Assembly: GCA_001783695.1 (NCBI GenBank)
Contig: MFNE01000011.1
Coordinates: 1-40,962, forward strand
DNA length: 40,962 nucleotides
Direction: 5' to 3'
Source of the DNA: Candidatus Lambdaproteobacteria bacterium RIFOXYD2_FULL_50_16
Lineage (GTDB): Bacteria; SAR324; XYD2-FULL-50-16
Part shown: in pieces, positions 1 through 40,962 of the stretch
Numbering within the stretch: position 1 is the first letter of the stretch
Layout: every line of letters begins with the position of its first letter
Notes under the pieces: model-generated
Told to the model about the DNA's origin: nothing
Seen by the model: only the letters and a program-made list of their open reading frames with translations
Databases searched by the model: none
Made by a program: the position numbers and the translations under genes

Positions 1-310
1 CGCTGGTGAGTGAAAGGCCAATAAATTTCATGAAGGAGATTCGGTCGAACAGGGCCTCTTCGGTTTGGGGATCGCTCAAATGGTACCACCGCTGAAGCTT
101 CAACACTTTTACCCTCATCAAAGGTGGGCACCCTCCTTTCCCGTGGCCTCTTGGTTTTACCCCAAACGCCTCTGGAGAACCCGCTCCATCGGTGCCCAAT
201 TGATCAACTGCTCTACCTTGTCCAAAAAGCCAGCCGAGGGATGATCAAAAACCAGGGCATCGGCGAGGGTAAAAGAGGTTTCGATTTTGCGTTTCCTAGA
301 GCTTCTCCGA
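1..310 (-). pseudogene. IS5-type transposase, N-terminal part, broken and cut by the window edge
   Basis: Read on the minus strand, a stretch from about 300 to 174 encodes an IS5-like N-terminus (LADALVFDHPSAGFLDKVEQ, then LINWAPMERVLQRRLG) that ends in an in-frame TAA. The similarity resumes in another frame from about 146 to the window edge: PPLMRVKVLKLQRWYHLSD, followed by EEALFDRISFMKFIGLSLTS. The pattern LQRWYxLSD...ALxDRxSFxxFxGLSL is typical of the N-terminal (DUF772) region of IS5-family transposases. The catalytic DDE part lies outside the window. The stop and the frame change suggest an inactivated copy. Programmed frameshifting is known in some IS5 subgroups and is not excluded. 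Terminal repeats were not identified. Confidence 0.75.
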
Positions 311-387
311 TAAAGTTAGCCTGACTGTAGCATTATATATCAGTATATTAAAGTGAAAAAGTTAGGGTTTTGCCGGGCAAGGGTCTT

Positions 388-483
388 GAAAAGTTTGGTT
401 ACGACCCGTTTGACGGCTACCTAAACAACCCCCTAGAACCCCAAAGACTGAATGCGATTTTAGAGGATTTGTTTTCGCGCTAG
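388..483 (+). pseudogene. Receiver-domain C-terminal remnant
   Basis: An open stretch of 31 codons ends in TAG and reads EKFGYDPFDGYLNNPLEPQR followed by LNAILEDLFSR. It matches the last part of a response-regulator receiver domain and closely resembles the end of the hybrid kinase at 19313-21757 (FDGYLNKPLVKEQLLKTL). There is no upstream aspartate box and no start codon. The conserved Lys of the KP motif is Asn here (LNNPL). It is best read as a leftover of a lost hybrid kinase or regulator, next to the broken transposase. Confidence 0.6.
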
Positions 484-507
484 AAACCGGCCCCCGAAGG
501 GGCTGGT
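484..507 (-). terminator. Rho-independent terminator after the RNA helicase
   Basis: On the minus strand the sequence forms ACCAGCCCC, a TTCG-type loop, then GGGGCCGGTTT, with one mismatch in the stem. It starts 5 bases after the helicase stop. The T-run is short. Confidence 0.6.
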
Positions 508-511
508 CTAG

Positions 512-1993
512 TTAATCGCGTTTGCCGCGAGCGGCACCGCGACGAGGCTTTCCTTTAAAAGGACGCTTGCGACCCTTAGAAGGACTAGGGGCGCCTCCCT
601 TTTCTTGTAAGGCCTGGATCTGGGCGAACTTCATCCCAATCTGGTCGGGGCCAGAGGCTTCGGCTTGACTGGCCAGCATAGAGACCGCCCTTGCGGCCAA
701 ATCTTCAAGCTCTATTTGCCCCTCCAGGGTCTTGATAATCCGGGCCGCCGCTTGCCTAACGGGCTGATCCAATATGGACTGGACCAACTTAGCGTCCAAG
801 CTTTGTTCCATATTTTTTAAAGTAGGCACCTCTTCAGCTTGCATGTCTGCGCCAGTAGCATGCTTGATCCGCTCTAATGAGCGATACTCCCTAGCGTTCA
901 CCAAGGTAATGGCGACCCCTTTTTTTCCCGCCCTGGCCGTCCTACCAATCCGGTGGATGTAGGACTCCGTATCAAAGGGTAGGTGGTAGTTAAAAACATG
1001 GGTAATACCAGTCACATCTAGGCCCCGAGCCGCGATGTCCGTAGCCACCAACACCTCAAATTCCCCTTTTTTATAAGCCTTGATTGATGCTTCTCGTTGA
1101 TTTTGGTCCATGTCCCCGTGTAGCGCTCGGGCTCCAAAACCAAGCCCTGCCAACGACAAACACAAGGCTTCGGTCTCACGCTTGGTGCGGCAAAAGATAA
1201 TCGATTTGTCGGGCTCTTCGAACTCCATCAGCCGGACTACGGCGTCAGTTCGTTCGTGTTCGCCAATCACGTAGTAGCGCTGGATAATGTCTTTAGAGGT
1301 GGTCGAACCAGCCGAGGTTTGGATTTGAATCGGGTCTTTTAGGATTGATTGGGCCAGCTTTTGAATGGCAGGCGGCATAGTCGCCGAAAAAAGCAGCGTT
1401 TGGCGGGTTTTAGGCAAAAATTCGAAAATCAATTCCAAATCTTTAATAAAACCCATGTCCAACATTTCGTCTGCTTCGTCTAGGATTACAATTTTAGGAG
1501 CAAACTTACCCATTCGCTTTGCCCTTAAATGGTCGAGGAGTCGCCCTGGGGTGGCGACTAACACTTGGGCTCCCCGGCGTATTAATTCGGCTTGCCTAGA
1601 GATCGACTGCCCGCCATAGGCGGCGACGGTTTTAATGTCGGCGTACTTTCCTAAACGGAAAAGTTCGTCTGCTACTTGGGAGGCCAATTCGCGAGTAGGG
1701 GTAATCACTAACATCTCGACCCCGCCTTTGTGATCCAGCTGGCTCATAGCTCCAAGACCAAAAGCGGCGGTTTTGCCGGTGCCTGTTTGGGCTTGGGCGA
1801 TTAAATCATGTCCGGCCAACACCACGGGAATCGCTTGGGTTTGAATCGGGCTAGGGGTAATAAAACCAGCTTCTTGGAGCCCTTTTATAATCGAAGGGGC
1901 TAGGCCAAATTGTTCAAAGCCAGCAATTGGGGCATCGGCGACAGGGCGCTTATTCATAACCATGGGGGGACTAGGTTGTTGGGGGTCGGTCAA
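512..1993 (-). CDS. DEAD-box ATP-dependent RNA helicase
   Basis: This is a 493-residue DEAD-box helicase that unwinds RNA duplexes in ribosome assembly, mRNA turnover or cold adaptation. All family motifs are visible in order: the Q motif (GFITPSPIQ), Walker A (AQTGTGKT), PTREL, TPGR, LDEADEMLDMGF, SAT in LLFSATMP, ARGLDV and HRIGRTARAG. The second RecA domain is followed by a roughly 130-residue tail ending in a Lys/Arg/Gly-rich segment (GRKRPFKGKPRRGAARGKRD), a common RNA-binding extension in CshA/DeaD-like proteins. The start is unsure: TTG at 1993 gives the full reading, while ATG codons 10 and 12 residues later (MVMNKR) would also include the Q motif, and none has an ideal ribosome site. 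It is a single gene with its own terminator. Confidence 0.95.
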   Translation of the reverse strand: MTDPQQPSPPMVMNKRPVADAPIAGFEQFGLAPSIIKGLQEAGFITPSPIQTQAIPVVLAGHDLIAQAQTGTGKTAAFGLGAMSQLDHKGGVEMLVITPTRELASQVADELFRLGKYADIKTVAAYGGQSISRQAELIRRGAQVLVATPGRLLDHLRAKRMGKFAPKIVILDEADEMLDMGFIKDLELIFEFLPKTRQTLLFSATMPPAIQKLAQSILKDPIQIQTSAGSTTSKDIIQRYYVIGEHERTDAVVRLMEFEEPDKSIIFCRTKRETEALCLSLAGLGFGARALHGDMDQNQREASIKAYKKGEFEVLVATDIAARGLDVTGITHVFNYHLPFDTESYIHRIGRTARAGKKGVAITLVNAREYRSLERIKHATGADMQAEEVPTLKNMEQSLDAKLVQSILDQPVRQAAARIIKTLEGQIELEDLAARAVSMLASQAEASGPDQIGMKFAQIQALQEKGGAPSPSKGRKRPFKGKPRRGAARGKRD

Positions 1994-2335
1994 TTCGGGG
2001 GGGCAAGTCCCTGTTACTGCCCATCAATTTCTTGGCCGACCAGCAACCAAGGGAAACCTCTGGGGTTTCGACTTAAAGTTTGGGAGGAGGTACCGGCGTC
2101 GATGTTGCGGCCTACTAAAAGCTAGCCGAAGGCCGGATACTGGCCTGTAAATTAGGCCTTGGTCAAGTGAAACTGGGACCTATTGTAAATCGGCCCAAAA
2201 AAAGCAAGTAATATAGACCAACTGCCAACCCCCTTTTTTTTGAGCACACCTATATTTTTTGGCCGTTGGCAAAGACCTTGGCATTGTGGGAATATAAAGA
2301 GACCGCCCGGGTTTTAGGTTGGCCAAGGAGTTGTT
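1994..2335. other. Intergenic region between divergent helicase and ABC exporter genes
   Basis: This 342-base gap must hold the promoters of two divergent units. Two TTGGCA hexamers occur at about 2266 and 2279 upstream of a TATAAA at about 2293, but the spacing (20-21 and 8-9 bases) is not standard. I see no convincing gene or RNA here. Confidence 0.4.
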
Positions 2336-3052
2336 ATGCTGAAAATCAAAAATATTACCAAACGATATGGCCGCCATGAAGTGGTCTCCGAGCTTAACCT
2401 AACCATCCCAATCGGCTCGATTTTTGGACTCTTAGGGCCCAACGGGGCGGGTAAAACCACCTTAATTCGGATAATAACTGGGCTTTTAGAGCCAGATTCA
2501 GGTTCAATCTCTCTTTTAGGGGGCAAGCCTCGCGACCTTAAGGTTCGCCAACAATTGGGTTACCTGCCTCAAGAGGCGGCCTTGTATCCAGGACTGACGG
2601 TTAAAGAAAATCTCCAATTTTTTGGTCGCTGCTACGGGATCAATGGAGCAGCGCTAGAGACTCGTCTAGCCGAGCTTTTAACCCTCACCGAACTTACAGA
2701 GCAGAAAAATCAATTGGTCGAAGAGCTCTCTGGGGGCACGGCCCGAAGGGTCCTCCTGGCGAGCGCCTTGGTGCACCGCCCCCGCTTTTTGATCCTGGAC
2801 GAGCCCACCTCCGGGGTGGACCCGCTATTGCGGCGTAAATTCTGGAAGTGGCTGAGGGCTTTGTCCTTAGAGGGGGCAAGCGTTCTGGTCACTACCCATC
2901 ACTTAGCCGAAGCCGAGGCCTGCGAGCAGATCTTGTTTCTGCGGCATGGCAAGGCGCTTGATGTAGGGGAGCCCAAGGCCTTGATGAAGCGGTACCACGC
3001 GCCCGATTTAGAGGCTGCTTTTTTAGCAGCCACCTTGGAAGGATCACCATGA
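2336..3052 (+). CDS. ABC exporter ATP-binding protein
   Basis: This 238-residue nucleotide-binding subunit powers the membrane partner encoded directly downstream. Visible motifs are Walker A GPNGAGKTT (about residues 34-42), the Q-loop LPQEAALYPGLT, the signature LSGGTARRV, Walker B FLILDEPTSGVDP and the H-loop VTTHH. The layout and length fit ABC-2 exporters of the DrrA/NatA/YbhF type. The ATG at 2336 has an AGGAG site seven bases upstream. Its stop overlaps the permease start by four bases (ATGA), so the two genes are translationally coupled. The signature carries Thr-Ala where most members have Gln/Met, a mild variation. The substrate cannot be told from sequence. Confidence 0.95.
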   Translation: MLKIKNITKRYGRHEVVSELNLTIPIGSIFGLLGPNGAGKTTLIRIITGLLEPDSGSISLLGGKPRDLKVRQQLGYLPQEAALYPGLTVKENLQFFGRCYGINGAALETRLAELLTLTELTEQKNQLVEELSGGTARRVLLASALVHRPRFLILDEPTSGVDPLLRRKFWKWLRALSLEGASVLVTTHHLAEAEACEQILFLRHGKALDVGEPKALMKRYHAPDLEAAFLAATLEGSP

Positions 3053-4218
3053 AACTGCAATGGATCGCTTGGCGTTTGATCCTAGAAATCAGACGGGACC
3101 GACGCACACTGGCCATGTTTTTTTTGGTGCCCCTGGTGGTGATGACCTTGATTTATTATGCGTTGCAAGGTGATGAAAAGGCCAGTCTCGGCCTAGTGAC
3201 CCGAGGGGTAGCACGGCTTTGGGATTACCCTATAAGCGCCGTGTTGGCCGAGTCCGAAGACCTGGAGTTGGTCGAGCTTTCTTTGCCCGATGAAGAGGCA
3301 GACCCGGTCAAAATCGAAGCCTTTATCAAAGATGCCTTAGCCAAGGGAGAGGTACAGGGGGTTTTGCTGATGGATGCCCGCTTGCTAGAGGAACGCTTCG
3401 GCGGGGAGCGAGGCGATTTGCATCTTTATTTAGAAGGCAGCCGCCCCACCGCCACGGCGGCGATTTTGTCAGGGGTCGCTTCCGCGATGGACGATCTGGC
3501 CGAGCAACTGCCAATCGTGGTGGATAATACCTGTTCGGCACAATGCGCCGAATCTATTAACAATAAAGCCCTAAACCTCAATAAACACTACCTCTACGGC
3601 GACGAAGACTACCGCTCAATTGACTATTTCCTACCCGCGTTCCCGCCGCTATTAGTCTTTTTTTTCACTTTTATTATTACCATTATTACCTTTCAACGCG
3701 AACGGGCGCGGGGCACACTGGCCCGGTTGATTATCGCTCCTTTTTCCTTTTTTCAGGTAATTTTGGGCTATGGATTGGGCTTTTTTGCTTTTTTTACTCT
3801 CCAATCGGCAATTGTTTTGGGTTATGTTTTGCTGCTGCTTCGTATCCCCTTGACCGGCTGGCAGATAACCCAATTGGGGTTTTTAACCCTACTTTTGATG
3901 CTGGTAGCCATGGTAATGGGGCTTTTTTGTTCTTTTTTAGCAAAAAACGAATTTCAAGCGATTCAATTTATTCCCCTGGTAATTTTACCCCAAATCTTTT
4001 TGTCGGATATGATTTGGCGGGTCGAAACCTTCCCCGTCTTTTTTAGACTTTTAGCCTTCTCCTTTCCCCTTACTTACGCCAATCGCGCCGCCCGCGGTTT
4101 GGTGCTCAAGGGGGAAGCCTTGTGGATCAATTGGCCCGACCTCTTGGCTTTGGTCGGGTTCTTGGGGTTGTTTTTATTAGGGATGCTGCTTTTTGTCCGC
4201 AGCCGCCAAGCGGTATAA
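3049..4218 (+). CDS. ABC-2 type exporter permease
   Basis: This 389-residue inner-membrane protein is the partner of the preceding ATPase. The first membrane segment lies at about residues 22-42 (TLAMFFLVPLVVMTLIYYAL). A periplasmic domain of roughly 140 residues follows and contains two Cys (NTCSAQCAES). Five or six membrane helices fill residues 185-385, beginning with the conserved FLPAFPPLLVFFFTFIITII and QRERARGTLARLIIAP. This matches the ABC2_membrane_3/YhgE-like fold of multidrug or polymer exporters. It has a four-base overlap with the ATPase gene. There is no adjacent membrane-fusion gene, so it probably works as an ABC-2 pump with a duplicated or homodimeric permease. Confidence 0.93.
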   Translation: MKLQWIAWRLILEIRRDRRTLAMFFLVPLVVMTLIYYALQGDEKASLGLVTRGVARLWDYPISAVLAESEDLELVELSLPDEEADPVKIEAFIKDALAKGEVQGVLLMDARLLEERFGGERGDLHLYLEGSRPTATAAILSGVASAMDDLAEQLPIVVDNTCSAQCAESINNKALNLNKHYLYGDEDYRSIDYFLPAFPPLLVFFFTFIITIITFQRERARGTLARLIIAPFSFFQVILGYGLGFFAFFTLQSAIVLGYVLLLLRIPLTGWQITQLGFLTLLLMLVAMVMGLFCSFLAKNEFQAIQFIPLVILPQIFLSDMIWRVETFPVFFRLLAFSFPLTYANRAARGLVLKGEALWINWPDLLALVGFLGLFLLGMLLFVRSRQAV

Positions 4219-4295
4219 ACCAGGATCAGTAATGCTTCGAGCCTGATTAATCCAAGCTTGGGGACCAAAGGGAGAGGGAGCCAGGGGAGCGATCT

Positions 4296-4332
4296 AAAAA
4301 AACGCCCTCCAGGACGCGAATCTTGAAGGGCG
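4296..4332 (-). terminator. Rho-independent terminator for the lipoprotein transcript
   Basis: On the minus strand CGCCCT (4332-4327) pairs with AGGGCG (4308-4303), with an imperfect inner stem, and is followed by seven T residues. It lies about 60 bases after the stop of the 3' open segment of the lipoprotein gene. Confidence 0.7.
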
Positions 4333-4389
4333 ACGGGTCTTCCAAAACTAAACAAACCAGACTCTAGCGCCCAGTTTGTTTGGTTTGGC

Positions 4390-5502
4390 CTACTTATTAG
4401 GCTCTATCTCTTTTACCTTGGCCACAAAGGCTTGGTTTGCTGCCTGCAACCCCCCTAAAAGGCTTTTAGAAAACTTCGCTTTGTCCACCACCAGGGCAAC
4501 GTCTGACTTAGAACTGGCGGCCACGCTCACTCCCATGCTCCCGATACTGCCAGCATAACCTTCGTTACCTGTTTCGCTAATCTTTTTAAGCTGCCCAAAG
4601 TCCGCCCCTAATTCTAGCAGGTCTTCGGTGACTAGGTTTCCTTGTCCGAAGGGTTTAACCTCGTTCTCTGACGAGTGGACCGTGTAATTAACCTTAACCT
4701 GCATCTTGGCTTCCGCCGAAACCTCGGCGCTGCCGCCCAAAAAGCCCGATGAATTTCCACTAGATTCGGTTTAAATTAGGGTCACTTGAATAATCGGTAA
4801 AATTGCGGCCGACTTGGTTTCAAAGGCAACCCAATGGAACGCCCGACCATTAACCATCGAAATCTTGCCAACACTGTGCGCACCTGCACTCAGGCCCATA
4901 GGATACCAAAGGGGTAGGCCAGTAGGCGATAGAATCACAAATCCCGAAGGATCGGTCATACTCGGCTCTTCGAAGTGACTGCCACCTTCATTGATTTCAG
5001 CAAAATCGATTCCGTGAAAACCCTTAGTCCCTTTGACTTCGTCGGCGCTAACCACCTCTCGTCCAGTGCTGGCCAATTGAGCCAAAAGGTCCGCATATAC
5101 TTGATCGGCAATTTGGCGTAGGTCGGCGGCGGTTAGGTTGGTCACTCGCACTTTGATCTCAGAAGAAGCCCCCGAAGACTGTCCACCCCCTAAGGTACGC
5201 CCGCCTTGAACCTTGGCTGTAGCCCCTGTTTCAGTTTGGACGATCAGGATCAAACCGGGGACAGAGACCTTGGAGACATTTTCTAATGCGTCTTCTAAAT
5301 CACCAATATCGTTGAACTTTACGTCCTCCTTCAGCGCCCCGCCGGGCAGTGCTTTGGCGGCAACGGTAGGGGAAATTTGAGCAGGAAAGTTGGCTGAAGG
5401 TTCGGGGGGATCGAAGGAAATACAGCCGTTAAGCGCCAGAGACGCTCCAGCCAGTATGGTTAAAACCTTCGCCCAGGTGGGCACTCTATAGGATTTGGGC
5501 AT
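4390..5502 (-). pseudogene. Putative lipoprotein gene split by an in-frame TAA
   Basis: The reading starts at ATG 5502, with GGAG six bases upstream. It begins MPKSYRVPTWAKVLTILAGA, then SLALNGC: a signal peptide with a lipobox Cys at residue 23. A Gly/Ser-rich segment follows, then a region predicted as mostly beta-strand. After ...ILPIIQVTLI a TAA stands at 4773-4771. The same frame then continues without another stop for 126 codons to 4390 (TESSGNSSGFLGGSAEVSAE, then KMQVKVNYTVHSS...). The downstream part has no ribosome site and would need a TTG start at 4740, so one gene of about 369 residues interrupted by a nonsense codon fits best. I do not recognise the family. A sequencing error or stop-codon readthrough would give the same picture. 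Confidence 0.65.
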
Positions 5503-5924
5503 ATCAAACTCCGTGTTGAGTTGCGAAATCCACCGACATTTAAACACTCCAAGAATCAGGAACGCATGCCAAGGCAGTCCTCGCGAATAAAAAAGGATTT
5601 GGAATGGTTTGTTTGTTTTAAATAAAATAAACCGAAGAGCTTGTCTATTTTTTATAATACTACAAAATCAATTGAATATAATTTTTGTCCCATTTTGCCC
5701 ACTTTGATCCATTGGGTAGCGATTTAAGTATTTTTCTACAATATCAAATTGTTATACAACAAAGGTGGAAAAAGGTTTGCTTCTTTTCCTGGCAATAAGC
5801 CCAAAGAGGGCTTTGGCTTTACAGTTCCGGCCAAAACTGGCACTTTTTTAAAACTTGGTATTTTCAATTGCGCCCTATTCTTGCGGGGATTGCGTTTTCT
5901 TAAATAGGTCTCTTTAAGGTTTAA
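5503..5924. other. AT-rich intergenic region, divergent promoters
   Basis: This is a 422-base gap between divergent genes. The part from about 5590 to 5760 is strongly AT-rich, as expected for promoters. A small inverted repeat (AAGCCC-AAAGA-GGGCTT, around 5800) lies before the kinase gene. I found no coding segment and no known riboswitch. Confidence 0.4.
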
Positions 5925-8213
5925 TTGAAACGGATTCAAAGCAAGTTTATTGCTTTTATGGCCCTGGCCTTGAGCCTAACCTTGTCCATTGCCTTTTTTG
6001 GAGGCAAGGCTTTGCTGCACCAGATCGAGATGCAGTTGGGGGTGGCCTTTGCCAGAAAGCAGGTGCTTTATGACAAAGAACGCAGCATCCATCCCATTTT
6101 ACGAGAATTAAATCTCACCCATAAGTTGGCCCAATCTGCGCCAGTTATGCACTGGTCCCTTTTTGAATCCGACGAAAAGGCCAAAATAGAAGCCTTGTCC
6201 GCGCTAGAGGTCTTTCGCCAAGAAACCGCAGACAAAAGCTATTTTATCGCGTTAACCCTGTCTGGCGGGCTGTACTTTTACAATGGTGAGCAATCCCCTA
6301 ATTCAGATCTACCCCGATACCGCCTAGACACCAAAAAGCAAGAAGACCTCTGGTTTTACAACACCTTGAAACAAGAAAAACCTTGCCTGCTTAATGTGGA
6401 TTATAACGAAACCATGAAGGTCGCCAAGGTTTGGATCAACTGCGTAATTTTAACCCCTCAGGGTCCAAAGGGTGTGGTCGGGACGGGTTTTGATTTATCC
6501 TATTTTATCAATCAGGTGATCGACGACCAAGAGCAGGGCATCAGTAATCTGTTTATCGACACTAAAGGGGCGATTCAGGCCCATAGGGACCGGGGGATGA
6601 TTGATTTTAACAGTATTTCCAAGGTCGAAGGCTCGCAAAATCTGCTGTTTAGTTTGCTCGCTAATCAGGACGAAAAAGAAGAACTAAAACGCCAAATGGC
6701 TCGCCTCCAAAAGGAACCTAACGACTCGGCTACCTTGGTGCTTGAAATCAATGGAGGTCAATACATCGTAGGCTTGGCCTACATCCCTGAAATCGGCTGG
6801 TACAATGTCTCCTTATTGCAGGTGGGCCAGTGGGTCGATCAATCCCTGTTTGCCCCAATAGGCGGGCTTTTATTGGTGGCCTTGCTTTTGCTTTTGGGAT
6901 TATCTTTTGGGATGATCAAGATCCTAATTTTAGACCGCCTCGCCAAACTGGATCAAGGCGTAGCCCAAGTGGCGAAAGGGAACTACGATCTGGTCTGGGA
7001 AAAAACCGCTGATGACGAAATTGGCCGGTTAAGCGAAAATTTTGCGGCCATGACTAAAACCATCGAATCTTACACCAAGGACCTGGAACAAAAAGTCCTT
7101 GAGCGCACCGCCGAGTTGACCGTAGCCAATCAAACCAAGGATAAATTTTTCTCAATTATTAGCCACGATTTGAGGGGCCCGACCGGGAGTCTGGCTATTA
7201 TTTTGAACGAGGTAGTCAGTAGTCCCAGTGATATTGACCAGGAAATGCTCTCTGGGATGCAGGTTACGACCAAAAATCTATATAATCTATTAAACCAACT
7301 CTTAGACTGGGCCCGCAGCCAGCAAGGAAAACTCGAACTCAACCCAGTTGACTTCGACCTAAACAAGGCGGTTTCTGAGGTGATGGAAACCCTCAAGGGT
7401 CAAGCAAATCAAAAAGGGGTGGTCTTGATTGACCAGATCGAATCTGGCTCTTTTGCCAAAGCCGACCTCGCAACCGTGGCCACTGTACTAAGAAACCTGG
7501 TGGGCAATTCGCTTAAATTTACCCCTAGTGGCGGGAAAGTTGAGATTAGAGCCAAGCCAATGGATCAGAGGGTTTTAGTCACCATCAGCGACAATGGTTT
7601 AGGTATGACCGAAGAGGTGCGCTCTAACCTCTTTAAAGTAGGCAAAAACGTAAAATCTAGCCTAGGTACCAACAAAGAAGAGGGTTCCGGTTTAGGGTTG
7701 ATCCTGTGTGCCGAATTTGTAGCCAGAAACCAGGGGGAGATTGGGGTGGATTCAGAGTTAGGCAAGGGATCCCAGTTTTGGTTTACCTTGCCCAAAGGGG
7801 AACAGCCAACCGAACTGCCCGAGCGCACCAGTTGGGAATTAAAGCCGATTAGCGTGCTATTAGTCGAAGATAACCCCATCCACCAGCAATCGAGCGCCAA
7901 GGCTTTGGAAGAATTAGGCTTTAGCTACGAAACCGCCAATAATGGGGCTGAAGCCTTGGCCTGGTTAAAACGGGTTGAATTTGATTTAGTCTTAATGGAT
8001 ATCGACATGCCCATCATGAACGGGGTCGAGGCTACTAGAAAAATCCATCAAGAAATTAAGCCCAGTCTGCCGATTTTTGCCCTCTCTGCTTATAACGAAC
8101 AAGAAATGAAAGAGGCCCATCCAGGGGCCGATTTCCCGGTTCACCTGGACAAACCGTTAGAACCCAGAGCACTAGCCAAAGCTTGGCAAGCCTGCCAAAC
8201 CGGTCAGCAATAA
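5925..8213 (+). CDS. Hybrid sensor histidine kinase with Cache-like sensor
   Basis: This 762-residue membrane kinase has its own receiver. Order: TM1 (about 9-29), a periplasmic Cache-like sensor (about 30-305), TM2 (about 311-333), HAMP (333-387), a short coiled coil, and HisKA with FSIISHDLRGP and the phospho-acceptor His414. The HATPase follows, with N box NLVGNSLKFTP, G1 ISDNGLGM and G2 GSGLGL. The C-terminal receiver has ED in LLVEDN, acceptor Asp692 in LMDIDMP, Ser in ALSAY and Lys in LDKPL. The TTG start is preceded by AAGG at suitable spacing. No response regulator with an output domain is adjacent, so phosphate probably goes to a distant phosphotransfer protein. Its catalytic core is very like that of the kinase at 19313-21757. 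The ligand is unknown. Confidence 0.93.
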   Translation: MKRIQSKFIAFMALALSLTLSIAFFGGKALLHQIEMQLGVAFARKQVLYDKERSIHPILRELNLTHKLAQSAPVMHWSLFESDEKAKIEALSALEVFRQETADKSYFIALTLSGGLYFYNGEQSPNSDLPRYRLDTKKQEDLWFYNTLKQEKPCLLNVDYNETMKVAKVWINCVILTPQGPKGVVGTGFDLSYFINQVIDDQEQGISNLFIDTKGAIQAHRDRGMIDFNSISKVEGSQNLLFSLLANQDEKEELKRQMARLQKEPNDSATLVLEINGGQYIVGLAYIPEIGWYNVSLLQVGQWVDQSLFAPIGGLLLVALLLLLGLSFGMIKILILDRLAKLDQGVAQVAKGNYDLVWEKTADDEIGRLSENFAAMTKTIESYTKDLEQKVLERTAELTVANQTKDKFFSIISHDLRGPTGSLAIILNEVVSSPSDIDQEMLSGMQVTTKNLYNLLNQLLDWARSQQGKLELNPVDFDLNKAVSEVMETLKGQANQKGVVLIDQIESGSFAKADLATVATVLRNLVGNSLKFTPSGGKVEIRAKPMDQRVLVTISDNGLGMTEEVRSNLFKVGKNVKSSLGTNKEEGSGLGLILCAEFVARNQGEIGVDSELGKGSQFWFTLPKGEQPTELPERTSWELKPISVLLVEDNPIHQQSSAKALEELGFSYETANNGAEALAWLKRVEFDLVLMDIDMPIMNGVEATRKIHQEIKPSLPIFALSAYNEQEMKEAHPGADFPVHLDKPLEPRALAKAWQACQTGQQ

Positions 8214-8647
8214 ACCAAACGGGACTAAGGGCAGTTTCGATTACACCAAAGGACCTTGGGCTCGGGCTTCTTGCTCGGCTTTTATGGTGGCTTCGTCTTT
8301 ATAAAGGCGGCTGTGTTCGAGGTATTTGGTTTGACCCTAAGGTGACGGTGGAAACTAAATCTCCGATAGCTTTTTAACCCTACAGTTCAACTGACTCTGG
8401 ATCCCTGCCGCCCCGTTAACCTTCCCTTCCAATTCAACCTGCTAATCTAAATGCAGCGTACCAATAGCTAAAGGCGAGACTCCAGGCCTTTGCTATGGGG
8501 GGAATTTTGAAGCCGTCTTAAAAAGATACCCATCTATTTTAAAAAGGGTTTGGCTTAGCCGAACCACAAGTCTTATTTTTCGGTTATCATTTTTATTAGG
8601 CTGTGAAAATATCAATAGCGAACGAAAAAATTTCTCCAAAATTAAAC
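8214..8647. other. Intergenic region between kinase and barrel gene
   Basis: Apart from a short possible coding remnant on the minus strand (8241-8335), this region holds an imperfect hairpin near 8458-8500 (CCAATAGCTAAAGGC against GGCCTTTGCTATGG). An AT-rich stretch just before the barrel gene probably contains its promoter. No recognisable RNA gene is seen. Confidence 0.35.
8241..8335 (-). pseudogene. Possible short coding remnant
   Basis: On the minus strand 31 open codons between two stops read GQTKYLEHSRLYKDEATIKA followed by EQEARAQGPLV. The composition looks like genuine protein, but there is no start codon. I do not recognise the family. It may be the tail of a lost gene or chance. 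Confidence 0.25.
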
Positions 8648-9898
8648 ATGAAAACACCCGGGCGATTGCTGGTTGTAACTGGTCTTTTGATATTGATGAC
8701 CCTGCCCGCTTGGGCTTTGGTCCCTGAGCGCCGCAAGGTGGAAGGCAGCGAGGAGTTGGGCTGGTTTTTTGCGCCGACCCCGGCGCGGATCGAGGGGGTT
8801 GGTCAAGCGATTCCTCTCTTTGGTCTGTTAACCAACTTTTACGAAGGGGCCGACATGATCGCCGTCAAAACCCTCCCTGGTGGGGACTTTGACATTACGG
8901 TGGCCGTGCTTAACGACTTTCCCGTCTTTACTCGCCATTTCTTATTTAAAGGCGGATACTTCCAACAAGAGGTGGCCTTTAATCTTTATTCTCGCGGGAT
9001 TGATTCCCAAAGCAAGGACTACATTGTTCCCTATATCAAGCAATCTGGGAATTTTTGGGATTTCCGGTATGTGGGCTGGGAAGAGCGGGTTGAGCTTTTT
9101 TATCGCCAATTTGAAGGCAAGGGTCAACAAACCAAGGTCTTTGATGCCAAAGGCAATCTCTTATCGGATGTGGTTACTAAAACTGAATTTTCCGCCAGCC
9201 AGTACGGTTATCAGTTGGACCTAACCGACGAAAATATTGACCCTCGGATCGGGGTTCGATTTGGTCAGAAGTACAGCCCTAACACCTCAAAAAACGCTTT
9301 CACTTCTGACGTCACCCTGATTGATTCTGAAATCAATTTTTACCTGCCTCTGCGTGAATCAGATACCATTGCCTTTAACTTTTTCACCTCTTTAAGCCAG
9401 ATCAACCGCGCCGGGGTGACTGACGAGGCCACGGCCCGCACGGTGCTTTCGCAAAACTGCGCGAGCGGAGACTTTGCTTGTAGCGTGGCTGAAGACAAGT
9501 TGGTCGCTGACGCATTAGCCTACAACCGCCACGGCTCGACCAGCTTGGGTGGTCCCAACCGGTTGCGCGCCTATGCGATGAACCGCTTTACTGCGGGCAA
9601 CTCTAACTTTAGGGGGGTAGAATACCGCTATAACTTCGATGACAAGGCCAATCCGCTCAACTGGGGATTTATTGGCGGGACTAACAGCCTCTTGCAAATG
9701 GCTTTTTTCTTCGAGCAGGGGACTGTTAGCGACGAACGCTCTCAACTCTTAAGTAATATGAAACCCTCTTATGGTATGGGTTTCCGCTCTTTGATATCAG
9801 GTTTTATCTACCGGCTTGATTTAGCCCAAGGGGACGAGGGCCTAGGGGTCACCTTGTTTATTGATTACCCAATGCAGCTTTTGCCCATTACCGAATAA
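8648..9898 (+). CDS. Outer-membrane beta-barrel protein, BamA/Omp85-like, no POTRA
   Basis: I place the start at ATG 8648, which gives a normal signal peptide (KTPGRLLVVTGLLILMTLPA, cleavage after AWA). GTG 8603 would add 15 residues, and neither has a clear ribosome site. The mature protein alternates strand-like segments. It contains GGPNRLRAYAMNRFTAGN, a fair match to the conserved RGF/RGY strand motif of Omp85 surface-antigen barrels, then EYRYNF and LLQMAFFFEQGTV. No POTRA domains precede the barrel, so it is unlike true BamA or TamA. A pair NCASGDFACSV has two Cys that could form an extracellular disulfide. The gene at 12345-13574 is a clear paralog. A passive porin or anchoring role is possible; the function is unknown. 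Confidence 0.75.
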   Translation: MKTPGRLLVVTGLLILMTLPAWALVPERRKVEGSEELGWFFAPTPARIEGVGQAIPLFGLLTNFYEGADMIAVKTLPGGDFDITVAVLNDFPVFTRHFLFKGGYFQQEVAFNLYSRGIDSQSKDYIVPYIKQSGNFWDFRYVGWEERVELFYRQFEGKGQQTKVFDAKGNLLSDVVTKTEFSASQYGYQLDLTDENIDPRIGVRFGQKYSPNTSKNAFTSDVTLIDSEINFYLPLRESDTIAFNFFTSLSQINRAGVTDEATARTVLSQNCASGDFACSVAEDKLVADALAYNRHGSTSLGGPNRLRAYAMNRFTAGNSNFRGVEYRYNFDDKANPLNWGFIGGTNSLLQMAFFFEQGTVSDERSQLLSNMKPSYGMGFRSLISGFIYRLDLAQGDEGLGVTLFIDYPMQLLPITE

Positions 9899-9926
9899 AC
9901 CGGCTACTTAATGGGGATATCTTTGG

Positions 9927-9953
9927 TTGACTCTTTTTGCGACTTTTTATAGG
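9927..9953 (+). promoter_or_regulatory. Candidate promoter of the 52-residue protein
   Basis: TTGACT and TATAGG are separated by 15 bases and lie about 45 bases before the small gene's start. The spacing is shorter than the usual 17, so this is tentative. Confidence 0.35.
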
Positions 9954-9998
9954 GTTTGGTTTGTTAACACCTAAATCCCAACCTTAAAAGGAATAAAC

Positions 9999-10157
9999 AT
10001 GAACGTTGATCAGCACCTGAAAGTTGCCCAGTGGCATATTGAGCAAGCTCGCCAACATTCTTCTTCGACTGAGTACAAGTGCGGCTGCCCGCTAAACGCC
10101 CATGACGAAAAGGCAATTAAAGAAGTAGAAGCCCAGATGGCTTCAGCAAAGCAATAA
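9999..10157 (+). CDS. Small hypothetical protein with a CGC motif (52 aa)
   Basis: This short gene starts at ATG 9999 with AAGGA seven bases upstream and ends with TAA. The product is hydrophilic, rich in Gln, His, Glu and Lys, and probably helical at both ends (MNVDQHLKVAQWHIEQARQH ... EKAIKEVEAQMASAKQ). The middle reads YKCGCPLNAH: two Cys one residue apart plus a His, which could bind metal or form a disulfide. There is no signal peptide. I do not recognise a family. The good ribosome site, possible promoter and following hairpin support a real gene. Confidence 0.6.
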   Translation: MNVDQHLKVAQWHIEQARQHSSSTEYKCGCPLNAHDEKAIKEVEAQMASAKQ

Positions 10158-10172
10158 CACCCAAAAGGCTTC

Positions 10173-10190
10173 GTCAGGCGTTTGCCTGAC
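10173..10190. terminator. Hairpin between convergent genes
   Basis: GTCAGGC-GTTT-GCCTGAC is a perfect 7-bp stem with a 4-base loop, 16 bases after the small gene's stop and just after the channel gene's stop on the other strand. T-runs are weak on both sides, so it may end transcription only partly. Confidence 0.55.
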
Positions 10191-10195
10191 TAGCC

Positions 10196-11932
10196 CTAGA
10201 TGTTCTCGAAAATGGGCAGGTCGATATTGAGCCCAGTGCGAGCAATAAAAATCAACGAATCAGTGGGCTTAACCACCACCTCTGGGTCTGGATTGGTTAA
10301 CATCTTCGCCCCATTTTCAGTGATCAATCCCACCGGCAAGATTCCAAACCGCTCTTTGAGTTTCAGGACCGTTTTTATCCAAGTGCGTTCGTTCCATTTA
10401 TCGCTTAGCTTAACCACCGACAAGCTTTCACTTTGCGGTTGGTGACTGATGATCTGCTCGATCAAATTGCCGATTCCGTGGTGAATGGCGTTTTGGTATA
10501 AAATCGGGGCGATCAGCTCGTCCACGTTAATACAATAATCGCAGCCTACCCCCAGCAATCGCTCGTCAAACCCCGGCTCCCGGTAACTGGCGACCGAAAA
10601 GATTTTGCCCTGGGTAATGGTTTCTAGTCGTAAGACCGCCATTAAAGTGTGCGAATCTCGCTCGTGATCAATAAAGGCGATCCGAGCGTTGGCCGCGTTG
10701 GCTTTTTCTAAGCCATAGTCGGAATAAGACTTCGCCTGTATCCACTCCACCCTAGGGTGACCGATCTTATCGCGGAAGGGATCCAATTTAGAGAGGACCA
10801 CGATCTTTCCAGGGACCTTGGCCAGTTCAAGCTCGATCAAGATGCGGCCAATAAAGGAGGCCTCATCGGAGCATACTACGATATGCCCCTCGCTCCCAAT
10901 GTCTTCAAAACCCATAAAGCTTTGTCCTTCTCCCAGGGTGTCCCCCCGGCTACCTGCTCGGTGCGGCACCATGGATAAGACGCGGCTCTTGGCGGCGAGC
11001 CTCGTATCCGCCGAGGGATTCACCTGAAGCTTCCCTTCGGGGTTGATAAGCCCCAAGGGCATTTCCCCGGCCTTGGTTTTGACCTCAGCGATGTATTCTA
11101 GCCAGGTACGATCGACAAAACTTTCGTGCAGGTCTTTGCTCCTAATGGTCGGGGTGTTAGACAGGGTCAAGATGATTTCGCGAATCCAGACGGGCGCCCC
11201 TTGCGAAATAGAGGACTGGACCATCAGGGGGACATAAACATCGTAGGTTTTAATCGCGTAGTCACATCCGACGTTCATCAAGTGGTTGCGAAAATCCTGG
11301 ATGCGGTAGCGGGCCATGGTTTGGATCACCCCACCGGGGCTTAACACCTCTAGCTGCATCACCGCCATCACCGTGTCCGCATCGTCCTCAAAGCTTACAT
11401 AAGCGATCTTGCCGTCCTGGGCGGAGGCCTTTTTAAGGACGTCGATCACATAAGCGTCCCCATGCACCCAGGGCACCGTTTCAAATTTACTGCCCAAGAG
11501 CGGGTGACGCTCCAAGGGGGTGACAATCACCGCCTTATGGCCCTCTACAAAACTTTTGTTTTCGCTTAAGACCGAATAAATAAAAACCGGCGAGTCTGAA
11601 CAGACCAAGATATGGTCATCTAAATTCACCTCTTTTAAGCCTTGGGCTCGGCTCGACTTAAGGGCGAAAAACCAGTTGGAGACAAAGGAGATCACGATCG
11701 AATTGATCAAAACCCCCAAACACAAGACCCAGATCCCAAAAACCTTTCCCTCGACCGTAACCGGGTACATATCCCCGTAGCCAACGGTGGTGAAGGTTAC
11801 CACGGTCCACCAGAGGCTGTTAAACAGGCTAGAATAGGCCGAGTCGCCATGGCCTTCGATCAAAAAGATACCTAGGCTGGAAAATGCTACCACACAGGGT
11901 AGGACCAATAAAAATAAAATTCGCCCGTGCAT
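10196..11932 (-). CDS. Potassium channel with two tandem RCK domains
   Basis: This 578-residue inner-membrane channel subunit has TM1 at about 4-26, a pore loop with the K+ selectivity filter TTVGYGDMYP, and TM2 at about 63-90 (GIWVLCLGVLINSIVISFVS). Two RCK units follow (about 105-335 and 350-570), each with a TrkA-N-like half and a C-lobe. The expected nucleotide-binding GxGxxG is absent in both: the first reads HILVCSDSPVF and the second HIVVCSDEASF, with other strands of the fold preserved. Gating by NAD(H)/ATP through this site is therefore unlikely, and Ca2+ or another ion is possible, as in other tandem-RCK channels. A tetramer would carry an eight-RCK ring. It stands alone between the small protein and the UPF0016 gene. 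Confidence 0.9.
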   Translation of the reverse strand: MHGRILFLLVLPCVVAFSSLGIFLIEGHGDSAYSSLFNSLWWTVVTFTTVGYGDMYPVTVEGKVFGIWVLCLGVLINSIVISFVSNWFFALKSSRAQGLKEVNLDDHILVCSDSPVFIYSVLSENKSFVEGHKAVIVTPLERHPLLGSKFETVPWVHGDAYVIDVLKKASAQDGKIAYVSFEDDADTVMAVMQLEVLSPGGVIQTMARYRIQDFRNHLMNVGCDYAIKTYDVYVPLMVQSSISQGAPVWIREIILTLSNTPTIRSKDLHESFVDRTWLEYIAEVKTKAGEMPLGLINPEGKLQVNPSADTRLAAKSRVLSMVPHRAGSRGDTLGEGQSFMGFEDIGSEGHIVVCSDEASFIGRILIELELAKVPGKIVVLSKLDPFRDKIGHPRVEWIQAKSYSDYGLEKANAANARIAFIDHERDSHTLMAVLRLETITQGKIFSVASYREPGFDERLLGVGCDYCINVDELIAPILYQNAIHHGIGNLIEQIISHQPQSESLSVVKLSDKWNERTWIKTVLKLKERFGILPVGLITENGAKMLTNPDPEVVVKPTDSLIFIARTGLNIDLPIFENI

Positions 11933-12074
11933 AGAAGGTGCCCCTTAAAAGGCTTAACTGGTTGGTCTCGCTGTTCAAGCTTGACAGGAATCGTCTCCTT
12001 TGCCAAGCAACCTTAATGCCAGCCTTTTCCAAACCCACTTATATCCTGGGTGTTTAACCCCAACCCTTGGTTCA

Positions 12075-12344
12075 ATGGACCTCAAACTATTTTTTGCGAC
12101 CTTTATTACCATCTTCCTGGCGGAGATGGGCGATAAAACCCAGTTCGCCGCCTTGGCCGCAGGCGCCCAGTCTAAATCAATGTTTACGGTCTGGCTGGCG
12201 GTGGTGGGGGCGTTGTCCCTGGCGGGCACCCTCGGGGTGGTCTTTGGGCGAGTGATCGGGGACCTAGTGGCCCCCGAACTGCTCCAATATGTTTCGGGGG
12301 GCCTATTTATCGCCGTAGGTTTGTGGGTTATTTTTGGTAGTTAG
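12075..12344 (+). CDS. Half-size UPF0016/Gdt1-family cation transporter
   Basis: This product of 89 residues (start at the ATG of MDLKLFF) has three membrane segments and one copy of the family motif E-x-G-D-K-T (LAEMGDKTQFAALAAG, early in the protein). Full-length members (TMEM165, Gdt1, bacterial Mn exporters) carry two such halves. Single-motif proteins are known in bacteria and are thought to assemble as dimers. The likely role is Mn2+ or Ca2+ export through the inner membrane. No second half-size gene is adjacent. The gene ends at 12344, and the barrel gene on the other strand ends at 12345, so they are tail to tail with no gap. No clear ribosome site is seen. Confidence 0.8.
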   Translation: MDLKLFFATFITIFLAEMGDKTQFAALAAGAQSKSMFTVWLAVVGALSLAGTLGVVFGRVIGDLVAPELLQYVSGGLFIAVGLWVIFGS

Positions 12345-13574
12345 TTACCAAGGGTAATCAAAAATCAGGGTCATGTTGCCCCCCTCTTCGCCATTGGCGT
12401 AGTCGGCCCGATACACAAAGCCAGAGGCAGAAACCATCCGCAGGCCCAAGCCGGAGCTGGTGCGAGTAATGACCCCTAAATCCGACTTTAATTCGGCGAC
12501 CGTCCCGGCTTCATAAAATAGGGCCAATTGCAAGGCGGTGGAGACATCCTTCCAAATCCAAAAGTCAAAGGGGGTGACTTTTTCGTCAAAACTCCAACGT
12601 AGTTCGGTTGCGTAGTATTGGGTGTGTGCCGCTTGGTACCGGCCTTGGGGATAAGCCCGCAACCGCCGGTCCCCGCCTAAGGCCTCGGCGGTGCCATAGC
12701 GGCGCTGGGCTTGGTAATCCGCCACCACCGAGGCTTCCGCCGCCAAACAGGCGAAGTCGGTGCTAGCGCAGTTAAATCCCAACTCTGCTTTGATATAGTT
12801 TTCGTCGGTCACCCCTTCTTTGGTAACCACCGCGTCACTTTTGTAATAGTTAAACGCCCAAGTACTCGCCGAACCCAAGGGGAGGTAAATACTGGCGGAA
12901 TTACTGATCACATAATATTCGGGTTGGACCTGATCGGTGACAGGCGATTGGGTTTTGCTGGCAGCCAACCGGAAGCCCACCCGGGGGTCTTGACGGTCGT
13001 CCGTATAATCAACGGAAACCCCTACTTGAGTGGATTTATTGCTAAATTCATAAACCGGGTCGAATTCGCTGATCAAGTCTCCTTTTGGGGTCAAGAACTT
13101 GGTCACCGCAATGTCTTGAGTAAATTGCATGTAGGTGAACTCCAATCGGCGTTCCAAAAAGCTTAAGGTCGCCAAGGGCATGCGGTAGTTGGCTTTGTTG
13201 ACTTCGACTAGGCGGTATTCATCCTTTTGGGTATCCATCCCGCGTTTTTCATAGATGTTGACCGCCGCTCGGCTGATATTTTGGACCGAATAGTTAACCC
13301 AAAGTATCTCCGGGATCAAATGCACCTCTTGAATAGCCGCAATATTGCCCACCGCGTCCCCAGTAATCGCCAGGGCGTAAACGTCAATATAACTTCCGCC
13401 AATGTTGCCCAAAAGCCCGGTCGCCATAAACCCTTGGCCAATACCGGGGATGCTGTAGGCCAGCGGTAAGATGAGATGGCTTTCTTCGTCGTAAAATTGT
13501 TTCTTGCGCCGCTCAATTGCCTCGGCAGGAAGAGCGACAAGCGAAAAAACCAGCAACCAGAGTAAAGGTTTCAT
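12345..13574 (-). CDS. Outer-membrane beta-barrel protein, BamA/Omp85-like, paralog of 8648-9898
   Basis: This 409-residue protein has a signal peptide (KPLLWLLVFSLVALPAEA) and the same layout as the barrel at 8648-9898. Shared features include GIGQG near the start, YxxRGMDxQ, DPRVGFR, INFYLPL-like strands, a loop with two Cys (NCASTDFACLA), and GGDRRLRAYPQGRYQAAH, the presumed Omp85-type strand motif. It ends in Trp after FDYP, matching the C-terminal aromatic signal used by the barrel assembly machinery. No POTRA domain is present. The start ATG has AGGGA upstream. It lies tail to tail with the UPF0016 gene. The function is unknown; an uptake or anchoring channel is possible. Confidence 0.75.
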   Translation of the reverse strand: MKPLLWLLVFSLVALPAEAIERRKKQFYDEESHLILPLAYSIPGIGQGFMATGLLGNIGGSYIDVYALAITGDAVGNIAAIQEVHLIPEILWVNYSVQNISRAAVNIYEKRGMDTQKDEYRLVEVNKANYRMPLATLSFLERRLEFTYMQFTQDIAVTKFLTPKGDLISEFDPVYEFSNKSTQVGVSVDYTDDRQDPRVGFRLAASKTQSPVTDQVQPEYYVISNSASIYLPLGSASTWAFNYYKSDAVVTKEGVTDENYIKAELGFNCASTDFACLAAEASVVADYQAQRRYGTAEALGGDRRLRAYPQGRYQAAHTQYYATELRWSFDEKVTPFDFWIWKDVSTALQLALFYEAGTVAELKSDLGVITRTSSGLGLRMVSASGFVYRADYANGEEGGNMTLIFDYPW

Positions 13575-13709
13575 ATCATCCCTAAGTTAGGTGTTCCCGT
13601 TCACCACCCCAGCTAAAGTGAACTATCAAATTCAACCTAAAGTGGTCAAACAACCGGCGCTTGCCTAGGGCTTTGGAGCCTTGTAGTCTAGGCAAAAACA
13701 GGACACTTA

Positions 13710-14492
13710 ATGTTGGAAAAACAAGAAATCCTTTTAGGCGGGGTCCACTGGCGTTGGCTTGAAGGGGGCCAGGGAGAACCTCTGATTTTATTTGCCGGTT
13801 TTGGAGACTCTAACAAAACCTTTGTCCGGTTAGCTAGGCAGTTAACCAATCAATATCAGGTTTTTCTACCTGAAACCCCTGGTTTTGACGACGATCCCGA
13901 TTTAGCCCCAGAGGATTGCGGTCTTAGTGCCCAGGTGGAGCGCATGGGCCGATGGATGGAGTCTTTAGGGATAAAAAATCCCATCCTTGGGGGCAATAGT
14001 TCGGGCGGACAACTAGCGGTCCTTTTGGGCTTAAAAACAAAGCCAAAGGCCTTGATTCTCCTGGCCCCGCAAGGAATGGCCAGTCCCGATTTTACTCCTT
14101 ACAGCCACAAACCCAACTGCCCCCAAACTGAAGACGACTTCGCCCAGATTTTGGCCCAACTTTATCACCAGCCGCCCCAACTCGCTTCTGACCAAATGGC
14201 CTATCTGCTCACTCGGCAACAAGCTCGCTGGGAACGTCTCAACCAGATTAGGGCCCAGATTAGGACCGAACCCCTCCATCAGCTAAACGACCAACTAACA
14301 GGGCTCGATTGCCCGACCCTCCTGATTTGGGGGCGTTCGGACCAAAGGATTCCGCCCAGCTTAGCTCAATATTGGCTAAAAGCACTGCCCCAAGTGACCT
14401 ATCACCTTTTAGAGGCCTGTGGACACCTCCCCCAGATCGAGCAAACCCAACTCACCTCACAACTGATCCTGAGTTTTTTAAACCCTAAGTAA
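13710..14492 (+). CDS. Alpha/beta-fold hydrolase
   Basis: This 260-residue cytosolic protein has a complete catalytic triad. The nucleophile Ser sits in GNSSGG (about residue 97), the acid Asp in LIWGRSDQRIP (about 211) and the His in ACGHLPQIEQ (about 239). The oxyanion region is FAGFGDS where most members have HG. A Gln-rich cap covers the middle third. The start ATG follows AGGA at good spacing. It is a single gene followed by an ACT-malic enzyme in the same direction, 102 bases away. The substrate is unknown; esterase, lipase or C-C hydrolase are all possible. Confidence 0.85.
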   Translation: MLEKQEILLGGVHWRWLEGGQGEPLILFAGFGDSNKTFVRLARQLTNQYQVFLPETPGFDDDPDLAPEDCGLSAQVERMGRWMESLGIKNPILGGNSSGGQLAVLLGLKTKPKALILLAPQGMASPDFTPYSHKPNCPQTEDDFAQILAQLYHQPPQLASDQMAYLLTRQQARWERLNQIRAQIRTEPLHQLNDQLTGLDCPTLLIWGRSDQRIPPSLAQYWLKALPQVTYHLLEACGHLPQIEQTQLTSQLILSFLNPK

Positions 14493-14594
14493 AATCCTAT
14501 CTGTTTTTACGCTTTCGCTTTTGACCCAACTTAGGCTGCCGTGATACCTTGTCTAAGTTCCCAAAACCTTTTTTAACTACTCAAGGACAGACGA

Positions 14595-15932
14595 ATGAAG
14601 ATTCCAGAGGTTTTACTGATCCAGGTGACCCACGCACCAGGAATGTTGTCTAAAGTACTAGGCGCCGTAGCGGAGGTGGGACTGGTGATTGACGACCTTT
14701 CGATGATCAGCCGAACCCAAAACAAAACCATTTGGGAACTCACCATTGAACTCAATAAAGAATCGTTAGATGATCTAATCTCCAAAATTAATGCCCTGCC
14801 TCACGCCGAGGTTTTGGGCATGTCCGACCGGGTTTTTGACCTGCATCGAGGGGGCAAAATCGACAACAAGTCTAGGTTAGAGATCAGTAGTTTGCAGGTC
14901 CTGCGGGATATCTACACCCCTGGCGTCGCTAGGGTCTGTTTGGCTATCCAGGCCAACCCGGCCTTGGCTTTGCAATATACCGGAATAGCTAACACGGTGG
15001 CCATCGTCACCAATGGCACCGCGATCTTGGGTTTAGGCAATATCGGTCCGGTCGCGGGGATGCCGGTGATGGAAGGCAAGGCGGCTCTGTTTAACTACCT
15101 CGCCGGCCTCTCGGGTGTGCCCATCCTGCTTGAGTCCAAAGACCCAGACGAAATCGTAAAAGTGGTCAAAGCCATCGCCCCGACCTTTGGGGCCATTCAG
15201 CTGGAAGACATAGCCGCCCCTGAATGTTTCGAGGTAGAACAACGCTTGCAAGCGGAATTAAACATCCCGGTCTTACACGACGACCAACACGGCACCGCAG
15301 TGGTTGCTCTAGCCGCTATTTTGGCCGCTAGTCGGCAAGTGGGTAAAAACATCGCCGACGCTACTATCGGCCAGATTGGCTTGGGTGCAGCAGGGTTGGG
15401 GATCACCCGGTTGCTTTTAAAATATGGGGTCAAAGCGGTTTACGGAACCGATCTCAACTTGGCGGCAATAACCCATCTGGAAACCATGGGTGGCCACGGG
15501 ACCTCCCTACCTGAGCTCATGGCCAAGGCGGATATTGTGATTGCCACGACCGGGGTTAAGGGCTTAATCAAACCCGAATGGGTCCGTAAAGGCCAGATGA
15601 TTTTTGCACTTTCAAATCCAGAACCCGAGATCGAACCAGCCTTGGCTTTAGAGCTAGGCGCGGCCTTCGCTGCCGATGGCAAAAACGTCAACAATGTGCA
15701 GGCCTTCCCCGGCTTGTTTCGAGGCGCGCTCAACGCCGGGGCGACCAAGTTCACCGACGAGATGTTGGTGGCCGCTGCCGAATCTATCGCCGCTCATACC
15801 AAAGAACACCAATTGGTGCCCAATCCTTTAGACAAAGAGATCCACCGCGACATCGCCGAGGCCGTCTATGAAGCCGCCAGAATTTCAGGTGCCGTTCCCA
15901 ATCATGGCAAACACTTAGAATTCGGTTTATGA
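14595..15932 (+). CDS. NAD(P)-dependent malic enzyme with N-terminal ACT domain
   Basis: This 445-residue enzyme converts malate to pyruvate and CO2 with reduction of NAD(P). Residues 1-80 form an ACT domain ([20 protein letters not shown]), suggesting allosteric control by an amino acid or similar ligand. The malic core follows: the Tyr region [13 protein letters not shown], Lys in MEGKAALF, the metal-binding stretch [22 protein letters not shown], and the dinucleotide loop [11 protein letters not shown] 14595 has AAGGA seven bases upstream. The TerB-like gene starts three bases after the stop, so the two are co-transcribed. PEP carboxylase at 24007 is a natural metabolic partner but lies elsewhere. 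Confidence 0.95.
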
Positions 15933-15935
15933 AAG

Positions 15936-16403
15936 ATGAATCTCAAACAAATCGAACAGCTCGATTATAAAGCCCAACAATGGCTCTTTGCGGCCATGGC
16001 CCGCATGGTGATGGCAGACCATAAGGTAGCAGCTAAAGAGGTGCAGCAGTTCAAGGCCGCAATGATCAAGTTGGTTGGCAGCGCAGACGAACGAGCGATT
16101 AAAGAACGGTTGACCCATGCCGACTTTCAGTCGCCCCTGCGCCCCCTGCATAATCTCCGTCCCGCTCAAGCTTGGGTGGTCTTTCGCGAGATTGCCCAAA
16201 TCGCCGCGTCCGATTCAGAACTTCACACCGATGAAGAGGCTTTTTTGCGCGAGGTGATCGAGTGTTTAGGGGTAGATTCCAAGCAAGCAGACGCTCTGGT
16301 CACCTGGACCCGCAAGTTGGCCCAGGTCAAGGCCGAAGAGGCTGCCTTTGTCCTTCGCCTTCCTGAAATATTCCCTGAAAACGACCTCAAATCTCCAGCT
16401 TAG
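15936..16403 (+). CDS. TerB-like protein
   Basis: This 155-residue helical protein resembles the TerB/DjlA-N fold. The two characteristic segments are MVMADHKVAAKEVQQFKAAM (about 23-42) and AASDSELHTDEEAFLREVIE (about 87-106), each an acidic turn followed by a helix. TerB domains can bind divalent metals through such acidic residues and occur in stress and envelope functions. It follows the malic enzyme by three bases and was probably acquired by the same operon; a direct link is not evident. Tellurite resistance should not be assumed from the fold. Confidence 0.7.
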   Translation: MNLKQIEQLDYKAQQWLFAAMARMVMADHKVAAKEVQQFKAAMIKLVGSADERAIKERLTHADFQSPLRPLHNLRPAQAWVVFREIAQIAASDSELHTDEEAFLREVIECLGVDSKQADALVTWTRKLAQVKAEEAAFVLRLPEIFPENDLKSPA

Positions 16404-16720
16404 CTCTCCTTAAAAAACGAGGGACCCTTACTATAGTGGCCCCCAGAATCTGGACCGCTTGTTATCAGTTCGACATTAATAGAGAAGGCAGCGATTTTTT
16501 GGGGCGATGAAATGGGTACCCGCTCAGATCATCCGGCTGGGCGCCCTTTAGCAAAAAAAAGGGTCAGACGCCTGTGATCAAAAATGCCAGAAAAAAGTTC
16601 AGTTTTAACATGATTTCAGGAAAATAAAAAGGTCAGCACTGTAACCAGCACATAACGAGGGAAAACAGACTACTTGGACACCTAGATAGCCCCCAGAATG
16701 GGGTAAGGGTCTGATATGCA
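16404..16720. other. Intergenic region with a possible insertion-sequence scar
   Basis: This 317-base stretch has no gene. The segment starting CTATAGTGGCCCCCAGAATC at 16431 resembles ends of IS3-type elements (TAGTGG-CCCC...). The word GCCCCCAGAAT recurs at about 16689. No transposase is found between them, so a scar is only a guess. A poly-A stretch near 16555 and an AT-rich region precede the tRNA genes' 3' side. Confidence 0.3.
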
Positions 16721-16810
16721 TGGCGGAGAGACGGGGATTCGAACCCCGGGAACCCTTTCGAGTTCAACAGATTAGCAATCTGCCCCATTCGGCCACTCTG
16801 GCATCTCTCC
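16721..16810 (-). tRNA. tRNA-Ser (GCT anticodon)
   Basis: On the minus strand this is a 90-base serine tRNA with acceptor GGAGAGA...TCTCTCC, a long variable arm, anticodon loop TTGCTAA (GCT), T-loop GGTTCGAATCC and a genomic CCA end. It decodes AGC/AGU codons. It lies 118 bases downstream of a second serine tRNA and may share its transcript. Confidence 0.95.
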
Positions 16811-16928
16811 GATACGGGTAGGGGGTTGGCCCCTGACTGATGCAGGCTAGGCCTGCGTATTAGTGGTAACGGCCCAAGTTTTCGCGCCACACCCCACGCG
16901 CCCTCGCTTTGCTTGGTGCTCTTAGGCG

Positions 16929-17016
16929 TGGAAGAGGGAGTGGGATTCGAACCCACGGAGCTATTACACTCGACGGTTTTCAAGACCGTTGCCTTCAACC
17001 GCTCGGCCATCCCTCC
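16929..17016 (-). tRNA. tRNA-Ser (TGA anticodon)
   Basis: On the minus strand this is an 88-base serine tRNA with GGAGGGA at the 5' end, anticodon loop CTTGAAA (TGA), a long variable arm, T-loop GTTCGAATC and encoded CCA. The acceptor pairs G1 with U72 and the discriminator base reads as U rather than the usual G, a small oddity. It reads UCN codons. A promoter lies just upstream at 17028-17056. Confidence 0.93.
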
Positions 17017-17027
17017 AACATCCGGCC

Positions 17028-17056
17028 AGATTAGGGGGCGGTGTTGAATTAGTCAA
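17028..17056 (-). promoter_or_regulatory. Promoter of the tRNA-Ser pair
   Basis: On the minus strand TTGACT and TAATCT are separated by exactly 17 bases, and the -10 ends 11 bases before the mature tRNA. The GC-rich GGCCGG directly after the -10 is the kind of discriminator found in stringently controlled stable-RNA promoters. The -35 box is half of a small palindrome (GTTGA-N5-TCAAC). Confidence 0.6.
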
Positions 17057-17282
17057 CCCCTTCTAACGCTCTTTGCTAAGGGTTAGCTATCCTTTCTCCC
17101 TAAAGTCTAATCCCCAGCAGAAGCGGATGAATAGGTGTATTTTGTGGCGGTGCTAAATTCAGAGCGCAGGCACGAGTGGGAAAATAGGGACAGCCCCCGT
17201 TTAAGAAGCTCCATTTACTTGTCACCCCGACCTTTTTCTAATTTTTAAGCTAACCCGAGCAAACCTAACTGCCTCCCTATCC

Positions 17283-18557
17283 CTACAAGGCCGGAATTTG
17301 TGTGATTCCGCCCATATAGGGAACCAACACTTTGGGAATGGTAACAGACCCATCCTTTTGCTGATAATTCTCCAAAATGGCCACTAGCGTGCGGCCTACG
17401 GCCAATCCAGAGCCATTAAGGGTATGAACCAATTGCGGTTTCCCACCATCTTTGGGCTTGAAGCGAATTTGTGCGCGCCGGGCCTGGAAATCGGTACAAT
17501 TCGAGCAGGAAGAAATCTCGCGGTATCGTCCCTCGAAAGGCAACCACACCTCTAAGTCGTAACACTTGGAGGCCGAAAAACCAATATCCCCAGTGCACAA
17601 AGCCATCACCCGGTAGGGCAGCTCCAACCGTTTGAGCACCTCTTCTGCGTTGCCTCGCATCTTTTCAAGTTCTGCAAAACTTTGATCTGGGTGACTGAAC
17701 TTAACCAACTCGACTTTATTAAACTGATGCTGGCGGATGTAACCTTTGGTGTCCTTGCCATAAGAACCCGCCTCGCTGCGAAAGCAGGGGGTGTGGCTGA
17801 CATAGTAAATCGGCAAATCTTCTTCTTTAAGCACCTCGTCTCGGTGAATATTGGTCACCGGAGCCTCGGCCGTGGGGATCAAATAAAGCCCGCTGGTGGT
17901 TTTAAAGAGGTCTTCTTCAAACTTGGGCAATTGGCCAGTACCGGTCATGGTTTCGGCGTTGACCAACAGGGGGGGGGCCACCTCGGTGTAGCCGTTTTCT
18001 AGGGTATGCAAATCAAGCATAAAAGCCGCTAAAGCCCGCTCCATCCGGGCTCCTAAACCCTTCACCAAAGTAAACCGGCTCTGGGCCAACTTGACCCCAC
18101 GGGCGGCGTCCAAAATCCCTAAGGCCTCGGCTAGATCGGCATGGTGTTTGGGTTCAAAGTCAAATTTACGCGGCTCACCCCAACGGGCAACCTCTTTATT
18201 TTCCTCTTCACCTTGCCCCACAGGGACCGAAGCATCCACCAGGTTAGGCACCACTAAAGCCGCCTGTTCGAGGCGCTCCTCTAAATCTCGCAAAATTGGG
18301 TCTTGGGCCTTGATCTGGTCACCTAGGGTCCGGGTTAAGTCAATCAGCGCCTGTTTTTCTTGCTCGCTCAAGCCACCCTTTCCTACCTTTTGGCTATTTT
18401 CATTGCGCTGGGCTTTGAGTTGATCGAGACCCACAATCAATTCGCGGCGTTTTGCATCCAAAGCCAACAAAGGCCCCAAGTCCACCTTGTTGCCCCGCGC
18501 CTGCACCGTTTTTATGAAGGCTTCGGGGTTGTCTCTTAAAGCTTTTATGTCGATCAT
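17283..18557 (-). CDS. serS: Seryl-tRNA synthetase
   Basis: This 424-residue class II synthetase charges tRNA-Ser with serine. The N-terminal coiled-coil arm (about 30-105) grips the long variable arm. The core shows motif 2 FRSEAGSYGKDTKGYIRQHQ (about residues 260-279), then FNKVELVKF, the serine-site CSNCTDFQARR and motif 3 with NGSGLAVGRTL. I chose ATG 18557 (MIDIKALRDNPEAF), the universal SerRS start. An upstream in-frame ATG would add 47 residues without homology. The gene lies 267 bases upstream of two tRNA-Ser genes on the same strand, so charging enzyme and substrates are grouped. Confidence 0.97.
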   Translation of the reverse strand: MIDIKALRDNPEAFIKTVQARGNKVDLGPLLALDAKRRELIVGLDQLKAQRNENSQKVGKGGLSEQEKQALIDLTRTLGDQIKAQDPILRDLEERLEQAALVVPNLVDASVPVGQGEEENKEVARWGEPRKFDFEPKHHADLAEALGILDAARGVKLAQSRFTLVKGLGARMERALAAFMLDLHTLENGYTEVAPPLLVNAETMTGTGQLPKFEEDLFKTTSGLYLIPTAEAPVTNIHRDEVLKEEDLPIYYVSHTPCFRSEAGSYGKDTKGYIRQHQFNKVELVKFSHPDQSFAELEKMRGNAEEVLKRLELPYRVMALCTGDIGFSASKCYDLEVWLPFEGRYREISSCSNCTDFQARRAQIRFKPKDGGKPQLVHTLNGSGLAVGRTLVAILENYQQKDGSVTIPKVLVPYMGGITQIPAL

Positions 18558-18582
18558 GGCACTCTCATTTGCGGTTAAGCCT

Positions 18583-18611
18583 AGCCTAAAGGGCACAACT
18601 AAATCTGCCAA
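18583..18611 (-). promoter_or_regulatory. Candidate serS promoter
   Basis: On the minus strand TTGGCA and TAGGCT are separated by 17 bases and lie 26 bases upstream of the serS start. Both boxes are partial matches to the sigma-70 consensus. Confidence 0.45.
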
Positions 18612-18651
18612 GCCCCGGGGTTCCCAGAATGATTTTAAGTAGGTTAATTTA

Positions 18652-18666
18652 GCTCCAACTTGGAGC
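18652..18666. promoter_or_regulatory. Perfect palindrome GCTCCAA-C-TTGGAGC
   Basis: This 15-base perfect inverted repeat lies in the 115-base region between serS and the divergent lipocalin-like gene. Its right arm contains the GGAG ribosome site of that gene. It could be an operator, or an mRNA hairpin hiding the ribosome site. Confidence 0.45.
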
Positions 18667-18672
18667 AAAGAC

Positions 18673-19089
18673 ATGGAACTAGGCGAATTGTTTATGGGCA
18701 CCTGGATATTGGACGCCAGCTATAGCCAATATGAAATGGGCGAACCACCCCAAACGGGCGAATATAAAATCGAACGCCAAGGGGAGCGACTCTTGTTTAT
18801 CGTCCACTGGAGAGACCATTTGGGACAGCCCTTTGACCTCCGCTACGGTGGGATTGCCGACGGACAAACACACCCCTTTGAAAACCCCAATTTGGCCAGC
18901 GAGATGCGCTTGGGTTTTGATGGCGAGCGGATCTTAGAATCTTGGTCTTACAAAGACGGGCAGGAACTGGGATATGCCAAACGGGAATTAATCGGATCAG
19001 GCGACATCATGATTGTCACCCAAGAGGCACCCATGGCCGATGGCCGCCGGATTAAAAACAAAAGCCGCTATAGAAGGCAAAAAGTTTAA
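18673..19089 (+). CDS. Lipocalin-like beta-rich protein
   Basis: This 138-residue cytosolic protein has no signal peptide. It follows the pattern of lipocalin-like proteins: GTWxLDxxxSxY at the start (GTWILDASYSQY), then alternating strands with G-x-P and DGQTHPFENPN, a DGERILESWSYKDGQ hairpin, and a C-terminal IMIVTQEAPMADGRRIKNKS strand pair. Proteins with this layout are common and mostly uncharacterised, and some bind small hydrophobic molecules. The ATG has GGAG eight bases upstream. It is divergent from serS with a shared promoter region and a palindrome. Confidence 0.6.
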   Translation: MELGELFMGTWILDASYSQYEMGEPPQTGEYKIERQGERLLFIVHWRDHLGQPFDLRYGGIADGQTHPFENPNLASEMRLGFDGERILESWSYKDGQELGYAKRELIGSGDIMIVTQEAPMADGRRIKNKSRYRRQKV

Positions 19090-19090
19090 A

Positions 19091-19203
19091 AAATACTAGG
19101 GGGAACTTGCTACTTGCCCTAAGACCTCTTCACCCACTATATTTTAAATTTATTGATACCCCTCTAAAGGTTTATGGCAAAACTAGCCTTTCCCCTAGTA
19201 TTT
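19091..19203. repeat. 113-bp element bounded by 12-bp perfect inverted repeats
   Basis: AAATACTAGGGG at 19091-19102 is matched exactly by CCCCTAGTATTT at 19192-19203. The interior is short, non-coding and AT-rich in the middle. The size and ends suggest a small non-autonomous element (MITE-like) or a large hairpin in the leader of the following kinase gene. Whether other copies exist elsewhere is unknown. Confidence 0.5.
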
Positions 19204-19312
19204 AAGTTCCCCTATATTCTTTGACTTTAAAGTAGCTGAAGACCAGATTGTACCCAAAGCGCACTTCGCTCCTAGCAAACCTGTAAGCCGTTGTATTAAG
19301 TGTCAATCTAAG

Positions 19313-21757
19313 ATGGAACGAATGTTTATCAGTTTGCTTGCCTCTGCTCCCTTGAGGACTCCTTATCGCAATTACTTTCAATTTAGCGCCTACCAAGCCA
19401 GACTATTTAAGGGGACCTTTTTTGCTGCTTTATTGCTTTTGCAAAGCCATCTAGTTAGTGCTTTACCGGTCCATGCCCAAGATCAAAAATTAGAAATAGG
19501 CCAGACCTGTTCTTTCCTTGCAGAGGAGACCGGGCGGGCTTTAAACCCGGAAGATCTAATAAAACCGGAAGTGGCCGCAAGGCTGATCCCCAATCAGCGC
19601 AGAACCGGGAATCAAGGACGAGAACGCCGAGTGATTTGGTATCGTTGCGCTCTAGAAAACACAGAATCTTTTTTGCTGAATCGAATTATCCTAGTGGGCA
19701 TCAAAACCTTTGATTCTCAAGGCTATCTTCTGAATATCCAAACCTCAGAGATCCAGAAACTTTCACTCAAAGACACCTCTAGTTGGGACCGAAGCTTTGG
19801 GTTGGAACTGGAGGCAAAAGGACAATATTATTTAGTCCTCCGCGAACAAAACAACGCGACCGATAGTCTGGGAATAGACTTAAAACTCTTTAGCCATAGC
19901 GCCTTTGATAAGGCCGAACGCCAACACCAAGTCTTTTCTGCGCTCTATTACGGGGCGGTCTTGGTTATGGTGTTTTTCAATTTATTTTTATTTTTTAGTT
20001 TACGCACCCAAGTTTATTTACTTTATTGTGCCTATCTTCTCGGTTCAATTTTTATGTTAGCCGCCGGAGACGGCATGGGGATTGTTTATTTTTGGCCCGC
20101 AGACTACAACACCCAGTTCGGCTACCAAGGGGCCATTGTATTTTTAATGTTTGTCGCACTTTTTGTGCGCAGCTTACTCGAACTAAAAATTAGTTCCCCC
20201 TGGATAGACCGAGTGGTGGTCGTTTTTACTTATTTCCATGCCTTATTGTTTCTTTTCAGTTGGTTTATCCCCTTGAGTTGGACCGTAACTTTGGTTCTCA
20301 AGGTATCGGCCCTATTCCCCATCGTATTACTCATAGCAGGATTTACCTCAATCAAACACCGGAAAAATACGGCCATCATTTATTTGATCGCCTGGAGCAG
20401 CTATTTGGTTGTCCTGGCCTTTCAGGCCTTGGTGTTAGAAGGGGCCGCTTGGCCAGATTGGACCTTGATGGAGGTGGGATATCTAATTAAGGTTATTGCT
20501 TTTTTTGAAATGATCCTGTTCTCTTTTGCTCTTTCAGACCGCTACCGAACTATCAAAAACGAGGCAATTCGCTCTAAAGAGGAACTGCTGGCGCTGACCC
20601 AGCAACAGGCAACTGTTTTAGAGGTACAGGTCGCCGAGCGGACCAAAGAGTTAGCTCAAGCCAACAAGACCAAAGACAAGTTTTTTTCGATTATCTCTCA
20701 CGACCTGCGCGGGCCTTTGGGCAGTTTGGCGGTAATCTTTAACGAGATGGCCGATAAGGGGTCAGATCTGGACGACAGCCTGTTTCAAGCGATTCGAAAC
20801 ACCACCAAAAACACCCACCAATTACTCGAAAATTTACTGTCTTGGGCGCTCAGCCAAAAAGGAGAGCTCGCGTTTCTTCCGACTAATTTTTTGTTAACCC
20901 AAGCACTCCAACCCAACCTAGAACTCTTTGCCGGAGCGGCCCGCCAAAAAGGGATCCAGCTTGTTGCGGAGTGGGATAAAGAGCTTTACACCCTGGCTGA
21001 CCAGGAAATGGTGACCACAGTGGTCCGAAACCTGATTAACAACGCCATTAAATTCACGCCTACAGGGGGCGAAATCCGCCTTAGGGTTCAAACTCAAGGC
21101 GACTGGTTACGCATTGAGATCAAGGATACCGGGGTGGGCATGTCTCTTGAAGCGCAAGCCAACCTGTTTCGCTTAGATAAAAAAGTGGATTCTCGCCTTG
21201 GAACCAACCGCGAAACCGGCTCTGGGTTAGGGCTGATTCTCTGTGCTGAATTTGTAAAACGAAACGGTGGGGAGATTGGAATAATCAGCAATTCTGGTGA
21301 GGGGAGTTGTTTTTGGTTCACCCTTCCCAAAGGCGGCATAGGTGAGGCGCTTTCAATCAAGGCAGAGGCAGCCATTCTTACTAAACTGGCCCAAATGCGG
21401 GTCTTACTGGCCGACGACAATGACCTCCATTTAGAGACAAGTGGCAGAGTGCTTAAAGAATTAGGGGTTTCCTACCACACCGCCACCGACGGTGCCCAGG
21501 CGCTTAAGCAGTTCCAAGCGGGGCAATTTGACTTGGTTTTACTCGATATCGACATGCCCGAACTCAACGGAGTGAAGGTGAATCTAGCCATTCGCCAACT
21601 TGCCGACCCGCCCCCTCTGCTGATTGCTTTGACCTCCTACTATAAGCAGGACCTGGACCACCTAGACGTCTATGCGGAATTTGACGGCTATTTAAACAAA
21701 CCCTTGGTCAAGGAACAACTCTTAAAAACGCTGCGCCCTTTTTTGATTGAGACCTAA
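19313..21757 (+). CDS. Hybrid histidine kinase with 7TM-DISM sensor
   Basis: This is an 814-residue protein. A signal sequence (about 33-54, FAALLLLQSHLVSALPVHA) leads into a periplasmic DISMED2-like domain (about 60-200), then seven membrane helices (about 205-405), a coiled coil, and HisKA with FSIISHDLRGPLG (His463). The HATPase has NLINNAIKFTP, IKDTGVGM and GSGLGL. The C-terminal receiver has DD in LLADDN, Asp745 in LLDIDMP, Thr in ALTSY and Lys in LNKPL. The n-region before the signal is unusually long, so the start (ATG 19313, or ATG 19322) may be too early. The core is nearly the same as that of the kinase at 5925-8213. No regulator is adjacent. The 7TM-DISM ligand is probably a carbohydrate or similar, but is unknown. 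Confidence 0.93.
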   Translation: MERMFISLLASAPLRTPYRNYFQFSAYQARLFKGTFFAALLLLQSHLVSALPVHAQDQKLEIGQTCSFLAEETGRALNPEDLIKPEVAARLIPNQRRTGNQGRERRVIWYRCALENTESFLLNRIILVGIKTFDSQGYLLNIQTSEIQKLSLKDTSSWDRSFGLELEAKGQYYLVLREQNNATDSLGIDLKLFSHSAFDKAERQHQVFSALYYGAVLVMVFFNLFLFFSLRTQVYLLYCAYLLGSIFMLAAGDGMGIVYFWPADYNTQFGYQGAIVFLMFVALFVRSLLELKISSPWIDRVVVVFTYFHALLFLFSWFIPLSWTVTLVLKVSALFPIVLLIAGFTSIKHRKNTAIIYLIAWSSYLVVLAFQALVLEGAAWPDWTLMEVGYLIKVIAFFEMILFSFALSDRYRTIKNEAIRSKEELLALTQQQATVLEVQVAERTKELAQANKTKDKFFSIISHDLRGPLGSLAVIFNEMADKGSDLDDSLFQAIRNTTKNTHQLLENLLSWALSQKGELAFLPTNFLLTQALQPNLELFAGAARQKGIQLVAEWDKELYTLADQEMVTTVVRNLINNAIKFTPTGGEIRLRVQTQGDWLRIEIKDTGVGMSLEAQANLFRLDKKVDSRLGTNRETGSGLGLILCAEFVKRNGGEIGIISNSGEGSCFWFTLPKGGIGEALSIKAEAAILTKLAQMRVLLADDNDLHLETSGRVLKELGVSYHTATDGAQALKQFQAGQFDLVLLDIDMPELNGVKVNLAIRQLADPPPLLIALTSYYKQDLDHLDVYAEFDGYLNKPLVKEQLLKTLRPFLIET

Positions 21758-21920
21758 GGACATTCTTGGGTAAGTTGGTGTTGGTGAGCGGAGGGTGGTT
21801 TTATTGGATGGCGGCGTTAAGAGCCAGGGTCTTTTACATTTCGTCCGGTTACCACAGATGTTTGGTCAAATCGGTGAACCTACTGGCGATGGCTCTGAAA
21901 ATTTTGGATGCCTCCCCTAG

Positions 21921-21958
21921 AAAAATCCCCAAGACCGCCAAAGAGCGGCCTTGGGGAT
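21921..21958 (-). terminator. Strong rho-independent terminator of the Hsp20 operon
   Basis: On the minus strand ATCCCCAAGGCCGC and GCGGTCTTGGGGAT form a long stem with one mismatch, followed by a T-run. It starts four bases after the stop of the second Hsp20 gene. Confidence 0.85.
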
Positions 21959-21962
21959 GTGT

Positions 21963-22364
21963 TTAACTGATTGAGATCAAACGAGGCTTAGCTTGCTCTG
22001 CCTTGGGCAACACCAGGGTCAAGACCCCGTCATCAATACGGGCGCTGATACGCTCCTGGTTGATCTCGCTGCTTAACTGAAAACTCCGGCTAAAATGGCC
22101 GATATTGTATTCAGCGTATTGGGCCGTCAAATTTTTATAGCGGCCCTGGTCTATCCGGCCTTCGACGTTAAGCAGGTTTTTCTCTAGCTTAACCTCCAAA
22201 TTCTCCTTGGCCACGCCAGGAAGATCCATGTACAAAATCAGCTCCGCTTCGGTCTCAACGATGTCTGTCGCCGGCTTGTAATAGCGGGCTTGCTGGGTTT
22301 TTTCTTCTTTGGCTTCCAACTCTTGCTTAGGAGTAGGAACCACTTCTTTGTTCCAAAGGCTCAT
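21963..22364 (-). CDS. Small heat-shock protein (Hsp20), second gene of the pair
   Basis: This 133-residue ATP-independent holdase has an alpha-crystallin domain from about residue 32 to 122. It includes the conserved LYMDLPGVAKENLEVKLEKN, a FSRSFQLSSEIN strand and GVLTLVLPKAE, the family signature GVLxLxLPK. The N-terminal arm is short and charged. The C-terminal tail lacks a clear I-x-I motif (RLISIS is closest). ATG 22364 follows an excellent AAGGAGG. It is ten bases downstream of the other Hsp20 gene, so they are one operon that probably co-assembles. Confidence 0.9.
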   Translation of the reverse strand: MSLWNKEVVPTPKQELEAKEEKTQQARYYKPATDIVETEAELILYMDLPGVAKENLEVKLEKNLLNVEGRIDQGRYKNLTAQYAEYNIGHFSRSFQLSSEINQERISARIDDGVLTLVLPKAEQAKPRLISIS

Positions 22365-22373
22365 CTTTCCTCC

Positions 22374-22793
22374 TTAGTTGATGTGGATGGTTTTAGGTTT
22401 ATGCTCCTCAGCCGGGGGCAGAAGAACTGCTAATACCCCGTCTTTGAGTTCAGCTTTAATCTTTTTTTCGTCCACCTCGTGGGCCAATCTTAAGGTCCGG
22501 TCGAAGCTGTAAGCCGAGCGTTCACGGCGGTGTAAGCTGGCCTTTTCAGGGAATTCGATTTCCCGTTTTCCTTTGATCGCCAAGGTCTTGCCCTTGACCT
22601 CTAGTTTAACATCTTCTTTTTTAAAGCCCGGCAATTCAACGGTGACCAAGGTATTTTCGCCATAGTTAAAGATGTTGATTGGCGGATAGCCACTGCTGGC
22701 CGTCGAAGGGCCAAAATAGTCATTGCGCATGGCGTTTTCCATCGCCCTTTGGATATCCCAAAGGGTATCGAACGCCGAAGTGAATCCAAACAT
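22374..22793 (-). CDS. Small heat-shock protein (Hsp20), first gene of the pair
   Basis: This 139-residue Hsp20 holdase starts at ATG 22793 with GGAGG five bases upstream. An earlier in-frame ATG at 22835 lies inside a hairpin and is unlikely. The N-terminal arm (MFGFTSAFDTLWDIQRAMEN) is hydrophobic and typical of oligomer-forming sHsps. The alpha-crystallin domain (about 42-130) shows VTVELPGFKKEDVKLEVKGK, YSFDRTLRLAHEVD and GVLAVLLPPAE. The C-terminal ...KTIHIN gives an I-x-I motif. Palindromes upstream probably control the operon. Confidence 0.92.
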   Translation of the reverse strand: MFGFTSAFDTLWDIQRAMENAMRNDYFGPSTASSGYPPINIFNYGENTLVTVELPGFKKEDVKLEVKGKTLAIKGKREIEFPEKASLHRRERSAYSFDRTLRLAHEVDEKKIKAELKDGVLAVLLPPAEEHKPKTIHIN

Positions 22794-22821
22794 GATATCC
22801 TCCTGCAAAGGGTTTTCTGAT

Positions 22822-22837
22822 AGATGGAAATCCATCT
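22822..22837. promoter_or_regulatory. Hairpin in the Hsp20 leader
   Basis: AGATGGA-AA-TCCATCT is a perfect 7-bp inverted repeat 29 bases upstream of the first Hsp20 start. Between it and the start, CCCTTTGCAGGAGG can fold so that CCT pairs with the AGG of the ribosome site. Such arrangements occur in heat-sensing leaders (ROSE or fourU types), but no exact match to those motifs is present. Confidence 0.4.
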
Positions 22838-22886
22838 GATTCTACCTATTGCATCCACCTTGCCATCCTTATTTACACATAATATC

Positions 22887-22907
22887 ATTATATTGCATCA
22901 ATATAAT
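22887..22907. promoter_or_regulatory. 21-bp palindrome upstream of Hsp20 operon
   Basis: ATTATATTG-CAT-CAATATAAT is a perfect inverted repeat with 9-base arms, about 95 bases upstream of the first Hsp20 start. It is neither CIRCE nor HAIR. It is probably an operator for an unidentified repressor or activator. Confidence 0.55.
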
Positions 22908-22916
22908 TCCTTATTG

Positions 22917-22972
22917 GGACGAATTGTCCGATTTAACTAGGGACAACCTGTCCCAGAATCGACAAATTGTCC
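22917..22972. promoter_or_regulatory. Array of three GGAC-N5-GTCC palindromes
   Basis: Three 13-base palindromes follow each other: GGAC-GAATT-GTCC (22917-22929), GGAC-AACCT-GTCC (22941-22953, extended by G and C on the flanks) and CGAC-AAATT-GTCC (22960-22972). The half-site GGAC/GTCC and the five-base gap are constant; centre spacings are 24 and 19 bases. They lie upstream of the Hsp20 operon, beside the 21-bp palindrome, and look like repeated binding sites of one dimeric regulator. Confidence 0.6.
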
Positions 22973-23017
22973 CAAAAAACCTTTTAGCAAAAATGCCTCA
23001 TTTTAAAATTACCGGTA

Positions 23018-23283
23018 GTTTGGACCCAGCTTAAGGGCGCATTTTAATTTAGGTTTTACTAGATATTGACCTGCCCCAACTAAACAAGGTGGAGGTCCAT
23101 TTAGAGATGCGCCGTCTTTATAACCCCGCTCCCCTGCTGGTCGCGATGACTTCCTATTCGAAACAAGATCTAAACAAATTGGCCTCGAACGAGGAATTTG
23201 ACGGCTACCCTAACAAGCCCCTGGTCAAAAACAAACTGCTGGTTTGCCTAAGACCCCGACTTATTAAAACTAAGCCCCAATGA
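23018..23283 (+). pseudogene. Decayed receiver-domain fragment
   Basis: From about 23057 the frame reads VLLDIDLPQLNKVEVHLEMR, then LLVAMTSYSKQDLN and EEFDGYPNKPLVKNKL, ending at TGA 23283. This parallels the last ~75 residues of the kinase at 19313-21757 (VLLDIDMPELNGVKVNLAIR, LLIALTSYYKQDLD, FDGYLNKPLVKEQL). Directly upstream the similarity continues at DNA level, but one extra base breaks the frame and a stop precedes it. It has no start and no kinase part. It is a duplicated, mutated tail of that kinase or of a close paralog. It overlaps the stop of YaeQ on the other strand by 14 bases. Confidence 0.75.
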
Positions 23284-23809
23284 GGGTCACTTGATAGGTC
23301 AATTGGTGGGTTTGGGTGGTAAGGAGTACTTGATTTTCTTGGATGGTCACGTTTAAATCAATCGCCTTTTCCGCCAGTTCTTCAGGATCGGCGGGACCCT
23401 GATTTTCAAATAATAGGATACTTAGCTTTTTTTGGTTTAGGGTTTTTGGGTCCAAGCCCGCAAGCCAAGTTTTAAACTTATGGGGGTGATAACCTATCAC
23501 ACTCACCTGCTCTGCCTTTGAGGCGGCTTGGCGAATCCGTTTTTCCGTCGGTTGACCTAGCTCGATCCAGTGCTGAATATTCCCCTGTAAATCGTGAACC
23601 CAAAGATCCGGTTCGTCTTCGACACAAAGTCCTTTGGTAAAACTGGGCTCTTCTTGAGCAAACCAACTAAAAGCAGCCAAGCGAATCATCAGCCTTGTAC
23701 CCGTCTCAGAAGGGTGCTGGGCCAGGGTTAGACGGTAGTCTTGGTAATGGTTCAGATCAAGATTGGCCACCGATAGGTTGGCTTTTACAATATTTGCCTT
23801 TGTCGCCAA
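23270..23809 (-). CDS. YaeQ family protein
   Basis: This 179-residue protein matches YaeQ throughout: the start ATKANIVKANLSVANLDLNH, then HYQDYRLTLAQHPSETGTRL, FTKGLCVEDEPDLWVHDLQG and WIELGQPTEKRIRQAASKAE. YaeQ has a PD-(D/E)xK nuclease-like fold; the acidic DEPDLW and the later E-x-GQP segments correspond to the putative active site. Its biological role is unsettled. It starts with TTG at 23809, supported by GGAG seven bases upstream. It is a single gene convergent with the receiver remnant. Confidence 0.92.
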   Translation of the reverse strand: MATKANIVKANLSVANLDLNHYQDYRLTLAQHPSETGTRLMIRLAAFSWFAQEEPSFTKGLCVEDEPDLWVHDLQGNIQHWIELGQPTEKRIRQAASKAEQVSVIGYHPHKFKTWLAGLDPKTLNQKKLSILLFENQGPADPEELAEKAIDLNVTIQENQVLLTTQTHQLTYQVTLIGA

Positions 23810-24006
23810 GGGACCACTCCATTGAGGTTTTCCCCAGACTAACTGGTTTTGCGCCTTTTGGAAAATCCGCAGTCAAGTTATTTTAACAAGCTGAAATGAA
23901 ATGCCAAATCTGAACACATATTCAGGGGCTTTGTATTTTTCCCTGTATCGAAGTTTTTTAGGATATGTAATACTGATGGGCCTTTTAATGCTATGCTGGA
24001 GGAGCG

Positions 24007-26724
24007 ATGATCGAGCAAAAGGAAGCCCTAATCAAAGAAGTGGAAACCTTGGTTTCCTTTTTTAAAGAGGTACTTGTTTCGATTGGCGAAAAACCGTTGG
24101 CCGACCTCCTACCCTGGCACCTAGACCAACTGCCCGACAAAGAGGTTTCCCCCTTTGAGTTAGCCCAATTTTATTCGGTCACCTTCCAACTCTTTACCAT
24201 TGCCGAAGAACATTACTATTCCAAGCTCCGCCGCCTTCGTGAGAATGACGGCGAACGGATACCAGGGCTTTGGGGGGATGTATTTTACCGCTTAAAAGAA
24301 AAAGGGCTTAGTCTTAAAGAAATCAGTGAACAGTGGCGCGAGATCCACGTCGAGCCGGTCCTCACCGCGCACCCGACCGAGGCCAAGCGGATCACCATAT
24401 TAGAGTTTCACCGCGACCTATTCCGCGACCTCAAAGAGATGGGCAACCCCTTAGGAGGGGCCGACCAAATGGCGCTTAGCCAAGACATTCGCTCGGTATT
24501 AGAGCGGATCTGGCGCACAGGCGAGCTTTACGCCAACAAGCCCACCTTAGAAAAAGAATTTGCTAACATCCTGTTTTACTTAACCCGCATCTTCCCAGAT
24601 GTGCTTAAAATGCTCGACCAGCGGATGATCTGGGCTTGGGAAGAGGCAGGCGGGGGCGACCTTTGGATCGATGATTTGTCCCAATACCCACGCCTTAGTT
24701 TCGGTAATTGGGTTGGAGGCGATCGGGACGGGCACCCGCTGGTCACCGCCGAGTTTTCCCAAAAGACCCTAATCGAAATGCGCCGTTTGGCGATTAGTTT
24801 GATCTGGAATCAACTCCATCAACTAGGCGGCAAACTTGGGCTCAATCAAAACCTACAGCCCTTCCCCTCCGAAATGACCCTGAGGATGGAAGCCCTGGCA
24901 AGCTCGATCGGGGAGTTAGCCGAACTGCCCCTTAAACGCAACTTAGGAGAACCTTGGCGGCAGTATATCAACCTAATGCAAGCGAAGTTGCCGATTATGG
25001 AAAAAGAGGGGGCCTTACTGCTTTTTGACCACCCAGGGGCGTACCCTAGCTCGGTGGATTTACTTGACGATCTGCAAACCCTTTACAACGGCCTCTGCGC
25101 GATTGGGGCACGGGGTATTGCCCGCGCCGAAGTGCGCCATCCTTACCGGCTGATCAAAACCTTTGGCTTCCATTTGGCCGCCCTCGACATCCGCCAAAAT
25201 TCAGACTTTCATGACAAGGCACTTTCGCAAATCCTGGCCAAAGCCGGGGTTAAGGACGGGGAATTTTTTTGCGAATGGCCAGAGGAGCGGCGTTTAATTT
25301 TTTTAAATCAGGAACTCTTAAGCCTACGCCCCTTTTTGCTCCCTGGTGAAACTGCCGGACCCGAAGCAGACAAGCTGCGTCAGAGCTTCCAAGTAGTCGC
25401 TGACTACGCCAAAAAATATGGGGTGAATGCGTTTGGAGCCTTTATTGTCTCCATGACCAGGAGCCTTTCAGACCTGCTTTGTGTGTATCTCTTCGCCCGT
25501 GAGGCGGGGCTTTTAGAGCGGACACCCAAAGGCCTTGGCTGTCCGCTGACCGTAGTTCCTCTTTTAGAAACGATCGAAGACCTCGCCCGAGGGGGCCATA
25601 TTTTAAGCGAGTTTTTAGACCACCCGGTGACCCAGGCCAGCCTTGACTTAATTCAAGGAGAGAAACACCGGCTCCACCGGGTGCAACAGGTGATGGTGGG
25701 TTATTCTGATTCTAACAAAGACGGGGGAATCTTAGCCAGTCAGTGGAACCTATACAAAGCCCAAAGGGAAATGGCCCAGATTGGGGAAAAGCGGGGGGTG
25801 ATGATTCGTTTTTTCCATGGTCGCGGCGGCTCTATTGGACGCGGTGCCGGGCCAACCAAGAGCTTTTTGGAGGCCTTGCCCCCCTCAAGCCTCAAGGGCA
25901 GCTTCCGCATGACCGAGCAGGGCGAATCAATCAACCAAAAATACGGTTATCGCACCACGGCCTTATATAACCTTGAACTCCTTTTGGCGGGCGTTAGTTT
26001 TCAGGGCATTGCCAACGCCTATAACAAAACCCAAGGAGGCTTACACGAAGAAGTCATGGAAAAAATGGCCAAAGATTCCTGCAAAGCCTATGAAGACTTG
26101 GTCAGAGACCCAGACTTCTTTACTTTTTTCCGCCAAGCCACCCCAATTGATCTTTTGGAACATTCGCGAATTGGGTCGCGCCCGGCAAGACGCACGGGCA
26201 AGGCGAGCATCGAGGACTTGCGGGCTATTCCTTGGGTGTTTGCTTGGAACCAATCTAGGGTCTTGTTACCTTCTTGGTACGGGGCAGGTTCAGCTTTTGT
26301 GGCACTTAAGGAGCAGAGGCCCGACCTATGGCAGCAACTCAAAACCTCGGTGCAGCAGCGGGGTTCAGATTATCTCTTGCAGAACATCCGCCGCGCTCTG
26401 ACGCTGGCTGACCCTGAAGTGATGGCTTTATATGCCGGGTTGGTCACTGACCCGATGGTTCGCCAAACCCAGTCAAACCGGATTTTATCTGAATATCAGC
26501 GCACCAAAGAGGGCCTGGACGAATTATATCAAGGGGTGCATTCCCGATCGCTAGAGCGATTTAACTGGTCGATGGAGCTACGCGGCCACGGCCTTAGAAG
26601 GCTCCATTTACAACAGATCGAACTCCTAAAACTTTGGCGAGAGCAGCCTGAAAACGAGGGTCTCTTAGAGGACTTGTTGATCACGGTCAACGCGATTGCT
26701 TCAGGTTTAAAAAACACCGGTTGA
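24007..26724 (+). CDS. ppc: Phosphoenolpyruvate carboxylase
   Basis: This 905-residue enzyme adds bicarbonate to PEP to give oxaloacetate, which refills the TCA cycle. Key segments are VLTAHPTEAKR with the catalytic His122, GNWVGGDRDGHP, GYSDSNKDGGILAS (about 565-578), the mobile loop FFHGRGGSIGRGAGPT (about 601-616), and the C-terminal KNTG that closes the allosteric region. The length is normal for bacterial PEPC. The ATG is preceded by GGAGGA at short spacing. It is a single gene, ending seven bases from the convergent permease gene; an inverted repeat covers the junction. Confidence 0.97.
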   Translation: MIEQKEALIKEVETLVSFFKEVLVSIGEKPLADLLPWHLDQLPDKEVSPFELAQFYSVTFQLFTIAEEHYYSKLRRLRENDGERIPGLWGDVFYRLKEKGLSLKEISEQWREIHVEPVLTAHPTEAKRITILEFHRDLFRDLKEMGNPLGGADQMALSQDIRSVLERIWRTGELYANKPTLEKEFANILFYLTRIFPDVLKMLDQRMIWAWEEAGGGDLWIDDLSQYPRLSFGNWVGGDRDGHPLVTAEFSQKTLIEMRRLAISLIWNQLHQLGGKLGLNQNLQPFPSEMTLRMEALASSIGELAELPLKRNLGEPWRQYINLMQAKLPIMEKEGALLLFDHPGAYPSSVDLLDDLQTLYNGLCAIGARGIARAEVRHPYRLIKTFGFHLAALDIRQNSDFHDKALSQILAKAGVKDGEFFCEWPEERRLIFLNQELLSLRPFLLPGETAGPEADKLRQSFQVVADYAKKYGVNAFGAFIVSMTRSLSDLLCVYLFAREAGLLERTPKGLGCPLTVVPLLETIEDLARGGHILSEFLDHPVTQASLDLIQGEKHRLHRVQQVMVGYSDSNKDGGILASQWNLYKAQREMAQIGEKRGVMIRFFHGRGGSIGRGAGPTKSFLEALPPSSLKGSFRMTEQGESINQKYGYRTTALYNLELLLAGVSFQGIANAYNKTQGGLHEEVMEKMAKDSCKAYEDLVRDPDFFTFFRQATPIDLLEHSRIGSRPARRTGKASIEDLRAIPWVFAWNQSRVLLPSWYGAGSAFVALKEQRPDLWQQLKTSVQQRGSDYLLQNIRRALTLADPEVMALYAGLVTDPMVRQTQSNRILSEYQRTKEGLDELYQGVHSRSLERFNWSMELRGHGLRRLHLQQIELLKLWREQPENEGLLEDLLITVNAIASGLKNTG

Positions 26725-26747
26725 ACCCTTTTAAAAGGGGAACAACC
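26719..26747. terminator. Large inverted repeat at a convergent gene junction
   Basis: GGTTGAACCC-TTTTAAAA-GGGGAACAACC spans the stop codons of PEP carboxylase and the SLC13-type gene. The arms match except for one extra base. Without a T-run it may act as a shared transcription end or as a block to antisense reading. Confidence 0.5.
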
Positions 26748-28380
26748 AAGGCACCAAAACCACAACAGTGCCCCCAATCAAGAAGTTAAGGGGGATGCCC
26801 AAGCGTAGGTAATCCCCCATTTTATACCGACCTGGGCCGTAAACCATTAGGTTGGTTTGGTAGCCCAAGGGGGTGCTAAAGCTGGTGCTGGCCGCAATCA
26901 TAAGGGCCATTAAATAGGGGGTCTCACTCACCCCAAAGGCTTGCGCCAAAGACAGCGCAATCGGGAACATCAGCACCGCGGCCGCGTTGTTCGTGAGGAT
27001 CTCGGTCAAGATCGTAGTGGCCACAAAGATCTGCACCAATCCCCACCAAGGATCTTGTCCCCCAAAACTCATTAAAACCTGCCCTAACGCCAGGTCCAGT
27101 CCAGACGCCTTCATCGCTTCGGCCAAGGCAAACGAGAGACCTATGGCAATTAGCAAGGTCCAGTCCACCGCCTCACGCGCCTCGCGGGGATTGAGGCAGC
27201 GGGTCAAAAGGAGTCCAAATACCGCCAGCAGTGCCGCTTCAAGCATACTAAAAAAGCCCGAAGCCGCCAAACCAATCATCACCAATAAAACCGCCAAACT
27301 ATACCAAGCCTTGGGTCCGGGGACTAAAGGTTTGCCTTGGTGAGTTACAACCAAGGCGCATTCGTGTTTATGAGCCCCTGCCCGTTGGTCTAACTCTACG
27401 GCTAAAAGCAAGTCGCCTCGTTGGGGCGAGGAAGCCGCAGCGGAAAACCCTAAGGGCAAAAGGCCATATCGTTCTTTGAAGGCTTTTGGGTCCCATTGGG
27501 TCCCTAAAAAGGGGCACTCAGGCCCTAAAATCACTTCAACCCAGGGTCCGCCTTTGATTCCCTCAAGGGGGACTAAGCCCTGGATATCAAGGAGTCCGTG
27601 TAGCTCCTCTTGATCCAGGTGAACCCAAATAACCTGCCCAACACTAAAGGGCTGGTCTTGATTAACATAGGGATAAAGTGGGGAGGCGGTAGGTAGGTAT
27701 CCATTCCAGGGAAAATCAGGTTCTAAGATTAAACCACTCCAAAACTTTCGCCCGCCTGCGGGCTCCTCGCGTTGACGCTTTGGCAAAAGCTTCGGACCAA
27801 ACCAGATCAAATATACCAGCCCCACCAAAGCGCAAGGAAGCCCAATGCGAGTGATTTCAAAGAGGCCAAAGGGAGGGAGCTGGGCTTTTTGCACTAATCC
27901 CGCCACCACTAGGTTGGTGCTGGTGCCGATCATGGTACACATACCCCCTAGAATGCTGGCGTAAGACAGGGGCAACAAAAACCGGGAGAGGTTAAAACGC
28001 AATCGTTCACACCAGTCAGAGACCACCGGAATCAGCATTGCCACAACAGGCGTATTGTTCATAAACGCGCTTAGGCTCACCACACTAAAAAGCAATCGAG
28101 CCCGCCCGTGGGTTTCTTTTTTAGGCGAACCCAAAATCCATTTAGCCACAAAGGCTACCCCCCCGCCCGCCTGTAATCCGTCCGCAACCACATACAAGAG
28201 GGCGACCGTTAACAAGCCTGGATTTGAAAATCCCAATATCGCCTGTTCAGCACTTATCACTCCGCTAAAAATCAATAGCGAAACCCCTGCTCCCATTATC
28301 AGATCGGGAGACCAGGAGGAAAACAGGAAAAGGCTAATGATCAAGCCCAGGGCGAAGATAGTGATCCAGAGGTGGGACAT
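26731..28380 (-). CDS. SLC13/DASS-type anion permease with central RCK_C-like domain
   Basis: This 549-residue inner-membrane transporter has two halves of about five helices each. Conserved elements are SAFMNNTPVVAMLIPVV, GGMCTMIGTSTNLVV, LTEILTNNAAAVLMFPIA and STPLGYQTNLMVYGPG. The paired NNTP/NN and GTSTN/GYQTN motifs form the substrate and sodium sites of the SLC13/DASS group (dicarboxylates, citrate, sulfate). The central loop (about 215-365) contains one recognisable RCK_C/TrkA_C lobe (WVEVILGPECPFLGTQ ... ERYGLLPLGF ... GDLLLAVEL) plus the end of a second, which looks shortened. Many relatives carry two complete lobes. The substrate is unknown. It is convergent with PEP carboxylase. 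Confidence 0.85.
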   Translation of the reverse strand: MSHLWITIFALGLIISLFLFSSWSPDLIMGAGVSLLIFSGVISAEQAILGFSNPGLLTVALLYVVADGLQAGGGVAFVAKWILGSPKKETHGRARLLFSVVSLSAFMNNTPVVAMLIPVVSDWCERLRFNLSRFLLPLSYASILGGMCTMIGTSTNLVVAGLVQKAQLPPFGLFEITRIGLPCALVGLVYLIWFGPKLLPKRQREEPAGGRKFWSGLILEPDFPWNGYLPTASPLYPYVNQDQPFSVGQVIWVHLDQEELHGLLDIQGLVPLEGIKGGPWVEVILGPECPFLGTQWDPKAFKERYGLLPLGFSAAASSPQRGDLLLAVELDQRAGAHKHECALVVTHQGKPLVPGPKAWYSLAVLLVMIGLAASGFFSMLEAALLAVFGLLLTRCLNPREAREAVDWTLLIAIGLSFALAEAMKASGLDLALGQVLMSFGGQDPWWGLVQIFVATTILTEILTNNAAAVLMFPIALSLAQAFGVSETPYLMALMIAASTSFSTPLGYQTNLMVYGPGRYKMGDYLRLGIPLNFLIGGTVVVLVPWLFPF

Positions 28381-28518
28381 GGCTTATACCTTAGTATTCA
28401 TATCAAGTTAGTCAACTATAGACCGAAGATAAAAATTGGTCAATCAGAATCCGCCCCTCGCCCAAAGGATAATTCTTTTTTGGGCAGGGTTGGAACGCAG
28501 TAAAACCGAGCGTTAAGA

Positions 28519-29046
28519 TTATTTGGATAGGTTGTCTTTGGGTGGTTTCGCACCGGTCCGATTGCCCCGGCGGCGCTGGATTAAACGACGGTGCACCCCG
28601 CGTTGCAGATAAACCGAATACACCTCGATCCGGTCCACTCCGACCAACACAGCCGAACCGATTACCCCTAAAAGCAGTCCGGTCCTGGCGTGGTCCATCC
28701 CAATAAAGGCCCCAATCGCGGCTAATAGCCAGATGGTCGCAGCCGAGGTGACCCCGACCACAGTCCCATCTCGTGAAAACATCACCCCCGCCCCTAAAAA
28801 GCCGATCCCCGTGATCACTTGGCCTAGAATCCGGGAGTGATCAATGATCCCCTCATAAGGCAAGGTGCGGCCCAAGGCGATAAAAGCGTAAGTACCCAAG
28901 CAAATCAGGATACTGGTGCGAATCCCCACCGGTTTGCCACTGAGCTGTCGCTCTAGCCCAATCATTCCGCCTGACAAAAACACGGCCCCCATTGAGGCCC
29001 AATGAAGAGGTTCAGGGTTCCAAATTGTCCATACAGTTTCAACCAT
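28519..29046 (-). CDS. MgtC/SapB family membrane protein
   Basis: This 175-residue protein starts at ATG 29046 (MVETVWTIWNPEP), supported by GGAGG eight bases upstream; an earlier in-frame start is less likely. Conserved MgtC motifs are GGMIGLERQLSGKPVGIRTS, the QVITGIGFLGAGVMF segment and TSAATIWLLAAIGAFIGM. Four to five membrane helices are followed by a basic tail (RRLIQRRRGNRTGAKPPKD). MgtC-type proteins are tied to low-Mg2+ growth and membrane-potential control; a C-terminal ACT-like domain found in longer members is missing here. It is a single gene. Confidence 0.9.
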   Translation of the reverse strand: MVETVWTIWNPEPLHWASMGAVFLSGGMIGLERQLSGKPVGIRTSILICLGTYAFIALGRTLPYEGIIDHSRILGQVITGIGFLGAGVMFSRDGTVVGVTSAATIWLLAAIGAFIGMDHARTGLLLGVIGSAVLVGVDRIEVYSVYLQRGVHRRLIQRRRGNRTGAKPPKDNLSK

Positions 29047-29343
29047 AGGTTTTTCCTCCAGCTTAAGCCTAAGATCGACTTTTTTAAGCCCAATGCCAAT
29101 CAAAAAAAGGAGGGGGTTCCAGGAGGGCTAGGACTTTTTGATTTGCCCCTAATTGCAACGCCCAAGATTTCAATTAAGATTAACCAAATCAGAATAATAA
29201 CCCTACAACCTGATCATTGGGTATCCTAGAGAACCAAGCGGTTTTTAGGTCATTTTTTTTAAACCCAAAACCCACATTTTTGGTTGCCAAGAAACTAGAT
29301 AGAGACGATTATTAGCCATCAAAACCCTTATGGAGGAATGCCA

Positions 29344-31251
29344 ATGGTCAAACCCGCCCCCAAACCCACCAAACCTCAACCCCGAAGCTTGGGACCGGTG
29401 GCTAGTCTGGAAAACTACGTCCAACCGGACTGGTGGAACCGGATATTTAACGCTATGTATCTAAAAACCGACGGGGACGTGGTTGAAGATGCAGATATCA
29501 CCCGCACTGAGGTGGACCTCTTCAGCGAGGTTTTAGGCGTCGAAAAAGGGGATCGGATATTGGACCTATGTTGCGGTCAGGGGCGTCACAGCCTCGAATG
29601 GGCTGGGCGGGGTTTCGATGTTACCGGGCTTGACCGGAGCCGGTTTTTGATCCAAAAGGCTCGGCAAAGGGCCCGAAATCTTGGGGTCAATGGGATATTT
29701 AAAGAAGGCGACGTCCGCAAGTTACCCTTCGGCCCAGACCACTTCGACCATTGCTGTATTCTGGGTAATAGCTTCGGCTATTTCGAAAGTCTCGATGAAG
29801 ACTTGGTGGTGCTTAAAGAAGCAAGGCGGGTACTCAAACCCGGTGGACGTATCCTTTTAGACGTGACCGATGGGGAACATCTGCGCAAGGAATACCAGCC
29901 CCGCTCTTGGGAATGGATCAACCAGCAACTGTTTGTCTGCCGCGAGCGCGCCCTTTCTAAAGACGAGCAGAAACTTATCTCCAGAGAAGTGATCACCGAC
30001 ATTAAAAAAGGGGTGGTCGCGGACCAATTCTACTCTGAGCGGCTTTATACGGCTCAAGAACTAATGACCTTGCTCGAAAACGCCGGGTTTAGTGAGATCA
30101 AAACCATTGGCCAACTAAGCCCAGATTCGTTACGTAATCAAGACTTGGGGATGATGAGCCGCCGCCATGTCATCACTGCCGTCTTAAAAAAATCGCCTTC
30201 GCGTGCTAAAACTAAGCCCGTTGCGGAAAAAACCAAGGTCACCGTGCTGCTCGGAGACCCACGCAAGACCGACATCATTAAGCCCAACGGCCTATTTGAT
30301 GAAGACGATCATTACACCTTAAATCAGCTAAAAACCGCCTTGCAGTCTTTGGAAGGGTTCAAGTTTGAATACCTGGATGATCACCAAAGCCTGCTAACAG
30401 ATTTAGCCAAGCGCAAGCAAAAGACCGATTTGATCTTTAACCTCTGCGACGAGGGTTACAACAACCAAGCACGCGCCGAGCTCCATATCCCGGCGATTTT
30501 GGAGATGTTCGAGCTGCCTTATACGGGTGCGGCTCCGCAGGCGTTGGCCTTTTGTTATGACAAGTCCTTGGTAAGGGGGATGGCCCGCGAATTGGGCATT
30601 GCGGTGCCCCAAGCCTTTTTGGTGCGCGCCGAAGACAACGTCTTTGGACTGCCAATTAGTTTTCCCGTGTTGATTAAGCCCAATCTAGGGGATAGCAGTT
30701 TTGGTATTACCCAAGACAACCTAGTTTACAACATGGAAGACCTGATGGAAGGGATCAGTCGGGTCCGTGGCCGGATGGGCTTCGACCAGCCCTTTTTGAT
30801 TGAGGAATTTTTGCCCGGTAAAGACATTAGCTTTGGGGTCATTGGTAACCCAGAAACTGAATATTTGCTCCTTCCCTTGATTGAAGAAGACTACTCGCAA
30901 CTCCCAGAAGGGTTACCTCGAATCTGTGGGTACGAGGCCAAATGGCTTCCTGATTCGCCTTATTCCAAGGTCGGCAGCATCCCCGTGCAACTCCCACCTA
31001 TGACTGAAAAGGAAATCATTGATTCCTCTTTAACCCTGTTTAGTCGGCTAGGTTGCCGCGACTACAGCCGCTTTGACTGGCGGCTCGACGCCAAAGGCAA
31101 ACCCAAGCTTTTAGAGGTTAACCCCAACCCTGGTTGGTGCTGGGATGGCCACTTGGCCAAGATGGCCCACTTGGCTAACTACAACTATCCCCAGATGTTG
31201 GAGTTGATCATTAAAGCTGGTCAAGCCCGTCTGCGACGTCAGGAACATTAA
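29344..31251 (+). CDS. Fusion of SAM methyltransferase and Ddl-like ATP-grasp ligase
   Basis: The start is best placed at ATG 29344, because GGAGG (29332-29336) is seven bases upstream; ATG 29338 would be too close. The product is 635 residues. A Pro/Lys-rich lead (1-20) is followed by a class I methyltransferase (about 35-285) with the SAM loop ILDLCCGQGRHSLEWA and acidic GLDRS. A basic linker (about 283-300) joins an ATP-grasp domain (300-635). That shows DLIFNLCDEG, LPYTGAAPQALAFCYDKSLV, PVLIKPNLGDSSFGI, FLIEEFLPGKDISFGV, and the metal-binding FDWRLDAKGK / LLEVNPNPGW. The ligase half resembles D-Ala-D-Ala ligases. It probably joins an amino acid or peptide and methylates the same or a related product; the substrate is unknown. 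A strong terminator follows. Confidence 0.9.
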   Translation: MVKPAPKPTKPQPRSLGPVASLENYVQPDWWNRIFNAMYLKTDGDVVEDADITRTEVDLFSEVLGVEKGDRILDLCCGQGRHSLEWAGRGFDVTGLDRSRFLIQKARQRARNLGVNGIFKEGDVRKLPFGPDHFDHCCILGNSFGYFESLDEDLVVLKEARRVLKPGGRILLDVTDGEHLRKEYQPRSWEWINQQLFVCRERALSKDEQKLISREVITDIKKGVVADQFYSERLYTAQELMTLLENAGFSEIKTIGQLSPDSLRNQDLGMMSRRHVITAVLKKSPSRAKTKPVAEKTKVTVLLGDPRKTDIIKPNGLFDEDDHYTLNQLKTALQSLEGFKFEYLDDHQSLLTDLAKRKQKTDLIFNLCDEGYNNQARAELHIPAILEMFELPYTGAAPQALAFCYDKSLVRGMARELGIAVPQAFLVRAEDNVFGLPISFPVLIKPNLGDSSFGITQDNLVYNMEDLMEGISRVRGRMGFDQPFLIEEFLPGKDISFGVIGNPETEYLLLPLIEEDYSQLPEGLPRICGYEAKWLPDSPYSKVGSIPVQLPPMTEKEIIDSSLTLFSRLGCRDYSRFDWRLDAKGKPKLLEVNPNPGWCWDGHLAKMAHLANYNYPQMLELIIKAGQARLRRQEH

Positions 31252-31257
31252 AAACCG

Positions 31258-31285
31258 AGAGCGCCAGGGTCCACCCTGGCGCTCT
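31258..31285 (+). terminator. Rho-independent terminator of the fusion gene
   Basis: AGAGCGCCAGGG-TCCA-CCCTGGCGCTCT is a perfect 12-bp stem seven bases after the stop, followed by TTCC. The T-run is short but the stem is very stable. Confidence 0.8.
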
Positions 31286-31412
31286 TTCCTCCGTACTCTT
31301 TTACAAGTTTTGGTGAAGCCGCTTATCGACATGGACCGTTGATAGGGTTCTAATTGGCACTAGGCCATTGCCAGTTTTGACCCCAATGAGTCGATCGAAC
31401 ACTAGGAACCGA

Positions 31413-31964
31413 ATGAAAAAAGTGTGGGTTACCTGTCTTTGCCTTTTGATGAGTGGGACTGCCTGGGCCTATGATTTCAAGATTCGAGCGCGGGAACATT
31501 TTGATACCATGAAACTTACCTACGGCGAAGCAAGCAGCGATAACCAAACCCGCAACCATTCGGGGATTGGTCCAATGCTAGATTTCTGGTTTGAAGAGCC
31601 CTTTGCCAATTCCTTTGGCTTCGCTTACGGCATGACCTATATCAACAACAACGGCGAAACCCCCTACGCTCAAGGCTCCCGCGACACCGAAATGTGGACG
31701 ACCGGGATAGAAGGAAAGCATTTTTTCATAAAAGACGGTGGTCTTTTTGGGCGATGGGCTGCCAGCCGCCAGCGGCTTAAGAGCTACGACGCCTTTGGGG
31801 AGCTTAAGGGCACCAGTGGATATTTAGGGGTTGGATGGGAGTTTCACTTAGGCAAGATTGGCCTCGCCTTCGAGACGGGCCGAGTGCGCGCTAGTTTTGA
31901 GCGCCAGATCACTATTGAGTCCGAAAGCCCCTCCATTGGGGTGCATTTTTACGGTTATATTTAA
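31413..31964 (+). CDS. Predicted small outer-membrane beta-barrel protein
   Basis: The start is at ATG 31413 (MKKVWVTCLCLLMSGTAWA), with AGGAA at suitable spacing; an upstream in-frame start would destroy the signal peptide. The mature part of about 165 residues has alternating amphipathic strands with aromatic girdles (YDFKIRAREHF, SFGFAYGMTYINNN, GYLGVGWEFHLGKIGLAFET) and ends ...VHFYGYI. This fits an eight-stranded barrel of the OmpW/OmpA-like size class. I do not recognise a family. It is convergent with feoB, overlapping by 4 bases. Confidence 0.6.
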   Translation: MKKVWVTCLCLLMSGTAWAYDFKIRAREHFDTMKLTYGEASSDNQTRNHSGIGPMLDFWFEEPFANSFGFAYGMTYINNNGETPYAQGSRDTEMWTTGIEGKHFFIKDGGLFGRWAASRQRLKSYDAFGELKGTSGYLGVGWEFHLGKIGLAFETGRVRASFERQITIESESPSIGVHFYGYI

Positions 31965-34126
31965 CCACAACCCTTGCAGCCGGGCACCGAGCAGCTATGC
32001 TCCTCGGATGCGCGGTAGTTAGCAGCCAAGACCTCTTTACCGAAGCGGTTCAGAAAATAAGCTAGCCCCAAAAACAGCATCAGGACCACTCCGATCCAAC
32101 CTATCGAGCTAAGCGGGTGGACTGAAAAACGAGCGATTTGGTAAAATAGGGTCGAAAAACTCCAGGCCAACCCGGTCATATACACCAAGGTAAACCAAGT
32201 CCAACGGTTGCCTGATTCGCGTTTTAGCGCCGCCGTGGCAGCGACGCAGGGGGCGTAAAGCAGGACCCACAAGAGGTAACTAAAGGCCCCAGCTTGCCCG
32301 TCAAAATACCGCGCCATCACTCCAAAACTCCCGACCCGCACGTTCATCTCTTTGGCCGCTTGTTCTTGGTTGTTAATTACCGATAGGTCTAAGCCCAAGG
32401 GACTCTGTCCAAAGACTTTGGCTAATTCGCTTGGGAAATGGTCAAAGGCCTCGTTTAGCCGCTCGGCAACCGGTACGTGGGGTTCAGGCTCGTGGTTGGC
32501 CCGCTCTAGGCTGCTATACATGGCGTCCAAGGTGCCGATAATGGCCTCTTTCGCAAATATTCCTGAAAAAATCCCCACCGTCGCGGGCCAGTTTTCGTCG
32601 GTGATCCCCATGCCATAAAAAACCGGGGTGATCCCTTTACCCACTTGGGCAAGTAAGCTTTTTTCGCTGTTTTGGTTGCCAAAGCTAAAGTCCGTACCCA
32701 CCGAATTGAGAAGGGTGAGCAGGGTCACCACCATCACAATCAACTTGCCTGCTTCTAGTAAAAACCGCTTGAGCCTCATCCAGGTAGTAAAAAGCACCGA
32801 AGCAGGCGAGGGTAGGTGGTAGCCAGGCAATTCGACCAACAACGGGGCAGGCTTGCCCACAAAGATCAAACGCTTGAGCATTAATCCCGTACCGATCCCT
32901 ACCAAAATACCAATTAAATAAAGCGCAAACACCAGATTTTCACCACCCCAAGGGAAAAAAGCCGCCGCAAACATAGCATAAACCGGCAACTTCGCTCCAC
33001 AAGACATAAAGGGCACCATCGCTAAGGTTAACCGGCGGTCTCGCTCTTCCTCTAAGGTGCGAGTGGCCATTAAAGCTGGCACCGAGCAACCAAAACCAAC
33101 AATCATCGGCACCACCGCTTTGCCCGGGATCCCCAACTTACGGACCCCTGAATCAAGGATCACCATGGCCCGAGCCATATAGCCCGAATCCTCTAAGAAA
33201 CTAAGACAGAGGAACAAAAAACCAATCGGTGGGATAAAGGTTAGAACCGTCTGCACGCCCCCTCCGATCCCCTCGGCGATAAGCAACCGGACCCAAGCTT
33301 GGCCGGTGCTTGCTTCGATCCAATCCCCCAATCCATGCACCAAAAGGGCTCCGGCCACTTGATCAATTAGGTCAATAAAGGGGGCCGAGAGGTTAATCGA
33401 AATAAAAAAAACGGCGTACATGGCAAACAAAAAGATAGGCAAACCTAAATAGCGGTTGAGTAGCAACCGGTCCACCTGGTCCGAAAGTGCCGCTTGGATC
33501 GGTCGTTTCTGTTTGACCACTTCTTTGGCCACCTGCCCCACCCATTCTAGCCGGTCCTCTGCCTCTTCTCCAAAGCTGATTGGAGCAGGTTGTCGTTTGT
33601 CGCTGGCGGCGGTGAAGATTTTTTTTAAGAGTTCTGGCGCACCCTGCTTTTTTCTGGCTATCAAGGGCACCACCGGGCAGCCTAACCGCGCTGAAAGGGC
33701 GTCCTGGTCGATCACTCGCCCGGTTTTTTCTAAGGCGTCCATCATGTTGAGCCCTACCACTACGGGCAAACCTAGCTCTAGGATTTGGGAGGTTAAATAT
33801 AGGCTTCGCTCCAGATTGGTCGCGTCCACCAGATTAACCACCACCTCGACTTCGCCCGATTCGAGGTAATCCTTGACTACGCGCTCATCTAAAGATTGGG
33901 GCACTAAGGAATAAGTGCCGGGCAGGTCAACTAACTCGATCTTGGCCCCGGCGGCCTCTAAAATCGCCGATTTACGCTCGACCGTGACCCCTGGCCAATT
34001 ACCCACCTTTTGGCGGATACCCGTGAGTAAATTAAAGAGGGTTGTTTTGCCACAATTGGGATTGCCAATCAGGCCAACATGAACATGGTCCACCTTGGGG
34101 ACAAAGCCCAGTTCGATGCGGTTCAT
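31961..34126 (-). CDS. feoB: Ferrous iron transporter FeoB
   Basis: This 721-residue protein has a GTPase head and a membrane channel. The G domain (about 14-180) shows G1 GLIGNPNCGKTTLFN, G3 DLPGTYSL and G4 NMMDALE. The first membrane core has SFLEDSGYMARAM and VPMIVGFGCSVPALMATRTL, the second GIFAKEAIIGTLDAMY. It ends in a Cys-rich tail (CSVPGCKGCG), as seen in many FeoB proteins, where it may bind iron. It imports Fe2+ across the inner membrane. It overlaps feoA by four bases (ATGA), so the two are coupled. No feoC is present. Confidence 0.97.
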   Translation of the reverse strand: MNRIELGFVPKVDHVHVGLIGNPNCGKTTLFNLLTGIRQKVGNWPGVTVERKSAILEAAGAKIELVDLPGTYSLVPQSLDERVVKDYLESGEVEVVVNLVDATNLERSLYLTSQILELGLPVVVGLNMMDALEKTGRVIDQDALSARLGCPVVPLIARKKQGAPELLKKIFTAASDKRQPAPISFGEEAEDRLEWVGQVAKEVVKQKRPIQAALSDQVDRLLLNRYLGLPIFLFAMYAVFFISINLSAPFIDLIDQVAGALLVHGLGDWIEASTGQAWVRLLIAEGIGGGVQTVLTFIPPIGFLFLCLSFLEDSGYMARAMVILDSGVRKLGIPGKAVVPMIVGFGCSVPALMATRTLEEERDRRLTLAMVPFMSCGAKLPVYAMFAAAFFPWGGENLVFALYLIGILVGIGTGLMLKRLIFVGKPAPLLVELPGYHLPSPASVLFTTWMRLKRFLLEAGKLIVMVVTLLTLLNSVGTDFSFGNQNSEKSLLAQVGKGITPVFYGMGITDENWPATVGIFSGIFAKEAIIGTLDAMYSSLERANHEPEPHVPVAERLNEAFDHFPSELAKVFGQSPLGLDLSVINNQEQAAKEMNVRVGSFGVMARYFDGQAGAFSYLLWVLLYAPCVAATAALKRESGNRWTWFTLVYMTGLAWSFSTLFYQIARFSVHPLSSIGWIGVVLMLFLGLAYFLNRFGKEVLAANYRASEEHSCSVPGCKGCG

Positions 34127-34371
34127 TGATCTCCCCCAAACGGGCGGACTTGAATCTCTTGGGCGATTTCTGGGGCAATAGCAATACGCTGGCCGTTGCC
34201 TTCAAACCCCAAGATCAAGATCCCTGAAGCTTCGCGCTTGATCACACTTAAAATCCGCCCACGCCCAAAACCCAGCCCTCGTAAGCGTTCGATACGGCGG
34301 GGGTCGGCGGTGAGGCTTACGATTTGCATTCTTTGACCCAACAGGGCGAGACTCAAACTTACCGGTTCCAT
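34123..34371 (-). CDS. feoA: FeoA
   Basis: This 82-residue SH3-like cytosolic partner of FeoB helps its GTPase and transport function. The typical pattern RIERLRGLGFGRGRILSVIK (first half) and QRIAIAPEIAQEIQVRP (second half) is present. The ATG follows AGGAG five bases upstream. Its promoter region carries nested inverted repeats at 34393-34438. Confidence 0.92.
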   Translation of the reverse strand: MEPVSLSLALLGQRMQIVSLTADPRRIERLRGLGFGRGRILSVIKREASGILILGFEGNGQRIAIAPEIAQEIQVRPFGGDQ

Positions 34372-34392
34372 AAAGGCTCCTAGGTTTAAAAT

Positions 34393-34438
34393 AAGTATAA
34401 GCGAATGTTATATTTTCGTCTATACGAATTTTATACTT
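34393..34438. promoter_or_regulatory. Nested inverted repeats upstream of feoAB
   Basis: AAGTATAA at 34393-34400 is mirrored by TTATACTT at 34431-34438. Inside lies TTCGT-CTAT-ACGAA (34415-34428), and GCGAA at 34401 is a near partner of the TTCGT arm. The region is AT-rich and stands just above the feoA start. It does not match the Fur consensus well; an iron- or redox-sensing regulator is plausible. Confidence 0.45.
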
Positions 34439-34501
34439 TAATTTAGAACCCTCCGCCGCAATGGTTAGTCTAAATGCCCGAACCTAAACAAAGGAGACCC
34501 T

Positions 34502-35047
34502 TTGCTTGCAAAAATTCTTTTGACCACTCTGGCTTTTACCAGCTTCGCTTGGCCAGCCTTGGCGGGGGACCGTAGCGGTTGGGGCGTTTATGGCGGCGCG
34601 TCGGGGATGCAAGCGACTGACGAAAATAGTGGGGAGGTTTACCTGCCCGCTGGCGGCGGGGGCGGGGGGATTGACTACAACCAAGACAAGGGCGAGATCA
34701 GTTTTAACTACTCCTTAAGCGAGACTGGCAATCAAGCTGAATCTACCACCAGCCCTGAACTCACCTGGGTCAAATTCAACGCCTTGGCCATGGAAATTAG
34801 GTTTTGGGCGGGCTCCTTTTTTATTGGCCCTCGCTTTGGACTTTATAATCTGGTCTTGTCCGAAACGGGCTCAAAAATATCCGGGATGGACCAAGGATTC
34901 GGTTACGGCTGGAGCACCGGTTGGGAAACAGACCAAGGATGGTTTGCCCAATTTCGCAGAGAGCAGGCAAGACACCTCAATCCAGTTGGCGACCTAAGGC
35001 TAAATCTTGATGGCTATAGTCTCCTGTTTGGCTTTCGTTTCCACTAG
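34502..35047 (+). CDS. Predicted outer-membrane beta-barrel protein
   Basis: This 181-residue protein has a signal peptide (LAKILLTTLAFTSFAWPALA, cleavage after ALA). It starts with TTG at 34502, six bases after AAAGGAG. A Gly-rich loop (PAGGGGGGIDYNQ) is followed by alternating aromatic strands (LAMEIRFWAGSFFIGPRFGL, GYGWSTGWETDQGWFAQFRR), ending ...LFGFRFH. The length suits an eight-stranded barrel. It is divergent from feoAB and shares the promoter region with it, so it may be co-regulated by iron. I do not recognise the family. Confidence 0.65.
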   Translation: MLAKILLTTLAFTSFAWPALAGDRSGWGVYGGASGMQATDENSGEVYLPAGGGGGGIDYNQDKGEISFNYSLSETGNQAESTTSPELTWVKFNALAMEIRFWAGSFFIGPRFGLYNLVLSETGSKISGMDQGFGYGWSTGWETDQGWFAQFRREQARHLNPVGDLRLNLDGYSLLFGFRFH

Positions 35048-35420
35048 TCTGTTTAGGTCTGGTTACTGGGCAGGTTGGTTTGTTTAGTCCCTGCCCGGGG
35101 ATGGCAAATAGCCCGCCGCCCAAGCTGGAAGTGACGAGGGATGGCCCAAGCTAAAAGAAAGCTAATCGAAAACAAAACTAAATTTTTCGGCTACTTGCAT
35201 TCGGGGAAAGCCCTTAGTATAATTGCGCCATACCCGCCGAGGGCTGTCCAGGGGCACCATCACCAGCCCGCCCCCCGACACCCTTGGCACGACCCCTCTA
35301 GCTAGGTAGCGATATTCCTCGCAATTTCTAATTTTCAGACCCAAAATGAGCCCGGCGGTCAAACTTGTAAGCAACGCTGCCGAGTAGCCGCTAGGCGCTT
35401 CGTCCTTCAAGTTTTTCTAA
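35048..35420. other. Intergenic region with a doubtful small reading frame
   Basis: GGGCAGG and CCTGCCC near 35070-35095 form a possible hairpin after the barrel gene. A minus-strand frame (35162-35410) is listed separately. I see nothing else. Confidence 0.3.
35162..35410 (-). CDS. Hypothetical protein or gene remnant (82 aa)
   Basis: This minus-strand frame would start with TTG 35410. The first 25 residues contain a hydrophobic run (YSAALLTSLTAGLILGLKI). The rest (EEYRYLARGVVPRVSGGGLV, then PLDSPRRVWRNYTKGF) has a protein-like composition and a strand-turn pattern. No ribosome site is clear and no family is recognised. It may be the tail of a lost gene. Confidence 0.3.
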   Translation of the reverse strand: MKDEAPSGYSAALLTSLTAGLILGLKIRNCEEYRYLARGVVPRVSGGGLVMVPLDSPRRVWRNYTKGFPRMQVAEKFSFVFD

Positions 35421-36143
35421 ATGGACCAACCCTTCGACCTCCAGCAAAAAAATACCTTCTATCATGGCACTAGATCGGAACTGAAACCTGGGGACCGTAT
35501 TGAACCTTATTGCCCGCTCCCAGGGGATGAAAAAAAAGGATTAAAAACCGGGGTCACCTTGACCCCTAATCTGGATGAGGCTATTTGGGATGCGGAGATT
35601 GCAATCGGCGAGCATCCTAGTCGCGTCTATTTAGTAGATCCGATGGGCGAGGTCGGAAAAGTCGCGGATTTAAGGGGTGGCGGGTCGCCAATTAACCTGT
35701 CCATGTCCTATTATTCATACGAACCGCTACGAGTCGTAGCGGAGGTGACAAACTGGCCCTTTTACCATGGAACTAAGGCGGACCTGAAGCTTGGTGACCT
35801 GATCAAGCCCGGACAAATTCCAAACTTTGGCAATAAGGACCGAACCTCAACGTATGTTTATCTGACCTGTAGGCTGGATGCGGCCATCTGGGGAGCGGAG
35901 CTAGCCACGGGAGCGGCCCCTTGCAGAATTTACGCGGTCCGACCCACGGGTTCGCTGGAAAACGACCCTAATCTGACCAATACTAAGTTTCACGGCAATC
36001 CGACCCAATCTTTCCGCTCTCGTGAACCCTTGGAAATTCTAGGAGAGGTCACCGATTGGCGGGGACACTCCCCCGAAGCCATCAAAGCCATGAAAGAGGG
36101 GCTTAGCCGACTGGAACAACTGGGAATTGATCCAATAGATTAA
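35421..36143 (+). CDS. Tandem Arr-like ADP-ribosyltransferase (two domains)
   Basis: This 240-residue protein contains two copies of the rifampin ADP-ribosyltransferase (Arr) fold. The second (about 112-235) is close to known Arr proteins: FYHGTKADLKLGDLIKPG, YVYLTCRLDAAIWGAELATG, RIYAVRPTGSLENDPNLTNT, GNPTQSFRSREPLEILGEVT. The catalytic His, Tyr and Asp correspond to FYHGT, YVYLT and LDAAI. The first (about 11-110) keeps FYHGTRSELKPGD, but the Tyr strand is GVTLT, so the Tyr is lost; DEAIWDAEIA and SYEPLRVVAEVTNW remain. Half one is probably catalytically dead and may be regulatory. Known Arr enzymes are single-domain and inactivate rifamycins with NAD+. Whether this one does so or has a cellular target is unknown. 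Confidence 0.8.
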   Translation: MDQPFDLQQKNTFYHGTRSELKPGDRIEPYCPLPGDEKKGLKTGVTLTPNLDEAIWDAEIAIGEHPSRVYLVDPMGEVGKVADLRGGGSPINLSMSYYSYEPLRVVAEVTNWPFYHGTKADLKLGDLIKPGQIPNFGNKDRTSTYVYLTCRLDAAIWGAELATGAAPCRIYAVRPTGSLENDPNLTNTKFHGNPTQSFRSREPLEILGEVTDWRGHSPEAIKAMKEGLSRLEQLGIDPID

Positions 36144-36224
36144 GAAACCCCCCTACCCAAAACCGAACAGGAACCCGCCTGCATCCCTGGGAGCGGCTAG
36201 TTGTATTAGCTAAAAGACTAGAGC

Positions 36225-36254
36225 AAAAAAAAGGGGGCCGAAGCCCCCCCTTTA
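36225..36254. terminator. Bidirectional rho-independent terminator
   Basis: GGGGGC-CGAA-GCCCCC is flanked by eight A on the left and TTT on the right. On the minus strand it reads GGGGGGGCTTCGGCCCCC followed by eight T, a classical terminator just after the stop of the FAD fusion gene. It also ends the Arr-like transcript. Confidence 0.9.
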
Positions 36255-36256
36255 GG

Positions 36257-39200
36257 TTAAGGCCCGTGGATCAGGTCTTCTTTGGTGGCGTTGTAGATGG
36301 GGATAGGCCAGTTGGTGAAGAAGCGGGCGCAGTTGAGGCCGGAAATCACCCCGCCCTCGACACAGCCGGCGTTAATCAGGTTTTGGGTCCAGTCCCCGGC
36401 GATAAAGAAGTTGGCGATCCCAAAATCGTTGGGGCCTCTTCTTAGATGGGGGGTGCCGGGCGCGGTGAGTACATAATGCTCGGTGTAGTTGATCCCCACC
36501 CGCCAATACTCAAAGGCCAATGAGTTTTGATCAAAGGTGCCGTCTGGATTGGCCGCCTTGGGCCAGAGGTGAGCCGCCCATTTGTTGAGCCACTCTTGGT
36601 TATTGGCCATAAACTTATCAAAGGCGATCTTCGGGAAGCTATGGTCGGTCGGCGGCGGCAACTGCCCACTGGGAGCGATGATCCGGGTGTCGATGGTCGA
36701 GCAGGGATAGGCCAAATACTTCGGCTTATCAGGCCCGGACCATTCCTCTTGGGGCAAGAGGTGGCTCAAGTCCGCAGTGCTAGAGTAAGGCTCCTGATAC
36801 CCGCCAACAATCGGTTCCATGTTTTCATACAGCTTGGAGCCTGGATTAAAGCCCAACTCTTTTAAGGACTTCTTAAACCACAACTCTGAACAACGGGTTA
36901 GCGTGGTTTTTAAGCTGTCGAGCATGGGGGTCCAATCGGGAATTCGGGCAGCCAGTTGACCTGATATGGGCCGTAGTGCCGCCGGAGTAATGCCGCAGAT
37001 CACCCGGTCGAAATCCACCCCTAGTTTAAGCTGGTAGCGTTCCTTTTGGTCATCCCAGTCGAGCCAGTTGGACTCCAGGTTTTGGTGCTGGTCGGTCCAG
37101 GCCTTTTGCAGCCTTGCTGCTTGGGTCGGGTCAATCTGGTCCCAGTTGATATCACTAGGCCAGCAGGGCCAGTCGATCGTCAGGTTTTTACCGGGCACGT
37201 GGTAAGGCAGGGTGACAAAGGGGTTATATTCGGTGACACCTGCTTTAAGCTTAATCAGATTAGCCATTTTGAGCCCCTCAATGGCCGTGCCGTCCGCGCT
37301 TAGTTCGATCTCCTCAATCTCTTGGAAGAGTTTGAATTTAACCCCCTTGGCGCTTAAAACCTCATAAAAGGGCGTGAAGATCACGTCGCCCATACCCATA
37401 TTCATCCGCCAGAAGATGTTGCCTTTGTAGGTGAGCAACATCCGCAGACTGCCAAAGAGCCCCACCCCGGCGGCGAAAACCGGGCGGTCTGGGTCTCCGT
37501 CTTGATAGCCAAAAACAATGTCGTAGATCGTCTGCAACATCGGGCCTTTGATGGTAAACACATCGGCCCCATGTTTACGCAACCAATCCTTAAAGTTCAT
37601 GTCGTTGATCACCCTAAACCCGCGGGTGAAAATCTTATCCACACACATCCCGGTGAGGATCGCGAGGCCAAAGTCCATCATCAGCCAGAAATGGCGCAGC
37701 AGATCCCACTTGAGTAGCAAGGGCTTAATCAAGACCCCGACTGCGTTTTGAATCCGGTCAATCACCTTTAATATTTCGCCTAAGATCTCCTCGATTAGGG
37801 TTTCGATATCGGTGACCTCGCCGCCTGTATTTTGATCAATAATCTTTGAAGCCTTTTGCAGACCTGCAAGAAGATCACTAAGCCCTTGGTCTAGCTCCTG
37901 GACCAGTTTGGCCCCCACCATTCCTTGGGTGAAGTCTTGCAATCGGCCCAAGAAGCCTTGGTCCTCCGAATCCGCCTCGCCAGTTAGGCTCTCCTGTACG
38001 TTTTGCAAGACCTCCAAGAGGGCCTCGACCATCATCTCGGCGTAGTCGATCGGTCCCGCCAACAGATCAGGGGTGCCCGGCTCTTCGGCGTTTTTGGGGA
38101 AATTGACGGGGAAGGGCTTCCAGTCGTAGCCGTTGGCCCCTTTGGGGGCGTCGATGTCGAGGTAATCCTTTAAGTTTTCTTGAAAAACCACTAGGTCAGT
38201 TGGGGTGTAGAAGTCTTTATAGGTCAGACCTAAATTGCCATAACCCAAGCGTTCCAAAGTGGCCCGGTAGGCCCCGTTTATCAGGTGGAAGGCGTTGTTA
38301 TAAAAGCCCAGCCAAATATGTAGGCCGTGTTCCTCAATCGCCTGCTTTTCTTGGGCATTGCGCCCTGAGGCGCCTTTGCCGCCCAAGCGCCAACTGCGCT
38401 CATAGACGGTGAATTCATATTGGTTGTCCCATTCGGGCGCGGTGACGATGGCCGCTAACGTGGTCAAGCTGCCCAAACCGCCGCCTAAGACGGCGACTTT
38501 TTGGGGTTTTTGCTTCCCTCTGCGTTTGATAACTTCTCCCATTTCCATGACAAAATCCATTTTAACCTGAATCCCCGGCCCGATCGGTTGGACCCCTTTT
38601 TCGATGCCAAAAGACTCGGCAAAAGGGTAGCTGGCCAACTCGGGGTTGTGCAGGTTGAAGATTTTAGTGATCGGGCTGATGTCGGTCAGCGGGTTTAACT
38701 TGGTGATTTTCGCCGGAGCTTCGGCAATAGCTTGATAACAGGCCCCTTTGGGCTCTTTGACACTTCTAAACTCTTTTAAAAAAACCATCGGCACTTCGCC
38801 CTTAATCAGGTCCGAAAGTAGGGCTTTAATCAGGGCAATGGGATCGTTGATCCCTTGGTTTACAATCTCCTCAAAGGTCTGCTCCGCGCCCATTAGATCG
38901 TCAAAAAGGGCCTCGGCCCAACTCACTGGGTTTTGGGTCGATTTGAGCGAAAAAATCTCTTGCTCCGCCGCTTCCTGGTCGATACCAAATTCCTTAAACG
39001 CCCAAGCGGTAAGGCTAAAATCGGTAGGGTCTTCAGGGGCCGTATTGGGGGTAAAGAGGGCGGAATTTTTCAAAAAACCGAAGGATTCCCGCCCACAGGC
39101 CATGGCGATCGGGCTGTTTACAAAGACGTAGGGCATAAACCAAACCAACCGTTTGGGCTGGCCCCCCTCGTAGCGAATCAAAGGCAACCAAAAAGCCCAA

Positions 39201-39472
39201 TCGTTTTCGGGCATAAAGCCCGTTTTTCTAGCTTCGGAGTCTAGGCTGGTCGCGTGCTTGGAAAAGGAGAGACCCAGAAGTACAAAGGGGCCTAGAGATT
39301 TGTAGGATATATCCGAACCGGCCAGAATGGGGGCAAAAAATTTATCAACAAAGGACTGGATGGTTTTTTGCTCCCCTTTAATGGGCAGTCCAAAAAGCTC
39401 GGTCCCGTTTAGCTCATATGGGGGCTCAAAAACGAAGTTGCCTGGATAATTGATATAATTCGGCTCGGTCAT
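36257..39472 (-). CDS. Fusion of acetoacetate-decarboxylase-like domain and FAD amine-oxidase domain
   Basis: This is a 1071-residue protein. The N-terminal part (about 1-290) resembles the acetoacetate decarboxylase fold (FVLLGLSFSKHA, WAFWLPLIRY, RLVWFMPYVFVNSPIAMACG, RESFGFLKNSALF). From about 318 an FAD/NAD(P)-binding amine-oxidase or carotenoid-desaturase-like domain begins, with the Rossmann loop VAVLGGGLGSLTTLAAI and VYERSWRLGGKGASG. The C-terminal FAD segment FFIAGDWTQNLINAGCVEGG lies at about 1026-1045. A long insert (about 455-610) is rich in acidic and hydrophobic helices. Related flavoproteins act on carotenoids, hydroxysqualene or other lipids; the fusion suggests two consecutive steps on one substrate. 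The gene stands alone, with a terminator downstream and palindromes upstream. Confidence 0.8.
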   Translation of the reverse strand: MTEPNYINYPGNFVFEPPYELNGTELFGLPIKGEQKTIQSFVDKFFAPILAGSDISYKSLGPFVLLGLSFSKHATSLDSEARKTGFMPENDWAFWLPLIRYEGGQPKRLVWFMPYVFVNSPIAMACGRESFGFLKNSALFTPNTAPEDPTDFSLTAWAFKEFGIDQEAAEQEIFSLKSTQNPVSWAEALFDDLMGAEQTFEEIVNQGINDPIALIKALLSDLIKGEVPMVFLKEFRSVKEPKGACYQAIAEAPAKITKLNPLTDISPITKIFNLHNPELASYPFAESFGIEKGVQPIGPGIQVKMDFVMEMGEVIKRRGKQKPQKVAVLGGGLGSLTTLAAIVTAPEWDNQYEFTVYERSWRLGGKGASGRNAQEKQAIEEHGLHIWLGFYNNAFHLINGAYRATLERLGYGNLGLTYKDFYTPTDLVVFQENLKDYLDIDAPKGANGYDWKPFPVNFPKNAEEPGTPDLLAGPIDYAEMMVEALLEVLQNVQESLTGEADSEDQGFLGRLQDFTQGMVGAKLVQELDQGLSDLLAGLQKASKIIDQNTGGEVTDIETLIEEILGEILKVIDRIQNAVGVLIKPLLLKWDLLRHFWLMMDFGLAILTGMCVDKIFTRGFRVINDMNFKDWLRKHGADVFTIKGPMLQTIYDIVFGYQDGDPDRPVFAAGVGLFGSLRMLLTYKGNIFWRMNMGMGDVIFTPFYEVLSAKGVKFKLFQEIEEIELSADGTAIEGLKMANLIKLKAGVTEYNPFVTLPYHVPGKNLTIDWPCWPSDINWDQIDPTQAARLQKAWTDQHQNLESNWLDWDDQKERYQLKLGVDFDRVICGITPAALRPISGQLAARIPDWTPMLDSLKTTLTRCSELWFKKSLKELGFNPGSKLYENMEPIVGGYQEPYSSTADLSHLLPQEEWSGPDKPKYLAYPCSTIDTRIIAPSGQLPPPTDHSFPKIAFDKFMANNQEWLNKWAAHLWPKAANPDGTFDQNSLAFEYWRVGINYTEHYVLTAPGTPHLRRGPNDFGIANFFIAGDWTQNLINAGCVEGGVISGLNCARFFTNWPIPIYNATKEDLIHGP

Positions 39473-39563
39473 AAGGCCCGTTGAAAAGAGGTTGGCACAA
39501 AAAAACCAAAGACAAACTTAACGCTAAATGGGGGCCGCTGGAAAGTTAAATTTTTAGGGCCTC

Positions 39564-39581
39564 TGTCAATAAAAGTTGACA
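39564..39581. promoter_or_regulatory. Palindrome TGTCAA-N6-TTGACA
   Basis: This perfect 6-base inverted repeat with a 6-base centre lies about 92 bases upstream of the FAD fusion gene's start. It looks like the operator of a dimeric regulator. Confidence 0.45.
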
Positions 39582-39585
39582 AGTA

Positions 39586-39605
39586 TTAGCCAAAATTAGC
39601 CAAAA
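39586..39605. repeat. Tandem 10-bp repeat TTAGCCAAAA
   Basis: Two exact adjacent copies (39586-39595 and 39596-39605) lie one helical turn apart, five bases beyond the TGTCAA/TTGACA palindrome. They may be a regulator site in its own right. Confidence 0.55.
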
Positions 39606-39681
39606 ACCCTGAATATTTAATTGGTTATGCTGAGGTTATCAGAGGAAACCAAGTGGCTCCAGTGAAGCGATTTTTTTAAGT

Positions 39682-39710
39682 ACAAGACCCAACCCCCGGT
39701 TGGGTCTTGT
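39682..39710 (-). terminator. Hairpin after the FecR-domain gene
   Basis: ACAAGACCCAACC-CCC-GGTTGGGTCTTGT is a perfect 13-bp stem beginning one base after the stop codon on the minus strand. The T-run is lacking, but position and stability support a terminator. Confidence 0.7.
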
Positions 39711-39711
39711 G

Positions 39712-40962
39712 TTAAGGGGCGGCTGCGATTACTCGCCGATTCCCGGCTAGGTCTTGGGCATATAACTTAAACCCACCCCCGGCCATCCGCCGGAGCCCTT
39801 CAGGGTCATTGATCCGCACCTGATTGCCCATAACTGGTAGCGTTAGTTCACCTTGGCTGTCTTGTAGGCTCAATTGGATTAGCGGTTCGTTAAACCAAAG
39901 GGTCAAATGCCCGCCTGCTTCCGAATTGATTTGCGGCCAAGCCTGCCCACCTTGACCTAAGCGCCAAACCTGCGCCTCCCCCTTGGGGGGGGTGAGTTTG
40001 ATTTTGGTCAGCCAAGGTTGGCTTTTGTCAATCAAGAGCCAAAAGGTGGCGGTTCCCATTAAACCCTTGGGATTTTCGGCCCGCACCTCAAACTGGTGTA
40101 TCCCCTCGACGAGTTTGCCCATTTCGGGTGAGGAAAGGACGATCCGTTCCCCTTTGGGCAGGGGCAAAGCCTTTTCTTTCCCGTCTATTTTTAGCCAAAG
40201 ACGTTGAATCGGTTGGTTGAAGGTGAGTTGAATCGGTTCGGGCGAGGCCCAGATTAAAGAATTCTGCCCGTTTTCCAAAGCTAATTGTGGTGGTTCCTGG
40301 CCCATTTGCAAAAGTTTTAATTGCCCCGAAACTTGGCTAGGCACCCCATTGGTGCCCACGAGGTCGATAGTTAAAGGGATTTGGTCGGCCTCTGCGGCCA
40401 ACGCATAGAGTTTGGCTGGGTCCACTTCGATTCGGTCGCCCTTTAACTTGGACTCGATCAAGCTGGCCCCCGAATGAATTTCTGCCTTTTCTAAGAGCCG
40501 GTCAAAGGTCAAAACCAAGTCTCGGTCTGGCCGTTGGATATGGGTTTTAAAGAAATAGGCTTCGATCAACTTGGGGGGCGCGGCTTTTTCTGGTTCTGGG
40601 TCAACGGGCGCGCTTTTTTGCAGGGCCTCTAAACGCTCGGGCGGGATGGCGACAGGAGCGGATGGGTTTTTTCCAGGCTCAACCATGGTTAACTCCCCGG
40701 CCTTTAACAGCACTTCCCCTTTGCCATTCGCATCGCCAACGGCCACTTTACCTTCAACTAGAGCCACTTCCGTGCCTCGTTCCGTGGCATAAAGTTCAAA
40801 GTCGGTACCCTTGATCCCCACCACGGCGGTCACGGTCTGCATTCGCACCTCTTTGGGTGCTTGCCGGGTTTCAAACAAACCTCGAACCTTCCCCAAGACC
40901 TCATACCAGCGCAGCGGCTGGCTAGCGGTTTCTAGTTCTTTAACCGTAAAACGGCCTCCCGC
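39712..40962 (-). CDS. FecR-domain protein, N-terminus beyond the window
   Basis: The frame stays open to the right edge, giving at least 416 residues; the start is outside. The visible N-terminal part (AGGRFTVKELETASQPLRWY, then GTDFELYATERGTEVALVEGK) matches the FecR fold, a beta domain found in periplasmic or membrane-anchored proteins. VVGIKGTDF ... VALVEGKVAVGD is the conserved core. A Pro/Ala-rich spacer follows, then repeated Ig-like or big-domain-type strands (about 190-415 of the visible part), including PNPKGLMGTATFWLLIDK-like segments with an "AENPKG" turn. Such proteins often act as envelope sensors or structural proteins; classical FecR controls iron-citrate uptake, but here no FecI or TonB receptor is visible. 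Confidence 0.8.
   Translation of the reverse strand, partial: AGGRFTVKELETASQPLRWYEVLGKVRGLFETRQAPKEVRMQTVTAVVGIKGTDFELYATERGTEVALVEGKVAVGDANGKGEVLLKAGELTMVEPGKNPSAPVAIPPERLEALQKSAPVDPEPEKAAPPKLIEAYFFKTHIQRPDRDLVLTFDRLLEKAEIHSGASLIESKLKGDRIEVDPAKLYALAAEADQIPLTIDLVGTNGVPSQVSGQLKLLQMGQEPPQLALENGQNSLIWASPEPIQLTFNQPIQRLWLKIDGKEKALPLPKGERIVLSSPEMGKLVEGIHQFEVRAENPKGLMGTATFWLLIDKSQPWLTKIKLTPPKGEAQVWRLGQGGQAWPQINSEAGGHLTLWFNEPLIQLSLQDSQGELTLPVMGNQVRINDPEGLRRMAGGGFKLYAQDLAGNRRVIAAAP

Follow-up and report, generated by a model that had tools for sequence, protein, structure and literature searches.

The gene at positions 35421 to 36143 of the window (the whole stretch of 40,962 nucleotides analysed here, from Candidatus Lambdaproteobacteria bacterium RIFOXYD2_FULL_50_16) encodes a protein with two Arr domains in tandem. 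Judged from its sequence, the protein is probably a rifamycin-inactivating mono-ADP-ribosyltransferase in which the second domain would carry out the reaction and the first would be a structural or accessory pseudo-domain, and it seems to be a modified form of a known resistance enzyme and not a new kind of protein. The features of the locus are given below, with residues aligned to Arr-ms, the Arr protein of Mycolicibacterium smegmatis.

35421–36143, plus strand: tandem arr gene, 240 aa, with full-length relatives known
35457–35756, plus strand: domain 1 (pseudo-Arr), PF12120 core lacking helix α2 (Pfam match, first-domain clade)
35463–35465, plus strand: His15, equivalent to Arr-ms His19, kept in domain 1 (alignment)
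35556–35558, plus strand: Thr46, at the Arr-ms Tyr49 position of domain 1; among eight first domains Tyr is lost only here (alignment)
35661–35663, plus strand: Val81, at the catalytic Asp84 position of domain 1; Asp is lost in 8/8 first domains (alignment)
35703–35705, plus strand: Met95 of the first-domain-specific [LP][SA]MS motif; the residue is Met in every first domain (8/8) and in 0/38 other Arr domains
35760–36059, plus strand: domain 2 (apparently active Arr), PF12120 (Pfam match and NF033144)
35766–35768, plus strand: His116, equivalent to Arr-ms His19, domain 2 (alignment to Arr-ms)
35859–35861, plus strand: Tyr147, equivalent to Arr-ms Tyr49, domain 2 (alignment to Arr-ms)
35964–35966, plus strand: Asp182, equivalent to Arr-ms Asp84, within NDPNLT, domain 2 (alignment to Arr-ms)
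36072–36119, plus strand: helix α2 of domain 2, with the rifampin-pocket Met/Leu residues 126, 130 and 133 kept (alignment to 2hw2)
36228–36253, no strand assigned: hairpin resembling a terminator, lying between arr and the convergent downstream gene on the minus strand (pattern match only)

The open reading frame is uninterrupted over its full length, and its GC content (52%) is in line with that of the surrounding DNA. Two separate matches to PF12120 can be recognized, one in residues 13 to 112 (79.9 bits, E 1.7e-22 scored alone) and one in residues 114 to 213 (135.3 bits, E 9.2e-40 scored alone); each is far above the 25-bit cut-off, which bears out the preliminary description of two Arr domains in one protein, and the entire protein scores 216.7 bits, placing it within the Arr family. 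A chance ORF or assembly artefact is ruled out by these matches and because a tandem orthologue, 63% identical, is present in a different genus of the same family as the window's host (G002). A search of the host genome found no other relatives of the tandem protein. AlphaFold2 models, with a mean pLDDT of 34 for the window protein alone and 43 when two Arrs from viral contigs were included, were too poor for fold searches or for assessing domain packing; helix α2 of domain 2 is also visible in the low-confidence model (pLDDT 43).

Domain 2 closely resembles characterised Arr enzymes. It is 51% identical over 123 residues to Arr-ms (2hw2, 9iaf), with the same catalytic residues and rifampin helix, and about 50% identical to Arr-2 of the integron arr cassettes (9iba), which belongs to the same family; the corresponding PDB matches have E values of 3.7e-39 (2hw2/9iaf) and 4.9e-34 (9iba). 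The preliminary claim that this domain retains the His, Tyr and Asp equivalents holds, as His116, Tyr147 and Asp182 align with the catalytic residues of both Arr-ms and Arr-2, and all three are retained in the second domains of all eight distinct tandem proteins found. In M. smegmatis Arr, mutation of any one of the three abolishes resistance (PMC3138739). The loop NDPNLT...GNPT seen in Arr-ms (2hw2) and Arr-2 (9iba) is likewise present, and the α2 residues Met126, Leu130 and Leu133, whose roles have been described together with those of other residues in the rifampin pocket and in catalysis (PMC6092378, PMC3138739), are M, L and L in the window's domain. When scored alone, domain 2 reaches 172 bits against the NCBIfam equivalog model NF033144, for which the cut-off is 130 bits. 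By homology to Arr-ms and Arr-2, NAD+ would be bound through His116 and Tyr147, the rifamycin would be held between the DPNLT...GNPT loop and helix α2, and Asp182 would serve in the transfer of ADP-ribose onto the rifamycin, which would then no longer block RNA polymerase.

Domain 1 presents a different picture. Its fold is recognisable (PF12120, E 1.7e-22) and its catalytic acidic residue is lost, features that define a pseudo-ART; of the Arr catalytic triad it keeps His15, with Thr46 and Val81 in place of Tyr and Asp. The SN[YF] motif is also missing, and helix α2 is absent because the domain stops at the Trp115 equivalent and is followed directly by domain 2. Across the eight distinct first domains the Asp84 position is occupied by Val (three) or Ala (five), while it is Asp in all eight second domains and all 30 single Arrs compared (loss in 0/38); helix α2 is missing from every first domain, and Met is found at position 98 in all eight and in none of the other Arr domains compared. 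Tyr49 is kept in 7/8 first domains, as is the HGT motif with His19. The preliminary description regarded domain 1 as apparently inactive for want of the Tyr strand residue. Degeneration was correctly recognised, and Thr46 does stand at the Tyr49 position, but the Tyr loss is private to the window genome and not decisive; the mark shared by the eight tandem proteins is the loss of Asp84 and α2. On these residue patterns, domain 1 is best described as an old, conserved pseudo-ART joined to an apparently active Arr, and it would hardly catalyse rifamycin transfer.

The first domains all group together in a single clade (SH-aLRT 99.3, UFBoot 100), so the losses of Asp84 and α2 in the eight proteins are not independent and one ancestral loss suffices to explain them. 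Topology tests, based on 100 alignment columns only, are compatible with a single duplication in which first and second domains form one clade (AU p 0.52); that the domain was duplicated separately in the cyanobacterial and window lineages was disfavoured in the same tests, short of formal exclusion (AU p 0.064). Domain 1 would thus be an ancient duplicate that lost its catalytic Asp, the SN[YF] motif of the NAD loop and helix α2 before the gene spread between phyla. It would most likely have been retained as a folded accessory part that packs on or steadies domain 2, this being the weakest step of the proposed mechanism. That His19 and Tyr49 are each kept in 7/8 first domains is more than pure scaffolding needs and counts against a solely accessory role.

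The eight distinct tandem proteins are spread across three phyla. In the window's phylum an Arr of any kind was found in 2/52 genomes searched, and both are tandem. The cyanobacterial examples (this phylum being assigned from phycobilisome genes in genome G242) include two plasmid-borne proteins, from pNsp_b of Nostoc sp. ATCC 53789 (WP_348537543.1) and from a plasmid of Leptolyngbya boryana (WP_017291824.1), and proteins from the genomes G683, G797 and G798, with the domains in G797 identical to those of L. boryana. The tandem form is rare there, with 1/386 genomes drawn from the phylum and 3/42 within one order; two of the tandem-bearing cyanobacterial genomes additionally carry a normal single-domain Arr. 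In the third phylum it was found in 2/395 genomes (G1027 and G1022). Since the hosts are distant and the gene neighbourhoods differ, the tandem gene has likely spread by horizontal transfer. A phage origin was rejected, as a search for viral relatives of the tandem query found none and the phage records held only two single-domain Arr matches. The sole Arr match of a further contig scan was a frameshifted remnant in a Verrucomicrobia genome.

Other arrangements involving Arr domains were encountered during these searches. Proteins of about 250 aa in which a TPR-like helical domain precedes the Arr domain (L021 to L026, L043 to L047, L051) recur across several families of cyanobacteria; of these, the four that were aligned have the catalytic residues kept and the α2 pocket differs, with Trp or Leu in place of Met126. 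At L012:1300-1905 (G253) an Arr lies C-terminal to a ferredoxin-like 4Fe-4S domain of divergent sequence (Fer4_19, E 2e-22), and at L011:1429-1890 (G112) a single Arr is preceded by a short second copy of its first 15 residues (FYSGTRADLKPGDQ), which may be left over from a tandem duplication or mark the start of one. By eye, a single-domain Arr at L055:1423-1887 (IMGVR_UViG_2775506840_000004) comes right after phage tail-like ORFs and is possible prophage cargo, and an Arr at L056:1441-1884 lies near an opposite-strand TROVE-like ORF (2271-3374).

That domain 1 is instead a near-neutral passenger, a duplicate decaying slowly in frame ahead of a working enzyme, is unlikely. Such decay would fit the lineage-specific damage seen in first domains: L. 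boryana has His19 replaced by Tyr and an 8-residue loop deletion, G1027 has a gap in the same loop, and the window protein has lost Tyr49 to Thr and, as a further change of its own, Arg101 to Tyr. This damage indicates that conservation of domain 1 does not extend to the catalytic site as such. For the four cyanobacterial genes, dN/dS amounts to 0.26 to 0.58 for domain 1 and 0.07 to 0.13 for domain 2, a ratio of about three- to sixfold. Yet the domain 1 values stay under 1, as do their bootstrap upper bounds in every cyanobacterial pair except G798-G683 (above 1), the eight proteins contain no stops or frameshifts, 29 columns of the first domain are invariant across six proteins, and the architecture has survived across three phyla. 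Domain 1 is under relaxed but still purifying selection.

It is conceivable, if unlikely, that the tandem Arrs are a distinct old subfamily whose pseudo-ART domain acts as an RNA polymerase tether, an allosteric NAD+ sensor or a lid, making drug inactivation regulated or targeted. It is quite doubtful that domain 1 serves, without catalysis, as a module that targets or regulates the enzyme, for example by tethering it to RNA polymerase, the site of rifamycin action, or by affecting transcription directly. An Arr fold can be useful without catalysis, as two catalytically inactive variants of Arr-ms, H18A and D83A (as numbered in the paper), continue to co-precipitate the RNA polymerase β subunit and to repress ribosomal genes (PMC3138739); the binding by these mutants makes a non-catalytic role plausible and is not evidence on the tandem protein itself. 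The private conserved motif of the first domains and the purifying selection on them are in keeping with such a module, but the Asp mutant of Arr-ms lost L11 binding (PMC3138739), and the neighbourhood of the tandem gene shows no link to transcription.

In the window the tandem gene stands alone, with an outer-membrane beta-barrel-like ORF upstream on the same strand and a convergent gene for a 1071-aa protein of FAD/amine-oxidase type downstream (36257–39472, minus strand), in which a long N-terminal part precedes the NAD-binding/amine-oxidase region. Elsewhere in the window, a 637-aa ORF (29338–31251, plus strand) appears by eye to combine a methyltransferase-like N-terminal half with a D-Ala-D-Ala-ligase/ATP-grasp-like C-terminal half. 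The neighbours in G002 include CheZ, and no conserved operon partner was found across the loci compared (window, G002, plasmids and G798). In G798, of the Leptolyngbya order, the tandem gene has around it an Mph-like (macrolide phosphotransferase) gene, scoring 369 bits to the MphB model and so short of the strict threshold of 615 set for it, together with a Mef-like gene of the MFS type, a Ble-like gene and two genes for GNATs; these resistance-type neighbours favour a drug-resistance role, as a single case. Cluster I of the host's RpoB has the susceptible-type residues Q513, D516, H526, R529 and S531 (E. coli numbering), at the main rifampicin resistance positions.

It is very unlikely that the full protein works on some natural substrate other than a rifamycin, such as a protein or the guanidino compounds proposed for some Arr proteins on the basis of ykkC-III neighbourhoods (PMC8492726). 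The stress roles of Arr-ms (PMC3138739) lend this some plausibility, but an Rfam scan of the window matched two tRNAs and no riboswitch, so the riboswitch/guanidine link was rejected, and the rifampin-pocket residues are retained in domain 2. The other target suggested in the preliminary description is thus unsupported, given the kept pocket, the NF033144 score (172 against 130 bits) and the Mph-like and Mef-like genes beside the G798 relative. The self-regulation that it offered as an alternative may occur. Highly improbable is a domain 1 that retains NAD+ binding, or relies on a displaced acidic residue (Asp83 in the window), to modify or sense a non-rifamycin: the HGT motif and Tyr persist in 7/8 first domains, and the window and G002 have an Asp two residues past the lost one, but the other first domains have Glu, Lys, Ala or Asn at this position, SN[YF] is gone and the window lacks Tyr as well.

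The reading of the tandem protein as a rifamycin-inactivating enzyme with an accessory pseudo-domain sets it beside several known systems. Functionally verified Arrs are single-domain proteins of about 140 to 150 aa (PMC8492726); Arr-ms itself is one domain of 143 aa, whereas the tandem protein has two domains in 240 aa with the degenerate copy ahead, a difference in a trait that NF033144 does not demand. Arr-2 is a single-domain mobile cassette, in contrast to the two-domain stand-alone gene described here. The Arr-X group, an orthologous group beside Arr-1, is an active, divergent line within this family, but it conserves all three catalytic residues and no tandem is described in it (PMC13246000). 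The Nostoc pNsp_b and L. boryana proteins share the architecture, with a first domain lacking Asp84 and α2 and an intact second domain; they are 55% identical to the window protein and differ in keeping Tyr49 in domain 1, L. boryana having lost His19 instead. A large survey of Arr proteins covered lengths of 36 to 679 aa and was then filtered to close single-domain matches to Arr-ms (PMC8492726), and no published characterisation of a tandem Arr was found in the open-licence literature. The preliminary view that a tandem is not the known resistance form therefore agrees with the single-domain nature of characterised Arrs, but the eight examples qualify it, two of them plasmid-borne and annotated as arr. 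The parts are known and the tandem is already in public records simply as arr, while the architecture is apparently unstudied.

As Arr-ms also has roles unrelated to drugs, including in stress (PMC3138739), the natural function of the tandem protein may be something other than drug inactivation. If domain 1 is inert, the gene is merely a duplicated resistance gene. If the protein is active, a two-domain form would be added to the environmental rifamycin resistome, and the tandem Arr would be a compact natural enzyme joined to an inactive copy of itself, allowing the influence of a pseudo-enzyme domain to be measured by a simple drug assay.
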